Source: Methanoculleus frigidifontis (GTDB taxonomy: Archaea; Halobacteriota; Methanomicrobia; Methanomicrobiales; Methanoculleaceae). Taken from it: a DNA stretch of 64,000 nt. Numbering within the stretch: the stretch's first letter is position 1; each line of letters begins with the position of its first letter. Both the position numbers and the translations under genes were made by a program. Positions 1-64,000 of the stretch are shown one piece after another. Below the pieces are notes generated by a model. It worked only from the letters and a program-made list of their open reading frames with translations, ran no database searches and was not told the DNA's origin. Where the stretch lies: NCBI RefSeq assembly GCF_030464345.1, contig NZ_VCYH01000005.1, forward strand, positions 1 to 64,000, in the 5' to 3' direction.

Positions 1-2949
1 AGAGAACCCAATGCCGAGCCCTTCAGGGCGGTAGCCCTCGATGTAGCCGAAGCCGGAGGCCAGAGCGCTTCCGGAGACGTTGTTCTGCGTCATCGTGGAG
101 AGGGCGCGGTCATGGATGCCGAGGCCGGTGGCTCCGATAAGAATCATGGCTTCGGCGTTCTCGAGGAGTTCCTCGGTCTCGGCGACGACCGTGCCGGTGG
201 CAATACCCTCCGCGAAGACGACGTTGTTCTCGACAGTGGCGTGGTTGGTCACGATTCCTTGAGCATTTGCAATTGCTATAGTCTGGCTCATCACTTCCAG
301 AGCGCCCATCTCAGTCGCGACGGCGGTGGCATTATCCACCCGGGCGAGGACGTCGACGCTGTTGTCGGCGATCGATGCCCGGGGTGCGCGGATGCCGATG
401 CCGGCAGCCCTGCCGTTCACGAGCGTTCCGACATCACCGGCGATTCCTTCTGCTTCTGCAGTCGGTGCCAGGAGAGAGAGAGCCTTCACGGTGTTGCCGG
501 AGATATCGTTATCGCCATTTTTCTCCGCATCGAGCGCTATGATCCCGACCGCACGGGTGACCATGCGCGAGAGAGCAAAGTTAGCCTCGCCCGGGATCTC
601 CCCGACAGCGACGGTTTCGGATTCGCCGACCGCATAGACGTCGACGGTGTTATCGGAGATATCGTTCTCATCGGCGAGGCCGACGATACCCCGTGCGGTG
701 ATCCGGAACTGCGAGCTGCTCATTGCACTTTCGGCGTGCACCTCTCCCTCACCGGAGATTGCCCCAATGAAACCGGCTGATTCCACCGTGACGGTATTCC
801 CGCAGATATCTGCGGAGTAACCGCCGGGGCCGATGATACCGAAGCCCTGTGCAACGCCGGCCGCGGATGCCATCGCATCCTCGCTGATGACCTCGTACAT
901 CGCGATACCCGCGATCATGGAGGCAATCTCCACATCGACGGTGTTGTCGTAGATCTCGGCATCACCATCGGTGTCGGCATAGATACCGGCCGCTGCCGCG
1001 GTCGTGCGCGTGCGGGCGAATGCGGTCTCGTTCAGGCCGACCCAGACTGCCTCCGCGTACGTGCCCTCCTCGTCGAGGGATGCCGCAAACGCGTTCATCT
1101 CCGTTTCGTCCTCGGCCGTCTCGTCGTCGAGGAGGCCAATCAGGCCGCCACCCTCAGCACCTGACGCAATGGCGACTGCGATCGTTTCCTGAGCGCTCTC
1201 GACCGCGACGCAGTTCCCGGAGATCTCCGTATCCTCTGCGTCACAGAGCACTATGCCGAAGACTTCACTGAAGAGGCCGGTGTAGGCGACGCTGGCGTTC
1301 TCGCCGATCCCGATCGCCACCGCTCCTGTGCCTAAACCGGCATCGATGACGTTTTCGGAGGCGATGGCATCGTCTGAATCCTCGATCAGCATGCCCACCG
1401 ACCAGATGCCGCCATAGACCTCGCTCACGTTCTCGGTGCCGTCCACCGACATGAGGAGCATTTCGACGGCGATATCGTTCTCGAGGATCCATACTTCGTC
1501 GCTCTCATCGATGTGGAGACCGGTCGCTCCGGCCCATCCCTCGACGATTTCGCCGGCGATGTCGGCATACACCGCTGCGGCGGTCGCGGAGATTCCGGAG
1601 TCTTCCAGCCTGAAGATAAGCCCGCTCTCCGCGGTCAGGACCTCAACGTCGATGGTAACGTCGTTCCCGGCGACCTGCGACTGGTAGCATTCATCGACGA
1701 GAATGCCCTCGATACCGGCATCAACCTCGCTGACACCTTCGCCACCGATCCTCGCAGTATAGGTGACGTTGTTGTCGAGTATCTGCGCCTTTTCGGAGTC
1801 GTACGCAAGGATGCCGTAGGTTTCTTCGGTACAGTTGGCGGCGATGGCGATCTTCACCGTGTTCTCAAGAACCCGGCCTTTCAGGGCGTCGTAGAGTTCG
1901 ATACCCCATGGTTCCGCATCCTCTGCGGTCACAATCGATGTGATGGTGTTGCCTTCGACGAGGGCAAGCGCACCCCCCACCCATATTCCGTCGCCGTAGG
2001 CGTAGTCGGTGGCGTTGGCCTCGACGTCAATGATGTTGTCCAGGATCCCGACGGATTCGCCACTGGCCTTGATGCCGAGGGGGTATGCGTCGTAGAAGAC
2101 GTCCTCGCCGGGCTCGCCGAGACACCTCGCAGCGACCCCGATCACGTTCCCATCAACCAGCACATCGGTTCCGTTCACGACGATACCGGTGGGATCGAGA
2201 TACTCGTAGTCTGTCTCCTCATCAAGAGCACTGACTTCGTCCTGCCGGGCGCCTGCGCCCCACGGGACGGTCTGGAGAGCGTTCAAAGCCCCGGCATCCA
2301 TGGCCGGGACGTATTCGGCATCGACAATGACCGTGTTATCCGAGACTTCGGCGTAATCCACGTTCCAGACGACAATGCCCGCCTCTGCGGGAAGATCGCT
2401 CTCCACGGTGACGGTGTTCTCCGCTACGACGTGATCGGCGCCTCCGTTGAGGTAGATGCCGGCCGGGGGCGCGGCTGTGGTTATGCCGGAGACGACGGTG
2501 ACGGTGGTATCCCGGATCTCCACACCGTCGACCAGATTGCTGGCAATCCCGTAGGTCGTGGCATTGGTCACGGTGAAACCTTCGATGGAGACGTCGTCCG
2601 CACAGATGAGAATCCCGACGCCCCAGTACATAGCGTCGATGACGGCGTCGTCGTCGGTCACGAGTGAGACGGCCTGGCTGACGTTCAGGTGGCCGTTGTA
2701 CGTCCCACCGTCGACGATGACCGTGCCGCCTTCGGCGATGGCTTCGAGCGCCGGTTGAATACTCGAGAAGTTCAGGACGCCGTAGTCGGGCGTCGTTTCG
2801 TCATACGTTGCATTCACCCGGACGGTGTCCGGGAGCGCCCCTTCCGCCGCTGCCGCAGGCGCTGTCAGCAGTCCGAGGAGGATCAGGGTGAAAAGCGACC
2901 ATACAAGGAGATGTATGGGTGAAAATTCCTTTTTCAGTGTGCAGTTCAT
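1..2949 (-). CDS. Secreted right-handed beta-helix repeat protein, 3' end outside window
   Basis: The minus-strand frame is open for 983 codons from an ATG at 2949 to the window edge, with no stop, so the protein is incomplete at its C-terminus. Residues 1-35 are a signal peptide (basic MNCTLKK start, hydrophobic core, Ala-rich end). The rest is made of short beta-helix rungs in which N-T-V or N-x-V triplets (ENTVTVE, DNTVDVE, GNTVTVE) recur every 20-70 residues, alternating with Ala/Gly/Glu-rich turns. This is the pattern of NosD/PbH1 parallel beta-helix surface proteins of methanogens, which are usually adhesins or carbohydrate-binding cell-surface proteins. The composition is very acidic and almost free of Lys. 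The start is favoured by a GGTGA element just upstream and a TATA box near 3000. Its ligand cannot be told from sequence. Confidence 0.85.
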   Translation of the reverse strand, partial: MNCTLKKEFSPIHLLVWSLFTLILLGLLTAPAAAAEGALPDTVRVNATYDETTPDYGVLNFSSIQPALEAIAEGGTVIVDGGTYNGHLNVSQAVSLVTDDDAVIDAMYWGVGILICADDVSIEGFTVTNATTYGIASNLVDGVEIRDTTVTVVSGITTAAPPAGIYLNGGADHVVAENTVTVESDLPAEAGIVVWNVDYAEVSDNTVIVDAEYVPAMDAGALNALQTVPWGAGARQDEVSALDEETDYEYLDPTGIVVNGTDVLVDGNVIGVAARCLGEPGEDVFYDAYPLGIKASGESVGILDNIIDVEANATDYAYGDGIWVGGALALVEGNTITSIVTAEDAEPWGIELYDALKGRVLENTVKIAIAANCTEETYGILAYDSEKAQILDNNVTYTARIGGEGVSEVDAGIEGILVDECYQSQVAGNDVTIDVEVLTAESGLIFRLEDSGISATAAAVYADIAGEIVEGWAGATGLHIDESDEVWILENDIAVEMLLMSVDGTENVSEVYGGIWSVGMLIEDSDDAIASENVIDAGLGTGAVAIGIGENASVAYTGLFSEVFGIVLCDAEDTEISGNCVAVESAQETIAVAIASGAEGGGLIGLLDDETAEDETEMNAFAASLDEEGTYAEAVWVGLNETAFARTRTTAAAAGIYADTDGDAEIYDNTVDVEIASMIAGIAMYEVISEDAMASAAGVAQGFGIIGPGGYSADICGNTVTVESAGFIGAISGEGEVHAESAMSSSQFRITARGIVGLADENDISDNTVDVYAVGESETVAVGEIPGEANFALSRMVTRAVGIIALDAEKNGDNDISGNTVKALSLLAPTAEAEGIAGDVGTLVNGRAAGIGIRAPRASIADNSVDVLARVDNATAVATEMGALEVMSQTIAIANAQGIVTNHATVENNVVFAEGIATGTVVAETEELLENAEAMILIGATGLGIHDRALSTMTQNNVSGSALASGFGYIEGYRPEGLGIGFS

Positions 2950-2998
2950 AAAAATCACCGGTTCTGGTGAGCTCTATGCGAAACATGATGCGTCACCG

Positions 2999-3010
2999 TA
3001 TTTAAAAAAA
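2999..3010 (-). promoter_or_regulatory. TATA box of the beta-helix gene
   Basis: Read on the minus strand, a T-tract leads into TTTAAATA about 50 bases ahead of the ATG at 2949. This fits an archaeal promoter with a roughly 25-base untranslated leader containing GGTGA close to the start. Confidence 0.55.
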
Positions 3011-3040
3011 CCGAAATGAATTTCCGGCTCCTGGCCGGCA

Positions 3041-3052
3041 AAAAGAAAAAAT
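3041..3052 (-). terminator. T-rich archaeal terminator candidate
   Basis: On the minus strand this is a TTTTTTCTTTTT tract about 70 bases after the stop of the DUF5661 gene. Archaeal transcription commonly ends at such oligo-T tracts. A 5-bp GC hairpin (3024-3038) follows it. Confidence 0.4.
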
Positions 3053-3119
3053 CTGCTGAATTTATCCTAAAAAGTGAAGATCATTGATGCCCCTCCCGTG
3101 CCGGGATCTGCAGCCTCGC

Positions 3120-3389
3120 TCACTTTCTGCTCCAGTACTGCCGTGCCTTCTCTTCCATCTCTTCGAGCCGGTCATAGTAGTCAGGAAACTCGTTGAGGTG
3201 AGCAAGAGCAGTCTTGCCGGTGATCGGCAGATCGTCGTCCGTGACGTTCGTCGCCGGGTCGTGGAGACCGTGCTCGAGCTCGACCTCCATGCCCCGCCGG
3301 AGCTGCTCGACATCGAACTTCTCCCAGGTCAGGCCGAGCTCTTCGCCGACCTCCTGTGCCTCTTCTGCGGTGATCTCTCGGTGTGCCAT
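3120..3389 (-). CDS. DUF5661 family small protein
   Basis: This 89-residue protein carries the DUF5661 signature: an N-terminal helix, then a block with MEVELEHG, DPATNVT, TGKTALAHLNEFPDYY and a Glu-rich helix at the end. Similar small proteins are widespread in bacteria and archaea and their function is unknown. A longer reading from 3428 is possible, but GGAGGAG at 3398-3404 lies 8 bases before the ATG at 3389, which fixes the start. No signal peptide or membrane segment is visible. It is transcribed divergently from the TM2-like gene, with about 120 bases between them. Confidence 0.8.
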   Translation of the reverse strand: MAHREITAEEAQEVGEELGLTWEKFDVEQLRRGMEVELEHGLHDPATNVTDDDLPITGKTALAHLNEFPDYYDRLEEMEEKARQYWSRK

Positions 3390-3511
3390 GGGTCGTTCTC
3401 CTCCGATCGCCCCATGGCTCCGGAGCATATGATATTACCGGAAGCGATCGGCGGGGTGTTTGGGAAACCTGATGTGGTCGCTTTGCATATCCCTAATCGA
3501 GGTTGATGCAA

Positions 3512-3907
3512 ATGGCTGAATCGGTCTCTCTCAGAGACGCCATGGCGGCGGCGGAGGTCTCGCGGAAGGAGGGGAGGAAGAACCCGGCGATGGCTGCAGG
3601 CCTCTCCCTCCTCTTCAACGGTCTTGGGCAGGCGTACAACGGCCAGTTCGGAAAAGGCGTGCTGGTGCTGCTCGGCAGTCTCCTCGGCCTCTTTGTTCTG
3701 ATCGTCCCCGGCGTTGTGGTCTGGCTCTGGGGCGGCTACGATGCCTACCGGACGGCGAAGGGAATGAACGAGGGCACCGTTCCCTATCGGGCGACGAGCA
3801 TGCTGACGATCATCGTGTTTGTGATTGTCTGGGCGGTGGTCATCTTCGGGTTCTCGGCGGCGGCAGCGATGATGCTGGTGGCGATGGGGCTGCAGGGGAT
3901 GGTGTGA
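3512..3907 (+). CDS. TM2-domain-like small membrane protein
   Basis: This 131-residue protein begins with a charged cytosolic segment (about residues 1-25), followed by a TM2-type core: a first helix with GLGQAYNGQFGKG, a second strongly hydrophobic helix (VLVLLGSLLGLFVLIVPG), and a W-G-G-Y-D-A-Y-R loop. A third hydrophobic helix lies near the C-terminus. TM2 proteins have no firmly known biochemical role. Three in-frame start codons (TTG 3503, ATG 3506, ATG 3512) are close together. GAGGT at 3499-3503 is correctly spaced only for 3512, so that start is chosen. The stop is only 8 bases from the proposed left end of an insertion sequence, so the gene's own terminator may have been displaced. 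Confidence 0.7.
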   Translation: MAESVSLRDAMAAAEVSRKEGRKNPAMAAGLSLLFNGLGQAYNGQFGKGVLVLLGSLLGLFVLIVPGVVVWLWGGYDAYRTAKGMNEGTVPYRATSMLTIIVFVIVWAVVIFGFSAAAAMMLVAMGLQGMV

Positions 3908-3938
3908 CCCGCGATGGGTTCGTCCGCAACCCTTGAGC

Positions 3939-4732
3939 TCATCCCAATATTTTCCAGATCATCATTACACATGCCAGATGGATCAAGCCAAGGAATGAGT
4001 GTTCATAGCGTTCATATCTTGGAGTAACTTTCTTGAATGCCTCTATCCAGCTAAAGAACCGCTCAATGGCGCTGCGCTTCTTATAGAGTTCCGGATCGAA
4101 CCTTCGCGGCCTTCCTCGTTTCGAGTGTTTCCGGGATCTGCGATTGACCGGGATGTTGCTCTTGATCCTTCTATTCCGGTTGTACTGACGGATCTCGCGG
4201 GAATCATAGGCTGGATCTGCAGAGATGATCGCCGGGTGATCCCGAACATCCGGAATTGTAAATGCATTAAGGGTTGGTTCGTAGAGCTGGGAATCATGGA
4301 CATTTGCCGGGTAAACAGTGCAGGCGAGCGGGAGGCCATTCCGATCGACCAGAGCAATCAGTTTGTTTCCTTTTACTTTCTTATAGCCATCATAGCCGAT
4401 GGATCCCCTTTTTTAGCCGATATGTCCTTGGTATCGGTAGAACAATGCGTGAGATCGATTTTCCGGATCTCATACCCGGACTGAAGAAGGTCGAGAAAGA
4501 TCGCTTGGTATACTCCCTTCTCACAGAGTTCGAGGTGATACCGATGTACCGTCGATTTCGTGCCATATTTCTCCGGAACGTCGTGCCAGGTGCATCCGGT
4601 GGTCAGGACGTACAGGATGCCGTTGAACAACCCGCGGGGGTCACACCGAGGACGGCCGATGTGCGGCTTTGTTGGAGGAAGGTATTTCCGGATGATTTCC
4701 CAGAGATCATCGTCGATTTCACGGAAGACCAT
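3939..4732 (-). CDS. IS5-family transposase, OrfA/OrfB joined by -1 frameshift
   Basis: OrfA (4373-4732, 119 residues) carries the DUF4096-type N-terminal domain (WEIIRKYLPP, GRPRCDPR, TGCTWHDVPEKYG) and ends soon after STDTKDISAKKG. OrfB has no start codon of its own and continues in the -1 frame to a TGA at 3939-3941. It contains GYDGYKKVKGNKLIALVD, SADPAYDSREIR and the KKRSAIERFFSWIEAF block. The three acidic residues of the DDE site are therefore spread over both frames: D in the STDTKD region, D in ADPAYD and E in IERFFSWIE. A run of six A on the coding strand (4409-4414 on the plus strand) lies exactly where the frames join, as expected for programmed -1 slippage. I see no other lesion in either frame. 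Confidence 0.85.
4409..4414 (-). promoter_or_regulatory. A6 slippery site for transposase frameshift
   Basis: The coding strand reads GCT AAA AAA GGG G. A -1 slip on the A-run moves translation from OrfA into OrfB, giving AKKRGSIGYDGY. The OrfB frame has a TAA immediately upstream of the run, so it can only be entered here or further on. Confidence 0.65.
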
Positions 4733-4808
4733 GATCCTGATTTTTATCTTAGACGCCTTATAATTTTAGGACGACCTCCTTATCCGTCTCCCCTCCTACC
4801 CGGCGCCC

Positions 4809-5021
4809 ATGCAGAGGGAAACGATCGAGTCCGCCGGCTTTGCGTCGGTCGGCTACGACCGGGAGACCGAAATTCTCCGGATTGAGTTTGCGGGCGGGGG
4901 TGTCTACGAGTACGTCGGGGTGCCGCCCGAGGTCTATGAGGGGCTGCTCTCAGCGGAATCGCCGGGCTGGTTCTTCCGCGAGTTCATCCGCGAGCGGTAC
5001 CCCTCCGAAAAGATCCGCTGA
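4809..5021 (+). CDS. KTSC domain protein 1
   Basis: This 70-residue protein is essentially a single KTSC domain: a strand with SVGYDRETEILRIEF, a turn, VYEYVGVPPEVYEGLL, then SPGWFFREFIRERYP. KTSC domains are small beta-rich folds found alone or attached to nucleic-acid or enzymatic domains, and their function is not established. It is the first of three tandem copies (4809, 5069, 5335) with the same order of motifs. The nearest TATA-like stretch (4758-4767) lies at the right end of the adjacent insertion sequence, so the element may have supplied or altered its promoter. Confidence 0.8.
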   Translation: MQRETIESAGFASVGYDRETEILRIEFAGGGVYEYVGVPPEVYEGLLSAESPGWFFREFIRERYPSEKIR

Positions 5022-5036
5022 TCGGGGAACCGTAAC

Positions 5037-5045
5037 ACATATACT
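5037..5045 (+). promoter_or_regulatory. TATA box of KTSC gene 2 (leaderless)
   Basis: ACATATACT is centred about 28 bases before the ATG at 5069, and no ribosome site lies between them. This is the spacing expected for a leaderless archaeal transcript. Confidence 0.45.
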
Positions 5046-5068
5046 CTCCCGGAACCCTGCCGGCAGGC

Positions 5069-5284
5069 ATGCAGACCACAGCCGTCACATCGGGAAAGAT
5101 CGTCTCGGCCGCGTACGACCGGGACAGCTGTTCGCTTGACATCCACTTCGGAAACGGGGAGATCTTCCGCTACTATGGTGTTCCGCCGGTTGTTTACAAA
5201 GACCTGATGGAGGCAGCGTCGCCGATGGGGTACTTCGGGGATGCCATCGAGGGGCGGTACTCCTTCACCCGGATCACGCGGTGA
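5069..5284 (+). CDS. KTSC domain protein 2
   Basis: This 71-residue single-domain protein is a paralogue of its neighbours. It shows SAAYDRDSCSLDIHF, FRYYGVPPVVYKDLM and SPMGYFGDAIEGRY in the same order as copies 1 and 3. The function of KTSC proteins is unknown. It probably has its own leaderless promoter at 5037-5045. Its TGA overlaps a GTG at 5281 that could be read as the start of copy 3, but alignment of the three proteins argues against that start. Confidence 0.8.
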   Translation: MQTTAVTSGKIVSAAYDRDSCSLDIHFGNGEIFRYYGVPPVVYKDLMEAASPMGYFGDAIEGRYSFTRITR

Positions 5285-5334
5285 CGGCGGAGAACGGCGC
5301 AACTCGTATCGCCCCCGGGAGTATTATCCGCGCC

Positions 5335-5559
5335 ATGGATCGCAGACCGCTACAGTCCGGGCTTCTCCGGTCGGCAGGCTACGACCGGGGCAGCAGAGCG
5401 CTTGAGATCGAGTTTGCGGACGGGAGGGTCGTCCAGTACTACAACGTCGACTCCGCGGTCTACCGGAACCGGATCGAGGCAGCGACGCCGGAGGCGTTCT
5501 TCCACGAGGTGATCGAAGGGAGCTTCCCTTCGGCACCGGTGAAGGAGGCGTACCGGTAG
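5335..5559 (+). CDS. KTSC domain protein 3
   Basis: This is the third tandem KTSC protein, 74 residues if started at the ATG at 5335. It has SAGYDRGSRALEIEF, VVQYYNVDSAVYRN and TPEAFFHEVIEGSFP. A GTG at 5281 would add 18 residues. I prefer 5335 because it gives the same distance from start to the GYDR motif as in copies 1 and 2. The three copies differ at many positions, so the duplication is not recent. Function is unknown. Confidence 0.75.
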   Translation: MDRRPLQSGLLRSAGYDRGSRALEIEFADGRVVQYYNVDSAVYRNRIEAATPEAFFHEVIEGSFPSAPVKEAYR

Positions 5560-5631
5560 TCGCGGCGGGCACCGAAACCGGCAAGACCTCTCCCGGCGAA
5601 AGGTCTCCATACGTCTATCGGAGTCTGCGCC

Positions 5632-6531
5632 ATGCCGCCCGAAGATCGATGCCCCTGTATCCGTTTCGCCTGCCCCGACATTCCGGCGCTCCGGGCGGAG
5701 GGTTGCCTGCCCGTGGATATGCACATCCATACGGAGCACTCCGACGGCAGGCCACGGGTGGCCGCCCTGCTCCGGGCCTGCAGTCGCCTCGGCATCGGCG
5801 TTGCGATCACCGACCACAACCAGGTGGGCGGCGTCGAGGAGGCGGTGCGGCTTTCCCGGGACTACCTGGGCGTCGTCGTCATTCCGGGAATGGAGGTCAG
5901 TGCCGCCGATGGGCCGCATATCCTTCTCTACTTCTCCGATACTGCAGAACTCCGGGAGTTTTACGACCGTCACGTCCGGGAGTACAAGCAGGAAAGCCCC
6001 TTTCTTGCGATCCGCCGGACCACGGAAGAGATCCTGGATGCCGCCGAGGGTACGGGCGCCGTCGTCGTCGCCGCCCACCCGTTCGGCTACGCCTTCTTCA
6101 ACAAGGGTGTCTGCAAATGCATCGACCGGGGCTACCTCGACCCGTCCGTCCTCGACCGGTTCGACGGGATTGAGGCGATATGCGGAAATATGGCGCATCC
6201 CCTGAATGAGAAGGCTGTCTCTCTCGCGCTGCAGCGGCGGCTGCCCGCTACCGGGGGAACGGATGGGCACATCCTCCCCGACATTGGGGGTGTGGTTACG
6301 GCAGCGGAGGCCGAGGATGCGGACGGGTTTCTGGATGCAATCGTGCGAAAGCGTGCCTGCATCGTCGGGCGGGAGAAGAACTTCCTGCACAAAGGGGTGA
6401 TGGGCGCCGCAATCCTCCCGAAGTACCTGCCGCACACGGTCCCGTCGCTCCGCATCCACTACGAGCAGAACATCCCCCGGCTTCGCCGGTTCGTCGACCG
6501 TTCCCGCCGGCAGCGGTCAGAGGATCGGTGA
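5632..6531 (+). CDS. PHP domain metal-dependent phosphoesterase
   Basis: This 299-residue cytosolic protein has the PHP-family metal ligands in order: DMHIHTEHSDG near residue 28, ITDHNQVGG near 60, an acidic GMEVSAADGPH block, AAHPFGY near 147 and GTDGHILPDIGG near 215. These suit a TrpH/YciV-like phosphoesterase that hydrolyses nucleotide or oligonucleotide phosphates with a multi-metal centre. The natural substrate is not evident. A short Cys-containing N-terminus (CPCIRFACP) precedes the domain and could bind an additional metal. Its last 15 bases overlap the end of the convergent cardiolipin synthase gene. Confidence 0.85.
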   Translation: MPPEDRCPCIRFACPDIPALRAEGCLPVDMHIHTEHSDGRPRVAALLRACSRLGIGVAITDHNQVGGVEEAVRLSRDYLGVVVIPGMEVSAADGPHILLYFSDTAELREFYDRHVREYKQESPFLAIRRTTEEILDAAEGTGAVVVAAHPFGYAFFNKGVCKCIDRGYLDPSVLDRFDGIEAICGNMAHPLNEKAVSLALQRRLPATGGTDGHILPDIGGVVTAAEAEDADGFLDAIVRKRACIVGREKNFLHKGVMGAAILPKYLPHTVPSLRIHYEQNIPRLRRFVDRSRRQRSEDR

Positions 6532-7953
6532 GAGGAGGCGGGAGACTGACTCTTTGACCTTCACCCACATCGGCCGTGCGGCGTAGTGGTCGGGCGTGAT
6601 CTCGGTTGCGTGGGCGACATCCTCCTCGAAGAGCCGTAGCAGCTCGGTGGCGGTTTCCCGGCCGTAGATGAATGCGTTCGTCTCGAAGTTCAGCCGGAAA
6701 CTCCGGACATCCCAGTTCGTGCTCCCGACCGAGACTGCCCGGCCGTCGACGACGATCGCCTTGCTGTGCAGAAATCCGGTGTTGTAGGTGAAGAACCGGA
6801 CGCCGGCATCGATCAGGTTTCCGATGTACGAGTAGGTCGCCCAGTAAACGAAGGGGTGGTCGGGTTTGTCGGGTATCATCACCTGCACGTCGACGCCGGA
6901 GAGCGCGGCGATCCGGAGGGCATCGATGATGCTCACGTCGGGAATAAAGTAGGGCGTCTGGATGGCAATCGTCTCGCGGGCGCTGCCGATCAGATTCAGG
7001 AAGGCCTCTTTGATCTCGGTTCCCCGGGTGTCGGGGCCGCTTGAGACGATCTGGACGGCAGCATTCCCGGGTGCCGCCACCTCCGGGAAGTACTCCGTGG
7101 CGAGATTGAGGTCTTCGCCTGTTGCGTACTTCCAGTCCAGGGAGAACCGGAGCTGGAGCAGTCGTGCGGCAGGGCCGGCGATCTTCAGGTGCGTATCGCG
7201 CCAGTACCCGAAGTACGGGTCTCTGCCGAGGTACTCCTCCCCGACGTTCAGGCCGCCGATGTACCCGAATGCGCCGTCGATAACCGTGATCTTGCGGTGG
7301 TTGCGGTAGTTGATCCGGAGCGGGAGAAGGAGGAAGAAGGACGAGTAGAAGGGGGCGGCCTTCCCGCCGGCAGCGATGAGCGGGTCGAAGAAGTCACGGG
7401 GGAGGCAGATGGAGCCGACAGTATCGTAGAGGAGGCGGACTTCTACCCCTTCGCGTGCTTTCGCTGCCAGAGCCTCAACGAACCGTCTGCCGAGGTCGTC
7501 GTTCCGGATGATGTAGACCTCGATGTGAATGTGGTGGCGGGCGCCCGCTATCGCCGCAAAGAACGACTCGAACATCTCCTTGCCGCCGGCGAAGGCCTCT
7601 ATCCGGTTCCCCTCGCTCAGGAACGCGTTGCTGCTCCTGATCAGCATGGCGATGAGACCCTGGAAGGCGGCGAGTTCCTCATCGAGCAGAGGCCCGGTAT
7701 GGTCGATCTTTGGCGTGTGCCAGTCGCGGAGGCGCTGTTTGAGGGTGCGGTCGCTCTTTGCCTTTGCCGAAAACTCCCGCCGTCGGAAGTAACCCCGGCC
7801 GAAGATGATGTAGAGCACGAATCCGGCAGTAGGCAGGAGAAAGAGGATCAGCAGCCATGCCAGTGCGGCGGTCGGGTCTTCCCGCTCTGAAAAGACGATG
7901 ACGACGGCGAAGACGGTATTGATGAGCAGGATAAAGAGGACCGGATCGACCAT
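6517..7953 (-). CDS. cls: Cardiolipin synthase-like phospholipase D superfamily protein
   Basis: This protein of about 478 residues has a PLD-nuclease-type N-terminus of two membrane helices (PVLFILLINTVFAVVIVF and the WLLILFLLPTAGFVLYIIFG region), followed by two HKD phosphodiesterase motifs: NHRKITVIDG...GGLNVGEEY near residue 225 and LHSKAIVVDG...GSTNWDVRS near residue 395. That is the full bacterial ClsA layout. It should join two phospholipids or a phospholipid and a polyol at the membrane; in archaea such enzymes make archaeal cardiolipin analogues. The ATG at 7953 (MVDPVLF) places the first helix directly at the N-terminus and is preferred to a GTG at 7977. It converges with the PHP gene, overlapping by 15 bases. 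Confidence 0.85.
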   Translation of the reverse strand: MVDPVLFILLINTVFAVVIVFSEREDPTAALAWLLILFLLPTAGFVLYIIFGRGYFRRREFSAKAKSDRTLKQRLRDWHTPKIDHTGPLLDEELAAFQGLIAMLIRSSNAFLSEGNRIEAFAGGKEMFESFFAAIAGARHHIHIEVYIIRNDDLGRRFVEALAAKAREGVEVRLLYDTVGSICLPRDFFDPLIAAGGKAAPFYSSFFLLLPLRINYRNHRKITVIDGAFGYIGGLNVGEEYLGRDPYFGYWRDTHLKIAGPAARLLQLRFSLDWKYATGEDLNLATEYFPEVAAPGNAAVQIVSSGPDTRGTEIKEAFLNLIGSARETIAIQTPYFIPDVSIIDALRIAALSGVDVQVMIPDKPDHPFVYWATYSYIGNLIDAGVRFFTYNTGFLHSKAIVVDGRAVSVGSTNWDVRSFRLNFETNAFIYGRETATELLRLFEEDVAHATEITPDHYAARPMWVKVKESVSRLLSPIL

Positions 7954-8047
7954 CGGATGCGCCGTATGCCGCACCACAGCATAAATCCTTGCAGCACCGT
8001 AAGGGGGTGGCCGCCGGGCGCATTACCGCAGAGTTTGCCCGCGCCTC

Positions 8048-8476
8048 TCACCTCTCCCGCTCCCTGCAGTACCTCTCGAAGTGTTCCGTGCATCCCCTGC
8101 CAGGCGGCGAATTTCTGAGATACTCCACAAAGAGCCTGAGACGTTCTGCGGTTTCGCTGCTCACATGGTGCTCGATCTGGCAGGCGTCTGCCTCTGCAAT
8201 ATCGTGATCCACGCCGAGCATCTCCAGGAACGATGCCACGATTCTGTGCTTTTTCTGCAGGTCGCAGGCCATCCGTCGCCCGGTAGGAGTCAGGATAGCG
8301 CCCGAGTAGGATTTGTACTCGATAAGACCGCCCTTCTCCAGTTTCCGGAGCATCTCGGTGACTGAAGGCGGTCTGACAGCGATCTCCTGGGCGATCATCC
8401 CGGTCTGCGCCCGTCCCTCTCTTCTCTCGAGCGCATCGATCGTCTCGATATACTCTTCAACGGTTTTTTTTCTCAC
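8048..8476 (-). CDS. DtxR/MntR-family metal-dependent repressor
   Basis: This 142-residue protein has an N-terminal winged helix (EEYIETIDALE, QEIAVRPPSVTEMLRKLEKGGLIEYKSY) and a metal-binding/dimerisation domain (RIVASFLEMLGVDHDIAEADACQIEHHVSSETAERL). The expected Glu, Cys and His ligands (EADACQIEHH) are present. It has no C-terminal SH3-like domain, as in MntR-type members. The start is GTG at 8476: GGAGG at 8483-8487 lies 6 bases upstream, and the GTGA overlaps the feoB stop by 4 bases. As the third gene of feoA-feoB-dtxR, it probably senses Fe(II) or Mn(II) and represses its own operon through the two palindromes upstream of feoA. Confidence 0.88.
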   Translation of the reverse strand: MRKKTVEEYIETIDALERREGRAQTGMIAQEIAVRPPSVTEMLRKLEKGGLIEYKSYSGAILTPTGRRMACDLQKKHRIVASFLEMLGVDHDIAEADACQIEHHVSSETAERLRLFVEYLRNSPPGRGCTEHFERYCRERER

Positions 8477-10203
8477 AGTCCGCCTCCGAAAAACCCTGCC
8501 AGCACCATGTGCATCAGCCCGCCGACGAGCAATGCCGTTCCGGTCATGACGGCAGCCGAAAGGAGCATGTCTCTCAGGCCGAGCTCGCGGAGGAGCACCG
8601 CGAACGTGGCAATGCAGGGGAAGTACATTGTCAGCATCGTCACCGCGATCACAAGCTGGACCGGCGTCATGCCCAGGGGGACGAGCATTCCGACCGCCAG
8701 GTCTTTGCGCAGGATGCCGACCAGGAGCGCGGTCGTCGCCTCTGCCGGCAGCCCGAGCCATCCTTCCATCAGCGGGGCAAGCAGGGTGCCCAGCGCATCC
8801 AGAATGCCTGCGGTGTAGAGCAGGTTGACGATCAGGATGCCGAGAAAGAGGTACGGGACGGCTTCCATGATAAACCCGCGCACCCGCATCCAGGTCTTCT
8901 TCAGGGTAAACCGGGCGCCCGGCATCCGGTACGGCGGGATCTCGAGGAAGATCTCCGGGCATTCACCGCCGATGAACCGGTTCAGCACAAGGCCCGCCGT
9001 CAGGTAGACGATCGCGAGCGTGAGGAAGACCGCCGCCACGTACTGCATCCCGAAGGATCCGAGCACTCCGACGATCATCGCGATCTGGGCCATGCACGGG
9101 ATGGAGATCCCAAGCAGGGTCGCGGCGATGAACCGCTGCTTCCGCGTCTCGAGCACCCGCGTCGCGAGGACGCCCGGGACGTTGCACCCGAGCCCGAGGA
9201 AGAGCGGGATGATCCCGTAGCCGTGCATCCCGAGCCGGTGGAAGAAGGTGTCGGTCAGCGTCGCGAGCCTCGGGAGGTAGCCGGAGTCCTCCATGATCGA
9301 GAGCGTGAGATAAAATGCGACGATGTATGGCAGCACCATCGCAAAGGGGACGTAGAGGCCGGTCGTCAGCAGCCCCATCGATTCGACGTAGTCGATCCCG
9401 CCGTCCGTGATCTGCCCGATCAGGATGTCGTGCAGGAGGCCCGGCCCCAGCATATCGGAGAGGTACAGGACGAAAGGGGTGTAGAGTTCGAAGAGCGGTT
9501 CGAAGATGTACTGGATAAGGCTCTCGCCGATCAGCCGCACCACCCAGAAAGCGGCGGCAATCACTCCTATGGCAATGATCAGGCCGCTCACCGGCCTGAC
9601 ACTCGCCTCCGCGAGCCGGTCGCGGAAGGTGGGGTGCCGGTGGGTGATCGTCTGCACCGCATCCGTGATCCGGCCGACGGTCTTCCAGCGCTCCTCCGCG
9701 TCCATGGGTGCGACGGTGCTGGTCGGCCGCGCCTCGTCGAGCCTGCCGATGAGGTCGCTGATCCCCTGCCCGGAGAGCCCGACCGTTGGTACGACCGGCA
9801 CACCCAGCAGGCGCTCGAGGCTCCCGACGTCAATGTCGATCCCCTGGTGAACCGCCTCGTCCCAGAGATTGAGTGCGACGATGGTCGGTTTCCCGGTCTC
9901 AAGCACCTCGAGCGTCAGGAAGAGGTTCCGTTCCAGGTTGGTCGCGTCGACGACGTTGATCACCAGGTCGGCCGTCCCGACCATCTCGGCTGCTATCTCC
10001 TCGGCGGCGTTGGAGGGCTGAAGAGAGTAGGTTCCGGGAGCGTCGACGAGCTCGGTGGCCGCCCCGCCGATGTGCATGGTGCCCCGGGAATAATCCACGG
10101 TGGTGCCCGGATAGTTCGAGGTGATGACGTGTGCCCCGGTCAGCCGTGAAAACATCCCGCTCTTGCCGACGTTCGGGTTACCCATCAGGACGATGCGCTT
10201 CAT
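8473..10203 (-). CDS. feoB: Ferrous iron transporter FeoB
   Basis: This 576-residue protein begins with a GTPase domain: G1 GNPNVGKS at residues 8-15, G2-region SNYPGTTVDYS, G3 DAPGTYSL near 54 and G4-like NLWD near 112. A short helical linker follows, then a polytopic membrane region with the FeoB hallmarks GLGCNVPGVLATR, SIPCMAQI and a second Gate-like half with YFPCIATFAVL. It imports Fe(II) across the cell membrane. It is shorter than most bacterial FeoB (about 700-770 residues) but all core segments are present. Its ATG overlaps the feoA stop (ATGA), and its own stop overlaps the dtxR start, so the three genes are translationally coupled. Confidence 0.93.
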   Translation of the reverse strand: MKRIVLMGNPNVGKSGMFSRLTGAHVITSNYPGTTVDYSRGTMHIGGAATELVDAPGTYSLQPSNAAEEIAAEMVGTADLVINVVDATNLERNLFLTLEVLETGKPTIVALNLWDEAVHQGIDIDVGSLERLLGVPVVPTVGLSGQGISDLIGRLDEARPTSTVAPMDAEERWKTVGRITDAVQTITHRHPTFRDRLAEASVRPVSGLIIAIGVIAAAFWVVRLIGESLIQYIFEPLFELYTPFVLYLSDMLGPGLLHDILIGQITDGGIDYVESMGLLTTGLYVPFAMVLPYIVAFYLTLSIMEDSGYLPRLATLTDTFFHRLGMHGYGIIPLFLGLGCNVPGVLATRVLETRKQRFIAATLLGISIPCMAQIAMIVGVLGSFGMQYVAAVFLTLAIVYLTAGLVLNRFIGGECPEIFLEIPPYRMPGARFTLKKTWMRVRGFIMEAVPYLFLGILIVNLLYTAGILDALGTLLAPLMEGWLGLPAEATTALLVGILRKDLAVGMLVPLGMTPVQLVIAVTMLTMYFPCIATFAVLLRELGLRDMLLSAAVMTGTALLVGGLMHMVLAGFFGGGL

Positions 10204-10433
10204 GCCTGCACGTCCACCAGAACCCTGCGAGCCATTCCTCGCCCGAGTGTCACTGCACGGCCGTCTACGCTCACGACGACCGGGCCGCCGAAGGGGTGGC
10301 GGGCAACTACTGTCAGTATCTTTCCTTCGCGGATGCCGATGGTTCGGAGTTTCCAGGCGAAGCCCTGGGATCCGGTAAATCCGGCGACTGCCGCTCGTGT
10401 GCCTGCCTGCAGGGTGATCAGTTCGGTTGTCAT
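10200..10433 (-). CDS. feoA: FeoA SH3-like iron transport protein
   Basis: This 77-residue protein has one FeoA/SH3-like beta-barrel: ITLQAGTRAAVAGF, WKLRTIGIREGKILTVVARHP, GPVVVSVDGRAVTLGRGMA and a final VLVDVQA. FeoA binds FeoB and is needed for ferrous uptake. Two ATGs are possible (10433, 10439). A GGA lies a few bases upstream of either, and 10433 gives the canonical N-terminus. It is first in the operon, and its leader contains a 16-bp DtxR-like palindrome ending 10 bases before the ATG. Confidence 0.9.
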   Translation of the reverse strand: MTTELITLQAGTRAAVAGFTGSQGFAWKLRTIGIREGKILTVVARHPFGGPVVVSVDGRAVTLGRGMARRVLVDVQA

Positions 10434-10442
10434 ATGCATCCT

Positions 10443-10458
10443 TTTAGGTTTGCCTAAA
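10443..10458 (-). promoter_or_regulatory. DtxR-like operator 1 upstream of feoA
   Basis: TTTAGG-TTTG-CCTAAA is a perfect inverted repeat with 6-base arms and a 4-base spacer. It resembles the TTAGGTTAGSCTAA core of DtxR/IdeR boxes. It lies 10-25 bases before the feoA ATG, near the expected transcription start, where a bound repressor would block initiation. Confidence 0.75.
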
Positions 10459-10487
10459 TGATCGGTCGGCGGCGGAGGGATTAATGA

Positions 10488-10503
10488 TTTCGGTATACCT
10501 AAA
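10488..10503 (-). promoter_or_regulatory. DtxR-like operator 2 upstream of feoA
   Basis: TTTCGG-TATA-CCTAAA is a second copy of the same palindrome, with one mismatch between the arms. Its centre is 45 bp from that of operator 1. An AT-rich ATTAATCAT-type stretch between the two sites (10479-10489) could be the TATA region, so the two operators would flank the promoter core. Confidence 0.65.
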
Positions 10504-10514
10504 AATCCGTGACG

Positions 10515-10532
10515 CCGGCATGCCGGTTTTTT
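10515..10532. repeat. Palindrome CCGGCATGCCGG followed by T6
   Basis: A perfect 12-bp palindrome (10515-10526) is followed directly by six T on the plus strand. It lies between the divergent feoA and ROK-kinase promoters and has no plus-strand gene upstream to terminate. It may insulate the two transcription units or be a protein-binding site. About 270 bases (10434-10701) separate the two genes, and I see no coding sequence there. Confidence 0.4.
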
Positions 10533-10701
10533 ACCCTCCCGAAGGCCGTCATTGATGGAGCGCAGAAGATGCACGGATCGCCGCCGGGACCGGACCGGCC
10601 GATCGACCGCCCGCGTACCGGAATGGGGGAGATGGGGTAACCTTTAGGTATTGGGCGAACCAGGCTTATCGACAGGAACGCCGGTGAACGGGGAGGAAGA
10701 A

Positions 10702-11628
10702 ATGCCGAATTTCATAGCGGTCGATCTCGGGGGGACGAACATCCGTGCCGGCATCGTCACGGATGCGGGGACTGTTCTGGAACACACAGCCGCCCCGACA
10801 CCCGTCACCGGGCGGTCGGGGGCGGTTATCACCGATGCGATCGCCCGGCTCATCGATGATCTGCAGGGGAGTCCCGCAGCTGCGGCAGTAGCGGCCATCG
10901 GTATCAGTTCGGCAGGTCCTCTCGACCCTGAGCGGGGAGCGGTGATCCGTTCGCCGAACATTGCCTTTCCTGAAGTGGATCTCGTAGAACCGCTCACCGA
11001 GCAGTTCGGGCTGCCGGTCTTCCTCGTCAACGACGCCCGGGCGGGTCTGCTCGGCGAGCGATGGGTCGGTGCCGCCCGGGGGTATGCGAACATCGTCTAC
11101 ATCACCATGTCCACCGGTATCGGCGGGGGTGCGATCGTCGGCGGCCGCCTGCTCTTGGGAAGAAACGGCAACGCCGGCGAGGTCGGGCACCTCTTCGTCG
11201 ACAACCGCTACGATCAGCTCTGCGGGTGCGGGTACCACGGCCACTGGGAGGCGTACGGCTCCGGTCGGTTCATGCCCCGGTTCTTCACTGTCTGGCAGGA
11301 GAGCGAGGGGATCGGTGATGCCGGGTTTGCGGCAGACACCCCCGCGGCGATCTTCGCCGCCGCCCGGGCAGGAGAACCTGTCGCCCTCGCGTTCATGGAG
11401 GCGCTCGGCCGGGTGAATGCCCGGGGAATCTCGAACGTCATCGCCGCCTATAATCCCGAGATAATCGTCTTAGACGGGCCTATCGCCCGCCACAACGGCG
11501 ATCTCGTGATGGAGCACCTGCTACCGTTCGTCGACCGATACCTGGCACTGCCCCGCCTGGTCATCAGCAGCCTCGCCGGCCGGGCGCCGCTCCTCGGTGC
11601 TGCAGCGTACGCACGGGAGCGCCTCTGA
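10702..11628 (+). CDS. ROK family sugar kinase (glucokinase-like)
   Basis: This 308-residue protein has the ROK layout: ATP phosphate-binding DLGGTNIRAGIV at residues 8-19, a second glycine-rich STGIGGGAIVGG near 137, the catalytic-Asp motif FLVNDARAG near 109 and a ROK zinc motif, CGCGYHGHWEAYGSG near 175. One usual zinc cysteine is replaced by His (GHWE in place of GCWE/GCLE). It likely phosphorylates glucose or a related hexose with ATP. An ATG at 10651 is also in frame, but GGGAGG at 10691-10696 sits 5 bases before the ATG at 10702. It overlaps the next gene by one base (TGATG). With the glucan phosphorylase 2.6 kb away, a role in glycogen or hexose metabolism is plausible. Confidence 0.85.
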   Translation: MPNFIAVDLGGTNIRAGIVTDAGTVLEHTAAPTPVTGRSGAVITDAIARLIDDLQGSPAAAAVAAIGISSAGPLDPERGAVIRSPNIAFPEVDLVEPLTEQFGLPVFLVNDARAGLLGERWVGAARGYANIVYITMSTGIGGGAIVGGRLLLGRNGNAGEVGHLFVDNRYDQLCGCGYHGHWEAYGSGRFMPRFFTVWQESEGIGDAGFAADTPAAIFAAARAGEPVALAFMEALGRVNARGISNVIAAYNPEIIVLDGPIARHNGDLVMEHLLPFVDRYLALPRLVISSLAGRAPLLGAAAYARERL

Positions 11629-11987
11629 TGCGGGAGTCTGCGGCGGCAGCCGTCGAGAAGCGCCGCTCCCGGTTCTATGCCCATCTCTACGAGATCGAGG
11701 GTACGGACGATCTCAAAATCATTCTTGAGCAGCACCGGCGGTGCTACCGGAAGGCAACCCACCACTGCGCTGCTCTCCGTATCGCCGGCATGGAGGAGTT
11801 CCGGAGCGATCGCGAGGTCGGCCAGCCCGGCCGTGTGCTCCTGGACGTGCTCCGGCGGCATGCCCTCGACCGGCATGCGCTGGTCGTCTCGCGGATCTTC
11901 GGGGGCGTCAAACTCGGCCCGGGCGGTGTTGCCCGGGCGTTCCGGGACGCGGGTGAGCTGGCGGCGGCGGCAGAGCGGGAACGTTAA
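11628..11987 (+). CDS. IMPACT/YigZ (UPF0029) family protein
   Basis: This 119-residue protein matches the IMPACT N-terminal fold: KRRSRFYAHLYEI, a helix with DLKIILEQHRRCYRKATHHCAALR, VGQPGRVLLDVL, and the signature SRIFGGVKLGPGGVARAF. IMPACT/YigZ proteins are linked to translational control (eukaryotic Gcn1 binding) or to nucleic-acid binding; the archaeal role is unknown. It lacks the second, YigZ C-terminal domain. The ATG overlaps the ROK kinase stop by one base, so the two are almost certainly co-translated. Confidence 0.8.
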   Translation: MRESAAAAVEKRRSRFYAHLYEIEGTDDLKIILEQHRRCYRKATHHCAALRIAGMEEFRSDREVGQPGRVLLDVLRRHALDRHALVVSRIFGGVKLGPGGVARAFRDAGELAAAAERER

Positions 11988-11990
11988 TAT
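11984..11990 (+). promoter_or_regulatory. TATA box of the DUF3267 gene (leaderless)
   Basis: TTAATAT is centred 25 bases before the ATG at 12012, with no ribosome site in between. It overlaps the stop region of the upstream gene. Confidence 0.5.
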
Positions 11991-12011
11991 CCCCCGTTGT
12001 CATCATATCTG

Positions 12012-12605
12012 ATGGTGCAGCCGGCGATGCAGGAGATCGGCAGGCTCGATCTCTCGACGAAGAGAAACCTGATTCTTCTCCAGGTGGCGGGGTTCATCGT
12101 CCTTCTGGCCGCGGGATTCCTTGCTCTGCAGGCGGCGATCCTGCTCCGGCCCGATATTCCCGCCGAGGCTTCGTTTACCCTCTCCGGCTCCGAAGGACTG
12201 GCCGCCATCGCCGCCGCGCTTGCCGTCCTTATCGGGGCGACGACGGTTCTGGTGGCGGTGCACGAAGGGGTGCATGCCCTGTTCTTCTGGCTTGTTACGG
12301 GGAAACGTCCTTATTTCGGGGTTACCGGGTTTTACGCATACGTCGGCGCACCGCCCGGCGTCGCAATCACGCGGAACCGGTACCTGGGAATTGCGCTTGC
12401 ACCGCTGCTCGTCGTCACCCTCGCCGGGCTTCTCCTGCTCCCTGCGGTTCCCCTCATCGCCCTGCCGCCGCTCCTGCTTCTCCTGATCCTGAACGCGGCC
12501 GGATCGGTCGGAGATCTTATTGCGTCCTGCTGGCTGCTCCGGTATCCCCCGTCCGTCCTCGTCGGCGACCAGGGGGTTGCCGTTGTCGTCATCCGGCCCG
12601 CCTGA
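12012..12605 (+). CDS. DUF3267 zincin-like membrane protein
   Basis: This 197-residue membrane protein has four or five hydrophobic helices (residues about 20-40, 65-90, 125-165). It has an HEGVHALFF motif near residue 84, a HExxH-type zinc site inside a helix, and a downstream NAAGSVGD motif supplying a possible third ligand (Asp). This is the DUF3267 pattern, thought to be an intramembrane-type metalloprotease. Substrate is unknown. The ATG at 12012 is chosen because the TATA box lies 25 bases upstream. Confidence 0.75.
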   Translation: MVQPAMQEIGRLDLSTKRNLILLQVAGFIVLLAAGFLALQAAILLRPDIPAEASFTLSGSEGLAAIAAALAVLIGATTVLVAVHEGVHALFFWLVTGKRPYFGVTGFYAYVGAPPGVAITRNRYLGIALAPLLVVTLAGLLLLPAVPLIALPPLLLLLILNAAGSVGDLIASCWLLRYPPSVLVGDQGVAVVVIRPA

Positions 12606-12636
12606 CGGACGTTCCCCTTCCTGGATCGGGATCGGC

Positions 12637-12924
12637 TCAGCGTTTCGGCTCCTCCCGCTCCATCACCTCACGGATCTTGCGCTCTTCCCACTCCTTGCCG
12701 AAGATCCGGTTCCCGACAAAGACGTCGAGCGCATGAAATACGAGACCGACACCCCAGAAGAGTGTTACCCAGTAGAACCAGAGGGCTCCCGGACTCGTGA
12801 GGAGGTTGATCGCCACGAGCAGGAGATTGATGGTAATATAGATCCCGAGGTGGGTGTAAAAGCCCCGAACATCTTCGACGTGCTTCCTCGCCCGGCGATA
12901 CCGTTCCTCCTCATCCGCTGCCAT
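12637..12924 (-). CDS. 2TM domain protein
   Basis: This 95-residue protein has the 2TM-domain pattern: a charged start (EEERYRRARKHVEDVRGFYTH), helix 1 (LGIYITINLLLVAINL), an aromatic turn (GALWFYWVTLFWGVGLVFHALDVF) forming helix 2, and a basic/acidic tail (GKEWEERKIREVMEREE). It is a small membrane protein of unknown function, in bacteria often found attached to histidine kinases. A longer reading from 12993 is unlikely because a TATA box at 12947-12954 lies 27 bases before the ATG at 12924. Confidence 0.75.
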   Translation of the reverse strand: MAADEEERYRRARKHVEDVRGFYTHLGIYITINLLLVAINLLTSPGALWFYWVTLFWGVGLVFHALDVFVGNRIFGKEWEERKIREVMEREEPKR

Positions 12925-12946
12925 CAACGTATCGTTGTCGCAGGTC

Positions 12947-12954
12947 GATATAAA
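12947..12954 (-). promoter_or_regulatory. TATA box of the 2TM gene (leaderless)
   Basis: On the minus strand TTTATATC is centred 27 bases upstream of the ATG at 12924, the spacing of a leaderless archaeal promoter. This decides the start codon. Confidence 0.55.
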
Positions 12955-13041
12955 GAGATGGGATCCGTTTCCGCTGGAATTACACTTTCGCACCCCGCAG
13001 AGCCCGGGTTTATGGGATCACGTGCCGATCCCCCTATCAGG

Positions 13042-13452
13042 ATGGGTGATATGGTGCAGAAAGCAGGATTTGTTCAGCGGTATCGCTGCTATGTATACGA
13101 CCGGCGGGGGTACCCCTGCCAGATTGTGGAGCTCACCCTCCACGGCGTCCGCTACGGAATCCGGGACGGCGAGGTCCGCCGGGCACTCGCAGGCAGGGGA
13201 GCCGCTCGTGTCGAGGCTCTCCGGCAGGACTGGCGGCAGTATCTGGACGGGACCGTGGGGCATGCACGCCGCTCGGGGAATGCCCGGGGGCTGGTCATAG
13301 AACTCGCGACCGGGACATGTTTCTCCGTCTCCGCCGAAAGCCTGCGGGAGGTGCTCGACAGGAGACGCGCCTACGCATCCGTCATCGAGATAGCACCCCG
13401 CCCTCCCCACGCCGATTCGACCCGGCAGCGGACCCTCGCCGGCATCGCCTGA
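13042..13452 (+). CDS. Hypothetical protein, 136 residues
   Basis: I do not recognise this protein. It starts MGDMVQKAGF, has a predicted beta-rich first half (RYRCYVYDRRGYPCQIVEL, VRYGIRDGEVRRAL) and an Arg-rich helical middle (VEALRQDWRQYL), then GLVIELATGTCFSVSAESLREVL. There is no signal peptide and no membrane helix. ATGs at 13042 and 13051 are both possible. The longer upstream extension of the frame has no codon logic and overlaps the 2TM promoter. Codon use matches its neighbours, so I accept it as a real gene of unknown function. Confidence 0.6.
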   Translation: MGDMVQKAGFVQRYRCYVYDRRGYPCQIVELTLHGVRYGIRDGEVRRALAGRGAARVEALRQDWRQYLDGTVGHARRSGNARGLVIELATGTCFSVSAESLREVLDRRRAYASVIEIAPRPPHADSTRQRTLAGIA

Positions 13453-13485
13453 CCCGCAGAGATCTGCGCCGCCGTCCGGTGCCCC

Positions 13486-13956
13486 TCACGCCATGGGTGG
13501 GACCGGCATCGCCCGGCGTTGTGCGTCCATGATCATCCGGAAATCATCCTCGGGGATCGCACGCATGGCCTGGCCGCGGATATAGTCGGACCACTGCTGC
13601 TTATCCGCAACGAAACTGAGTTTCGGGATAAGCGGCTCTAACGAGATGGGAGGATCGAATACTGCGATCGGTCTCAATGCAACCCGATAAGGCAGTACTC
13701 CGTCGCCAAAATTCACCGGTCCGGGGAAGATACGTGCCGTGTCTCTGTAGACATCCGAGACAATCTCAAAGCAGGCGGCAACCGTCGGTGGCGATGCCGC
13801 TCTTCCGGCTCCCTGCTGGTCGACGTAGATGAGCAGGGTATCCCCGATCTCAGTCCGTACTATCCAGTTGAAAAAACGCATAGGAACGCCCCAGACGTTC
13901 TTTTGAAGAATAATCCTGGCGTTCTGGCCACTCGAGAATCCAAGCCAGCGGGTCAT
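13486..13956 (-). CDS. EVE domain protein
   Basis: This 156-residue protein is a single EVE (PUA/YTH-like) domain: MTRWLGFSSGQNARIILQ, KNVWGVPMRFFNWI, GDTLLIYVDQ, ACFEIVSDVYRD, GDGVLPYRVALRPI, LIPKLSFVADKQQWSDYIRG and AMRAIPEDDF. EVE domains bind modified bases in RNA or DNA through an aromatic cage, and archaeal stand-alone copies have unproven targets. The Trp residues WGVP and QQWSDY could form the cage. A TATA box at 13981-13987 gives a leaderless start at 13956. Confidence 0.82.
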   Translation of the reverse strand: MTRWLGFSSGQNARIILQKNVWGVPMRFFNWIVRTEIGDTLLIYVDQQGAGRAASPPTVAACFEIVSDVYRDTARIFPGPVNFGDGVLPYRVALRPIAVFDPPISLEPLIPKLSFVADKQQWSDYIRGQAMRAIPEDDFRMIMDAQRRAMPVPPMA

Positions 13957-14236
13957 TGAGTCTGCACTGGCGGTGCAAGACTATAATGGTTTCGCGGGTA
14001 CCGCCCGGCAGGGGATCACCCGCGGGACAGCGGCGCCCGGCCGTATGGATTGTCGTGTCCGGTCACCTGGAAAAAAGGAAGACTATATGAAGTATGATGC
14101 CCGTATAGTCTGGCCTGCCGCAGAGATGCGGTGTGTAGATTCCCGGGGTGTTCGCCTGCTGCAGCCGGCATGCGGGGAAGACCTTATGTACTGGTGTACC
14201 TATTGAGCCATCGGGAAAACTTCCGGTGGGATCGAG
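13957..14236. other. Intergenic region between EVE and glucan phosphorylase genes
   Basis: This 280-base stretch holds two divergent promoters. On the minus strand ATTATAG at 13981-13987 serves the EVE gene as a leaderless promoter. Candidate TATA boxes for the phosphorylase are the ACTATATGA near 14081-14090 and the CTTATGTA near 14183. A 77-codon frame at 13973-14206 has no protein-like features, and I do not call it a gene. Confidence 0.5.
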
Positions 14237-16435
14237 ATGATGGACATACCAGTAAATCAGAACATACCGGCAGACCGTTTCTCCCACGTCCCTGAGCGCA
14301 TCTACGGGCTCGTGGAACTCGCATATAATCTCTGGTGGAGCTGGCACTCCTCGGCAGCAGGACTCTTCAAGCAGCTCAACCGTGCGGAATGGAAGAACTG
14401 CCGCCAGAACCCGGTGAAGATGCTCCTTGAGATCCCTCCCCGGTTCCTGGAGCGTGCCGCCGAAGATCCGGACTATCTCCGGCGCTACGATCTCCTCTTC
14501 TTTCGGTTTCGGCACGACATGGATAGGAGGAACAGCTGGTTCTCGGAGAACTACCCGGAGCGGATGCCGCTTACCATCGCCTACTTCTCCTCGGAGTTCG
14601 GGGTGCACCATTCTCTCCCCCTCTATGCCGGAGGGCTCGGCATCCTTGCGGGAGACCATATCAAGGAGTCCAGCGATCTCGGTGTGCCCATGGTCGCCGT
14701 CGGTTTCCTGTACGCGGAAGGCTACGCACATCAGCACCTTCAGGCCGACGGATGGCAGAAGAATGTCGTGGAGGTCTTTAATCGCGATTCCGCTCCGATA
14801 ACCCGGGTGATGGACGAGAACGGGAAACACCTCGTCGTACAGGTGCCCATCATCGAACCGCCGATCTATGTGGCGGTCTGGAAAGTTCAGGTCGGGAAAG
14901 TTCCGCTCATTCTTCTGGACACCCATATCGATGAGAACCTGCCGGAGAACCGAAGCATCTCTCACCGGCTGTATGAACACGACCTTGAGATGCGGCTCCG
15001 GCAGGAGCTGGTGCTCGGTATCGGCGGACGAAAGGTGCTCTCCGTCCTCGGGATCGAGTACTCGGCCATGCACCTCAACGAAGGCCATTCGGCATTCGCC
15101 CTGCTCGAACGGCTTCGGGAACGGGTATCGAGCGGGATGTCGTTTGAGGAGGCGAAAGAGCAGGTGCGCAACACCTCGATATTCACCACGCATACACCGG
15201 TTCCTGCAGGGCACGATGTCTTCCCGTTCGACCTGATGGACCGGTATTTCAGGAACTACGCTCCCTCGCTCGGGATCGACTGGGATACATTCCTTGGTTT
15301 CGGGAGATCGGCGCATGCCCCTGAAGCGGGTTTCAACATGGCCGCTTTTGCCCTCCGGATGACGCGGCACCACAATGGGGTTTCAGCAAAGCATGGTGAG
15401 GTTGCACGCCGGATGTGGCAGGGTCTCTGGCCGGGAACGCCGGTCGAGCAGGTTCCGATCGACCACATCACCAACGGGGTGCACATACCGACCTGGCTGA
15501 ACCCCTGGATGGAGGCGCTCTTCGATAAATACCTTGATCCCGTCTACCCGACCTGGCGGGAGGATTACGATAACCGGCTTATCTGGAATCTCATCGACGA
15601 GATCCCGGACAAGGAGCTCTGGGACCTGCACCTCTGGCTGAAGGTGAAGTTCTTTGCCCGGATCCGGGAGCGGAAACGATTAAAATGGGCGGAGTTCCGG
15701 AACGAACCCCGCAACCTCGTTTCGGAAGGGCTGCTGCTCGATGCAAACGTCCTGACGATCGGATTTGCCCGCCGGTTCGCCGAGTACAAGCGTGCCGACC
15801 TCATCTTCGAAGACTTCGAACGGCTCGAGAGTATCGTCACCGATCGCTGGCGCCCGGTTCAGTTCGTCTTCGCCGGGAAGGCGCACCCGGTGGACGACTT
15901 CGGAAAAGAGATCCTCCGGCGGATCTACAAGTTCGCGGGGCTGCCGGACTTTGCCGGCCGGATAGCCTTCGTCGAGAACTACGGGGAAGAAGTTGCCCAC
16001 CACCTGGTGCAGGGCGTCGACATCTGGCTCAACAATCCGGTGCCGCTGATGGAGGCGAGCGGGACGAGCGGTATGAAGGCCGCCATCAACGGCGTGCCGA
16101 ACCTCTCCATCCTGGACGGTTGGTGGGTCGAGGGCTACAACGGGAGAAACGGCTGGGCGTTCGAGGGGCATCAGCCTTACGGTAAGAACCGGATGGCGGA
16201 TGCAAACACCATCTACGATATCATCGAGAAGCAAGTGGCTCCGCTCTACTACACCCGCTCCATGGACGAGGTGCCCCTTGGGTGGGTGAAAGTCATGAAA
16301 GAGTCGATCAAGAGTTGTGTCTGGCAGTACTCGGCGCGCCGGATGGTGAAGGAGTATATCACGCGCTACTATCCGTCGGTCTGTATGTATGCAGGGGAAC
16401 CCACCACCGGTGTGGTGCAGGTCTGCAGGCCGTAG
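14237..16435 (+). CDS. glgP: Alpha-glucan phosphorylase (GT35)
   Basis: This 732-residue cytosolic enzyme starts with the DUF3417 segment of archaeal/thermophile-type phosphorylases (ELAYNLWWSWHSSAAGLF). It continues with the GT35 core: YFSSEFGVHHSLPLYAGGLGILAGDH, HLNEGHSAFALLERL, FTTHTPVPAGHDVF, GFARRFAEYKRADLIF and the PLP-lysine block EASGTSGMKAAINGV, where K follows GTSGM. It releases glucose-1-phosphate from glycogen or maltodextrin with inorganic phosphate. Length fits the short DUF3417 subfamily (about 700-850). The start is ATG at 14237 or 14240. Nearby genes include a ROK kinase and a TSUP exporter, but nothing is obviously operonic with it. Confidence 0.92.
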   Translation: MMDIPVNQNIPADRFSHVPERIYGLVELAYNLWWSWHSSAAGLFKQLNRAEWKNCRQNPVKMLLEIPPRFLERAAEDPDYLRRYDLLFFRFRHDMDRRNSWFSENYPERMPLTIAYFSSEFGVHHSLPLYAGGLGILAGDHIKESSDLGVPMVAVGFLYAEGYAHQHLQADGWQKNVVEVFNRDSAPITRVMDENGKHLVVQVPIIEPPIYVAVWKVQVGKVPLILLDTHIDENLPENRSISHRLYEHDLEMRLRQELVLGIGGRKVLSVLGIEYSAMHLNEGHSAFALLERLRERVSSGMSFEEAKEQVRNTSIFTTHTPVPAGHDVFPFDLMDRYFRNYAPSLGIDWDTFLGFGRSAHAPEAGFNMAAFALRMTRHHNGVSAKHGEVARRMWQGLWPGTPVEQVPIDHITNGVHIPTWLNPWMEALFDKYLDPVYPTWREDYDNRLIWNLIDEIPDKELWDLHLWLKVKFFARIRERKRLKWAEFRNEPRNLVSEGLLLDANVLTIGFARRFAEYKRADLIFEDFERLESIVTDRWRPVQFVFAGKAHPVDDFGKEILRRIYKFAGLPDFAGRIAFVENYGEEVAHHLVQGVDIWLNNPVPLMEASGTSGMKAAINGVPNLSILDGWWVEGYNGRNGWAFEGHQPYGKNRMADANTIYDIIEKQVAPLYYTRSMDEVPLGWVKVMKESIKSCVWQYSARRMVKEYITRYYPSVCMYAGEPTTGVVQVCRP

Positions 16436-16483
16436 CCCCCGGCTCTCTCCCCGGCAGATCCGGCCGGGATCCAGGCACGCGAG

Positions 16484-17395
16484 GTGATCCTGATAGAATC
16501 GGTTTTTCGGCGATACGGGCCTGTGGCGGGACTGCTCGTCGTACTGTTCCTTCTGCTGATCGCGTATCTCCTGGCCGGTGCAGGGGAGGCCGGCGGCCTC
16601 CCGCCCCTCGACGCCCCCCGGGTACTCATTCTGTTTGCCGTCGGGGTCTTTGCGGGAGTGCTCGGCGGTCTCCTCGGGGTTGGCGGAGCGACCATCATGC
16701 TGCCGATCATGTACTTTTATCTCGGATTTCCTGAGACAATCGCGATCGGGACCGGGCTCTTCGTGGTCATCTTTACTTCGCTTTCCGGAGCGTACGGTCA
16801 CGTTTCCCGGAGAAATGCCGACCTCGCGGTCGCTAAGTGGCTTGCCCTCGGCGGCATCGCCGGGGTGATCGCCGGTTCGTGGCTCTTCACCCTGCTTGCG
16901 GGAGAGACCGGACTCCTCGGACTTATCCTGGGCATCGTCTTCCTCGTGCCGGCGATACAGATGATCCGGGAAGGGCTCTTTCAGAGGGAGCCCGCGCGGG
17001 GATATGCGGTCGGTGCCGACCGGCCGGCGTGGGCGGTTCCCGGATTCGGGCTCGTGGTCGGCGTGCTCACCGGGGTGACCGGCCTCGGGGGCGGGTATGC
17101 CCTGGTACCGGGGCTCATCTATATCTTCGGCGTTCCGGTCTACGTCACGATGGGGACGAGTCTTGCTGCACTGATTCCGATGGCGGTCATCGGCGGCGGG
17201 ATAAAAGTGGTGCAGGGTTTTGTGGCGGTCGGCGCGGGGCTGATCCTGGCCCTGGGTTCGGTCCTCGGGGCGCAGATCGGTGCGGCCACCATCAGGCGCT
17301 TCTCCCCTGAAATCCTGAAGCTGATCTTCGGGCTCTACTTCGCATACGCGGCGATCCGGTTTATTGCAGAGTATTTCGGCGTTGCGCTGCCGTAG
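16484..17395 (+). CDS. TSUP family (TauE/SafE) anion exporter
   Basis: This 303-residue integral membrane protein has eight or so helices arranged as two related halves. Each half has the glycine-rich TSUP signature: FAGVLGGLLGVGGATIMLPIMYF near residue 55 and VVGVLTGVTGLGGGYALVPGLIY near 190. TSUP proteins move sulfite, sulfoacetate, taurine-derived or other small organic anions; the substrate here is not evident. The frame starts at GTG 16484. No ATG is available before the first helix, and a GTG at 16523 would cut into it. Confidence 0.85.
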   Translation: MILIESVFRRYGPVAGLLVVLFLLLIAYLLAGAGEAGGLPPLDAPRVLILFAVGVFAGVLGGLLGVGGATIMLPIMYFYLGFPETIAIGTGLFVVIFTSLSGAYGHVSRRNADLAVAKWLALGGIAGVIAGSWLFTLLAGETGLLGLILGIVFLVPAIQMIREGLFQREPARGYAVGADRPAWAVPGFGLVVGVLTGVTGLGGGYALVPGLIYIFGVPVYVTMGTSLAALIPMAVIGGGIKVVQGFVAVGAGLILALGSVLGAQIGAATIRRFSPEILKLIFGLYFAYAAIRFIAEYFGVALP

Positions 17396-17466
17396 GTACG
17401 CGGGCGGAGAAGCGCCGGTAAAAATGACTAACCTTTTTTCCGATACGGCCAAACGCTACCGGATAA

Positions 17467-17480
17467 GGTGATTCTGCCTG
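17467..17480 (+). promoter_or_regulatory. Ribosome site GGTGAT and CTG start candidate of the Nramp-like gene
   Basis: GGTGAT at 17467-17472 is followed after 5 bases by CTG at 17478, the first plausible start codon after an in-frame TGA at 17469. No ATG, GTG or TTG occurs in this frame before GTG 17568, which would delete the first membrane helix. Confidence 0.5.
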
Positions 17481-20105
17481 ACATCCCGGGCAATTCGTGA
17501 TCGTCTCCCTCCATGGCTGAATGAACGGCTCTTCTTCCTCGGGCCCGCTCTTGTACTTGCCGTCGAAGTGAGCGGTGAGACGGGCATTACCGAACTGCTC
17601 GGAGCAGGTGCAGCCTACGGCTACGGGCTGATCGCGGTCATCGTCCTGACCCTGATCTTTAAGTACGCGTTCACGAGCGGGATCGCCAGGTATACGATAT
17701 CGCAGGGCAGGCATATCTTCGACGGCCTCCGGGAGATTCCGGGCCCGAAGAACTGGGAAGTCATCTTCATCATGTTCATCTACCTGATGGAGACGATAGC
17801 CTTCGGCGGCATCGCCCTCGTCGCGGCGGCGATGCTGACCGGGCTCATGCCAGGGCTCCCGACGCGGGAAGTAGTCGCGGTCTTTGGTGTCGTTCTGATT
17901 GTCTTTCTCCTCTGGAAAGACTCGTACGAGAGGTTCGAGCACATCCTCACCATAATGGGGTGCGTGCTCATCTTCGGTATCCTCTACAGCCTTTTTGCCA
18001 TCGATCTTCCGAACAGTGGAGAGGTTGTCCACGGCTTTGCATGCATCCTCGAGCATCAGTCGCTGATCACCATCATGGCGCTGATGGGAGCCGTGGGATC
18101 GGGTCTCAACCTGCTGCTCTATTCGGTCTGGCTGCACGAGAAGATCGGCGACCGGCATGGAGAATCGTACTTCAGGGCGCATATGCGGAGCGTCAATCTC
18201 AATCTCGTCCTGGTCTTCATCATCGTCGGGATCTTTGCATTCGCGTTCATCGCGATGGGGTATGCCGGGCTGCACGGCCACGGCGCGGATCACCACAGCC
18301 TCGAGGAGATTCTCGGCGGGATCCTCCATATTTTAGACGACCTCCCGTACGGTGCCAGCGTCTTTCTGATTACCGGTTTCTTCACCCTCTTTGGTGCCAC
18401 AATGAGCGGCATGGACGGCCGTGCCCGCGCGATCGCCGCGATCCTCCGGTCGACCACCACCGTCGGCCTCGACGAGAAGACCCTGTACCGGATCATCCTG
18501 CTCGCCTTTGCCGCAATCATGCTCTGCGTTGTCTTCTTCGGGCACCCGGTGGATGTGATCCATCACGTCGCGGCCGCGGCATCGATCATGTTCGCGGTCC
18601 TCGGGTTTCTGATCATCTACCTCGACTCCCGGCTGCCTGCCTACGCCCGCGGCTCGAGCAGGTGGCTTGCGGTCATGGGTATCGGGAGCATCGGCTTTCT
18701 TGGGGTCGCCCTCCTGCAGGAGGAGATGTACCTGACCTTCGGCATACCCCTGCTGGAGCGGCTTGCCGTCCTGGGGTGCGTCCTCTATTTCCTCCTCAAG
18801 ACGAACCTTGTCCAGCGGGCGATAGCCGGATACCTGACGCCCGTCGACACCGCGATGGTCGTGGTGATCTTCTCCCTCTTCTCGATCTATGGAACGGTCC
18901 GCGGGATTCCGTTCGGCGATGTCATCATCAACTTCCGCGACCTCGGCCCCGTGATCGCCGGTCTGCTCGGCGGCCCCATCGCCGGGCTTCTCACCGGTCT
19001 GATCGGTGGAGCCTACCGCTACTCCCTCGGCGGGTGGACAGCGCTGGCCTGCTTTGCCGGCACCGTTGCTGCAGGCCTGATAGCCGGGTACTTCTCGAAC
19101 CGCTGGGGCGCCTTCACCTACCTCCGGTTCATCTCTCTCGGTATCCTGGTGGAAGCGGTGCACCTGCTAATCCTCGTGCCGCTCCTCACCTATCCGGCAC
19201 CCACTGCCGAGGTCATCGAGGTCATCAGGATGGTCTATCTCCCGATGACCGTCACCAACACGCTCGGGCTCATCTTTTTCCTTATGATGATACGAAACCA
19301 GGATGCGGCAGGTCCGTTCAGGGCGCTCGATCCTGCCGGAAGCCTCAGAAGGACGGTTCAGCATCTCAAGGCCGGCAGCTTTACCTGGAGCGAGACGGGA
19401 GGCGTTGTCATCCTCATTGGTCTGGCTCTGGCCTTTCTGGTGTCGGCCGTATCGGATCAGGAACGTATCACCATCGGCATCGTCTTGTTCGAACATATCG
19501 CCGTGATAGGCTTCGTCGCGTTTCTCCTGGCGCAGACAGGTCTGTTCCGGCGCCTCGCGCTGGGGAGGCCGGTGACGCAGGACATTCTCTGGATGGCGAC
19601 GATCTTCGGTCTTGTCTCGGTATACGGGACGATGAGTGATGTTCAGATCGGGGAGTTCATCGTCACTTTCCGCGATCTTGGGCCCCTGCTTGCAGGGCTG
19701 CTCGGCGGCCCGGCCGCCGGTCTGCTGGCCGGCCTGCTCGGCGGCACCTACGCCCTCTTCTTTGATGATTCCACGACCATCGCCTCCGGGATCACGCCAC
19801 TCATCGCCGGGCTTCTGGCCGGATACCTCTCCCGCCGCTGGAGGGGCAGGCAGACGTATCTCCGGCTAATCTTCCTTGGAGGTCTTGCAGCGTGCTTCTC
19901 TGTCTTCGTCCTCGCACCGTCTGCGGGTGGGTTCCTCGAGATCGCCGGAACGATGCTGATCCCGATGATCCTGGCGAATGCCGTCGGGCTTGTCGTCTTC
20001 TTTGCTATCCTGCGCGACAGGGGCATTGAAACAGTATTGAATGCGGGCAGTCCCTCCCCTGCGGGTGAAACCCCCCCTCCTCCTGAAGGCGTTCAGGATC
20101 TTTGA
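17478..20105 (+). CDS. Nramp-like transporter fused to two LytS-type 5TM receptor domains
   Basis: This membrane protein has 875 residues from CTG 17478, or 845 from GTG 17568. The N-terminal 390 residues follow the Nramp/SLC11 fold: helix 1 LGPALVLAVEVSGETGI, then GAGAAYGYGL, KYAFTSGIARY, YLMETIAFGGIAL and helix 6 GAVGSGLNLLLYSVWLHEK. The metal-binding DPGN and MPH motifs are replaced by SGET and GSG, so classical Mn/Fe transport is doubtful. The C-terminal half holds two 5TMR_LYT modules, each with the signature YGTxxGI...NFRDLGPVIAGLLGGP...GLIGGAYRYSLGG (about residues 450-600 and 670-830; the second has TFRDLGPLLAGLLGGP). Such domains sense ligands in LytS-type kinases. There is no kinase or output domain, so the fusion may be a ligand-gated transporter or transceptor. 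Confidence 0.75.
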   Translation: MTSRAIRDRLPPWLNERLFFLGPALVLAVEVSGETGITELLGAGAAYGYGLIAVIVLTLIFKYAFTSGIARYTISQGRHIFDGLREIPGPKNWEVIFIMFIYLMETIAFGGIALVAAAMLTGLMPGLPTREVVAVFGVVLIVFLLWKDSYERFEHILTIMGCVLIFGILYSLFAIDLPNSGEVVHGFACILEHQSLITIMALMGAVGSGLNLLLYSVWLHEKIGDRHGESYFRAHMRSVNLNLVLVFIIVGIFAFAFIAMGYAGLHGHGADHHSLEEILGGILHILDDLPYGASVFLITGFFTLFGATMSGMDGRARAIAAILRSTTTVGLDEKTLYRIILLAFAAIMLCVVFFGHPVDVIHHVAAAASIMFAVLGFLIIYLDSRLPAYARGSSRWLAVMGIGSIGFLGVALLQEEMYLTFGIPLLERLAVLGCVLYFLLKTNLVQRAIAGYLTPVDTAMVVVIFSLFSIYGTVRGIPFGDVIINFRDLGPVIAGLLGGPIAGLLTGLIGGAYRYSLGGWTALACFAGTVAAGLIAGYFSNRWGAFTYLRFISLGILVEAVHLLILVPLLTYPAPTAEVIEVIRMVYLPMTVTNTLGLIFFLMMIRNQDAAGPFRALDPAGSLRRTVQHLKAGSFTWSETGGVVILIGLALAFLVSAVSDQERITIGIVLFEHIAVIGFVAFLLAQTGLFRRLALGRPVTQDILWMATIFGLVSVYGTMSDVQIGEFIVTFRDLGPLLAGLLGGPAAGLLAGLLGGTYALFFDDSTTIASGITPLIAGLLAGYLSRRWRGRQTYLRLIFLGGLAACFSVFVLAPSAGGFLEIAGTMLIPMILANAVGLVVFFAILRDRGIETVLNAGSPSPAGETPPPPEGVQDL

Positions 20106-20358
20106 TGCGGGGTGCCCCGGCTTCAGGTATCCGGCTTTCTGTGAGCACCACTGGAACGGACGCAGGCTGCATCGGCAGGTTCTATATGGGTGCATGGAGA
20201 AGCTCTGATCAAACTCGAACCGTCTGCGAGGAGCTCGGGGCATACCGGGAGGATCTCTCTGCAGGTATGTACGTCGTTGTCCGGCTATAGGGGGCTGCTG
20301 GCATCGGTTCGGCTGCGTCCGGTGTGCTTGCCGGCGCCGGGTGCTGAGGGGTGTTCTC
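20106..20358. other. Intergenic region before the DUF47-like gene
   Basis: This 253-base stretch has a TATA-like TTCTATATGGG near 20180 and a ribosome site GAGGGGTG ahead of the ATG at 20359. Short frames in it show no protein-like composition. I see no RNA gene or repeat. Confidence 0.4.
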
Positions 20359-22305
20359 ATGCCTGCTGAGAAGAAGTGCATCATAGAAGAACTGGGCGAA
20401 GGCGATCTCCTGCTCCCTGGATTGGTGAACACCGCCCTTGTAGCAAATGACCGCATCAAATACTACTTCACTCTGCTCCAGACCGCCTGCGACCGGGCGG
20501 ACCATCCGAACCGCGAGTTCCCCACCCTCCGGATGGAGCGGGAGAGCGCCGGGGTTGAGAACGCAGCACTTGACGATGTGGTCGCAGGGACACGGGTAAG
20601 CGGCATCGGGGTGTACTCCGTCCCTTGCGCCGGCGAGATCTTTGCTGCCGTCCGCGGGTACATGCAGGAGATGGCGCTTCCGGTTATCTCCCGGGGCGGA
20701 CAGGGTGTGGAGGCGTTTGAAAGCAGGCTTTCCGCCCTGCTCGCAGAGCTGCCAAAATCCGATGCAGAACCGGTCGCCGGGAGCGTGATCTGGAGTATTA
20801 CGTCCGGCGACCGGAGTGCGGGAGACAGCCTTCACCTCCTGGTCATGGATCTGCACAAGGAACTCAATGCCTTGCAGCGAAGCATTTCGCGGGAGAACAT
20901 CGACGGGGCGCAGACGTACCTCCTGGGCGACGGTGACGCGGATCGCGTGGCGGTGTTCATGGCCGGCCTCAACCGCACCGCTCCCTTAAAGTTCGACCAT
21001 CCCGGGCTCGGAACGACCGCCACCCGCACCGGCAGGAAACTCGTGCTCCAGAACGACATCGGTCTCACCGACGCGCACGTGCTGGTGATCACCGTCGAGG
21101 AGATGACGGTCACCATCACCTATACCGACGTGCATATGCCCCGCCTGCAGTTCTTCCACAGCCTCTTTGAGGCGTGGGATGTAGCCTGGGAGGACACGCT
21201 CTCCCGCAGGGGGAGCACGCGGCTGGAGGAGAACCTCTACCACCTCTCGGTCGGCAGATATACGGCACGGGACGAGTCCGATCTCCGGGCGTTCCTGATG
21301 CACCTCGGCTCCCGGCTCGTCTTTCTGATCGACTGGAACCGCGCTCGAAAAAGGCTGGGCAACTTCCTCCGGAACAAGGACGCCGTGACTGTGCTGAAGC
21401 GGGCAGCGGATAATGAATACGGGCATATGGCGTTCCTGAAGCTCGGCGGTGAACGGCTGATCTACGATGCGCTCGAGCTCGCGGCCGGGATGCCCCTGCG
21501 CTACGGCGAACCCCTGCACCAGATCCTCGGGCGTGAAAAGACGGTGGAATACCTCCAGTGGGTGCTCAGAACAGCATCTGTCGGCCTCTGCACCAACCGT
21601 TCTCTTCTCCTCGTTCAGGATGAGATTAAAGCCGAGCTGCTCGGATACTTCCGATCGGCGCGTGAAAAACTTTTGGAAGTCTGCGAGGAGCATGCAGTCC
21701 TCGCAGTGGAAGTGGCGACGGTTCTCCGCGACTCGCTGCTCGTGCTGCAGCGCGGCGGTGAGATCGATTTCATCTGCCGGAGTGCACAGCGGGCGAAACG
21801 CTGGGAACGAAGAGCCGATGAGTACGTGACGACGGTCAGATCCCTCTCCCGGCGGATCGAGGCTGCCGAGTTCTTCTTTGAACTGATCGGCGTGGCGGAC
21901 GACGTGGTGGACTGCCTGGAAGAGGCCTGTTTCTTTGTAACCCTGGTGCCCTCCTTCACCCGATCGCCGGGTGTCTACGGGGAGCTCGGAAATCTGGCGG
22001 AGATTGCCCTGATGCAGGGGCAGGAGTTTGTGAAGGCGCTCATTGCGGTACAATGTGTCCATCGGGGAGGCGATCGCGAGGATATGCAGGTCTTCCTCGA
22101 AGCGGTCGATCGGATGGTCGGCCTGGAGCAGGAGTGCGACGAGGCGCTCCGGCAGGCGGAGAAGAGAATCCTTCTGGAGAGCACGGATTATCGCGAGATG
22201 CGGGTGGCTTTTGAGCTTGCTCGCACCATTGAAGAGTCCACCAACGCCTCCATGAAGGCCGCGTATATTCTCCGGGACAATATCCTGGAAGGGATGGGGA
22301 GGTAG
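20359..22305 (+). CDS. DUF47/PhoU-like helical protein with a long unique N-terminus
   Basis: This soluble protein has 648 residues from ATG 20359, which has GAGGGGTG upstream; a GTG at 20341 is less likely. The last 210 residues (from about IDFICRSAQRAKRWERRADEYVTTVRSL) form an all-helical DUF47/PhoU-like region with a DDVVDCLEEACFF stretch, as in proteins that accompany Pit phosphate transporters. The first 440 residues match no family I recognise. They contain helical and mixed blocks (RIKYYFTLLQTACDRADHP, LHLLVMDLHKELNALQ, RLVFLIDWNRARKRLGNFLR). It ends one base before the PPDK-like gene, so the two are an operon. A link to phosphate or polyphosphate control is inferred from the DUF47 part and the adjacent ppk-ppx operon. 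Confidence 0.65.
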   Translation: MPAEKKCIIEELGEGDLLLPGLVNTALVANDRIKYYFTLLQTACDRADHPNREFPTLRMERESAGVENAALDDVVAGTRVSGIGVYSVPCAGEIFAAVRGYMQEMALPVISRGGQGVEAFESRLSALLAELPKSDAEPVAGSVIWSITSGDRSAGDSLHLLVMDLHKELNALQRSISRENIDGAQTYLLGDGDADRVAVFMAGLNRTAPLKFDHPGLGTTATRTGRKLVLQNDIGLTDAHVLVITVEEMTVTITYTDVHMPRLQFFHSLFEAWDVAWEDTLSRRGSTRLEENLYHLSVGRYTARDESDLRAFLMHLGSRLVFLIDWNRARKRLGNFLRNKDAVTVLKRAADNEYGHMAFLKLGGERLIYDALELAAGMPLRYGEPLHQILGREKTVEYLQWVLRTASVGLCTNRSLLLVQDEIKAELLGYFRSAREKLLEVCEEHAVLAVEVATVLRDSLLVLQRGGEIDFICRSAQRAKRWERRADEYVTTVRSLSRRIEAAEFFFELIGVADDVVDCLEEACFFVTLVPSFTRSPGVYGELGNLAEIALMQGQEFVKALIAVQCVHRGGDREDMQVFLEAVDRMVGLEQECDEALRQAEKRILLESTDYREMRVAFELARTIEESTNASMKAAYILRDNILEGMGR

Positions 22306-22306
22306 G

Positions 22307-23914
22307 ATGGCGATGGAAGACGATACACAACGACTGGCAACCTTCGGCTACGGCGTGCAGGAAGATCTTCCTGCATCTGTTTTCGGGAATAAAGCTGCCA
22401 ATCTTGCCCGTATGGCCGCTCTTGGCATCCCGGTGCCGCCGGGATTTTCCCTGAACGTCTCGATATGCGAGGACTATTTCCGGAACGGCGAGACATTCCC
22501 ATCCGACATCCCCCGGATTCTTGATGAAGGAGTCGCCTTCCTCGAACGTGCGACGGGGCAGAGCCTCGGGAGTCTCAGGCGGCCGCTTCTGGTCTCGGTC
22601 AGATCGGGTGCGCCGGTCTCTATGCCGGGTATGATGGAGACGCTCCTCAATGTGGGTCTCTCGCGCAGGACCATCCGAGGCCTCATCCTGCAGACAGGAA
22701 ACCCCCGCTTTGCCTGGGACTCCTACCGGCGGCTGCTTGAAAACTTCGGGACGGTTGCCTGTGGCCAGGATCCGGCTCCTTACCGGTCTTTGCTTGCGGA
22801 TACGCTGGCAGAGGAGGGTGTGCCGGACGAGGCTGAGCTGGATGCGGCCAGCCTCCGGAACCTCTGCGGCGAATACGAGCGTCACTACCTGGAGTCGACC
22901 GGTGGTGCTGCGTTCCCGGTAGACGTCCGGGCCCAGATATTGATGGCGGTTGCGGCCGTTATCCGATCCTGGATGAGCCCCCGCGCCGAGGCGTTCCGCC
23001 GGCTACATCCGATGGGAGATCTCCGCGGGACGGCGGTAGTGGTGCAGGCGATGGTCTTTGGAAACATGGGAGCGGACTCCGGAGCGGGAGTGGCGTTTAC
23101 CAGGAATCCGTGGTCGGGTGAGAATGAATTCCTGCTTGACTTTAAGTTCGGAGCCCAGGGAGAAGACGTGGTCTCAGGAGAGCAGGCTGCGGTGAGCTGC
23201 CGGGAGTTTTCCGGGAGAATGCCTGCTGTCTACGAGAACCTTAGCCGGATTGGAAGGACACTGGAGATGCACTTTGGGGATATGCAGGATATTGAGTTCA
23301 CCGTGCAGAAGGGCGTGCTGTATATTCTCCAGAGCCGCGCCGGAAAGCGAACGCCGCTCGCTGCACTACGGATCGCTGTGGAGGCATGCAACGAGGGGCT
23401 CCTGTCCCGGGATCAGGCGCTTGCACTCCTCGAGGGTCTCGATCTCGATGCGATCACGCTGCAGAAGGTGGTAGCGGATGAGCCATCGCTGGGCGCCGGC
23501 ACCTCCGCCTCCACAGGTGTCGCGACGGGAAGCATCGTGTTTTCGAGCGACCGGGCGCAGCAGGCGTCGGCCGGCGGCCCGGTGATTCTGGTCAGGGAGA
23601 CGGCATCCACGGACGATCTTCGCGGCATCAGCGCATCGGACGGCATCCTTGTTGCTCGTGGTGCCAGAACGTCTCATGCCGCAGTGGTTGCCCGGCAGAT
23701 GGGAAAAATCTGTATTGTGAACTGCACAGGGCTTGCCATTGACGAGCGCCGCCGGCGGTGCACGCTCGGCGGCCATGAACTGCGGGAAGGTGACGTCATA
23801 ACGCTGGACGGAGATACTGGTCTGATCTACCGCGGACGGGCAGGCATTCTCCATGAGCGGCCCGAGTCTCTTCTCGCAGCAGTCAGAGCCTGGACGGATA
23901 GCCGGAGGGGATAA
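22307..23914 (+). CDS. PPDK-like phosphotransferase lacking the PEP/pyruvate barrel
   Basis: This 535-residue protein has the pyruvate phosphate dikinase ATP-grasp domain (GNKAANLARMAALGIPVPPGF, LVSVRSGAPVSMPGMMETLLNVG, GVAFTRNPWSGENEF, DIEFTVQKGVLYILQSRAGKRT) and the phosphohistidine swivel domain (GARTSHAAVVARQMGKICIV, with His in TSH as the carrier). It stops there: the C-terminal TIM barrel that holds PEP or pyruvate is absent, and no gene nearby supplies it. It can therefore form a phosphohistidine from ATP, but its acceptor is unknown. Barrel-less relatives include rifampicin phosphotransferases, yet the RIF-binding insert is also absent. It starts one base after the DUF47-like gene, with GGGGAGG upstream, and ends 9 bases from the convergent ppx gene. 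Confidence 0.8.
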   Translation: MAMEDDTQRLATFGYGVQEDLPASVFGNKAANLARMAALGIPVPPGFSLNVSICEDYFRNGETFPSDIPRILDEGVAFLERATGQSLGSLRRPLLVSVRSGAPVSMPGMMETLLNVGLSRRTIRGLILQTGNPRFAWDSYRRLLENFGTVACGQDPAPYRSLLADTLAEEGVPDEAELDAASLRNLCGEYERHYLESTGGAAFPVDVRAQILMAVAAVIRSWMSPRAEAFRRLHPMGDLRGTAVVVQAMVFGNMGADSGAGVAFTRNPWSGENEFLLDFKFGAQGEDVVSGEQAAVSCREFSGRMPAVYENLSRIGRTLEMHFGDMQDIEFTVQKGVLYILQSRAGKRTPLAALRIAVEACNEGLLSRDQALALLEGLDLDAITLQKVVADEPSLGAGTSASTGVATGSIVFSSDRAQQASAGGPVILVRETASTDDLRGISASDGILVARGARTSHAAVVARQMGKICIVNCTGLAIDERRRRCTLGGHELREGDVITLDGDTGLIYRGRAGILHERPESLLAAVRAWTDSRRG

Positions 23915-23923
23915 CCCTCTCCG

Positions 23924-25498
23924 TCATGGTTCCCGGGATTGGATGCACTCAACGGTCAGGCTTTTTCCGAACGTCTTTTTGAACGCACCTGTGTCGGACT
24001 GTACCGCCCAGTATTCAAGTGCACAGTCGCCGCGGCACTGGATCTGCAGACAGACCACGCCGTTCTGCGCGTTGACGAAACGGGCGTGCTGCACGAGTCC
24101 TGCATGCGTCCTGTCCAGGTGTTCCGCGTAGCGCAGCAGTGCCGAGAGAACCCTGACGGCACGCCGCGCCCGGTTGCCAAACGAAGTGATCAGAACGTCC
24201 TTTTTCCCGGGCACTCTCTTCCGGTGGTATCGGGCGATGAGGGCAAGCACCCCGGTCTCCCGCTGATCGAACCCGAGGAGGTCCGCATTCCGGATGATGT
24301 ACTGGGAGTGGATCTGGTGCCCCTTAAAGGAGATGAACGACCCGATATCGTGGAGATATGCGGCATACTCAAGCATCTCACGCTCCCAGGCTCCGCATGT
24401 GTGGAGTTTCTGGTCGGCGGCGCTGTCGAAGAGCTCCAGGGCGAGCCGGGTTACCGTCAGCGCGTGCGCCTCATCGATCCCGCACGATCGGCCGAGCTGG
24501 ATGACGCTCCGCTTCCTGACTGAGAGGGGCTCCGCGTGCGGGAACCCGTCCATCCGGGAGAGGTAGTCGACGAGCATACCGTCACGGAGACTGCGATCGC
24601 TGATACGGATCCCGGGAATTGCGAGCTCTTCCATCAGCACATCGAGAATGGCCGCACCGCCGATGATGATATCGGCCCTTTCGGCTACCATACCGGGTAC
24701 ACGCCGCCTTTTTTCGAGCGGCAGGGAGCAGAGATATGCCACGGTCTGCTGTAGGTCGGTGTGCGTGAGGACGAAATTGTCCTCCGCCTTCTCCGGATGA
24801 TAGAGCAGTCGCGTAGTATCGGCAAGCGTCTGAATCGTCCCGGAACACCCATACGCGAGATCGAACCTTGCACCTTTCAGACGGCCCATGGCATGGATGC
24901 CTTCGCTTCTGATGTGCCTCTGGATTTCCTGGTAGTTCTCGGGCGGCACGACACCCGATTCGCTGCCGGAAGTAAAGAGGTTGGTCATTCGGATGGCACC
25001 CGCCTTCAGGCTCTCGAGGATCCGGTAGCGGTGCCGGTCGCCGACGCCCACCTCGGTGCTCCCGCCCCCGATGTCGATGAAGAGCATCGATTGATCACCG
25101 AGATCGATGCCGCTCGAAACGCCGAGATAGATCAGCCGCGCCTCTTCACGTCCTGAGATCACGCCGAACTCGATACCTGCCTCTTCTACGAGGCGCCGGA
25201 GCAGTTCGGATCGGTTCTTCGCCTCACGGGTTGCCGAGGTGGCGAACGCGACGATCTCGCTGGCACCGAAGCTGCGGGCGAGCTCTGCAAACTTCCTGCA
25301 GACAGTCACCGTTCTCTCGATCGCCTCGGGAAGAAGTTTCCCGTGTTCGAACTCACCGTCACCGAGCCGCACAAGCTCTTTTTGCTTTGTCAGGATCGTG
25401 TACGAGCTGTTCGGGTTCAGCCGCACGACGAGGATGCGGATCGAGTTTGTGCCGAGGTCGATGAACGCCACGATCTTTTCTACTGCACGATCTGCCAT
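23924..25498 (-). CDS. ppx: Exopolyphosphatase/GppA family with C-terminal HD domain
   Basis: This 524-residue cytosolic protein starts at ATG 25498 (MADRAVEKIVAFID). The ASKHA phosphatase half has AFIDLGTNSIRILV at residues 9-22, SATREAKN near 110, IDIGGGSTEVGV near 150 and an AYGCSGTIQTLADT block near 230. The C-terminal third is an HD-type helical domain (LEYAAYLHDIGSFISFKGHQIHSQYII, LIARYHRKRVPG, RVLSALLRYAEHLDRTH). This is the two-part bacterial Ppx layout, which removes terminal phosphate from polyphosphate or pppGpp. It is last in the ppk-CHAD-HD-ppx operon and overlaps the previous gene by 19 bases. Confidence 0.9.
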   Translation of the reverse strand: MADRAVEKIVAFIDLGTNSIRILVVRLNPNSSYTILTKQKELVRLGDGEFEHGKLLPEAIERTVTVCRKFAELARSFGASEIVAFATSATREAKNRSELLRRLVEEAGIEFGVISGREEARLIYLGVSSGIDLGDQSMLFIDIGGGSTEVGVGDRHRYRILESLKAGAIRMTNLFTSGSESGVVPPENYQEIQRHIRSEGIHAMGRLKGARFDLAYGCSGTIQTLADTTRLLYHPEKAEDNFVLTHTDLQQTVAYLCSLPLEKRRRVPGMVAERADIIIGGAAILDVLMEELAIPGIRISDRSLRDGMLVDYLSRMDGFPHAEPLSVRKRSVIQLGRSCGIDEAHALTVTRLALELFDSAADQKLHTCGAWEREMLEYAAYLHDIGSFISFKGHQIHSQYIIRNADLLGFDQRETGVLALIARYHRKRVPGKKDVLITSFGNRARRAVRVLSALLRYAEHLDRTHAGLVQHARFVNAQNGVVCLQIQCRGDCALEYWAVQSDTGAFKKTFGKSLTVECIQSREP

Positions 25499-26082
25499 TC
25501 GATCACGATCTCCTGCGAAAAGGTCTCGCGGAAGAGGTCGCCTTTCTTCACTGCCGCGTCCCGCTCCGGCACTGCCGTCCGTGCCCCGGTGCAGGTGAGG
25601 ACGGTCATTTTGCCGTCGCTGCGGCACCTGATATCCCGAACCGCCGAAGTATGACTGGCATCGAGCCCGTCGGCGATCCGGAGCAGTGCGGCGAGGGCTC
25701 TGACGCATGCACGCTCGCCGGGTTCGAGTGCGGCAAAGTGCGGGTGACGCATTGACGGGAGCGCCTTGCGGTGGTACCGGGCGACTGCGGCAACGATCCG
25801 GCGGGTTGCAGGGTCGAAGGGAAGCCGACTATTTTCCATAATAAGGCGGCACGAGTATTTATGATGACTCTTTCCCCCTGCCGACCATCCGATATCGTGG
25901 AGGAGGGCGGCATACTCGAGCCACCGGCGCTCCCGTTCGCCGAGCCGGTGCAGTGGTGCAAGTTCGTCGAAGAGGCGGAGCGCGAGAAACGCTACCTGCC
26001 GGGCGTGACCGGGATCGGGGTCATACGCCTCTGCGAGAGTTTCTGCTGCCTGCCGCTCTTCACGCCTGGTCGTTCTGTCCGT
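25480..26082 (-). CDS. Stand-alone HD-domain protein resembling the Ppx C-terminus
   Basis: This protein of about 200 residues contains DPGHARQVAFLALRLFDELAPLH, WLEYAALLHDIGWSAGGKSHHKYSCRLI, VAAVARYHRKALPSM and ALAALLRIADGLDASHT. These are the HD-type helices found at the C-terminus of the neighbouring Ppx, including the HD and HH metal-ligand positions. It has no ASKHA half, so it may hydrolyse a nucleotide or regulate Ppx/Ppk. The frame has no ATG, GTG or TTG upstream of the domain. Perfect GGAGGTGA lies 6 bases before an ACG at 26082, which I take as the start. An ATG inside (25839) would remove the metal site. It overlaps its neighbours on both sides. Confidence 0.7.
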   Translation of the reverse strand, partial: TDRTTRREERQAAETLAEAYDPDPGHARQVAFLALRLFDELAPLHRLGERERRWLEYAALLHDIGWSAGGKSHHKYSCRLIMENSRLPFDPATRRIVAAVARYHRKALPSMRHPHFAALEPGERACVRALAALLRIADGLDASHTSAVRDIRCRSDGKMTVLTCTGARTAVPERDAAVKKGDLFRETFSQEIVIEWQIVQ

Positions 26083-28015
26083 CTCTCTTCACCTCCGGTG
26101 CAGGCGTCACGCCGTATGCGGTTGCCTCTGCTCCCTGCTTGCCGTCGGCAATATCGTCGAAACTTCTTCCGGCTCTGATCATCCGGCCGAAGGTTTCAGG
26201 AAGCCCTTCGCGTGCGAGGGCGGTTGCTGCCGCTTCGACATCGTAGGGGACGCGGAGGTGGCAGACCGAAACCGGGTCGAGGTCGAGCAGGGCATAGCAG
26301 GCGCGGGAGTCGCCGTCGTCGGGGCGTCCGACACTCCCGGTGTTGATGAACCAGACGCCGTCGACTTCACGGACGAAGGGGCGGTGGGCGTGGCCGGTTA
26401 CGACGACATCCGCATGCGCCATGTGGGCAAGTTCCCGCAGGCGGGTGACCGGCGTCTCGGCGGTGATGTACTCGGTGATGGATGCCGGACTGCCGTGCGT
26501 GACGAGGATCCGTTTCCCGCCGAGGGTGAGACGCACCTCCTGTGGCAGCGCTGAAAGATACGTTCTGTTCTCCTCGGAGAGACGTTTGTGTGCCCACTTC
26601 ATCGCCGTGCGTTTAGCCGGTTTTTTTGGTTTCTGCCCGTTTTTCAGGCGTCTCCACGCGAGGACGCGCAGATCGTAGTTGCCGACGACGCTGATGACAT
26701 GCTCCCGCCGCACCAGGTCGACCACCTCGTCCGGAAACGCTCCATAGCCGACGAAATCTCCGGTATTGAGGATCGCCGTTGCACCCCGCCTGCGGGCGTC
26801 CTCAAGCACCGCCTCAAGTGCGGGCAGGTTGGCGTGGACATCGCCGATCAGGGCAAGGAGGGCACCAGGGTCGTCCCGCCCGTCTGCAAGCCCCTGCAGA
26901 GCGCCCTGATAGGATGCCTGAAGCGGTACACTGATGGTCTCGCGGAGACGCTCCCAGAGCCCCTCCTGTGCGAGCTCTGCCCAGTATGCAACGAACGCCG
27001 TGTAGAGTTCGTCTCGTTTCTTCTTCCTCTCGTCATGGAGATGGGAGATGCCGGGTTCCAGGAACCGGAAGGGTCCGGCATGCCCGAAGTACTGCACCGT
27101 CCGTTCCCGCTCCGCGTCACGGAACCGGAGAAGGTCATCGACCCAGACGTCACAGTCATGCATATCGCCGAGCAGATCCTGGAGCTTCTTGACCGCCTTG
27201 ATCGGCGTTTTCAGCCCGTCGCCGTAGAGATCGGCGAATATCTCCATGGTATAGCGGAGTCTTTTCGCCGCAATCCGCATCTCATGGTGCTCCTCGATCT
27301 GGTCGGGCATCGTGACGAAGGGTTCGTGAGAGAAGAGCTCCTCAAGACGCATCGATATGTGAAAGAAAGCGCGTTCGTACGAGCGGGGTGTGTGGACGTC
27401 GGTGTGGCGGATCCGTGCTTCGACGATGATACGGCGGCACGCTTCCTGCATCTGTGGAACTGTTTCACTCTCGATCAGGTGGTCGAGGGCGGCGATGACG
27501 TCGGGCTGAAGGCGCCGCCGGTGCTGTTGGAGCCGCAGGAGGAGACATTCGGCACCGGGACGGAGGTATTGCTGCCCGGGAACGATCGCCACCCTGCCTG
27601 CATCCGCCGGTGATGGAAGCGGGGAGACCTCGCCGGGTTCGTTCCCGCCGTTGTGAAGCAGGAAGGCCGGTTCACCCCACGGTGGTGTCTGCTCGACGCC
27701 GAGGGAATCGCGGTACTCCTGAAGAAAGTCTATCTGAACGTCGGCGTCCCGTGCAGCGCCCAGCGCCCGGGTGATCTGTCGGATCTCCCTCCTCCAGCGT
27801 TTGTAATCGCCAGGAGCAAAGCAGTCTTCAAAAAGAGGAAGCGCTGCCCGTATCCGGCGGGATGCCACCCGCATGCGGTGGATATACTCGATATCCTCTG
27901 CCTGCCGTACCCCGTCGATCTCTGCGTTGAGTGCCTGTACCTGTTTTATGAGGTTTTTTGCCCCGAAGAGGCAGTATCCGGGGTCGGGACCGCGGTCTTT
28001 TCGAGATCGTGCCAT
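26060..28015 (-). CDS. CHAD domain fused to a YfcE/MJ0936-type metallophosphoesterase
   Basis: This 651-residue protein starts at ATG 28015. Residues about 1-390 are a CHAD domain with IHRMRVASRRIRAALPLFED near 44 and a second half with EEHHEMRIAAKRLRYTMEIF near 265; CHAD domains bind polyphosphate through basic helices and His residues. Residues 395-600 are a calcineurin-like phosphoesterase with all five blocks: LIGDVHANLPALE, NTGDFVGYG, VVGNYDLR, VTHGSP and VTGHAHRPF. A 50-residue tail follows. The fusion suggests an enzyme that docks on polyphosphate and cleaves a phosphoester or phosphoanhydride. It is second in the ppk operon, 5 bases after ppk, and its last codons contain the ribosome site of the HD gene. 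Confidence 0.85.
   Translation of the reverse strand: MARSRKDRGPDPGYCLFGAKNLIKQVQALNAEIDGVRQAEDIEYIHRMRVASRRIRAALPLFEDCFAPGDYKRWRREIRQITRALGAARDADVQIDFLQEYRDSLGVEQTPPWGEPAFLLHNGGNEPGEVSPLPSPADAGRVAIVPGQQYLRPGAECLLLRLQQHRRRLQPDVIAALDHLIESETVPQMQEACRRIIVEARIRHTDVHTPRSYERAFFHISMRLEELFSHEPFVTMPDQIEEHHEMRIAAKRLRYTMEIFADLYGDGLKTPIKAVKKLQDLLGDMHDCDVWVDDLLRFRDAERERTVQYFGHAGPFRFLEPGISHLHDERKKKRDELYTAFVAYWAELAQEGLWERLRETISVPLQASYQGALQGLADGRDDPGALLALIGDVHANLPALEAVLEDARRRGATAILNTGDFVGYGAFPDEVVDLVRREHVISVVGNYDLRVLAWRRLKNGQKPKKPAKRTAMKWAHKRLSEENRTYLSALPQEVRLTLGGKRILVTHGSPASITEYITAETPVTRLRELAHMAHADVVVTGHAHRPFVREVDGVWFINTGSVGRPDDGDSRACYALLDLDPVSVCHLRVPYDVEAAATALAREGLPETFGRMIRAGRSFDDIADGKQGAEATAYGVTPAPEVKRDGQNDQA
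26080..26096 (-). promoter_or_regulatory. Perfect Shine-Dalgarno GGAGGTGA with ACG start candidate
   Basis: On the minus strand GGAGGTGA (26096-26089) is separated by AGAGAG from ACG (26082-26080). The only in-frame stop upstream is the TGA inside the GGAGGTGA itself. Initiation of the HD gene must therefore occur within a short region that offers no standard start codon. Confidence 0.6.
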
Positions 28016-28020
28016 TGGTC

Positions 28021-30180
28021 TCACTCTCCGTCGGTATGCCAGATGCCCCGGTGCGCGAGCATCCACTGCTGCGAGTGCAGGGGTTCTTCACCGGCTTTTG
28101 GCACGACTCTCTCGTAGGTGCCGTCGTTCAGAAGCCGCCGGGATTTTTCCGTGTCCCGCAGGTGCACCATGAGGATATCCCTGATAACCGTCTCTTTGAT
28201 GCGGGCGTCTCGGATGGGGAAGAGGATCTCCACCCTGCGGTTGAGGTTCCGGGGCATCAGGTCGGCGCTGCCCGAGAAGACGATCGGGTCGCCCCCGTTA
28301 TGGAAGTAATAGATCCGCGAGTGCTCCAGGAACCGGCCGACGATCGACGTGACGGTGATATTCTCGGATACTTCGGGGATGCCGGGACGGAGGCAGCAGA
28401 TGCCCCGCACCTGCAGATCGACCGTCACCCCCTGCCGGGATGCCCGGTAGAGCGCCTGGATGCACCGTTTATCCACGAGAGCGTTCATCTTCAGAGCGAT
28501 GTAGCCGTCGCCGTGCTCCTCCTGCCGCCGGATCTCCCCCTCGATGAGGTTGATAACCTCCTGTCGCATGGTTCCCATCGATCCGTGGGAGACGAGGAGC
28601 TGGCGGTAGTCGATCTTCCGCGAGTAGCCGGTCAGGGCGTTGAAGAGGTCGGCGACGTCCGCACCGATCTTTGGGTCGGCGGAGAAGAGCCCAAGGTCGG
28701 TGTAGATGCGGGCGGTGCCTGCGTTGTAGTTGCCGGTCCCCATATGAGTGTAGGTGACGAGCCCGTCCTTTTCTCGCCGCACCACCATGCACATCTTGGC
28801 ATGCACCTTCAGGCCGACGAGGCCATAGACGACATGTACGCCGGCTCGTTCGAGTGCACGCGCCCAGAGGATATTGTTCTCCTCATCGAACCTGGCCTTC
28901 AGTTCGACGAGCACCGCCACCTGTTTCCCGGCCATCCGGGCGTCCATCAGGGCCTCGACGACGGGGGAGTTCAACCCAGCCCGGTAGAGAGTCATCTTGA
29001 TGGCAAGGACGTCCGGGTCGGCGGCCGCCTGCTGCAGGAAGGTGATCACCGGTGCGAAGCTGTCGTAGGGGTGGTAGAGAAGGATGTCGTGCTGCCGTAT
29101 CGCATCGAAGATGCTGCCTGCATCGGTGATGCTCGGGGGGACGGCCGGGAGGAAGGGCTGGTCCTTCAGGTCAGGCCTGTCGATGGCGGTCAGTTCCATC
29201 AGATCGGCGATGCCGACGGGACCTATCGGGGTATAGACCTGGCTCGCCGGGAGCTGGAACTTGGTGGTGAGGATCTCGCGCACCCACGCCGGGACGGTAT
29301 GGGAGAGCTCGAGGCGGATCGGCGTGCCGATCCGCCGAAGTTCCACTCCCTCTTCAATGGCGGTGAGGAGATCGGACGCCTCATCCTCCTCGATCTCGAG
29401 ATCTGCATCCCGTGTTACCCGGAACGGGTAGGTGGCCGCCACCTCCATCCCGGGGAAGAGGAGGTCGAGGTTGGAGGCAACGAGGTCCTCAAGGAAGACG
29501 AAGTTGTACTCCAGCGCCTGCTCCGGTTTCGTGCCGCCTTCGGTCGTTTCCTCGGGGATCCTGACAAGCCGGGGAAGGACATCGATCGGTACCTTGACGC
29601 GCGAGAAGACTACCCCGCGCTGGGGGTCGTTGATGACCACCGCGAGGTTCAGGCTCAGATTGGAGATGAACGGAAACGGATGGCTGACGTCGAAGGCCAT
29701 GGGAGTGAGCACCGGGAAGACCCTCCGCTCAAAGAAGTCGCGAAGTCTCCGCTTCTCTCCCTCTGCAAGGTCCGCGTGGCGGCGGATATGGATTCCCGCT
29801 TCGTTCAGCTTCGGGAGGATATCGTCCTGCCAGCAGCTGGAGGCATCTTCGACGAGAGGCATCAGCTCCTGCCGGATCGCCGCGAGCTGCTCCGATGGCG
29901 TCATCCCGTCGGGCGGCGCCTCAAGAACCCCGCGCGCACGCTGCCGCCGCAGCCCCGAGACGCGGATCATCATGAACTCGTCAAGGTTGCTGGCGAATAT
30001 GGCGAGAAACTTCACCCGCTCAAGCAGCGGATGTCGTTCTTCCTGTGCCTCTTCGAGGACACGCCGGTTGAACTGGATCCAGGAGAGCTCGCGGTTGATG
30101 TAGAGCCGGGGTTCCTCCAGGGGGACTTCAGGATGCTTTTTTGGGGCATGAATGGGGATGGTATCGGGATCGGATGACAT
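28021..30180 (-). CDS. ppk1: Polyphosphate kinase 1
   Basis: This 719-residue protein matches PPK1 along its full length: an N-terminal helical domain (YINRELSWIQFNRRVLEEA, FLAIFASNLDEFMMIRV), then the two PLD-like catalytic domains with LLYHPYDSFAPVITFL, AIKMTLYRAG, VLVELKARFDEENN, THMGTGNYNAGTARIYTD (His is the expected phospho-carrier) and the C-terminal GSADLMPRNLNRRVEIL block. It makes polyphosphate from ATP and can run in reverse. It leads a four-gene operon with CHAD-phosphoesterase, HD and ppx genes, giving synthesis, binding and breakdown in one unit. A 24-base palindrome lies just upstream of the start. Confidence 0.95.
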   Translation of the reverse strand: MSSDPDTIPIHAPKKHPEVPLEEPRLYINRELSWIQFNRRVLEEAQEERHPLLERVKFLAIFASNLDEFMMIRVSGLRRQRARGVLEAPPDGMTPSEQLAAIRQELMPLVEDASSCWQDDILPKLNEAGIHIRRHADLAEGEKRRLRDFFERRVFPVLTPMAFDVSHPFPFISNLSLNLAVVINDPQRGVVFSRVKVPIDVLPRLVRIPEETTEGGTKPEQALEYNFVFLEDLVASNLDLLFPGMEVAATYPFRVTRDADLEIEEDEASDLLTAIEEGVELRRIGTPIRLELSHTVPAWVREILTTKFQLPASQVYTPIGPVGIADLMELTAIDRPDLKDQPFLPAVPPSITDAGSIFDAIRQHDILLYHPYDSFAPVITFLQQAAADPDVLAIKMTLYRAGLNSPVVEALMDARMAGKQVAVLVELKARFDEENNILWARALERAGVHVVYGLVGLKVHAKMCMVVRREKDGLVTYTHMGTGNYNAGTARIYTDLGLFSADPKIGADVADLFNALTGYSRKIDYRQLLVSHGSMGTMRQEVINLIEGEIRRQEEHGDGYIALKMNALVDKRCIQALYRASRQGVTVDLQVRGICCLRPGIPEVSENITVTSIVGRFLEHSRIYYFHNGGDPIVFSGSADLMPRNLNRRVEILFPIRDARIKETVIRDILMVHLRDTEKSRRLLNDGTYERVVPKAGEEPLHSQQWMLAHRGIWHTDGE

Positions 30181-30191
30181 TGGTCTCTCCC

Positions 30192-30215
30192 CCTGCTGCC
30201 CGAACAGGCAGCAGG
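30192..30215 (-). promoter_or_regulatory. Perfect 9-bp inverted repeat at the ppk transcription start
   Basis: CCTGCTGCC, a 6-base spacer, then GGCAGCAGG form a perfect inverted repeat 12 bases before the ppk ATG. A TATA region (ATATACATATTC on the minus strand, about 30217-30230) just upstream would place transcription initiation within it. It could be a repressor operator or a leader hairpin next to the GGGGAGAG ribosome site. Confidence 0.6.
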
Positions 30216-30340
30216 CGAATATGTATATAGTGAAATGTATTTTGTTCCGGCTACTCTATTGAACTGCAGGAATAATAGTTCTGTCCTCTCTTCCCCTCTG
30301 CCGGTGCCGAAGAGTACTCCAATCTTCGGTGCGCGTGCTA

Positions 30341-32452
30341 TCACACCGGCCTATTCCGTGAATGGTTCAGGGGCACCGCCGCCAGCACCAGTGCGGTGAC
30401 CCTGCCGGTTTCATCGCCGATCGGATCGGCAGTGACCAGCACGGGGAATGCCGTGCCGTCCCGGGCTCGCCCTCTCATCATCCCGCACCAGTCCGCCCCC
30501 TGCCTGACCCGGGCGAAGATGTCGGAGGCTTCGCCCGGGTCGTCCCAGAGCTCTGTCGCATGCCGGTTCAGGAGCTCTTCCTGTACGGTGTAACCCCATA
30601 ACCCCAGGAGTACCGGGTTGATGAAAGAGATATACCCGGCAGGATCGGTGAGGGCGACGGCTGCGCCGGTCTGCTCGCTAATTTCCTGACCACCCCCGGC
30701 GCGCCGCATCTCCAGCATCTCGGAGAGGAGGAGGGAGAAGATCCGGCGGGCTTCGGAGAGGTCTTCGCAGGTGAGCAGATAGGTTCCTTCGGTGAGCGGT
30801 GCTGCCCGGAAGATGACGATCTTCAGTTCGCCGTCCCTGCACCTGACCCTGCATGTTCTTGATTCGGTCAGACCCTTCTCTGCCTGGCAAACGAATTCTT
30901 TCCAGGCGGCATGTACTTCGCGACGGTATGGGGGATCCGGGAATGCCTGATAGAGCAGTTCCTTCCCTGGAGGGAGGTCGTCGGGGGTGTATCCGAACAC
31001 GTCTGCGAATGTTTTGTTGCAGCAGATGAAATGTCCCGCCCGGTCGATGACGGAGAGGGCGAACGGGGCATGAGTAACCGCGAGCCGGAGCCGCCTCTCG
31101 CTCTGCCGGAGACGTTCCTCAGCAGCGCTAAGATCGGTGATGTCGCGGATCGAGGCGATGGAGCCGATCCGATCCCCGTTCTGGTCGAGGATAGATGACA
31201 CTTTCGCCCAGAGATACGCTCCCTTCCCGCCATAGGCACCGGGGCAGTGTCCCGTGCTCACAACGGTGTCACCGGTCCGTCTGAAACCTGTCTGGATGGC
31301 CGCGCCCTCCGGGGCACCGGCGCATCCGTTCATGATACCCAGCAACTCCCTGTAGAAGGGGACGGCGTCGACCAGTTTGTCTTTCCCGAGCGCGTCGCGC
31401 TTCACAAGACTGGTCAACGCCTCCATCTCCCGGTTCCAGGCGATGATGCGGCCTTCCGTATCGACGACAAACGTAGCATCAGGAAGCGAGTCGATGATGC
31501 CGGAGAGCAGCCAGTTCGCTCTGTCGATCTTCGCTTCTGCTGCTTTCTGCGTGGAGATGTTCCGGGTGATCGTCGATACTCCGATGATTTCGCTGTGCTG
31601 ATCGAGGATCGGTGAGAGTGTGACCGATACATTGATCGCCGACCCGTCCTTTGCAATTCTGACCGTCTCAAAGTGTTCGACCCGTTCTCCCCGGCGGACA
31701 CGGTCTCGCAGATAAAGGAGTTCTCCCTCCCGCTCTGGGGGGAAGAGGAGAGAGATCGGTCTGCCGATGGCCTCCTCTGCCGGATAGCCGTAGAGCCGGT
31801 ACGCCCCGGGATTCCAGCTGACGATGGTGCCGTCCAGATCCTCACCGATGATGGCGTCGTCGGAGGAATCGACGATGCAGGCGAGGAGTGCCTCCAGCGC
31901 GTGGGTCTTCGTCTGTATGGTTGTGTCCTCAAGGATCACGGTTGCGCCGCGCCGTCCGTCCTCAAAGACCGTCGGGATACATTTCGTCCGGTAGTACCGC
32001 CGTTCGTCACCGCACCGGACAGGGACGGCTTCCACCGTCACCTCGCGATCGTCTCCTTCCGCAAGAATGTCGTAGATGGCCGAGATCACCGGCACCTCTG
32101 CGGCGATCTCTGGAAGAGGTTGGTTGATGACATCGTCTCTCTTCGCACCGGCCAGATGGAGGAATCGGTCGTTCGCCCGAATGACGCCAAGATCGGTATC
32201 CAGGATGAGAATGCCGTCACTGGTGGTATCCATCCATGCCGAGATCGGAACCCGGCGGGAGAGCGTGTAGACCTTTGCGTTGCCGATCTCATCCATCGTC
32301 ACCTGCCCGGAGATGAGGAGGATTTCCAGGTACTTTGCAACTGAGTTCCTGTTCATGCCGGTTTTATGGGATATCTCCGATATCGTCATCCCTTTCGGCC
32401 TGAATCGAAGAGTGTTCAGGATCCGGGAAGCTGCCTCCTGGCTCGAATGCAT
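30341..32452 (-). CDS. HTH-PAS one-component sensor 1 (five PAS domains)
   Basis: This soluble protein has 703 residues from ATG 32452. Residues 1-75 are a winged helix (ASRILNTLRFRPKGMTISEI, NRNSVAKYLEILLISGQV) ending in a YTLSRRVPISAWM linker. About five PAS domains follow (starts near residues 78, 195, 320, 445 and 590), with typical GILILDTDLG, AIIGEDLDG and ATFVVDTEG strands and PAC ends such as TITRNIS and IRDITD. There is no histidine-kinase, cyclase or other output domain, so the HTH is the likely output: a ligand- or redox-sensing DNA-binding protein, or a sensor that partners other proteins. Its N-terminal 90 residues are closely related to those of the genes ending at 35372 and starting at 53667. 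A TATA element (32479-32489) favours ATG 32452. Confidence 0.8.
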   Translation of the reverse strand: MHSSQEAASRILNTLRFRPKGMTISEISHKTGMNRNSVAKYLEILLISGQVTMDEIGNAKVYTLSRRVPISAWMDTTSDGILILDTDLGVIRANDRFLHLAGAKRDDVINQPLPEIAAEVPVISAIYDILAEGDDREVTVEAVPVRCGDERRYYRTKCIPTVFEDGRRGATVILEDTTIQTKTHALEALLACIVDSSDDAIIGEDLDGTIVSWNPGAYRLYGYPAEEAIGRPISLLFPPEREGELLYLRDRVRRGERVEHFETVRIAKDGSAINVSVTLSPILDQHSEIIGVSTITRNISTQKAAEAKIDRANWLLSGIIDSLPDATFVVDTEGRIIAWNREMEALTSLVKRDALGKDKLVDAVPFYRELLGIMNGCAGAPEGAAIQTGFRRTGDTVVSTGHCPGAYGGKGAYLWAKVSSILDQNGDRIGSIASIRDITDLSAAEERLRQSERRLRLAVTHAPFALSVIDRAGHFICCNKTFADVFGYTPDDLPPGKELLYQAFPDPPYRREVHAAWKEFVCQAEKGLTESRTCRVRCRDGELKIVIFRAAPLTEGTYLLTCEDLSEARRIFSLLLSEMLEMRRAGGGQEISEQTGAAVALTDPAGYISFINPVLLGLWGYTVQEELLNRHATELWDDPGEASDIFARVRQGADWCGMMRGRARDGTAFPVLVTADPIGDETGRVTALVLAAVPLNHSRNRPV

Positions 32453-32564
32453 GACGATGGTGCATCGCATCGACAGGAGCAATAAAACTTTGCAGCCCGG
32501 GCAGGTGCGGGGAAATACGGTGCGGCTCCCGGGAAAGGGTCGAAAATAGGGGTCGAAGAGACGA

Positions 32565-33119
32565 TCACGTCCCCTCGTATGCCTCCATAACAAGACCTTC
32601 GAAGGCTCCCCCTCCCGCAGCCAGCTCTTCACCGACGGCTGCGACGCCGGCAGGATCGCCGATCTTCAGCAGGGCGGCGGCGGTCAGTGCCCTGCAGCAT
32701 TCGGAATGTTCTCCCCTGAGTATGGCCGTAAGCGGCTCCACTGCCCTGGCGTCCCCGATCTCGGCGAGCGCCCAGACGGCAGCGTTCCGGACCTGGTCAT
32801 CGGCGGTCGTCGTGATGGTGATCAGGCTGCCGACGGCAGGTTCACCGACCCGGGCGAGCGCCATGGCAACATTCCAGCGTGCTTTCGTCTCCTTGTCCGT
32901 GAGGGTCTGTACCAGCGGGTCGACTGCAGGTTCGCCGATTCTTCCGAGAGCCCCGGCCGCCTGGAGTCTGCTGTACGTATCTCCGTGCAGCAGGGTATCC
33001 AGAAGGGCCGCAACATCCTGGCGCACCTTCTGCTCTTCTTCGGTTTGGGTCGGTTCGGTTCGACCTGCTTGAGGGGGTGCAGTCTCTTTGCGCACCCTCA
33101 GCTCTTGAACAACAGGCAT
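32565..33119 (-). CDS. HEAT-repeat protein (PBS-lyase type)
   Basis: This 184-residue protein has a charged, Gln/Glu-rich N-terminus of about 45 residues, then four HEAT-like repeats of about 31 residues: YSRLQAAGALGRIGEPAVDP, ARWNVAMALARVGEPAVGS, VRNAAVWALAEIGDARAVEP and CRALTAAALLKIGDPAGVAA. Such proteins are usually binding scaffolds. The start at 33119 is fixed by a GGAGGTG site 8 bases upstream; a TATA box (33161-33168) precedes it. It lies between two HTH-PAS genes on the same strand, which hints at a role in that signalling set, but there is no direct evidence. Confidence 0.8.
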   Translation of the reverse strand: MPVVQELRVRKETAPPQAGRTEPTQTEEEQKVRQDVAALLDTLLHGDTYSRLQAAGALGRIGEPAVDPLVQTLTDKETKARWNVAMALARVGEPAVGSLITITTTADDQVRNAAVWALAEIGDARAVEPLTAILRGEHSECCRALTAAALLKIGDPAGVAAVGEELAAGGGAFEGLVMEAYEGT

Positions 33120-33160
33120 CGTCTTTCCACCTCCTGTGACGATCGACCTCATATCCCGGT

Positions 33161-33168
33161 TTTATAAT
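33161..33168 (-). promoter_or_regulatory. TATA box of the HEAT-repeat gene
   Basis: On the minus strand ATTATAAA precedes the ATG at 33119 by about 45 bases, giving a leader of roughly 20 bases that contains the GGAGGTG ribosome site (33128-33136). Confidence 0.55.
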
Positions 33169-33203
33169 CAATTTTTGCGAATCGAAGCCGCCAAACGATG
33201 TTG

Positions 33204-33224
33204 CCGCCCGGCAGTGCCGGGCGG
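33204..33224. repeat. Perfect 9-bp GC hairpin between sensor 2 and HEAT genes
   Basis: CCGCCCGGC, a 3-base spacer, then GCCGGGCGG lie about 35 bases after the stop of the HTH-PAS gene and about 40 bases upstream of the HEAT gene TATA box. It could help separate the two transcripts or be a binding site. No T-tract follows directly, so it is not a classical intrinsic terminator. Confidence 0.5.
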
Positions 33225-33257
33225 TACCGGCAAATGGTACTGCCGTGCATAGTTTTA

Positions 33258-35372
33258 TTATCCCGGTGAAGGGGGCACCTGCCTTTGCAGCCTGGCTATC
33301 TCTTCGACCAGCACCCGGTATGCCCGGCGGTCTTCGGTGACATCCTCGTAGGTGACGTGCTCTGTGCCGTCGCAGAGTTCCACCGGACGGAAGAGGATCG
33401 CTTTCTCTTCGCCGCTCTTGCACCGGACCGAGAAGGTCCGGGGACGGGGTGCGCCCCTGCTGTTCTCCTCCCGGTCTGCCTTCCAGGCGGCGATCGCCTC
33501 GCGGCGGTATGCCGCGTCCGGGAACGCCTGCCGGAACCACTCCCGCCCGGTGGGGATATCCGCGAGTGTGTAGCCGAAAAGGTCGGTGAATGCCCGGTTG
33601 AGGAAGGAGTAGCGGCCGTCGCTCTCGATGATGGCGGCGGCGACGGGGGAGGAGTCGATCACGTCCCGGAACCGCGCCTCGCTGCGGCGGAGCCGGTTCT
33701 CGGTCTGCCGCCGGGCGAGGGCGATGGAGGCCTGCTGGAGGAAGAGTTCGATCACCTGCCGGTGCTCGAGCACCTCCCCGGGCGGGAGGAAGATGCCGGC
33801 TATCCCGAAGAGCCGGTTCGCCCAGGCCAGCCGGATGCTGCTCAGCTTCCCGATGTTGAACCTTGAGAGGATGGCATCGCAGATCTCCTCCGGGATCTGC
33901 CGGAAGCAGACATCATAAATCGGCCAGCCACTCGCCTCCGATGTGGGGCGGAAGATGTGCTCCCGCGATGTGAAGAGTGCTGGAAGGGCTTCACCGTACG
34001 GGGCGCCGAAGAGATCCCCGATGGGAAAGGCCATGCCGACGATATCAAACCCCAGTGACTGTTTCAGCCCTTCCCGGAAGTTTTCATCGGCGATCGCCTG
34101 CATGAAGAACTGCCAGTTGCCCTCGTCGTAGGAGACGACGAAGACCCGGGCATCAGGAATGAGTTCGTCGATCCGATCGGCAACGTACTGGTAGAGATCC
34201 GCTTCCGCCGGCATATCGACGAGTTCCATCGCGGTCCGGGAGAGGAACAGCAGATTCCTGACCTGTTCCTGTTCGCGTTCGAGGCTCTGCCTGAGGCTGT
34301 CGTCGGCGATCTTCCTGTCGATTGCAATTGCAGCCTGCCGTATGAATGCCTCGATGAGATCCCTGTTCGGGAGATTTGCGCCGCTGGAAAGGGAGATTAC
34401 GACGTCGCCGACGATCCTCGCCTTGGAGACCAGCCCCATCAGGCAGGAGTCGATGCCCCCTGCAATCTCCTTGATCTGCCGGCAGATCTCTTCGGGAACC
34501 TGCATGTGCAGGAGCCGATACAGCGGCGGAGTCCTGACCAGCGTCTGATACTGAATGAGGGCTGCGGTATCAGCCGTGCTGATGGGAAAGGTCATACCCT
34601 CTAGCTTCACTCCCATGAGCCGGTGCATAGTATCCAGGGCGATAGGGTTCCCGACAACACTTTTAAGAACGAGGTTCTGGTTCGATTCGTCGAGGATGCC
34701 GACCCACACCAGGAATCCGGGAGCAAGGGAGTATACCTGTAGTGCGACGTATTCGTAGATGTCGTCTCCTTCTCCCATGTCTCTGAAATCCCTGCCGGTT
34801 CTGGCGAGAAACTCCATATTCCGGACATACTGCTTGCGCTCGGTAATATCTTCGAGGACGAGCGTTGCGCCCGTCTCCCCGTCGTCGAAGGTCGTCGGAA
34901 TTGCCTGCATCTGGTAGAAGAAGTCCTTCCCGTCACTCCGGTAGCGAAGGTCGGTGACAACCTGCTCGCGCTCGAGCCCCTCGATGACGGCGATCGCCTC
35001 AGGGCTGGAGATGACCGGGAGCGCCGCCTCCTCGAGCGTCAGTCCGATCAGGTCGTCCTTCGAGCGGCGGAGAGCCCGAAGGCACTGGTCGTTGACCTGA
35101 ACGATCCGCCCTGTTTCGTCCAGGATGAGGATCAGGTTCTTCGTGAAGCAGAGAAAGGCGGACATCGGCACGCGCTGGGCGAGCGAGTAGACCTTGGCGT
35201 TGCCGATGCTCCGGACGTCGACCCTGCCGGCGATCTGCAGGATCTCAAGGCGCTTGGCGGCTGAACCTCTGGTCGCCCCGATCTGCTTCGCCACGTCCGT
35301 GATCGTCATGCCCTTCGGCCGGAACCGGAGAGCACGAAGGATCCGCGTCTGGATATCGTGCTCTTCCTGCAT
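33258..35372 (-). CDS. HTH-PAS one-component sensor 2 (PAS-GAF-GAF-PAS)
   Basis: This protein has 704 residues from ATG 35372 (MQEEHDIQTRILRALRF). Residues 1-75 are the same winged helix and linker as sensor 1 (RPKGMTITDVAKQIGATRG, SLAQRVPMSAFL). A PAS domain (ILILDETGRIVQVND) follows, then two GAF-like domains separated by a helix: one from about 195 with RNMEFLARTGRDF, one from about 385 with RNLLFLSRTAMEL. A last PAS (AAAIIESDGRYSFLNRAF) and a short helix end the protein. No kinase or enzyme domain is present. The frame continues far upstream, but a TATA box (35403-35410) about 34 bases before ATG 35372 and alignment with its paralogues fix this start. Confidence 0.8.
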   Translation of the reverse strand: MQEEHDIQTRILRALRFRPKGMTITDVAKQIGATRGSAAKRLEILQIAGRVDVRSIGNAKVYSLAQRVPMSAFLCFTKNLILILDETGRIVQVNDQCLRALRRSKDDLIGLTLEEAALPVISSPEAIAVIEGLEREQVVTDLRYRSDGKDFFYQMQAIPTTFDDGETGATLVLEDITERKQYVRNMEFLARTGRDFRDMGEGDDIYEYVALQVYSLAPGFLVWVGILDESNQNLVLKSVVGNPIALDTMHRLMGVKLEGMTFPISTADTAALIQYQTLVRTPPLYRLLHMQVPEEICRQIKEIAGGIDSCLMGLVSKARIVGDVVISLSSGANLPNRDLIEAFIRQAAIAIDRKIADDSLRQSLEREQEQVRNLLFLSRTAMELVDMPAEADLYQYVADRIDELIPDARVFVVSYDEGNWQFFMQAIADENFREGLKQSLGFDIVGMAFPIGDLFGAPYGEALPALFTSREHIFRPTSEASGWPIYDVCFRQIPEEICDAILSRFNIGKLSSIRLAWANRLFGIAGIFLPPGEVLEHRQVIELFLQQASIALARRQTENRLRRSEARFRDVIDSSPVAAAIIESDGRYSFLNRAFTDLFGYTLADIPTGREWFRQAFPDAAYRREAIAAWKADREENSRGAPRPRTFSVRCKSGEEKAILFRPVELCDGTEHVTYEDVTEDRRAYRVLVEEIARLQRQVPPSPG

Positions 35373-35402
35373 AGCATTGTGAAGCGATGATAGCTTAACT
35401 GT

Positions 35403-35410
35403 ATTTATAT
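35403..35410 (-). promoter_or_regulatory. TATA box of HTH-PAS sensor 2
   Basis: On the minus strand ATATAAAT is centred about 34 bases before the ATG at 35372, giving a leader of roughly 10 bases. Confidence 0.55.
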
Positions 35411-35490
35411 CTTGCTTCTGGAGGTGACGGCAGAGCGGAAAGGAACCATTCATCATCTCATCGGTTCCATCTCCTCCGGAGATCAGGTCT

Positions 35491-36228
35491 ATGGAGATCC
35501 ACGATATCGTCACCATTGCCCAGGGAGCGCTTCCGATCATGAACCCGACCACCCCGGAGAAGGTGCTTGCCGCAGGAGAGGCTGCCGGTCTTTCTCCCGT
35601 CTCGCGGGTCGTTGAGGTCGGGTGCGGCAACGGCACGATCCTCGCCCTCTGGGGTGAGGGGTTCGGCATATCGGGGATCGGGATCGAGCAGCGGCGGCCG
35701 GCGTGCGAGACGGCGGAGCAGCTCTTCGCGGAGGCCGGGCTTGATACGAGGATCTCCGTGCTCTGCATGGACGGGCGCGATTTCGTGGCGGACGAGCTCT
35801 TCGACTGCGCTGTCTGCATTGGGGCATCGCATATCTGGAACGGTTTTGAGCCTGCGCTCCACGCGATGCTTGACCTGGTCCACGATGCGGGGACGATCGT
35901 CATGGGTGAGCGCTACTGGCGGCATGACGGGGCACCGCCGGAGTTTGCACGGGAATGGACGGAAGTCCTGACCGAGTACGAGGTCCTCCGGACGGTCAGG
36001 GATGCCGGGCTCGACCTCGCCGCCGTCGTGCGGGCGAGCGAAGACGATTGGGACCGCTACGAATCAGGGATCTGGCAGTCGCTCCTCGCATGGCTCGCCG
36101 CACACCCCGACCATCCGGACCGGGACGAACTTGCCGGCTATCTCCGGCAGATCCAGGACGAATACTTCGGGTACGGGCGCGAGCATATGGGCTGGGCGAT
36201 GTACGTGCTCGTGCCCGCAGCCGGCTGA
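35491..36228 (+). CDS. Class I SAM-dependent methyltransferase
   Basis: This 245-residue protein has a Rossmann methyltransferase core: motif I VVEVGCGNGTILALWGE near residue 40, an acidic strand end GIGIEQRRP near 62, CMDGRDFV near 90 and CAVCIGASHIWNG near 105. The C-terminal part (RASEDDWDRYESGIWQSLLAWL, YFGYGREHMGWAMYVL) has the bulky aromatic pattern of small-molecule methyltransferases. The substrate cannot be read from sequence. GGAGATC lies 6 bases before the ATG. It is divergent from sensor 2. Confidence 0.85.
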   Translation: MEIHDIVTIAQGALPIMNPTTPEKVLAAGEAAGLSPVSRVVEVGCGNGTILALWGEGFGISGIGIEQRRPACETAEQLFAEAGLDTRISVLCMDGRDFVADELFDCAVCIGASHIWNGFEPALHAMLDLVHDAGTIVMGERYWRHDGAPPEFAREWTEVLTEYEVLRTVRDAGLDLAAVVRASEDDWDRYESGIWQSLLAWLAAHPDHPDRDELAGYLRQIQDEYFGYGREHMGWAMYVLVPAAG

Positions 36229-36248
36229 TACCGGACGCCACCATAATC

Positions 36249-36256
36249 ATTATACC
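36249..36256 (+). promoter_or_regulatory. TATA box of the DUF72 gene (leaderless)
   Basis: CATTATAC is centred 28 bases before the ATG at 36280, with no ribosome site in between. Confidence 0.5.
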
Positions 36257-36279
36257 GCCGGTGTACCTGGATACCCGGC

Positions 36280-36957
36280 ATGGACGTCTACGTCGGGACG
36301 AGCGGATGGGCATACGAGTGGAACCCGGACGAGAGCCTCGAATGGGTCTCCGGGAAGTCGGGGCTGAACGCCATTGAACTGAACGCCAGTTTCTACCGTT
36401 TTCCTGAAGAAGAGACCGTTGCCGGATGGGCGGATGCCGGATCGGATCTCCGCTGGAGCGTCAAGGTGAACCGGTCGGTGACGCACCGGCACAAATTCAA
36501 CGAAAAAGCCCTCGATGTATGGAACCGGTTCGAAGACCGATACCGGCAGATGGACGACCTCATCGATTTTTATCTCTTCCAGGCGCCGCCGATGATGAGC
36601 GATCCCGATCGGTTCATCGCGTTTGCCGAGGAGACGGATCTCGACAAACGTTTCGCCCTCGAAGTCCGCAACCCCGATCTCCTCGGCGACGATGCGGCGT
36701 GCCGGGCGCTCGGCGAGGTCGCCACGCTCGTCTCGGTCGACTCTCCCGATTTTCAGGAGCGGATCTTCCCGGGCGATCGGCTGTACCTCCGGATGCACGG
36801 GCGAACCGCCTGGTACCACCATGACTATACGGAGGGCGAGCTCGCCGGAATCCGTGACAGGATCCGGGACACCGCCCCGCAGAGCGCCTATATATTCTTC
36901 AACAACAACCACGCCATGCTCAAGAACGCACAGGCGATGCGAAAACTCTTCACGTAA
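36280..36957 (+). CDS. DUF72 family TIM-barrel protein
   Basis: This 225-residue protein carries DUF72 hallmarks: MDVYVGTSGWAYEWNP, IELNASFYRFP, WSVKVNRSVTHRHK, FYLFQAPPMM, FALEVRNPDLL, LYLRMHGRTAWYHHDYT and IFFNNNHAMLKNAQAM. The fold is a TIM barrel related to sugar isomerases and endonuclease IV, but no reaction is proven. All conserved blocks are present. It converges with larC, only 9 bases away, and follows the methyltransferase gene by 50 bases with its own leaderless promoter. Confidence 0.85.
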   Translation: MDVYVGTSGWAYEWNPDESLEWVSGKSGLNAIELNASFYRFPEEETVAGWADAGSDLRWSVKVNRSVTHRHKFNEKALDVWNRFEDRYRQMDDLIDFYLFQAPPMMSDPDRFIAFAEETDLDKRFALEVRNPDLLGDDAACRALGEVATLVSVDSPDFQERIFPGDRLYLRMHGRTAWYHHDYTEGELAGIRDRIRDTAPQSAYIFFNNNHAMLKNAQAMRKLFT

Positions 36958-36966
36958 TGCGGGCGG

Positions 36967-38175
36967 TCATCCGCCGCCCGGCAGGCACCGTCTGACCGCC
37001 TCGTCGACGGCGCGAAGCGGCAGGTGCAGTTCCCGCGCGATGGCGGCGAGGTCGTCGTACTCGGGTTTTCGCGCAACGACCCTGCCGTCCAGCGTCGATG
37101 TCTTTATCTGCACCGGGAAGGTGCGGCCGCCGATGGTGACGGGGATACGTTCCTTTGACCGGTGCGCCACGACCTTCGGCACGTTGCAGATGCGCACGCC
37201 GAGAGTGCCGGTCTCGTCCATCAGTGCGGCGATCATCCGGTTGACGTCGGGTTCATGCACCATGACCGAAATAATCGAGACCGGCCGGTTCTTCTTCCCG
37301 ATCGCCTGGGTGACAAAGACGTCGATCGCCCCCTCGGCCATCATCCGCTCGATCGTATACCCGATCAGCTCGCCGGAGATGTCGTCGAGGTTCGTCTCCA
37401 GCATCACTACCCGGCGCCGCGGCACCGGTGCGGCCTCTCCTTCGACGACCCGCAGGACGTTCGGCTTCCCCGGCGTTCCCCTCGTGCCTGCACCGTAGCC
37501 GACCCGGACCGGGGTCATGGCCGGGTAGGGATCGACGACCTTCTCTGCGATCGCAGCGAGCATTGCCGCTCCGGTCGGCGTCGTCAGCTCTGTCTCCGCC
37601 GGGAGGGAGGTGTAGGGGAGGCGGTGCCGGCAGAGTACCTCCAGCGTCGCCGGAGCGGGGGCTGCAATCTCCCCGTGCGCCATCCTGATAACCCCGCCGC
37701 CGAGAGCGGGCGGCGTTGCATAGATGACGCCGTCGAGGAACCCATGGTCTTCGAGGATGAGCAGTGAGCCGAGGATATCGAAGATCGTGTCGACGGAGGC
37801 GATTTCGTGGAGGTGAAACCCGGTGCGGTGGAGTTTTGCCTCTGCGGCGATGAGATCGTCCAGCACCGCAAGCCCCCGGCTGCGTGCGCGTTCCGGCAGC
37901 CCGGCGGCGTCGGCCACCTCGAGGAGCGACTGCCTGAGATCGTCGCCGTTGCCGGAGCGCTCCTCTTCTATCCTGATATCGAGGCGGACGGCCGTGATCC
38001 CGCCGGCATCGACCTCCTCCGCGATGAACGAGAAATCCCGGCAGTGGCCGAGCCCGGCGATGGCTCCGGCCAGCGGGTCAAGGAGATCGGCAGAGTCCGT
38101 TAGGTCGATGAGGGAGGAGAGGAGCATATCTCCCGCTATTCCTGCGATCTTCGGGTCGATGACCAGCGCCTTCAT
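36967..38175 (-). CDS. larC: LarC nickel-pincer cofactor biosynthesis protein
   Basis: This 402-residue protein matches LarC (formerly DUF111): MKALVIDPKIAGIAGDMLL, FHLHEIASVDTIFDILGS, TPPALGGGVI, LTTPTGAAMLAAIA, VGYGAGTRGTPGKPNVLR, LETNLDDISGELIGYTIERM and a C-terminal basic/aromatic segment ending RRCLPGGG. LarC inserts nickel into the pyridinium thioester nucleotide in a CTP-dependent way to complete the lactate racemase cofactor. Neither larB, larE nor a larA-type enzyme is in the window. It follows the large unknown gene by 18 bases on the same strand, so the two are very likely one operon. Confidence 0.9.
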   Translation of the reverse strand: MKALVIDPKIAGIAGDMLLSSLIDLTDSADLLDPLAGAIAGLGHCRDFSFIAEEVDAGGITAVRLDIRIEEERSGNGDDLRQSLLEVADAAGLPERARSRGLAVLDDLIAAEAKLHRTGFHLHEIASVDTIFDILGSLLILEDHGFLDGVIYATPPALGGGVIRMAHGEIAAPAPATLEVLCRHRLPYTSLPAETELTTPTGAAMLAAIAEKVVDPYPAMTPVRVGYGAGTRGTPGKPNVLRVVEGEAAPVPRRRVVMLETNLDDISGELIGYTIERMMAEGAIDVFVTQAIGKKNRPVSIISVMVHEPDVNRMIAALMDETGTLGVRICNVPKVVAHRSKERIPVTIGGRTFPVQIKTSTLDGRVVARKPEYDDLAAIARELHLPLRAVDEAVRRCLPGGG

Positions 38176-38193
38176 GGTATCCGGAACGTGATG

Positions 38194-40038
38194 TTACGCC
38201 TCAGGCATCGGTTCGTTCAGGCGTGCGTAGACCTTCTGCGCGAGACCGGCGACCTCCGTTGCCGTCTCCCGTCCGCCGGGGATGGCGTTCGTCAGGTACG
38301 CTCCCGAAGCCGCCCGTTTCCCTGCCTCCGCAGCGTCCATGCCGACCAGGGCTGCCATGGCGGCCGGAACGGTGAGGTTAATGATCGTGTGCCCGATGTA
38401 CTGGAGCTCCTGCAGGAGGACGGCGCCGGCGAAGATCGCCGTTCCCATGTTCGGGTCGTCACGCCCCTTACCTTCAAGAACGTAGTCGGGGACGACTTTT
38501 GCGGTCAGGTTCTCGATATGGTACTGCTTCCCGTCGATGGTGATGTCATACGACGCTTTCGCATCGAATCCCCAGAATTTTGCGGTGAACTTGTCCGTCC
38601 GCCGCGCCTGGGGGGCGACCTCGGTGAACTTGAATTCGATCGATTTGCCGGTGAACGCGGAGAGGATAGCAGAACCGCGCTTCTCGACGTAGGCGAGGCG
38701 TTCGGCGTCGAGGGCGTGGGCGACGTCCTCGACCGACTTGCCCGCCTTCATCATCTCGTAGGTCCGCACCGCCCGGCGGTAGATCGCCCGGTCGCGGGCC
38801 GGCTCGCTTGCCAGGATACAGGCCGCGGTGACCGAACCCCGGGTGACCTGTTCGGCCTTCCGCGCGATGGTGTTGAGGGCGGTCAGGGCGATCTCCGGGT
38901 CGATGAACGACTCTTTCTTGTAGGTTTTAATGGTCTCCGCCGTCTTGTCGACGTCGCCGTTGTTCTTCACCATGAGCCGCAGCGCCGGGAGCGTGTCGCC
39001 TGCGAGGTGGCCGAGCGGCACGTTCACGGGACCTCCCGAGAACCCTGCACCGATCATCGCCGATTCCGCAAAGCCTGCAAAGATCTCGTTCATGGCCATC
39101 GACCCGATGACGGAGGGGCCGCCGATGTCTTTCAGGATCAGCCCGAAGTCGCCGACGATCTGGGCGGTGTCGTACTCCTCGCCCGTCCCCCGCATGTGGA
39201 GCTTTTCCGGGAGGCCGGCGGCTTCGACGGCACCCTTCCCTGCGAGGTAAGCGGAGTCGACCTTGCCGAACGAACCGAACTCTTCACCGAGGAGCGCATC
39301 GGGGTGGACGAGCTCCATGGTGACCGCCGATGCGATGAGGGCGGGCCAGAGCGGGTAGGGCGTGATCCCGGCACCGATCATGGCCTTCATCATCGCCTCG
39401 GTGCCGACCTTCGCCGCGTTCCGGGCGAGCTCAGGGATGTTGTAGTCCTCGCCGAGGGCGGCGTGGCCGTAGACGCCGCCGCCCGCCACAAACGGTGGGA
39501 GCACCAAACCGTCCACGCGGGTCAGTTTTTTGTCCATCAGCTCCTGGTATATCGCGAGGTACGCCGGGAAGGCGGGCACCCGGTGGGTGAACTTGTTCGT
39601 GGTCAGGGCGATCGCGCTTGTTCGCCCTGCTCCTGCGTGCATCCTGGCGATAGCGCCGAGTTTCCGGTTCCCGAGCGGCACCCCGGACCGGGCGCAGCTG
39701 CCGCTGAAGTAGGCGAGCGCTGCGACGATGAGGGCGGCGTTCTCGGGTGCGGCGCCTGCCCGTTTCGCCTCGCGGACGGCTTTTTCGATCACCATGTCGA
39801 GCGGCAGGTGCGGCGCCGCGGCGTCGAGCACCGCCATCCGGTCGAGGAGGTGCATCTCCGGCGCCCCGATACTGCAGAAGATATCCTCCGCAAGGGAGTT
39901 TGCTGCGCAGAATACGGGGATGACGAGTGCACCGTGTCCCCGGGTTGCCGCCTCCAGTTTATCGTTCGTCATATAATCGGGCTTGAAAGTTGTGGCGCTC
40001 ACCGTAGCGAGCAGCATCTTCTCTCTCTCTTCCGTCAT
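38194..40038 (-). CDS. Unrecognised 614-residue protein in operon with larC
   Basis: I do not recognise this protein. It starts at ATG 40038, 6 bases after a perfect GGAGGTG site, with a TATA box at 40083-40090, so it is probably well expressed. It is Ala/Gly-rich with no signal peptide or clear membrane helices. Possible functional segments include GHGALVIPVFCAANSLAEDI, HLLDRMAVLDAAAPHLP, ALAYFSGSCARSGVPLG, GRTSAIALTTNKFTHR, GGGVYGHAALGEDYNIPE and a small beta domain near residue 490 (FWGFDAKASYDITIDGKQYH). Several His and Cys residues sit in glycine-rich loops, which would suit a metal or cofactor site. The coupling to larC suggests a use of, or role in, the nickel-pincer cofactor, but that is inference. 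Confidence 0.7.
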   Translation of the reverse strand: MTEEREKMLLATVSATTFKPDYMTNDKLEAATRGHGALVIPVFCAANSLAEDIFCSIGAPEMHLLDRMAVLDAAAPHLPLDMVIEKAVREAKRAGAAPENAALIVAALAYFSGSCARSGVPLGNRKLGAIARMHAGAGRTSAIALTTNKFTHRVPAFPAYLAIYQELMDKKLTRVDGLVLPPFVAGGGVYGHAALGEDYNIPELARNAAKVGTEAMMKAMIGAGITPYPLWPALIASAVTMELVHPDALLGEEFGSFGKVDSAYLAGKGAVEAAGLPEKLHMRGTGEEYDTAQIVGDFGLILKDIGGPSVIGSMAMNEIFAGFAESAMIGAGFSGGPVNVPLGHLAGDTLPALRLMVKNNGDVDKTAETIKTYKKESFIDPEIALTALNTIARKAEQVTRGSVTAACILASEPARDRAIYRRAVRTYEMMKAGKSVEDVAHALDAERLAYVEKRGSAILSAFTGKSIEFKFTEVAPQARRTDKFTAKFWGFDAKASYDITIDGKQYHIENLTAKVVPDYVLEGKGRDDPNMGTAIFAGAVLLQELQYIGHTIINLTVPAAMAALVGMDAAEAGKRAASGAYLTNAIPGGRETATEVAGLAQKVYARLNEPMPEA

Positions 40039-40082
40039 TGCAAGCACCTCCTGTGTGGATATTTGAATCCTTGTCCGCCTCG

Positions 40083-40090
40083 TATAAATA
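40083..40090 (-). promoter_or_regulatory. TATA box of the unknown-larC operon
   Basis: On the minus strand TATTTATA lies about 48 bases before the ATG at 40038. The resulting leader of roughly 20-25 bases contains GGAGGTG (40045-40053). Confidence 0.6.
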
Positions 40091-40369
40091 GGTGCGGCTT
40101 TCGGCGCACCCCGGAAAGGTATCGGGAGGCATGTGGCGCTCCGCGGAGTCTGTGAGGCTGGAAAATACCTGTGTGCAATTTTTCCCGAAAATGGCACGAT
40201 TGTTTCCTGCCCTGGTCGATCGTTTCCCTCGATTTGCGGGAGGACGTGGTTCAAATGGGAAATTATTCATTTAAAACGCAATAATCGCCGAAATAAACGG
40301 TTAATAAAAAAGGATTGGCATAAATACTTGATGTTCCTTTTAATTGATCGGGGGCAGAACGCCCCCATT

Positions 40370-41833
40370 ATGAGAGGGATTGCGAACGCGTGTGTGAAAA
40401 TCACTCGCCTGACAGGCGTTTTTGCTCTTATGCTCTGTATGGGTTTACTCACGCAGGGTGCTCTGGCGGTGGAACCCACCCCGACACCTGTCTTGGACCC
40501 GCCCTCTGTCACCGTCAGTCCCGAGCAGATAACGGCGGGAGAGACGGTCACGATTTCTCTCGAAAATCTTCCGGATGCCAGCCAGCTCGCCATCCGGATC
40601 TCGTCGACCGTCGCCCTCTGCGGGGAAGAGACATTCGCCCTGAAAGCAACGAACCTCCGGGTGCCGTTCTCCCTCGATTCATCCCGCGTAAGCATTCAGG
40701 CGGAGCCCGTCACCGAAGCCGGGATCCAGGCCAGGATCGGGTGGCTGCCGATCAGCCTGAAGACCGACGGCGACGACGGCGTCGCCAGACTTACCCAGGG
40801 CACCGGCGATATATCGTCGGGAACTACCATCAGTCTCCTCTCGGTCTTCGGCACGGCGGTTCCGGGGGCTGAAAGCGTCGATCTCTTTCTGGATATCAGC
40901 GGCGTGAAGTACGGCGCAGAAGACTCCTCGCTCTCTTTCGGGCTCGAAGGTGTCGCAAACGGCAGTGCCGTCCTCCGGGTTTCGGTGAACGGGAGCGAGA
41001 TCGGCAGCCAGGAGATCATCATCGGCGACGGAGCGCCTGTTTTTCCCGAAGCGCCGGCTGCAGCGTTCTGTGCATCGCCCGAGAACGGCACCGCTCCCCT
41101 GACGGTCTCGTTCACCGACACCTCCACCGGCAGCCCGACGTCGTGGATCTGGGACTTTGGCGACGGAACGGGTTCGTCCGAGCAGCACCCGGTGCATACC
41201 TATACCGCACAGGGAACCTACACCATCTCCCTTGCAGCGAGCAACGCCGGCGGCAGCAACAGCACGACCCGGAGTAATTATATCACCGTCGCCGCTCCAC
41301 CGCTCTTCCTCTCCGCGCCGGCACTCACCCCTGCCCGGATCCCCACCGATTCGGACGGCGTCCCGGGAGTCGGAGAGACGGCAACCCTCTCCGTGAACCT
41401 TACCGGCGGCAGCGGTGATGCGGACGTCGCCGTTGATCTCTCACCCCTCGGCGGTTCTGTTGCAGTGCCGATGGTGTGGGAGGGCGGTGATCGCTGGACG
41501 ACGTCCGTATCCGCCGGGCAGCCGTCACCTCACGCCGGCGGTGCATACAGCCCCGTCGACCTCGTCGTGACCGCCACCGACAGGGGCAGCGGAGCGACCG
41601 CATCGGTCGCCGCCTCCCTGGTCGCCGTCCGGAACGGCGACGTCAATGAGGACGGACGGGTGACGCTCTACGATGCCACATACATCGGCCGTTCCCTGGT
41701 CGGCCTGCCGGGGTATACCGTGAGCACGCCCGCCGTCGGCGACGTCACGGGAGACGGCGTCCTCACCCTCGCGGACGCCATGTACCTGGCAAAGCATCTC
41801 CTCGGCGTGCCGGGATTTGAGGTTCTACGCTGA
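40370..41833 (+). CDS. Secreted PKD and dockerin domain protein
   Basis: This protein has 487 residues from ATG 40370; an ATG at 40331 is also possible. It begins with a signal peptide (GVFALMLCMGLLTQGALA), then a beta-rich domain of about 190 residues with a cohesin-like look (PPSVTVSPEQITAGETVTI). A PKD domain follows (FTDTSTGSPTSWIWDFGDGT, YTAQGTYTISLAASN near 300-370), then a second Ig-like stretch, and a C-terminal type I dockerin pair with calcium loops GDVNEDGRVTLYDATYIGR and GDVTGDGVLTLADAMYLAK. Dockerins normally bind cohesins to build surface complexes. A GGGGGC/GCCCCC hairpin (40350-40366) sits in the leader between a TATA box (40318-40327) and the ATG. Confidence 0.8.
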   Translation: MRGIANACVKITRLTGVFALMLCMGLLTQGALAVEPTPTPVLDPPSVTVSPEQITAGETVTISLENLPDASQLAIRISSTVALCGEETFALKATNLRVPFSLDSSRVSIQAEPVTEAGIQARIGWLPISLKTDGDDGVARLTQGTGDISSGTTISLLSVFGTAVPGAESVDLFLDISGVKYGAEDSSLSFGLEGVANGSAVLRVSVNGSEIGSQEIIIGDGAPVFPEAPAAAFCASPENGTAPLTVSFTDTSTGSPTSWIWDFGDGTGSSEQHPVHTYTAQGTYTISLAASNAGGSNSTTRSNYITVAAPPLFLSAPALTPARIPTDSDGVPGVGETATLSVNLTGGSGDADVAVDLSPLGGSVAVPMVWEGGDRWTTSVSAGQPSPHAGGAYSPVDLVVTATDRGSGATASVAASLVAVRNGDVNEDGRVTLYDATYIGRSLVGLPGYTVSTPAVGDVTGDGVLTLADAMYLAKHLLGVPGFEVLR

Positions 41834-41855
41834 GAGCAGGGAATGCCTCTGCTTT

Positions 41856-42353
41856 TTACTCTTCCATGTACAGCGCCTGGATCGCAATGACTTCAGTGCT
41901 ATCCCGCGCCTGTGCATACTCCTCAAGGGGGTCGCGGTTTACCTCCAGGAACCGGATGCCCCACCGGAACCGCCCCAGGATCTCTGCCGCTTGTTCCTGC
42001 TCACCCATAATGTACAGGGCGGCGGCCATCGCCTCCACCGAGGTGAGCTGGAACGGCCGGCCGAAGTTGACGGGGTTTGCCGCCACCAGAAACGGAAGCG
42101 CCCGCCGGTTCCGCCAGGCGGTCACCGCCCCGGTGTCGAGCACGTCCCAGGAACAGTCCAGTGCGGTGATGGACGGGAGGCGGCGGTCCGCAGGAGAGAC
42201 CGCCTGCTCTGCCGTGGGGTCGAGGAGCAGGGTCGAGCGTGGTATCTGCGAAAGGCGTGTGACGATGGTGACGAGACCGCGCTGCGCCAGCCTCTTCATG
42301 GTGCATTTCCGGGGATCGCAGGTGTTGTCGCGGTAGGCGTAGAGGGGTATCAT
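41856..42353 (-). CDS. tsr3: Tsr3-type rRNA aminocarboxypropyltransferase
   Basis: This 165-residue protein has the DUF367/Tsr3 sequence: an N-terminal MIPLYAYRDNTCDPRKCTMKRLA, LLLDPTAEQAVSPAD, ITALDCSWDV, RALPFLVAANPVNFGRPFQL, SVEAMAAALYIMGE and FRWGIRFLEVN. Tsr3 transfers the aminocarboxypropyl group of S-adenosylmethionine to a modified uridine of small-subunit rRNA in archaea and eukaryotes; it is absent from bacteria. All expected blocks are present. It is transcribed divergently from the deoxyribosyltransferase gene, 36 bases apart. Confidence 0.92.
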   Translation of the reverse strand: MIPLYAYRDNTCDPRKCTMKRLAQRGLVTIVTRLSQIPRSTLLLDPTAEQAVSPADRRLPSITALDCSWDVLDTGAVTAWRNRRALPFLVAANPVNFGRPFQLTSVEAMAAALYIMGEQEQAAEILGRFRWGIRFLEVNRDPLEEYAQARDSTEVIAIQALYMEE

Positions 42354-42389
42354 CTAACTTGTTATGATCTGACATCCCAGGTACTATCA

Positions 42390-43220
42390 ATGTACGTGCT
42401 TGCGGCTCCCTGCATTCTGGACCCTTCCTGCCGCGCCCGCGGCATCACGACGGACGAGGATATCTTTTGGTTCAATCGCGCGATAGAGCGGTGCAAAACG
42501 TTCGATATCGAGATTCTACCGCTTCCCTGCCCCGAATCGATCTACCTCGGGGCCGACCGCCCGCCGGCGTCCTACCTCGACCGCCTCGCCACGCCGGCGT
42601 TCGAGCGTCTTCTCGATACGCTGGAGGAGCAGGTACGGGAGATCATCCGGGAGCGGGGAGAGCCGCCGCTCTGCATCATCGGGGCTGACTCATCCCCGAC
42701 CTGCGGCGTTGCGGCCACCTACTACACCGCTGAGAAACAGCCCGGGCGGGGTGTTTTTCTGGCACGTTTCCCTGAGATCCGGGCGCTTGACGTGAAAATC
42801 TTCGGGAAGTACCGCATCTACCTCGCAGGCCCGCTCTTCACCGAAGCGGAGACGGCCTACAACCTGGTCATCCGCGACCTGCTGGTCCGCAATCTCTTCG
42901 AGGTCTATCTTCCCCAGGAGGTCGGCGATACCAGCCACTGCCGGGGGAAGGCCGAGCACCGCATTATCTTCACGCAGCACGTTCGGGCTCTTGACGAGGC
43001 CGATATCGTTGTTGCGGTCTGCGACGGTGCAGATGCCGATTCGGGGACGTCATGGGAGATGGGATATGCGTATGCGCACGGGAAACGGCTGGTTGCCCTC
43101 CGCACCGACTTCCGGATGGCGGGCCATCACGAATGCGTGAACCTGATGCTGGAGGAGTCTGCAATCGTCGTGCTGAAAAAAGAGGAGCTGCCGGGAGTCC
43201 TGGAATCCCCGCTGGTTTAA
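42390..43220 (+). CDS. DUF523-like plus nucleoside 2-deoxyribosyltransferase domain protein
   Basis: This protein has 276 residues from ATG 42390, which has a weak TATA about 26 bases upstream and probably no leader. The first 125 residues resemble DUF523-type proteins, with early Cys residues (APCILDPSCRARGI), CIIGADSSPTCGV and YYTAEKQPGRGVF. The second half is a nucleoside 2-deoxyribosyltransferase-like fold: KIFGKYRIYLAGPLFTEAE, FEVYLPQEVGD, ADIVVAVCDGADADSGTSWEMGYAYAHGKRLVALRTDF. The Asp and Glu of DSGTSWEMG are the expected catalytic positions. It may salvage or repair modified nucleosides, with the N-terminus acting on thio- or cysteine chemistry. It converges with the next gene, overlapping by 4 bases. 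Confidence 0.75.
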   Translation: MYVLAAPCILDPSCRARGITTDEDIFWFNRAIERCKTFDIEILPLPCPESIYLGADRPPASYLDRLATPAFERLLDTLEEQVREIIRERGEPPLCIIGADSSPTCGVAATYYTAEKQPGRGVFLARFPEIRALDVKIFGKYRIYLAGPLFTEAETAYNLVIRDLLVRNLFEVYLPQEVGDTSHCRGKAEHRIIFTQHVRALDEADIVVAVCDGADADSGTSWEMGYAYAHGKRLVALRTDFRMAGHHECVNLMLEESAIVVLKKEELPGVLESPLV

Positions 43221-43852
43221 GCCAGCTTCCAGGTTGCCCGTACGTCGTTGCCGGGGTCCATCACGATGTAGGTCTCATCGAGTTCCAGCGATGCCGGCAC
43301 CTCATAGATCAGGAACCCTTTTTTCGTCTGCGTCTTGTAGATCTTCTCGAACGCATAGTCATCGACGCCGCGGGCGTCCACCACCGTCGTGACGGTGTCG
43401 CTGCGGTCCGAGCGGTACGGATAGACAATACCCTTGTAGTAGACGTTAATGGTGCCGGGATACGGCGTCCAGAGTTCTTTTGCGGTTCCCGCATGGGCTA
43501 CCTCAACGAAGACGAAGAGGAACCGGGCGCCTTCAGCGGGGGAGATCTCCGTCTGAGCCATGCCCCAGTCTGGGTGAACAATGTTGTACGAATCCAGGAG
43601 CATGGTGCGGGCGACCGTGACCTCGCGGCCGGTCTCGTCCGTGCCGTATCGGAAGGATTCGCCGACTGCGAGGGATTCGGGGAACGGTTCCGGTTCCGGT
43701 GTGGGAGTGGCGACGGTCGTCGCCTCGGTGGTCGCTTCCGGTGCGGGGGTGGGCGTCGGTGCCTGCTGCTGCTGCACCGACTGGGTGCATCCGGCGGAGA
43801 GGAGCATGCCGACCAGGATACAGAGGATGAAGAGGGTGGTTCTGACTCTCAT
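43217..43852 (-). CDS. Lipoprotein with DUF4352-like domain
   Basis: This 211-residue protein has a lipoprotein signal (CILVGMLLSAGCTQ; Cys at about residue 22), a Pro/Thr/Glu-rich spacer (TPTPAPEATTEATTV), and a globular part with VGESFRYGTDETGREVTVA, ARFLFVFVEVAHAG, VYYKGIVYPYR and KKGFLIYEVPASLE. This resembles DUF4352-type immunoglobulin-like extracellular domains. It is predicted to be anchored outside the membrane. Function is unknown. Confidence 0.75.
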   Translation of the reverse strand: MRVRTTLFILCILVGMLLSAGCTQSVQQQQAPTPTPAPEATTEATTVATPTPEPEPFPESLAVGESFRYGTDETGREVTVARTMLLDSYNIVHPDWGMAQTEISPAEGARFLFVFVEVAHAGTAKELWTPYPGTINVYYKGIVYPYRSDRSDTVTTVVDARGVDDYAFEKIYKTQTKKGFLIYEVPASLELDETYIVMDPGNDVRATWKLA

Positions 43853-44039
43853 AGCTGAGGATCTGGTGTTTCAGAGGTATGAATGTGTCCATAGTATCTC
43901 TTGCCGTTCTCTTCCTTCAGGACGGCCGAGCACCGTACAGTTCCCCGGTACTGCTTCACTTTTCAGCGCCGGAAGAGCGGTTGCCGGCAGTGCAGCATAG
44001 GCAGGCATTTTGCGCATCGAAGACAACCAGAAATGCAGT

Positions 44040-45509
44040 ATGCCTGATCGCATGGCGCCGTTTGAACCTCTTGACATTCTCAGGGAACTTCAGGTGCCGG
44101 TACTCATCCTCGACGGCACGGGTGAGGTTCTCTTTGCCAATCGGTCCTTTGAAGCGCTATTCGGGAGCGCCGGTGTGCAGGAGGTTATCCGGATTGTGCG
44201 TGCCGGAGGTTTCCGGCCGGGAACATTCACCTTTCCCGCCCGTGCCAACTACCGCACGCTCGAGGTCGACGTCCGCCTTCACACCGCGGGGCGGGGGGAT
44301 CCGCTGTGTCTCGTCACCGCTGCCGATGCGGCCGACAGGGTCTCTTCCGAGGCGGATCTCCAGTTCTGCAACCGCCGGCTGGAGATCATCAACCGGATCA
44401 TCCATGCGAGCGCTTCGCCGATGACCCTTGAGGAGATCTTACAGGCTGTGATCCGGCAGACCGTTGAACTGATGGACTTTGACGCCGGCGCCGTCTATCT
44501 CGTCGACCGGCACCGGAGGCGTGCGGATATCAGGGCGTTCTACGGCATGTACGACCTCTACTTCCCTGACGTACTGACCATTGAGATCTGCAGGGCACGC
44601 TACCGTGAGGTCTTCGGTGAGGGCAGGGCGTGCTACGCCGAGAAGTACTGCAGCGTCGAGCACGAGACCGGGGAGCTCGGTGTCTTCTCCCTGGCGAGCA
44701 TTCCGATCACCGGTCCTTCCGGGGTCATCGGCTCGGTCAATATCGCCAGCAGCAGTTTTCACCGGTTTACCAGCCTTGAAAAGGATATCCTCGAAGCGAT
44801 CGGAGAGGAGATCGGCGGCGCAATCGCGCGAGCCGTGCTTGCGGAAGACCTGGAATCGGCGCACCGGGAGGCGGACTTCTATCTCGACCTTATGGTGCAT
44901 GATATCAACAATGCCAATACCATCGCCCTCGGCAACCTCGGTGTTCTCGAGAGCCGCCTCGACGGCTCCTTTGCCGAAGAGATCCGGAAGGTGGAGAACG
45001 GCCTTTGTGCGAGTTCGGAGATAATTGCGGGTGTTTCACGGCTGCGCTCGCTTACCGAACCGATGCATGCGCCCGAGGCCGTGAACCTGGACGCCGTCAT
45101 CCGGAACGCCATCCGTCTCTTTCCTGACGCGAAGATCGTGTATGCGGGAACCGCGGCGAAGGTCAGGGCAGACGATCTTCTCACGGAGGTGTTTGCGAAT
45201 ATCGTCGGGAATGCCGTCAAGTTTGGAGGGGCGGACACCCGGGTCACCGTCAGCGTGGCGGAGCGGGGCGATGACATGCTGGTGACGGTCGCGGATACCG
45301 GCCCCGGTATCCCCGACACCCTGAAGGAGACGATCTTCAACCGGCTGGAGCGGGGCGGCGGCAGAAGGCCGGGGATGGGTCTCGGCCTCTACATCAGCCG
45401 GAGACTTGTGGAGCGATACGGCGGCAGGATATGGGTGGAAGACAGGGACGCGGGCGACCCCGGGGCGGGAACGTCCGTCAGGGTTCTGCTCGTGGCTGCG
45501 GGGAACTGA
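44040..45509 (+). CDS. PAS-GAF sensor histidine kinase
   Basis: This 489-residue soluble protein starts at ATG 44040 and has an N-terminal PAS (LQVPVLILDGTGEVLFANRS), a GAF domain (residues about 125-275; ILQAVIRQTVELMDFDAGAV, SIPITGPSGVIGSVNIAS), a HisKA-like helix with the phospho-acceptor in LDLMVHDINNANT, and a HATPase domain with N-box FANIVGNAVKFGG, G1 VADTGPGIPD and G2 RRPGMGLGLYISRRL. No response regulator is adjacent. It converges with the partner-switching genes (45523-49498), 13 bases away, and may feed into them. Confidence 0.88.
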   Translation: MPDRMAPFEPLDILRELQVPVLILDGTGEVLFANRSFEALFGSAGVQEVIRIVRAGGFRPGTFTFPARANYRTLEVDVRLHTAGRGDPLCLVTAADAADRVSSEADLQFCNRRLEIINRIIHASASPMTLEEILQAVIRQTVELMDFDAGAVYLVDRHRRRADIRAFYGMYDLYFPDVLTIEICRARYREVFGEGRACYAEKYCSVEHETGELGVFSLASIPITGPSGVIGSVNIASSSFHRFTSLEKDILEAIGEEIGGAIARAVLAEDLESAHREADFYLDLMVHDINNANTIALGNLGVLESRLDGSFAEEIRKVENGLCASSEIIAGVSRLRSLTEPMHAPEAVNLDAVIRNAIRLFPDAKIVYAGTAAKVRADDLLTEVFANIVGNAVKFGGADTRVTVSVAERGDDMLVTVADTGPGIPDTLKETIFNRLERGGGRRPGMGLGLYISRRLVERYGGRIWVEDRDAGDPGAGTSVRVLLVAAGN

Positions 45510-45522
45510 ACGGCGGCATCGG

Positions 45523-45945
45523 CTATGTGCCGCCCTCCCGTTTTATCATGCAGAGGACGTTCTTTCCGTCGATATAGTCGTACCCGACGTCGTCCATCAC
45601 GCTCCGCATGAAATGAATGCCAAGGCCGCCGATTTTGCGGTGCTCGAGGTCGGCGTCGAGATCCGGCGGCTCGATGGTGAGGGGGTCAAACGGCCTCCCG
45701 TCGTCGGTGAGCGTCAGCCGGATCGTCCCTTCGCGTACCTCGCAGGTGACTGTGAGCGTCCCTGCATCCCCGTCCGGATAGCCGTAGAGCATCACGTTGC
45801 TGCCGGCTTCATCGACGGCGAGCTGGACCGAGAAGATCGTCTCTTCCGGACACCCGGCGTCGTGCAGAGTCTTTTCGAGGAACTCAGCGATGCGGGCGAG
45901 GTTCTCGACCGTCGCACCGACTGTGAGCGTTGCGGGTTTGGTCAT
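45523..45945 (-). CDS. RsbW-like serine-protein kinase / anti-sigma-type ATPase
   Basis: This 140-residue protein is a GHKL ATPase of the RsbW/SpoIIAB type: VENLARIAEFLEKTLHDAG, FSVQLAVDEAGSNVMLYGYP (N-box with Glu and Asn), TLTDDGRPFDPL (G1) and HRKIGGLGIHFMRSVMDDVGY (G2). In bacteria such kinases bind a sigma factor or phosphorylate a STAS antagonist. Archaea lack such sigma factors, so its effector must differ. It overlaps the PP2C gene by 4 bases (ATGA) and is last in the STAS-PP2C-RsbW set. Confidence 0.88.
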   Translation of the reverse strand: MTKPATLTVGATVENLARIAEFLEKTLHDAGCPEETIFSVQLAVDEAGSNVMLYGYPDGDAGTLTVTCEVREGTIRLTLTDDGRPFDPLTIEPPDLDADLEHRKIGGLGIHFMRSVMDDVGYDYIDGKNVLCMIKREGGT

Positions 45946-47306
45946 GATTCGTTCACCTTCAGCACCATCAGTGTCAGGTCATCGAACTGCGGTTCACGTC
46001 CGCAGAAGTCGAAGACCGCCTGCTGTATCCGTTCAACGATCTCGTCCGAGGGAAGATGCCGGCATGCCTGCACGGTGGCGATGAGCCGCTCTTCACCGAA
46101 CTGCTCTTCGTCCGGGTTGATCGCCTCGGTCACGCCGTCGGTGTAGAGGAGCAGCAGATCGCCGTGCGACAGGTCGACCGTCCGTTCCTGGTACTCGGCA
46201 TCGTCCATCACCCCGAGGATGATCCCGGTCGCCTTCAGTTCCCGGGGCTCGCCGTCCCCCCGGAAGAGCAGCGGAGGGTTATGTCCGGCATTGACGTAGG
46301 TCATCGTCAGCTGCGCGGCATCGACGACACCGTAGAAGAGCGTGACGAACATCCCGGACTTCGAATCCTCTGCGATAAGGATGTTCGCGTCCCGGATGGC
46401 GTCCTGTGCCCCGCTGTGCCGGGCGTGGGCGCGCACGACCGTCCGGGAGAGTGCCATGAAGAGTGCCGCGGGAACGCCCTTGCCGGAGACGTCCGCCATT
46501 ACGAGGCCGAGACGGTTATCCGGGAGGGGGATGGCATCGTAGAAGTCTCCACCGACCTCTTTTGCCGGAAGGCTCATGGCCGCAAGGTCGTACGTGGGGA
46601 TGCGGGGAAGTTTTTCGGGCAGAAAGCTCATCTGAATATCGCGGGCGATCTGCAGTTCGGCACGTTTCCGCTCGAGCTCGGAGAGGTATGAGTCCCGTTC
46701 CGCCCGTGTCTGCCGTTCGGTGATCAGGTTCCCGATGATGAAGGCGAAGATGAACACGCCTGCGGCGTTGGCCAGGATCATCGGGATGGCCACCTGCTCG
46801 ACGATCGCCAGTGCCTGGTCAAACGGCCTGCAGATAAGGAGGACGAGCGCCATGTGGAGCGACTCCATCCCGACGGCAAAGAGGACGGCGCTCTGTGCTC
46901 CGACAAAATTGCGTTTATTCAGGAGGTAGATGCTGCCGCCGAAGATCCCGGCAAGGATGGTGGCAAGCACACAGGGAACAACCGTAAACCCGCCCAGCGT
47001 CGCCCGGTAGGCACCACCGATAAGCCCTGCGCCGAGGCCGACGATCGGGCCTGCGGCAAGGCCGCCGACCATGGGGCCGAGATCGCGGACGTTGACGACG
47101 GCGCCCATGATCTCAATCCCGCTCTCGGTCCCGTAGATCGAAACGGCACCGAAGACCAGAATGAGTATCGCCTGGTTCTTCCAGGTGAAGGTCTTGTCGA
47201 GGATCTCGGTGAACGCCCCGCTCCGGGTGATCAGGTACGCTATCACGACGATGACGCAGATCATCTGGAGCAGGACGAACGAGATCCCGGTGAGTGTCGA
47301 TGCCAT
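45942..47306 (-). CDS. 5TM receptor (LytS-type) PP2C/SpoIIE phosphatase
   Basis: This 454-residue protein has an N-terminal membrane sensor of six or so helices with the 5TMR_LYT signature (SIYGTESGIEIMGAVVNVRD, LGPMVGGLAAGPIVGL, LIGGAYRATLGGF). A coiled segment follows (RDSYLSELERKRAELQIARD), then an RsbU/SpoIIE-type PP2C domain: QMSFLPEKLP, VGGDFYDAIPLPDNRLGLVMADVSGKGVPAALFMA, TMTYVNAGHNPPLLF and GDLLLLYTDGVTEAINPDEEQ. The Asp residues for Mn binding (GGDFYD, ADVSGKG, YTDGVTE) are present. It should remove phosphate from the neighbouring STAS protein in response to a membrane or extracellular signal. Confidence 0.9.
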   Translation of the reverse strand: MASTLTGISFVLLQMICVIVVIAYLITRSGAFTEILDKTFTWKNQAILILVFGAVSIYGTESGIEIMGAVVNVRDLGPMVGGLAAGPIVGLGAGLIGGAYRATLGGFTVVPCVLATILAGIFGGSIYLLNKRNFVGAQSAVLFAVGMESLHMALVLLICRPFDQALAIVEQVAIPMILANAAGVFIFAFIIGNLITERQTRAERDSYLSELERKRAELQIARDIQMSFLPEKLPRIPTYDLAAMSLPAKEVGGDFYDAIPLPDNRLGLVMADVSGKGVPAALFMALSRTVVRAHARHSGAQDAIRDANILIAEDSKSGMFVTLFYGVVDAAQLTMTYVNAGHNPPLLFRGDGEPRELKATGIILGVMDDAEYQERTVDLSHGDLLLLYTDGVTEAINPDEEQFGEERLIATVQACRHLPSDEIVERIQQAVFDFCGREPQFDDLTLMVLKVNES

Positions 47307-47335
47307 TTCGGATGTTCCGGTTGGCGGCGGTCGGT

Positions 47336-47692
47336 TCAGGCTTTTTCGGTGAAACTGCTCAGAGCCGACGCTTCGTCGTCATCGATGGTGAAGATCCGGT
47401 GAAAGCCCGCCATGGTGAAGACGTCCCGGACCGCTGGTTTCGGGCAGGCGATGTGCAGGTCGCCCCCGGTCTTCTTCAGTCGCTTCAGTGAGGCAAGCAG
47501 CACGCGCAGACCGGAACTGCTGATATAGTCAAGGTCGCCGAGATTGACCAGGATCGATCTGTCTCCGGCATCGATGAGGCTGTTCATCCGCTGCTCTGCT
47601 TCCTGGCTTGATGCAGCGTCCAGCCGTCCCTTCAGGGAGACGATCGCCACGCCCGCCTCATGCCGTTCGTTGATCTCCAGGTTCCCGCTCAT
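47336..47692 (-). CDS. STAS anti-sigma-factor-antagonist-type protein
   Basis: This protein has 118 residues from ATG 47692 (MSGNLEINERHEAGVAIVSL). It is a full STAS domain: KGRLDAASSQEAEQRM, SILVNLGDLDYISSSGLRVL with the phosphorylatable Ser in SSSG, and HIACPKPAVRDVFTMAGFH. Earlier ATGs (for example 47737) are in frame, but they add a segment absent from STAS proteins. It is the expected substrate of the RsbW-like kinase and the PP2C phosphatase encoded directly downstream (29 bases to the next gene). Confidence 0.88.
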   Translation of the reverse strand: MSGNLEINERHEAGVAIVSLKGRLDAASSQEAEQRMNSLIDAGDRSILVNLGDLDYISSSGLRVLLASLKRLKKTGGDLHIACPKPAVRDVFTMAGFHRIFTIDDDEASALSSFTEKA

Positions 47693-47785
47693 TGTGCTGA
47701 TCGTTTGCTCTATGGCTAGATAGGCTTTTACTTTCATCACTCTCCGGCGCCCCGGCAGGAGAGGCCGGTGCCGGCTCACGGTTTT

Positions 47786-49498
47786 TCAGTGGTCGAAGTG
47801 CAGCCTGATCCGGCACTCTCCGTCCTTGTCGTCCGCAGTGACCGAATCCGCGTACTTCCAGACCAGGAACGCAGAGAGCCGGGCTAGGGCGGTGTCGTCT
47901 TCAAGGAGGTCGGCATCGGAAGGAGGCCCCCCCGGTGAGAGGTCAAGCGGTTTGCCTGTGTACCTGATATCGATATCCAGGGAATCCTCTTCGAACCTGA
48001 TGTCCGCCCGGATCGCCTCCCGGGTCGCATCCAGAAAGACGATCGACTCCACGAGTTCGTTGACCGCCGACTCGGCGCGCTGGATCACCTCTTTGCGGGC
48101 ACCCCAGGTTCCTCCCATCGTCTCAAAGAATGTGAAGATTGTATCGGAGAAATCGGTTCCGGGTTCGAGGAGCAGTGTCTTTCGCCGGGCAATCCCGATC
48201 CGGAAGATGAGGTTTAAGATGAGTGCCGTGGCGGTTCCAAGAGCGAGCGAGGAGCTGAAGACGGACTGCACCGATCCCGGAAGGCCGGTGAAGAAGTCCG
48301 GGAAGATGTCGATCGAGAGACCGAAGATGAACGCGAACCCGACGACGAAGGTCTTTCGCGTATCCATCATCCGCGATGTGATGATCTGCAGTCCGTTGAC
48401 AATCATGAATGCGGCGACGAAGACCAGCCCCGCCCCCATGACGGGGCCGGGCATGACGACAAAGACCGATGCCAGTTTCGGGAAGAATGTCAGCAGGATG
48501 AGGATAACTCCTGCGGCAAAGGCGATGATCCTGCTGGTGGCGCCGGTGCCGATGGAGAGGCCGACGTTGCTCGACGAGGTCGACTGCCCCATCCCGCCGA
48601 TGAACCCGGAAAGAAGTGCTGAGGAACCGTCCGCCAGGATGCCGCCGCCGATGTTCCGCATATCCGGCCGTTTCCATTCGGCGTCATTGATCTTCTGGCA
48701 GGTTGTCAGATCGCCGATGGACTTTAAGGACGAGCAGAGGACGGCGATGGTGAAGGGAATGAGCAGGGCGAGATCGAACGACCATCCGGGGTGGCTGAGA
48801 TCCGGGAGGGCGAGCAGGGGCGCGTCCAGTATTCTCGCGATCTCCGGCCCGCCCAGGATGCCGGTCGCGGCAGCGAGGATATACCCGATGGTGATGCCGA
48901 CAAGAACCGAGTAGAGGCGCAGTTTTCCTCTGCTCCAGACGCTTATTGCGACCATCGTTCCGAGGGTGATCGCCGCGACAAACAGTTCGAGCGCCTCGGT
49001 TACGGCGTCTCCCGGGCTGATCCCGAGGAAGTTCGGGATTGCCACCGGGATGACGGCGACGCCGACGAGGGTGACGACGACCCCGGTGACCTCCGCCGGG
49101 AACAGGATGCGGAGACGATGCATGAGCCGGGAGAAGAAGACCTCAAAGAGACCGGCGAACGCCGTCATGCCGTAGACGAGCGAGAGTCCCCCGGTCTGTG
49201 CCGCCAGGAGCGATGCGGAGAGATACGACGGCCCGCAGACCGCCGGGCAGAGATACCCCGAACCCATGCCCTGCTTTCGGAGCGCCTGGAGAATCGTTCC
49301 GACACCGCCCGCAAGGATGGACATGGTGACCATGAAAGCGGCCTGTTCGGCGCTGCCGCCGAAACTCCTGACGATGACGACCGGAAAGATGAACGCCGTG
49401 GACATCACGAAGACGTGCTGCAGCCCGAGGAGCAGCGCGGTCGGGAGCGGGAGCGTATCTTCGAGCCCGTAGACGAGGTTAGGGGGTTTCTGCGGCAT
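47786..49498 (-). CDS. NCS2 xanthine/uracil permease fused to a degenerate RsbW-like ATPase domain
   Basis: This 570-residue protein has about 12-14 membrane helices (residues 15-440) typical of NCS2 nucleobase transporters: GLQHVFVMSTAFIFPVVIV, GSGYLCPAVCGPSYLSASL, STSSSNVGLSIGTGATSR and PGPVMGAGLVFVAAFMIVNGL. After residue 455 comes a soluble domain that looks like an anti-sigma GHKL ATPase: TFFETMGGTWGARKEVIQRA, ESAVNELVESIVFLDATREA (N-box position, but the Mg-binding Asn is missing), IDIRYTGKPLDL and LARLSAFLVWKYADSV. The nucleotide site appears eroded, so it may bind a STAS protein without kinase activity. It lies 93 bases upstream of the STAS gene, in the same direction. Confidence 0.8.
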   Translation of the reverse strand: MPQKPPNLVYGLEDTLPLPTALLLGLQHVFVMSTAFIFPVVIVRSFGGSAEQAAFMVTMSILAGGVGTILQALRKQGMGSGYLCPAVCGPSYLSASLLAAQTGGLSLVYGMTAFAGLFEVFFSRLMHRLRILFPAEVTGVVVTLVGVAVIPVAIPNFLGISPGDAVTEALELFVAAITLGTMVAISVWSRGKLRLYSVLVGITIGYILAAATGILGGPEIARILDAPLLALPDLSHPGWSFDLALLIPFTIAVLCSSLKSIGDLTTCQKINDAEWKRPDMRNIGGGILADGSSALLSGFIGGMGQSTSSSNVGLSIGTGATSRIIAFAAGVILILLTFFPKLASVFVVMPGPVMGAGLVFVAAFMIVNGLQIITSRMMDTRKTFVVGFAFIFGLSIDIFPDFFTGLPGSVQSVFSSSLALGTATALILNLIFRIGIARRKTLLLEPGTDFSDTIFTFFETMGGTWGARKEVIQRAESAVNELVESIVFLDATREAIRADIRFEEDSLDIDIRYTGKPLDLSPGGPPSDADLLEDDTALARLSAFLVWKYADSVTADDKDGECRIRLHFDH

Positions 49499-49673
49499 GA
49501 ACGGTTCACCGGATGTGCGTATGAAGTGGTTTGTCAGCCCCTCCTATACCAACGTTCTGAAATGGTATTCGGCGTTCTCCAGCCGGTACTGAACGCCGTA
49601 AGGAGCGTTGCCGGTCGAAGCCACGTCCGGCTCTGTCTCTCCGGCACATCCGGATACTGCCGGAAGTGCATGG

Positions 49674-52600
49674 TTATTCTGCGTCCCGTCCGGCAATGAA
49701 CCGGTATGCCCCCCGCGGAACATGGATCTCGAACCGGGCACCGTTTCCCGGCGTGCCGGTCTCCCTGATGGAAAGCCCGGTGATGGAGAGGATCTCCTGC
49801 GCCAGAAAGAGGCCGTAGCCGGTGTTGCGTCCTCTGCCCCGCTCGAAGATCCTGTTCTTTTCGGTTTCGGGGATCCCTGACCCGTCGTCCTCGCAGACGA
49901 CCGTGAGGCCGTCTCCCGTTTCGGCGCAGGAAAAGGTGATTCGGCTGATGTCGCCGCCGTGCCGGAGCGAGTTGTCCAGCAGATTGAAGAAGACTTTCTG
50001 GAGGAGCGGGTCGGCATAGACTTCAACATCTGCGTTGCTGGTTGTGAGTGCGACATTGTCCCCGGCGTTCCTGACCGCGGCTGTCTGCCCGATGACCTCA
50101 TTCAGGTTCTGCCAGGTCGGCGTGTGAACACCGATGTCCTGGTAGTCCTTGGTGAACATGATCTGGTGCCGGATGGTGTCGGCGGCCTGCTCCGCTTTCT
50201 GGATCATCTCAAAGAAGAGCGGACCGCCGGCGCAGTCCCTGGAGAGCTCCAGATAGCCTGCAAGGGCGGTGAGCTGGTTGAGGACGTCGTGCCGGGTGAC
50301 GCTGGAGAGGAGATTGAGTTTCCGGTTCGCCTGCTGCAGCGCCTCCTCCACGCGTTTGCGCTCGGTGATGTCGCGGCGGTTCTCCCGACGGCCGATCCAG
50401 GTACCGTCTTCACGGTAGACCGGTTGGCAGTAGTGACTGATCCACCGCAGTTCACCTCCCCGGGTGACGATCCGGAAGTCCAGGTGGTGCACCCCGCTGC
50501 TGCTTCTCCAGGTCTCGGCGTAGTGATGCGCGACCGCCTCCCGGTCTGCCGGGTGGCAGATCTTCTCGGTCAGATGGGGATCGGCGAGGAACGCTTCGGC
50601 GGCATACCCGGTGATCCGTTCGCAGGAGGGGGAGACGTAGAGGTAGCTGCCCTCGGGCCCGAGCCACGCCTCCCAGTCGTAGGTAAAATCGGCGAGCATC
50701 CGGAAGTTTTCTTCACTCTCCCGAAGTGCTTTCTCCATCTTCTTGCGGTCCGAGATGTCCAGGATCACGCCGACGATGCCGGCGACGCTTCCGTCCGCCC
50801 GGAAGAGCGCGGTCTTTGAGAAGAGAACATCGTATTTTTCTCCCCTGGTGTTCTGGAGTTCGTACTCGTAGCGCTGGACGTGCGGCTGCTCGATGATCAG
50901 GTCGTCCTTGTACTTGTAGTGGTCTGCGTAGAACCTCGGGAAGAAGTCCCAGATGGTCTTGCCGAGGATCTCCTCTTTCGGCAGGCCGACGAGTTCCTCG
51001 AACGCCCGGTTGCAGTCCTGGTAGATGCCGTCCGTGTCGCGGTAGAAGACGGGGGCGGGGATGGTGTCCATCAGCGCCTGGACGTAGTTGACCTTCTCCT
51101 TGAGGGAGACCTCCATCTTCTTGCGGTCCGAGATGTCGAGGATGGCGCCGACGATCCCGGCGATTGCCCCGTCCGCCTTGAAGAGTGCGGTCTTTGAGAA
51201 GAGGACGTCGTGCACGCTGCCGTGTGCATCGGTGATCCCGAACTCATAGCGCTGAATGTGCGGATGGTGGATGATGAGGTCGTCTTTCTCCTTGTAGACG
51301 TCGGCGTACTCCTTCGGGAAGAAGTAGTGGATCGTCTTGCCGAGGATCTCATCTTTCCGAAGCCCGACGAGTTCCTCGAACGCCCGGTTGCAGTCCTGGT
51401 ATATGCCGTCCGTGTCGCGGTAGAAGACGGGGGCGGGGATGGTGTCCATCAGTGCCTGGACGTAGTTGACCTTCTCCTTGAGAGAGACCTCCATCTTCTT
51501 GCGGTCTGAGATGTCCACGATCACGCCGACGATGCCGGCGACGCTTCCGTCCGCCCGGAAGAGCGCGGTCTTTGAGAAGAGAACATCGTATTTTTCTCCC
51601 CTGGTGTTCTGGAGTTCGAACTCGTAGCGCTGGACGTGCGGCTGCTCGATGATCAGGTCGTCCTTGTACTTGTAGTGGTCTGCGTAGAACCTCGGGAAGA
51701 AGTCCCAGATGGTCTTGCCGAGGATCTCCTCTTTCGGCAGGCCGACGAGTTCCTCGAACGCCCGGTTGCAGTCCTGGTAGATGCCGTCTGTGTCGCGGTA
51801 GAAGACGGGGGCGGGGATGGTGTCCATCAGCGCCTGGACGTAGTTGACCTTCTCCTTGAGGGAGACCTCCATCTTCTTGCGGTCCGAGATGTCGAGAAGC
51901 GTGCCGATGATATCCTGCGAGCCCTGAATGGCTGTCTCCGATCCGTATACCTCTGCCGTTATCGTCTCCCCGTCTTTCCTGACGCCACGGAACTCGAAGT
52001 GAGGGAACCCCTCCGCTCCCGTTCGCATCTTCTGCAGCATGTCCCGGACGACTGCAAGATCGTCCGCAAGTGCGAGGTCGTCGAAACCCCTCACGCCTAC
52101 CATCTCGTCCACCCGGTATCCGAAGATATGTGCAAACCGGGGGTTGACATAGGTGAATATCCCGTTTCTGACGATATACACGCCGACGAGCGATTTTTCC
52201 GCAAGAACCTTGAACCTGGTCTCGGAGTCTTTCAGCGCCTCTTCGGCACGTTTCCGGTCGGTGACGTCCCGTCCGACCGACTGGTACTCGATGACCCGTC
52301 TTTCGTCATCGAAGAGCGCCCGGTCGCTCCATTGCTGCCAGCGGATTGTGCCGTCCGGCATGATAACCCGGTGCTCCACGTTTCCGACCGGGTTTGCCGG
52401 GGTCAGTGACGAAAAGTGTTCCCTGATGAGATCGTGCTCGTCCTTCGGGATCGCGGGAAAGAACCGGGTTCCGACGAGCTCGCTGCATTTCGGCCTGCCG
52501 TAATAATGGCAGAAGGCATCGTTTGCAAAGACGAGCATCCCGTCGGGGCGGAACCTGCAGATCAGTTCGGTCTGGCTCTCCACAACGGCGCGGTACCGTT

Positions 52601-53006
52601 CTTCGCTCGCCCGCAAAGCTTCGTCCATCCTTTTGCGTTCGACGGCCTGCTCGATCATATGCTTCAGTTCGGCAAACTGAGACTTCGGATCTCCTCCCTT
52701 CTGGAGGTAAAACGATGCGCCGTTGTTGAGCGCTTCGATAATGACGTGCTCGCGTCCCCTTCCGGTGAAGATGATGAACGGCGTATCGTTTCCTTCTGCT
52801 TTGAGGCGTTTGAGAAACTCGATGCCGTTCATCCGGGGCATCTCATAGTCCGAAACGATGGCGTCGAACCGCTGATGCTGCAGCGTCGTGAGTGCCTCTT
52901 CGGCAGACGTCACGATAGTAACGGAGATATCGCTTTTGCGCTCCAGAAACAGCCGGGTGATGTCCAGGAGTGCGGGCTCGTCGTCAACATGCAGTACGGT
53001 GATCAT
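49674..53006 (-). CDS. Response regulator-PAS hybrid histidine kinase with triple PAS repeat
   Basis: This 1110-residue soluble protein has a receiver domain at residues 1-120 (VLHVDDEPALLDI, phospho-Asp in IVSDYEMPRMNG, FTGRGRE, Lys in YLQKGG). It continues with PAS domains near 130 and 255, three almost identical 126-residue PAS units at 379-504, 505-630 and 631-756, and a further PAS near 765-885 (DWEAWLGPEGSYLYVSPS). A HisKA-like helix follows (LLSSVTRHDVLNQLTALAGYL), then a HATPase domain (VFFNLLDNSLRHGGD, CEDDGSGIPETEK, GRNTGYGLFLAQEIL). It likely takes phosphate on the receiver and signals through its own kinase. Its promoter carries a TATA-type GGTATATTTATC near 53060-53072. Confidence 0.9.
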   Translation of the reverse strand: MITVLHVDDEPALLDITRLFLERKSDISVTIVTSAEEALTTLQHQRFDAIVSDYEMPRMNGIEFLKRLKAEGNDTPFIIFTGRGREHVIIEALNNGASFYLQKGGDPKSQFAELKHMIEQAVERKRMDEALRASEERYRAVVESQTELICRFRPDGMLVFANDAFCHYYGRPKCSELVGTRFFPAIPKDEHDLIREHFSSLTPANPVGNVEHRVIMPDGTIRWQQWSDRALFDDERRVIEYQSVGRDVTDRKRAEEALKDSETRFKVLAEKSLVGVYIVRNGIFTYVNPRFAHIFGYRVDEMVGVRGFDDLALADDLAVVRDMLQKMRTGAEGFPHFEFRGVRKDGETITAEVYGSETAIQGSQDIIGTLLDISDRKKMEVSLKEKVNYVQALMDTIPAPVFYRDTDGIYQDCNRAFEELVGLPKEEILGKTIWDFFPRFYADHYKYKDDLIIEQPHVQRYEFELQNTRGEKYDVLFSKTALFRADGSVAGIVGVIVDISDRKKMEVSLKEKVNYVQALMDTIPAPVFYRDTDGIYQDCNRAFEELVGLRKDEILGKTIHYFFPKEYADVYKEKDDLIIHHPHIQRYEFGITDAHGSVHDVLFSKTALFKADGAIAGIVGAILDISDRKKMEVSLKEKVNYVQALMDTIPAPVFYRDTDGIYQDCNRAFEELVGLPKEEILGKTIWDFFPRFYADHYKYKDDLIIEQPHVQRYEYELQNTRGEKYDVLFSKTALFRADGSVAGIVGVILDISDRKKMEKALRESEENFRMLADFTYDWEAWLGPEGSYLYVSPSCERITGYAAEAFLADPHLTEKICHPADREAVAHHYAETWRSSSGVHHLDFRIVTRGGELRWISHYCQPVYREDGTWIGRRENRRDITERKRVEEALQQANRKLNLLSSVTRHDVLNQLTALAGYLELSRDCAGGPLFFEMIQKAEQAADTIRHQIMFTKDYQDIGVHTPTWQNLNEVIGQTAAVRNAGDNVALTTSNADVEVYADPLLQKVFFNLLDNSLRHGGDISRITFSCAETGDGLTVVCEDDGSGIPETEKNRIFERGRGRNTGYGLFLAQEILSITGLSIRETGTPGNGARFEIHVPRGAYRFIAGRDAE
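50739..51872 (-). repeat. Three tandem 378-bp PAS-encoding repeats
   Basis: Three in-frame units of exactly 378 bp lie at 51495-51872, 51117-51494 and 50739-51116. Units 1 and 3 encode nearly the same 126 residues, differing for example at QRYEFEL/QRYEYEL and VIVDISD/VILDISD. Unit 2 differs in a block near its middle (HYFFPKEYADVYKEK, FGITDAHGSVHDV) but is nearly identical at both ends. Confidence 0.9.
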
Positions 53007-53202
53007 GGGTAGGTCCCTGTGACGGCGGGGGTCAGTAATTAGGACTTGCCGTTTCCATGGGATAAATATACCTAAAAGAGCAGGCCTATCTTCTTCTTGA
53101 ATATCGGAAATTGTGGATTAAATTGAACGATTATAGTATGGGGCGGGCAAGATATCGATGGATGCACTCGTTGCATGAAAAACGGAGAGGAAAAATAGGC
53201 CT

Positions 53203-53224
53203 GCCGCACCCCGTCGGGTGCGGC
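53203..53224. repeat. Perfect 9-bp hairpin GCCGCACCC/GGGTGCGGC
   Basis: Two perfect 9-base complementary arms are separated by the tetraloop CGTC. It lies about 200 bases from the nearest start codon. It might be part of an unrecognised small RNA or a regulator-binding palindrome. Confidence 0.5.
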
Positions 53225-53563
53225 GGTCTCCGAGGACGTTTTGTGACAGGTGTGTAATAACCATGGATGCACGGGGAAGGACGGTTGTGCCGCCCGCCCT
53301 TCCCCGGGTCTGCATACGCATGCTGGTAGAGGGTTTTGAGAGGTGTTACTGCCCCGCCTCCGCCATGAGGCTGTGGAGCGGATGGGGCAGAAGCCTGACA
53401 TGGATGTGATTGTATTCTACGACGGACGGCGTGCCGTTCCAATCCGTCGTACCAGACCAGACCGCGGTCATGCCGCGGATGTTGTGTCGGTAGAGATTCC
53501 CCATATCTCTTCTGACTCTGGGGATCAAGTATTGATCAGATCGATATATATACGTTTCGTTTA

Positions 53564-53635
53564 TTGCATGGCAATAAGCACTGCAATGTCGGCATCATGG
53601 TCGCTATCACCTTTGCATGCAATGAGCAAAGCACT
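53564..53635 (+). promoter_or_regulatory. Imperfect direct repeats in the HTH-PAS sensor 3 promoter
   Basis: TTGCATGGCAATAAGCACT and TTGCATGCAATGAGCAAAGC...CACT occur 49 bases apart, just upstream of a TATA-like CTAATAAA and the ATG at 53667. They may be operators, possibly for autoregulation by the encoded winged helix. Confidence 0.4.
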
Positions 53636-53666
53636 AATAAATCTCCACGTGAAAGTACATTATTGG

Positions 53667-55358
53667 ATGGATCCCTATTCTGACGAGTTCTCTCCGATCA
53701 TCGATGCCCTCAAGGCGAATCCACGGGGTATGTCGGTGACCGACATCGCCGCGGCTGTCGGCACCAATAGAAATACCGTCTCCCGCTACCTTGACATTCT
53801 GCTGATATCGGGTCAGGTGGAGATGCGGATCTACGGAAAAGCGAAAGTCTTCTTTCTCTCGCAGAGGGTGCCCATCTCCGCCATGCTCAATTTTTCATCG
53901 GATATGGTGATCGTACTTGACCGTGATCTCCGGATTGTACAGGCGAACGATGCCGCATGCGCATTTGCAGGGGTGGCCTGCGTGGATCTCCTCGGGAGAG
54001 AGATGGCGGGTTCCCCGCTCGCAGCATTCGACCACCCGCTGATCCGGACCCGGATTGCCGATGCCATGAACGGCGCGGACTTTGTGGAAGAACTCCGTTT
54101 CGTGCGTCAGACTGCCGTCTTCTTCTTCAGGATCAAGATCCTCCCGACCGTCTTCAACGACGGTTCGCCCGGAGTCACCATCATTCTTGAAGATATTACC
54201 GAGAAGAAACGGGCGGAAGAAGCGCTGCGGGAGAGCGAAAATATGTTCCGCGCGCTTGTGGAGAATATCAACGACCTCATCTGGAACGTGAACGACGAGG
54301 GCGTTTTTACCTATGTCAGCCCCAGGAGCAGGGACCTCCTCGGGCATGCACCCGAGGAGATGGTGGGGCGAACGATCTGCGACTTTATGGAGGTGGATGA
54401 AGCGGAGCGTATGCGGGCGCATCTCCGGTCGCTGAACGCTGCGCATCCGTCCGCGACCCTCTTTGAGTGTGCCATGCTTCACAAAGACGGTAATAGGGTC
54501 CTTCTCGAGGCGAACGGAACACCGGTGGTCGATATGATCGGCGAGTATGCCGGCTACCGGTTCGTATGCCGTGATATCACCGACCGGAAACGCGCTCTGA
54601 AGCGGGTGAAGCAGTGGAAATCGTTCCTCTATTCCATGGTGAACAACATCCCCAGCATGGTCTTCGTCAAAGAAACCAAAAATCAGACCTTCATCTTCTT
54701 CAACCGTTCGGCGGAGGAGCTGCTCGGCAGGGCGGATGATGCAATGACCGGCAGGCAGGCCGCCGAGATCTTCCCGAAAGAGATGGCGGAATTCCTCGCG
54801 AACGACGACCTCGAGGCCATCAAGAACGCACCCTTGAGAAAGTTCTCCGAGAAGGTAATCCGTCTGGACGACGGAAGCGATCGTATTCTTCGGGTGAGAA
54901 AGGTTCCCATCTTCAATTCCCGTGCAGATCCGAAGTACATCCTTGGGATCGCCGACGACGTCACCGAACGGAAGACCGCCGAAGATCTCCTTGTCGCGCA
55001 GCGTGACCGGGCGCAGGGCTACCTCGATGTAGCGGGCGTGATGATTGCCGTGATCAACGCCGACGGCAGGATCGATATGATAAATCGGAAGGGCTGCCGG
55101 ATCCTCGGCTACGCTGAAGACGAGATAGTCGGGAAGGGATGGTTCGATCTGATCGTTCCCGAGCGGCTCCGCAAAAGGCTCGCGGAGAACTTTGCACGGC
55201 TGATGGCCGGAAACAGCGAACCCCCACCCTCCGAGACGGGTCCGGTGCTGACGAAGAGCGGCGAAGAGCGGTTGGTCCTCTGGCACAACACCCTGCTCCG
55301 CGACGCCGAGGGAAAGGTCGTGGCGATGGTCAGTTCCGGCGAAGAGGTCCGGGAGTAG
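53667..55358 (+). CDS. HTH-PAS one-component sensor 3 (four PAS domains)
   Basis: This protein has 563 residues from ATG 53667 (MDPYSDEFSPIIDAL). Residues 1-75 are the winged helix shared with sensors 1 and 2 (ANPRGMSVTDIAAAVGTNRN, SRYLDILLISGQV, SQRVPISAMLNF). About four PAS domains follow (near 78, 195, 315 and 440), with DMVIVLDRDLRIVQAND, IWNVNDEGVFTYVSP, SMVFVKETKNQTFIFFN and VMIAVINADGRIDM. No output enzyme is present. An in-frame ATG at 53568 would add 33 residues, but a TATA-like element 29 bases before 53667 and alignment with the paralogues favour the shorter form. Confidence 0.8.
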   Translation: MDPYSDEFSPIIDALKANPRGMSVTDIAAAVGTNRNTVSRYLDILLISGQVEMRIYGKAKVFFLSQRVPISAMLNFSSDMVIVLDRDLRIVQANDAACAFAGVACVDLLGREMAGSPLAAFDHPLIRTRIADAMNGADFVEELRFVRQTAVFFFRIKILPTVFNDGSPGVTIILEDITEKKRAEEALRESENMFRALVENINDLIWNVNDEGVFTYVSPRSRDLLGHAPEEMVGRTICDFMEVDEAERMRAHLRSLNAAHPSATLFECAMLHKDGNRVLLEANGTPVVDMIGEYAGYRFVCRDITDRKRALKRVKQWKSFLYSMVNNIPSMVFVKETKNQTFIFFNRSAEELLGRADDAMTGRQAAEIFPKEMAEFLANDDLEAIKNAPLRKFSEKVIRLDDGSDRILRVRKVPIFNSRADPKYILGIADDVTERKTAEDLLVAQRDRAQGYLDVAGVMIAVINADGRIDMINRKGCRILGYAEDEIVGKGWFDLIVPERLRKRLAENFARLMAGNSEPPPSETGPVLTKSGEERLVLWHNTLLRDAEGKVVAMVSSGEEVRE

Positions 55359-55418
55359 CCGACCCGGCCGGCCGCCGTTCGCGGTGCGGCATCAGGAACT
55401 TCTTTTTCGGGAAGGTCT

Positions 55419-56243
55419 CCCTTTTATCTGCAGGATGAGCCTTTCCCGCTCCTCTTTCCCGTACTCTCCGGCGTGGTCACGATTCTCCTGCTTGTATTCT
55501 TCGCCGTCCTGCTCTCTGCGGCAGGTATCGTCGATACCGGAGCGGCTGTGCCCGGCTACGTCTTTTACGTCCTCCTCTTCCTGTACTATTGCCCTCTCCT
55601 GCTTCATCGTCATCTTCTTCAACACCGGCCGGATCACCTGCGCCGCCCGGCGGCTCCAGGGGAACGACCCGACATTTGCTAGACGGCATCGGAAATGCCG
55701 TCTCCCCCGTCGGCAGCATCTTCGTCCGGGCGGTCATCGCCGCCGCCGTGGGCTTGATCCTCCGGCTCATCGCCGGGCGGCAGGGGCTGCTCCGGCCAGA
55801 TCGCCGTTGCCATCGCCGGTGCTGCATGGAGCCTGGCTACCTTCTTCGTAGTTCCGGTGCTGATCTTCGAGGACGCAGGACCGCTCGAGGCGATCGGACG
55901 ATCCTGGAACCGCTTTAAGAATACCTGGGGCGAGACTGTCCTCGGGCAGGCCGGCATCGGCCTCGTCTTCCTTGCCGTCGGATTTGCCGGGTTCCTGCTG
56001 ACGGCTCTGCTCGCCCTGACGGGGTTCATCGGGTTCCTCGCTGTCGGGATCCTCGTGGCGCTGCTGGTGATCGTCCTTGCCATCCCGGCGGCGAGCATGC
56101 ACGGCGTCTTGGTTGCCGCCCTCTACCTCTACGCAACGACCGGCCGGGTGCCCGGGGCGTATCGGCCCGACCTGATCCCCGGGGCATTCGCGCCCCGCGG
56201 TTCGTTTGGAAGAGTCGGATATCCTGAACCGGGAAATATCTGA
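55419..56243 (+). pseudogene. DUF6159-like membrane protein gene, frameshifted
   Basis: A DUF6159-type multi-helix protein can be read only by changing frame three times. One frame gives EPFPLLFPVLSGVVTILLLV (from about 55434), the next gives LSCFIVIFFNTGRITCAARR (about 55594-55680), the third LLDGIGNAVSPVGSIFVRAV (about 55674-55790). The first frame then resumes with GAAWSLATFFVVPVLIFEDA, EAIGRSWNRFKNTWGETVLG and the final helices to 56243. The N-terminal helix before EPFPLLFP and a start codon are missing. The last intact piece (55857-56243, 128 residues) could still be translated. This is either a decayed gene or a run of sequencing indels. Confidence 0.75.
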
Positions 56244-56357
56244 AAGAATTGTCCAAAGATCCCGGACACAAACATATTTTTCCCTTCTCTCTGGTACGTC
56301 CGGAAGAGGTGCCCCTTAATAGAGGCAGAGAGCAGATATTGTATACGGTGAAGATCT

Positions 56358-56924
56358 ATGGTGGACTTTCTGACTCTCATTATCATCGTCGTCGTGGTGC
56401 TGATCGTCATCGGCATCGCGGCTATATTCGTCGGCATCTATAACCGATTCTTCTCGCTCAAGAACTCGGCGGAGGCGACGCTCGGCCAGGTGAAGGTCGC
56501 GATGAAGAAGCGGCTGGACATGATCGAGCAGCTCCTGGGATCGGTGAAGAGCTATGCCGCCTTTGAGAAAGAGACGTTCGAGAAGGTGACCGCGATGCGG
56601 AGCAGCGTGGCGGCCGCGGGCCCCGGAGACCTGAATGAGGTGGAGCGGGAATCGCGTTCCATTCTCGGCAGGCTGATCGCCGTCGCCGAGAATTACCCCG
56701 ACCTGAAGACCTCGCAGACGGTGCAGGAACTGATGAGAGCCGTCCGGAGCGTTGAAGATGAGATCGGACGCCAGCGTTACACCTACAACAACATCTCCCA
56801 GCAGTACAACACCATGACCGATACCATCCCCTCGAACTTCATTGCCGGGATACTCGGCTTTCAGAAACTGCAGTACCTTGAGTTTGAAGAGGAGATCTCC
56901 CGGCCACCGACGATTGAGTTCTAA
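56358..56924 (+). CDS. lemA: LemA family protein
   Basis: This 188-residue protein has one N-terminal membrane helix ([20 protein letters not shown]), then the LemA helical bundle: [79 protein letters not shown] and [20 protein letters not shown]. LemA proteins are membrane-anchored helical bundles of unknown action. It is followed after 6 bases by a DUF2207 gene, a pairing common in bacteria and archaea that suggests a membrane stress or envelope complex. Confidence 0.92.
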
Positions 56925-56930
56925 ACGACC

Positions 56931-58748
56931 ATGTCTCTGAGTGAAAAGCAGCAGATAATCCTTCTCTTCGGGATCACCCTGGCGATCGGTATCCTGGCGG
57001 TCGCAGGAGCAAGCGCCCTTCCTGCGCTCTTCGAGGGCGACCTCGTGGTGCAGGAATACGACGCCGTCTTTTCCGCGGACGGGACGCTTGTCGAGGAGTA
57101 CACCTACGATGTCCGGCAGTCGGGCGAGTACCGGATGCTCTTTCGCTACTGGGCGGCCCCGCTTGCGTTCGAACCCCTGAACCGCCCCTACATCGCCTTC
57201 GGGAGTATCGACGTTCCCGAAGGGACGATCGGCTATGTGAAGAACTACAACGGGGAGGTGCGGATCGGTGACGGGATGGCCAGCCCCGGAGAGATCGCGG
57301 CAATCCGGGATCTCGCCTTTGAAAGCGAGGTCGGCGCCTACGATCCCGGGTATTTCCCGGCCGGCACGTACACCGCCACCTACCGGTTTGTCGTTCACCC
57401 GCCGATCGAGTACGACGATGATTGGGCACACCTGAACCTGCTGCTCGTGGAGGATCACGTCCCCTACGAAAACGTCCGGATCAACATTCCTGCCGTCTTT
57501 GTCGAGGAGATCTACACGAACCCCCCCACGCTGACGCAGGAGCGCATCGGCAATCGGATCGTCATTACGGGCAGCGTTCCGGCGGATGTTCCGGTCAATG
57601 TCGAGATGGTCGTTGATAAGGTGTTCCTCGAGGGTATTGACGGCTTCCCGGTCTTCGTTGAGGATGTGCAGCAGAAGACGGCAGATGCCAACCGGTGGGC
57701 GCATCTGCAGTACACCGCGGCAGCGGTTCTGCACACGGTCGCCCTCGTGCTGGTGCTGGTGGTGCCCTTCCTCCTTCTCGCCGTCTACTACCGTTACGGC
57801 CGGGAAAAATCGTTCGTCGTGCCCGAGTACCTAAGTTTTGTGCCCGATTCCAGCCTCAAGCCCTGGCAGGTGACCCTCCTCTTCAAGGGCGACGCCGTTG
57901 AGTTCGATGAGAACGGATTTTACGCGACCATCCTTGACCTGCACCGGCAGCAGAAGATCCGGGTTGAGGAAAAGCCGGGCGGGGGTGTGACCGTTCAGGT
58001 CCTCGACGGCACGTCAGGCGACCGCTACGAGCAGCGGGTGCTCACCTTCCTGCAGAACATCGCGGATGATCATACGGTGGACACCGATGCTCTCCGCGAT
58101 TTTGCCGCAACCGCTCGGCGGGTTCCCGGCTCACAGCACAGGATGCAGGCCTATCAGCAGACGTTCTCGGCACTGACACGGCATGTGGACATGAGTATCG
58201 CCCTGCGCTACATCGTCGACGGCCGGCAGACCGTGCTTCCCCTGATCTTCCTCGGAGCGATCCCCTGCGGCCTTGCGATCCTCGCCCTCCTCATCGCACC
58301 CGATGCAGCGTACCTGCTGGTCCCTGCCGCGGCCCTCTACTTTGTCGCAGGCGTCCAGGCAGCGATAGCCGGCCTCTTCCCGTCGACGCTCTTTGGGCAC
58401 TGGAAGGATGATCACTACCGGGAAAAACTGCAGTGGGACGCTTTTTCCCGTTTCCTCTCAGATCTTGCTCTGATGCGGCAGTACTCACCTGACGATCTCT
58501 CGATGTGGGGCGAATGGCTGGTCTACGGCACTGCTCTCGGTGTCGGAGACCGGGTTGAGCAGGCGATGCGCAATCTGAACGTCCCGCTGCCCGACGCCGG
58601 GGTGCCCCTCTACTCGCGTATGCCGTTCATCTTCGTCCCGATCGCAACCTACGCACCGCCAGGCGGCGGTGGCGGCGGGGGATTCGGTGGTGGAGGCTCG
58701 TTCGGCGGCGGCGGTGGCTTTGGTGGCGGCGGCGCCGGCGGGCGATAA
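56931..58748 (+). CDS. DUF2207 membrane protein with Gly-rich tail
   Basis: This 605-residue protein has an N-terminal signal/anchor helix (IILLFGITLAIGILAVAGAS), an extracytoplasmic beta-rich DUF2207 domain (EYDAVFSADGTLVEEYTYDV, AGTYTATYRFV), a membrane helix near 265-285 (HTVALVLVLVVPFLLLAVYY), a cytosolic part and two further helices near 430-480. It ends in a (G)nF repeat tail (GGGGFGGGGSFGGGGG). This matches the YciQ/DUF2207 family, whose function is unknown. It is the second gene of the LemA operon. Confidence 0.88.
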   Translation: MSLSEKQQIILLFGITLAIGILAVAGASALPALFEGDLVVQEYDAVFSADGTLVEEYTYDVRQSGEYRMLFRYWAAPLAFEPLNRPYIAFGSIDVPEGTIGYVKNYNGEVRIGDGMASPGEIAAIRDLAFESEVGAYDPGYFPAGTYTATYRFVVHPPIEYDDDWAHLNLLLVEDHVPYENVRINIPAVFVEEIYTNPPTLTQERIGNRIVITGSVPADVPVNVEMVVDKVFLEGIDGFPVFVEDVQQKTADANRWAHLQYTAAAVLHTVALVLVLVVPFLLLAVYYRYGREKSFVVPEYLSFVPDSSLKPWQVTLLFKGDAVEFDENGFYATILDLHRQQKIRVEEKPGGGVTVQVLDGTSGDRYEQRVLTFLQNIADDHTVDTDALRDFAATARRVPGSQHRMQAYQQTFSALTRHVDMSIALRYIVDGRQTVLPLIFLGAIPCGLAILALLIAPDAAYLLVPAAALYFVAGVQAAIAGLFPSTLFGHWKDDHYREKLQWDAFSRFLSDLALMRQYSPDDLSMWGEWLVYGTALGVGDRVEQAMRNLNVPLPDAGVPLYSRMPFIFVPIATYAPPGGGGGGGFGGGGSFGGGGGFGGGGAGGR

Positions 58749-58766
58749 TCCTTTTTTAAAAAAGTT

Positions 58767-59504
58767 TTAGTGGTTCTGGTAGTAGAACTCCCAGGCGTCC
58801 ATCTCGGTGCCGTTCTCGAAGATGCAGACACCGTACTCGCTGCCGTCAGGGTTCGCGCGGATCTCGTAGGCATACCCCTGCTCCTGGCAGTAGACTGCGG
58901 CAGGGTTCGCAATTCCGCTCACACCCGCTCCGGGCATAGCCGGAGCGGTGGCGGTCGTCTCTTCGATCGTCAGGATCTTCACCGGAACGCCCCACTGCTG
59001 GATGGTCACGACGTCCTGCTGCACCTCGGCGGTGAAGGAAACCCGCTTCCCATCGGCCGCATACTCCTCCGCGAGGTTCAGCGGCAGGTACCGGGCGCCG
59101 TCATCGGCGACGATACCGTAGAATCCGCCCTCAAGGTCGACGTAGGTGACCGTCCCGTTTCCGGCGATGACCGTCCGCTCATCGGTCTGCTCGATTGCAG
59201 CGATCTCGATCGGTGTTCCCCACTGCTGGATGGTGACGGTATCCTCACGGAGACTGCCTACGAAGGTGACGTTCATGCCATCGACCCGGTACTCTTCTGA
59301 AAGGTTCAGCGGGAGGTACCGGGTCCCGTCTTCGGCGACGATGCCGTAGAATCCGCCTTCGAGGTCGACGTAGGTTATCGTTCCGTTCTTTGCGACGATC
59401 TCCTGTTCCTGATTCGCCGCCTCCTGGCCGAGGCAGCCGCACGTCAGCATGGCACCGGCCACCAGCAGCCCTGTGATAAGGTAGACGCTTTTTCGAATTG
59501 TCAT
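58767..59504 (-). CDS. Lipoprotein with duplicated beta domain and DUF333 C-terminus
   Basis: This protein has 245 residues from ATG 59504. A lipoprotein signal (LITGLLVAGAMLTCGCLG) precedes two copies of a 70-residue unit, each with TYVDLEGGFYGIVA.DG.RYLPLNL, then V.F...V..D.VTIQQWG.P (near residues 43 and 118). The last 50 residues are a DUF333-type module (ANPAAVYCQEQGYAYEIRAN, YGVCIFENGTEMDAWEFYYQ). The two units are about 70 percent alike by eye. DUF333 modules occur in putative secreted proteins of unknown role. A TATA box (about 59541-59550) precedes it. Confidence 0.82.
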   Translation of the reverse strand: MTIRKSVYLITGLLVAGAMLTCGCLGQEAANQEQEIVAKNGTITYVDLEGGFYGIVAEDGTRYLPLNLSEEYRVDGMNVTFVGSLREDTVTIQQWGTPIEIAAIEQTDERTVIAGNGTVTYVDLEGGFYGIVADDGARYLPLNLAEEYAADGKRVSFTAEVQQDVVTIQQWGVPVKILTIEETTATAPAMPGAGVSGIANPAAVYCQEQGYAYEIRANPDGSEYGVCIFENGTEMDAWEFYYQNH

Positions 59505-59687
59505 ATGTATCGACAGAAGAGACATTGTCGCTTTGCAGGTAAGTATATTTCTTTAACTACGAAGTATCTCGAAACTATTCCGCCCGCAGCGTCAGGAGAG
59601 AGGTGTATATTTATCGTCTCGATACCAAGTGATGGTATACCTCTCCGGAACACGCAAGAAGCGTTTCGGATACGGAGGAGCGGAAGC

Positions 59688-60062
59688 ATGGACGTAACAG
59701 TACAGGAAAAAGACGATGCCGCGGTCGTCACGGTTGAAGGGCGGATAGACGCCTCCTCTGCTGAAGGCCTTGACGAGGCCCTGGCGGGTGCCATCTCCCG
59801 GGGCAAGAAGAAAGTCTTTGTTAATCTCGAAAAGGTGGTGTACATGAGCAGCAGCGGCCTTCGGGTACTGCTGGGCAAGTTCAAGGGGCTGAAGAAGGAA
59901 GACGGTGAAATGGCTCTCTGCGCACCGAATCCCGACGTATATAAGGTCTTTACCCTTGCAGGGGTTCACGAGGTCTTTCCGATCTATATGAACCTGGAGG
60001 AGGTCTTTGTCGAGACGGAGCCCGGGAAAGGACGAAGGATCCACGTTAACGATGCAGACTGA
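59688..60062 (+). CDS. STAS domain protein 2
   Basis: This protein has 124 residues from ATG 59688, with GGAGGAG 7 bases upstream; the longer reading from 59505 runs through the promoter. The STAS fold is complete: MDVTVQEKDDAAVVTVEGRI, VFVNLEKVVYMSSSGLRVLL with the phospho-Ser in SSSG, MALCAPNPDVYKVFTLAGVH. It is closely related in layout to the STAS gene at 47336, but no kinase or phosphatase partner is adjacent. A HEAT-repeat gene follows 11 bases later. Confidence 0.88.
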   Translation: MDVTVQEKDDAAVVTVEGRIDASSAEGLDEALAGAISRGKKKVFVNLEKVVYMSSSGLRVLLGKFKGLKKEDGEMALCAPNPDVYKVFTLAGVHEVFPIYMNLEEVFVETEPGKGRRIHVNDAD

Positions 60063-60073
60063 CAGGTCGTATC

Positions 60074-60400
60074 GTGTACGGTGAGGATGCAGCCCGGGAC
60101 CTGATTGCGGTTCTGCGGAGCGGGGAAAGCGATGAGCGGATGGCGGCGGCAGCCGCCCTCGCCCGCATCGGAACGCCGGTCGTTGGCGAGGTAATACGTG
60201 CGCTGGGCGACGCCGATCCCAGAACGCGGATGTGGGCGGCATACACGCTCGGGCTGATCGGGGATCCGGCCGCACGCAATGCTCTTCTCGCCGCAGCTGC
60301 AGACGGGAGCGACGGCGGTGTCGTGAAGTGGGCGCGGGCGGCCCTGGAACGGATCGATGATCTCCAGTCCGGCCGGAGCTGCCGCGGCTGCTGCCGGTAA
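60074..60400 (+). CDS. Small HEAT-repeat protein
   Basis: This protein has 108 residues from GTG 60074 (read as MYGEDAARDLIAVLRSGE). Three HEAT-type repeats are visible: ERMAAAAALARIGTPVVGEV, TRMWAAYTLGLIGDPAARNA and VKWARAALERIDDL. A Cys-rich tail (SCRGCCR) ends it and could bind a metal. It is co-directional with and 11 bases after the STAS gene, so the two probably act together, for example as a scaffold for a STAS switch. Confidence 0.78.
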   Translation: MYGEDAARDLIAVLRSGESDERMAAAAALARIGTPVVGEVIRALGDADPRTRMWAAYTLGLIGDPAARNALLAAAADGSDGGVVKWARAALERIDDLQSGRSCRGCCR

Positions 60401-60470
60401 CCACAGGAAAAAGGAACGGTGCTTGGTTACGGCAGAGTGCCGGTCTGTCTGCCGCACCTTTGATCTCTTT

Positions 60471-61493
60471 TCAGTCTCGCCTGCCGGCTATGAAGACCAC
60501 GACGGCACAGGCTCCGAGAACCGTGAAGAGTGAGAGCGGTGTCTGTGTCGGTGTTGTCGCAGGTGTCGTCTCCGTGGCAGGCACGGTTGTCGGAGCCGTC
60601 GTTGCCGCGGTCGTCGGCAGGGTTGTCGGCGGTGCGGTCGCGGTTGCCGTGGGTGTCGGTGTTGCTGTGGTCTCTGCCGGTGTCGGTGTCGGTGTTCCCG
60701 TGTTGATGCCGACGCGGTTGCCGACGTTGAAGGTTATGCTGTTTGAGTCCTCGGCGAAATCGGCGAACTCCTGCGGTGTGTTCCACCGGGCCTGCACCGA
60801 GTAGGAACCCTGCTTCAGCGCACTCAGGGAGACGGCCCCCGGCATCCCGGGATCGTCGGTGTAGACCTGCGATCCGGTGAGGTTCAGGCCGCTCATGTCG
60901 CGCCCGCCGATGATTGTGCTCTGACCGCCGCCGGGTGAGGTGATCACCAGATCAACTGTTGCGGGATAGGTATTGCCGGTATGGTAAAAAGCGCCGACAT
61001 CGGGCGATATGATCTTGAACGCGAGCATGGTACTTGGGGAGATGGTCAGTCCGTCGACCGAATCCGCATGGTACGGGTTTGCCAGCACCACATCAAGGAA
61101 GACCGTGGGCTCCCGTATCAGGATCTGCTTGGTGTTGCCGTCGGTCGGGTTGAATGCGAAGTAGACCCCATATTCATCCCCTACCTCGATGGGGAGGAGG
61201 TCGAAGTCGGTATCGTCAGGAACGTTGACATCATTGACGAGTGCGCGGCCTGGGTTGTCGTCCTGGTATTTCCGCAGCGTCGTAACGGGGTTGTCGGTCG
61301 TTGCGTTCCGGAGTGCCGTAAGATCGAGGTTCTGCTCGTACACGAATACCGTGTCGTAGGGCTGGATGTCGTGGATGGTCGGGCTGCGAGCCCCTGCCGG
61401 AGCGGTACAGACGGCGAGTGCCAGTACACATAGAAGAAGCACCGCCGGCAGTATCCTGCGCCCCGGTATTCTGCATGCGGTCTCTGCAGACAT
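60471..61493 (-). CDS. DUF3821 surface protein with Thr/Pro stalk and C-terminal anchor
   Basis: This 340-residue protein has a signal peptide (ILPAVLLLCVLALAVCTAPAG), a DUF3821-type domain (IHDIQPYDTVFVYEQNLDLT, FDLLPIEVGDEYGVYFAFNP, VFLDVVLANPYHADSVDGLT), and a Thr/Pro-rich stalk (from GINTGTPTPTPAETTATP) of about 60 residues. A C-terminal hydrophobic segment with a basic end (LFTVLGACAVVVFIAGRRD) closes it. This tripartite end resembles archaeal cell-surface sorting or anchoring signals. DUF3821 proteins are typical of Methanomicrobiales. Function is unknown, probably S-layer or envelope related. Confidence 0.82.
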   Translation of the reverse strand: MSAETACRIPGRRILPAVLLLCVLALAVCTAPAGARSPTIHDIQPYDTVFVYEQNLDLTALRNATTDNPVTTLRKYQDDNPGRALVNDVNVPDDTDFDLLPIEVGDEYGVYFAFNPTDGNTKQILIREPTVFLDVVLANPYHADSVDGLTISPSTMLAFKIISPDVGAFYHTGNTYPATVDLVITSPGGGQSTIIGGRDMSGLNLTGSQVYTDDPGMPGAVSLSALKQGSYSVQARWNTPQEFADFAEDSNSITFNVGNRVGINTGTPTPTPAETTATPTPTATATAPPTTLPTTAATTAPTTVPATETTPATTPTQTPLSLFTVLGACAVVVFIAGRRD

Positions 61494-61723
61494 AGTTCAG
61501 GATTCATTCTGTGTTGATATATACTCATCGGAAAATATTGCTTTCGCTCCTGGAACGACAGAAATGACGGTGAAAGGGGGCGGGATTCCGAGATGTTCCC
61601 GAAGCCCCGGCGCCGGTCGGATCCCGATTCTGTTTTACAGGCGCAAAAACACTTTTTCCGCTGAAGAGTCGTCAGAAAAAGCGCCCGATCAGGATTATAG
61701 GCCTCTACTGCGTTTCCGTATGC

Positions 61724-61731
61724 TTAAATAA
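61724..61731 (+). promoter_or_regulatory. TATA box of the DASS transporter gene (leaderless)
   Basis: TTAAATAA is centred 27 bases before the ATG at 61754. The sequence just before the ATG (TTTCTCCGG) has no ribosome site. Confidence 0.55.
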
Positions 61732-61753
61732 TTTTCCAGCGCAATTTCTCCGG

Positions 61754-63268
61754 ATGAACAAAGTAGCCCTCCTGATTGCGTCAATACTGGTTTTTTTGGT
61801 CATATTGCTCGCACCGATCGATCCGTCCGTGATGCCGGTGGAGGCACGCTACGTAACGGCGGTAACCGCCCTGATGGTGCTTCTCTGGGTAACGGCGGTG
61901 ATACCGCTCGAGGCTACCGCACTGCTTCCGCTGGCCCTCTTCCCGCTGCTCGGCGTTCTCTCACCCACCGAGGTAGCGACATCCTACGGGGATAAGGTTA
62001 TCTTCCTCTTCCTCGGCGGCTTTATCATCGCCATGTCCATGCAGCGCTGGGGACTGCACCGGCGGATCGCCCTGCAGATCATCAGGCTTGTCGGGACGAG
62101 TCCGAAACGGTTGATCCTCGGGTTCATGCTGGCCACCGCGTTCCTCTCTATGTGGATCTCGAATACCGCCACCGCCATGATGATGATCCCGATCGCCGTC
62201 GCCATCATCCTGACCATCATCCCCGAGACGAACAAGAAACTCGAGAACCTCACCGAAGAGCAGGGCTCGCTCGCGAAGTGCCTCATCATCTCCATCCCCT
62301 ATGCAGCGAGCATCGGCGGCATCGCGACGCTCATCGGCACGCCGCCAAACGGCATCTTTCTCGCACAGGTTGAGACGCTCTTTCCTGACGCTCCCACGAT
62401 CGACTTCTTCTCCTGGATGAAATTCGGTGTTCCTTTCGCCGCCGTCTTCCTCATCGTGGCCTGGCTCTGGCTTACCTACGTCCCGTACCGGGGGATGACC
62501 AAAACCCTTCCCGAAGCGAAGGGCATCATCTCGACCGAGCTCGAAAAGATGGGGAACATGTCGACGGGCGAAGTCTGGACGCTGATCGTCTTCGTCCTGA
62601 CTGCACTTGCATGGATCTTTGCGAAGACGAAACATATCGGGGATATTACGATTCCCGGTCTTGACATGCTCTTCCCCGGCATCCACGATTCCACCATCGC
62701 GATTGCAGGTGCGTTCCTCCTCTTCGTCCTTCCCGTCAACGCGAAGAAGGGGATCTTCACCATGGACTGGAAGTGGGCGGTGAAGATCCCGTGGGGCATT
62801 CTGATCCTCTTCGGCGGCGGTATTGCCCTCTCCAACGCCTTCATCCAGAGTGGGCTTGCCGCCGAGATCGTCGGATGGCTCACCGTCTTCCACGGCCTCC
62901 CATTGATCCTCGTCCTCCTCATCGTAGCTCTCGGTGTTTCGTTTGCGACCGAGATCGCATCGAATACCGCGATGGCTGCCGTCCTGATGCCGATCATGGC
63001 GGTGACCGCCGTCAGCATGGGGGTAAATCCCTACATCCTGATGATCACTGCAGCGGTCTGTTCGTCGCTGGCGTTCATGCTCCCGGTGGCAACTCCCCCG
63101 AACGCCATCGCCTACGGTAGCGGCTACGTCGGTTCCGACGACCTGATACGTTCGGGCTGGGTGCTGGACATTACGGGAGTCGCAATCTGGACGATCTTCC
63201 TCTTCACTGTCGCCATGTGGGCGCTCGGCATCTCGGTCGACCTGCCCGCCTGGGCGCTCACTCCCTGA
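61754..63268 (+). CDS. DASS/SLC13 family anion symporter
   Basis: This 504-residue membrane protein has 11-13 helices and the two SNT motifs of the divalent anion:sodium symporters: ISNTATAMMMIPIAVAII near residue 135 and IASNTAMAAVLMPIMAV near 400. Each is followed by a TPPN-type loop (IGTPPNGIFLA; ATPPNAIAYGSG). It should import dicarboxylates (such as succinate or malate), sulfate or phosphate with sodium. Exact substrate is not evident. It is preceded by a leaderless promoter and followed by a decayed MFS gene. Confidence 0.92.
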   Translation: MNKVALLIASILVFLVILLAPIDPSVMPVEARYVTAVTALMVLLWVTAVIPLEATALLPLALFPLLGVLSPTEVATSYGDKVIFLFLGGFIIAMSMQRWGLHRRIALQIIRLVGTSPKRLILGFMLATAFLSMWISNTATAMMMIPIAVAIILTIIPETNKKLENLTEEQGSLAKCLIISIPYAASIGGIATLIGTPPNGIFLAQVETLFPDAPTIDFFSWMKFGVPFAAVFLIVAWLWLTYVPYRGMTKTLPEAKGIISTELEKMGNMSTGEVWTLIVFVLTALAWIFAKTKHIGDITIPGLDMLFPGIHDSTIAIAGAFLLFVLPVNAKKGIFTMDWKWAVKIPWGILILFGGGIALSNAFIQSGLAAEIVGWLTVFHGLPLILVLLIVALGVSFATEIASNTAMAAVLMPIMAVTAVSMGVNPYILMITAAVCSSLAFMLPVATPPNAIAYGSGYVGSDDLIRSGWVLDITGVAIWTIFLFTVAMWALGISVDLPAWALTP

Positions 63269-63371
63269 TCCTTTTTCTGGAGCACTGCTCCGTTCGCCGG
63301 GAAGGAAACGGTGGCCATATGCGATATTTGGGGAGATGATCGGTATCGGCGGCGTGAATCCGACGGTAGAG

Positions 63372-63870
63372 CAGCAATGCACCCGGAAAGTTGCCTGGCG
63401 GCTGCTCCCTTCTCTCTTCATCCTCTAGAGTGTTGCATACCTCGACTGTGCGAACTCTGACCGCCGAACATGCCGGGGAGATGCTCGCCGACCGACGGGT
63501 CTGGCACCTCCCGGCGATCTACTGCACGCTCGTCATCGGGCTCTCCGGCCCCGGGTTCTGGTTTCCTCAGGTTGCTCTCCGCCACGATGACCGCCATGGA
63601 GGTCGAGCCTCGTGACCATGTCCCCTACGTCGCCGGGTGTGCGGTTATGGTCGTCTGGTCGCGCCGTTCGGCATCTCCAGCACCTTCGCCCCCTTCTGGA
63701 CGCCTCCGGCGCTTTTCCTCTCGCAGGCGACGGCTGCAGTCGGCAATCTCGGCAGGTTCGTCGGTCATTCGGCCTTCGGTGGCTGATCGGAACGATGCAA
63801 AGCCTGCATCCAAGGCCACTCGTCTGCAACCTGCTTGTCTTCCTGGTGCGGGTGCCGGTTCGGTGCTGAG
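63372..63870 (+). pseudogene. Remnant of an MFS anion:cation symporter (ACS-type)
   Basis: Fragments of an ACS-type MFS transporter are scattered over three frames. The N-terminal EQQCTRKVAWRLLPSLFIL is followed by a TAG. MLADRRVWHLPAIYCTLVIG and SGPGFWFPQ are internal pieces. SSTFAPFWTPPALFLSQATA, GNLGRFVGHSAFG and GWLIGTMQSLHP come from the C-terminal half. Large parts between these are deleted and several frameshifts and stops interrupt it, so the gene is dead. It is unlikely to be a sequencing artefact, because whole segments are missing. Confidence 0.8.
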
Positions 63871-63918
63871 AGATCCGTTACCTTCTTCCCGGATCACGCC
63901 GGAGATACGGTAGCGAGC

Positions 63919-64000
63919 ATGCCCGGCGAAGACCACTACCACAGTCCCTCGGTCGAGACCCTGGATCGTGCCGACCTCGACGCCCTCATCGATGAGCGGG
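63919..64000 (+). CDS. N-terminus of a phenylacetate-CoA ligase/F390 synthetase-like protein (partial)
   Basis: Only 27 codons are in the window, from ATG 63919 (MPGEDHYHSPSVETLDRADL). The HSPSVETLDRADLDALIDER pattern resembles the start of PaaK-type adenylate-forming enzymes, which in methanogens include coenzyme F390 synthetase. The rest lies beyond the right edge, so this is a guess from the first residues. Confidence 0.4.
   Translation, partial: MPGEDHYHSPSVETLDRADLDALIDER

Follow-up and report, generated by a model that had tools for sequence, protein, structure and literature searches.

An archaeal Nramp-related protein that lacks the canonical metal site and carries two 5TMR modules: a candidate organic-solute carrier

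The window analysed here, a 64,000-nucleotide stretch of the Methanoculleus frigidifontis genome, encodes an 875-residue protein in which an Nramp-related half is followed by two 5TMR modules (Table 1). We propose that this protein is an organic-solute carrier or transceptor built on a non-metal, Nramp-related LeuT-fold half that belongs to the outgroup of PF01566, and we put the probability of this reading, in which transport itself is presumed, at about one half. A transceptor-like function had been suggested from the sequence at the outset and stays the best guess. The original prediction also held that no family with this architecture had been described. However, Nramp-5TMR fusions in archaea have been published: Partipilo & Slotboom (2024; PMC11109136) report NRAMP-like proteins, mostly in archaea, that carry 5TMR modules at the C-terminus, and the window protein resembles those fusions in having PF01566 at its N-terminus, PF07694 at its C-terminus and an archaeal host. 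Where that paper deals with the fusions, metal-site loss, tandem modules and binding-protein neighbours go unmentioned and the partner is taken to be a divalent-metal transporter. What our analysis adds is the family-wide loss of the metal site, the S-component fold of the first module, the inequality of the tandem modules, and the tie of a sister clade to an amino-acid-type binding protein. The NCBIfam name for the family is divalent metal transporter, and the only published comment on the fusion that we found, in the part of PMC11109136 that treats it, likewise assumes metal transport. Our evidence suggests an organic solute and not a metal.

Table 1. Features of the Nramp-5TMR gene and its upstream neighbour (window coordinates)
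Feature	Position	Strand	Description
TauE/SafE (TSUP) permease gene	16484..17395	+	directly upstream, same strand; homolog directly upstream in the sister genome G081
GGTGAT Shine-Dalgarno-like sequence	17467..17472	+	~5 nt upstream of CTG; equal spacing in G081
Whole gene	17478..20105	+	Nramp-related carrier plus two 5TMR/S-component-fold modules, 875 aa, start probably at CTG
Nramp (LeuT-fold family) half	17529..18620	+	residues ~18-381, 10 core TM segments
TM1 DPGN position	17574..17585	+	occupied by G33-E34-T35-G36; GE[SAT]G in the family
TM3 Glu105	17790..17792	+	acidic in 46/46 relatives (45 E, 1 D)
TM6 VMPH position	18096..18107	+	here G207-S208-G209-L210; family motif GxVGSGLN
Repeat unit 1	18663..19292	+	extra TM, H0 and S-component-fold module 1, residues 396-605; N485, R487, R514, C525 kept
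Repeat unit 2	19395..20009	+	extra TM, H0 and module 2, residues 640-844; neither the second Arg nor the Cys is kept

The N-terminal half can be assigned to Nramp by homology. Pfam Nramp (PF01566) matches residues 41-381 with 65.4 bits against a cut-off of 29.8, well beyond what chance would give. A family profile of 23 relatives, compared with the PDB, finds 10ky_A (E=9e-17), the NRAT structure 8ont (3e-10) and DraNramp structures (~4e-7 to ~1e-6); its weakest match, at E=0.063, is 7qia, which we take to be EleNRMT. Because the full-length AlphaFold model was built from 4 sequences and reached a pLDDT of ~35 in this half, the fold assignment rests on sequence homology.

The metal site of this half has been replaced. 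With the motifs placed by profile alignment to 10ky_A, the D, N, M and H ligands prove to be gone, as originally predicted, but the register proposed at that time (SGET for DPGN, GSG for MPH) was off by one residue. None of the 46 relatives with 5TMR modules has D, N, M or H at the four metal-ligand positions: D has become G or V, and N has become G or a gap, while M is S, A or G and H is L in all 46. The canonical TM6 A/CxxMPH is therefore absent, and the window protein reads A205-V-G-S208-G-L210 instead. The substitutes are themselves conserved. G33 and G36 each occur in 44 of the 46 relatives and E34 in 40, with R or D at the latter position in two groups, and G207, L210, W218 and R315 are invariant. 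Since the replacement motifs are conserved across all 46 relatives, the loss is a family trait, and an old one, with the replacement residues under constraint. Moreover, dN/dS against the sister genome is ~0.18 for the Nramp half and repeat unit 1 alike (NG86 estimate), which argues that the window gene is not a decayed copy. In the comparison of the TM3/TM9 proton pathway, two alignments pair E105 with different MntH/DraNramp glutamates.

How does this family compare with other divergent Nramps? Nramp-related proteins without DPGN and MPH are a recognised group outside canonical SLC11 (PMC12873925, PMC9606685). One of them, MntG/YcsG, is placed outside the canonical Nramps (PMC12873925) and is reported to import Mn2+ in B. 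subtilis (PMC10448178). The window protein is likewise a PF01566 homolog that lacks both motifs, but unlike these proteins its family has S-component-fold modules and a motif pair of its own, GE[SAT]G and GxVGSGLN. The Mg2+-transporting NRMTs keep the TM1 Asp within a DxxG - TxxA/T site (PMC8806188). EleNRMT and the window protein share a Gly at the Asn position of DPGN. Unlike the NRMTs, however, the window family has Gly in place of the TM1 Asp, and the window protein reads GxxG - AxxS where NRMTs have DxxG - TxxA/T.

The C-terminal half was predicted to hold two 5TMR-type modules, and Pfam 5TM-5TMR_LYT (PF07694) indeed matches it in two stretches (209.9 bits, cut-off 24.6). Module 1 is predicted to have the fold of an ECF S-component. 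Its AlphaFold model, made from 10 sequences, has a pLDDT of 86.6, and each of its best 26 Foldseek matches in the PDB is an entry for an ECF S-component or an ECF transporter, with a best E of 3e-3, probabilities of up to 1.00 and no single match below E=0.001. This agrees with the relation between S-components and 5TMR domains published in PMC11109136. An ECF motor as docking partner of the modules was considered and rejected: the genome has EcfT-like proteins, yet in the protein sequence no AxxxA motif occurs in helix 1 of either module (residues 456-474 and 702-720).

We used the E. coli BtsS sequence as a ruler for the ligand residues. The pyruvate site of BtsS includes R72, R99 and C110, and S113G abolished pyruvate sensing (PMC10653868). 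Module 1 resembles BtsS and PyrS in having NxR, Arg and Cys at BtsS spacing and an H0 with a polar pair: N485, R487, R514 and C525 correspond, with identical spacing, to N70, R72, R99 and C110. Three of four pyruvate-site residues are thus retained. The fourth, Ser113, is Gly in module 1, so we do not claim BtsS-like pyruvate sensing, and the ligand of the module need not be pyruvate. The window protein also differs from BtsS and PyrS in that it has no kinase or other output domain, its modules are fused behind a transporter, and module 2 is degenerate. Here TFR stands at NxR and only R72 is kept, with R99 replaced by A and C110 by S. The original prediction missed that the two modules are unequal, with R487, R514 and C525 kept in module 1 and module 2 decayed. 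Repeat unit 2 is only 52% identical between the window genome and the sister genome, whereas repeat unit 1 is 78-79% identical, and the dN/dS of module 2 for the same pair is ~0.30 (NG86). Module 2 thus appears to be kept as a domain and relaxed in detail. Across the family, the R/R/C set is retained in most single modules and lost in several lineages.

Hydropathy divides the chain into 24 segments, namely 10 Nramp core helices and then two repeats of an extra TM, H0 and an S-type module. If the S-fold has six helices, a count that assumes that two short helices are read as one hydropathy segment, the extra TM before each H0 would give an even number of passes per repeat, and both modules could therefore face the same way. 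Positive charges downstream of H0 and of each module agree with a predicted cytoplasmic location at those points. The chain ends 31 residues past the last TM segment, and neither Pfam nor hydropathy reveals a cytoplasmic output domain, in line with what had been noted from the sequence.

A search that covered 232 genomes from the class and 393 from the phylum found the fusion in Methanosarcina-type genomes and in the window's own order, where five families have it; within the window's own family it is restricted to the window's genus. The collected set holds 38 proteins with one module, six with two and two with three, as well as six Nramp-only relatives. In the module tree, the modules of L003 and L004, three in each protein, cluster with moderate support, which fits duplication within the lineage. 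A scan of viral contigs found no relatives. The window genome encodes a second Nramp-related protein (L002; G000:C4:115334-116200) that has no 5TMR and reads ATGE at the DPGN position. Four relatives (L036, L055, L056 and L057; g36) combine the Nramp half with two strongly diverged 5TMR modules and a conserved soluble C-terminal stretch of ~290 aa. This stretch has no family match at the curated cut-off and a single sub-threshold Pfam match, FAD-oxidase_C. The idea that it is a degenerate histidine kinase was dropped, with no Pfam or PDB match and an hhalign probability of 0.1%.

One clade of relatives (support 99/97) has a genetic partner. A LivJ-type binding-protein gene (Peripla_BP_6) adjoins the carrier gene in all 26 members, adjacency in the smaller loci having been checked by tblastn, and in none of the 20 other 5TMR-bearing members. 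In 25 of the 26 it lies downstream, mostly at -45 to +30 nt, and in the remaining one it lies 79 nt upstream. Where it is downstream, it starts at or near the carrier stop codon, often overlapping it, and the two genes are usually translationally coupled. The best PDB matches of these binding proteins are branched-chain amino-acid-binding structures (3td9, 1e-47), and nearly all keep the residues aligned with S79, T102, Y150 and E226 (E/D) of the LivJ amino-acid site. LivJ-type binding proteins usually work with a LivH/LivM permease. No ABC permease of that type (PF02653, above cut-off) was found in any of 25 genomes tested, 20 of which have the binding protein, whereas 12 of 14 control genomes scored above the cut-off. 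The Nramp-5TMR protein is therefore the only evident membrane partner. Distances among carriers and among binding proteins are correlated (rho 0.78, Mantel p 0.0005), a correlation that co-inheritance of adjacent genes also yields.

Translational coupling has been used in this way before, in a 2025 paper that proposed TAXI-GltS as a new binding-protein-dependent transporter (PMC12344293). Like TAXI-GltS, the sister-clade relatives couple a binding-protein gene to a secondary-transporter-like gene. They differ in having a LeuT/Nramp fold rather than the GltS elevator and a LivJ-type binding protein, and at the window locus the partner is absent. Indeed, the window gene falls outside the binding-protein clade and has no binding-protein neighbour within the window. 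The window genome holds no dedicated binding protein either: its Peripla_BP_6 matches comprise a fusion of 766 aa and some shorter frames on another contig. The amino-acid assignment is therefore borrowed from the sister clade. The 766-aa chain (L081 1279-3579, plus strand; G000:C3) joins a LivJ-type and an apparently BMP-type binding-protein domain. At six sister loci (L047, L046, L051, L071, L072 and L073), a B12-binding radical SAM gene lies upstream of the Nramp-5TMR gene and its binding-protein partner, close to or overlapping them.

What might such a protein do? In the organic-solute reading, the S-component/LytS (5TMR)-fold modules would face outward, joined to the carrier half. On the outer face of the membrane, the two arginines and the cysteine of module 1 may bind a small carboxylate. 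Once occupied, the module would either shift the carrier half into another conformation (gating) or hand the ligand over to it. The carrier would then move an organic solute, probably a small organic acid or a compound that resembles an amino acid, through a glycine-rich site formed by the GE[SAT]G motif of TM1 and the GSGLN motif of TM6. In the window's genus, module 2 is a diverged copy without ligand residues and is probably structural or specialised. We favour an organic solute because the metal ligands are gone in 46/46 relatives, conserved alternatives stand in their place, and a LivJ-type protein is coupled to the carrier in the sister clade; the case is weakened because E34 and E105 could still coordinate a cation. 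More tentatively, and at well below even odds, the carrier, receptor module and LivJ-type protein of the sister clade might work together as one system for ATP-independent uptake, or for uptake plus sensing. Such a system would be a class of binding-protein-dependent transporters based on the LeuT fold, and the window protein would be its tandem-module variant that has no binding protein. If the coupling is functional, a LeuT-fold carrier would join the few types of secondary transporter that work with binding proteins, and a transporter, the receptor fold common to vitamin transporters and a soluble receptor would be united in one system. For a part of PF01566 that is uncharacterised, the coupled binding protein is also a genetic partner that can be tested directly.

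Alternatively, the protein could be a divalent-metal transporter (Mn2+/Mg2+) whose site has been rebuilt from the TM1 and TM3 glutamates and whose 5TMR modules regulate uptake by a metabolite. This is the suggestion, made where PMC11109136 discusses the fusion, that ion transport is bridged to signal sensing. Homology to PF01566, the family name and the interpretation given in that discussion all speak for metal, as do the presence of E34 in 40 relatives and of an acidic residue at E105 in all 46. ZnuABC-type metal-uptake genes lie near six to seven relatives, several of them in f5; at most of the six loci with a radical SAM gene they are downstream on the other strand. Together with the precedent of MntG, these genes leave room for a role in metal transport. 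However, all four metal ligands are lost (D to G, N to G, M to S, H to L), including the Asp that NRMTs keep (PMC8806188), two groups have R or D in place of E34, and the closest genetic partner in the relatives is an amino-acid-type binding protein. We consider metal transport unlikely.

Rather doubtful, too, is a receptor that does not transport, in which the Nramp-like half would be a scaffold or signal-transducing membrane domain while the modules, together with the binding protein where relatives have one, would detect a metabolite outside the cell and perhaps signal to a separate partner. As PMC11109136 presents them, 5TMRs are receptor domains of kinases, cyclases and PP2C phosphatases, and a 5TMR-SpoIIE phosphatase is encoded in the same genome (45942-47306); the extra C-terminal stretch of the four g36 relatives would also suit a receptor. 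The window protein, however, has no output domain, and its Nramp half is about as conserved as module 1 (mean identity 48% and 45%). Its TM1 and TM6 glycines are conserved, as expected of a working carrier, and several lineages retain the carrier motifs although the ligand residues of their modules have decayed.

It can be ruled out that an error in sequencing or assembly has fused two separate genes, as dozens of genomes have the fusion, with module numbers from one to three, nothing speaks for an error, and frameshifted copies are confined to other genomes (G015 and G019). The view that this is a single gene with no artefactual join is borne out by an 878-aa ortholog in G081, the other genome of the genus, which has the same architecture and 71% identity. 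The open frame runs from 17472 to a stop codon at 20103-20105. It has no in-frame ATG, GTG or TTG upstream of TM1, and an in-frame TGA overlaps GGTGAT. The CTG at 17478 is most likely the start codon, and the simplest reading of the sequence, because G081 has the same CTG at identical spacing from GGTGAT and because a start at the earliest in-frame GTG, 17568, would split TM1 in half. In G015 and G019, the Nramp-5TMR gene (L074, L075) is broken by 1-nt indels. A programmed frameshift common to both was rejected, as the indel positions differ and one adjoins Ns, where an assembly error is possible.

The TauE/SafE permease is a possible operon partner of the window gene. The other neighbours form a polyphosphate/glycogen-type gene set that comprises a phosphorylase, Ppx/GppA, a truncated pyruvate phosphate dikinase (PPDK) and a CHAD-phosphoesterase. 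The 5TMR phosphatase mentioned above, on the minus strand, joins a LytS-type module to SpoIIE/PP2C and keeps NVR, R and C. A 654-aa protein (20341-22305, plus strand), with no match in Pfam or NCBIfam, is paired with the truncated PPDK and also occurs near the Nramp-5TMR gene of another genome (G120; L042). The PPDK homolog itself (22307-23914, plus strand; 535 aa) ends after the phosphohistidine domain, and its match reaches position 526 of 865 of TIGR01828.
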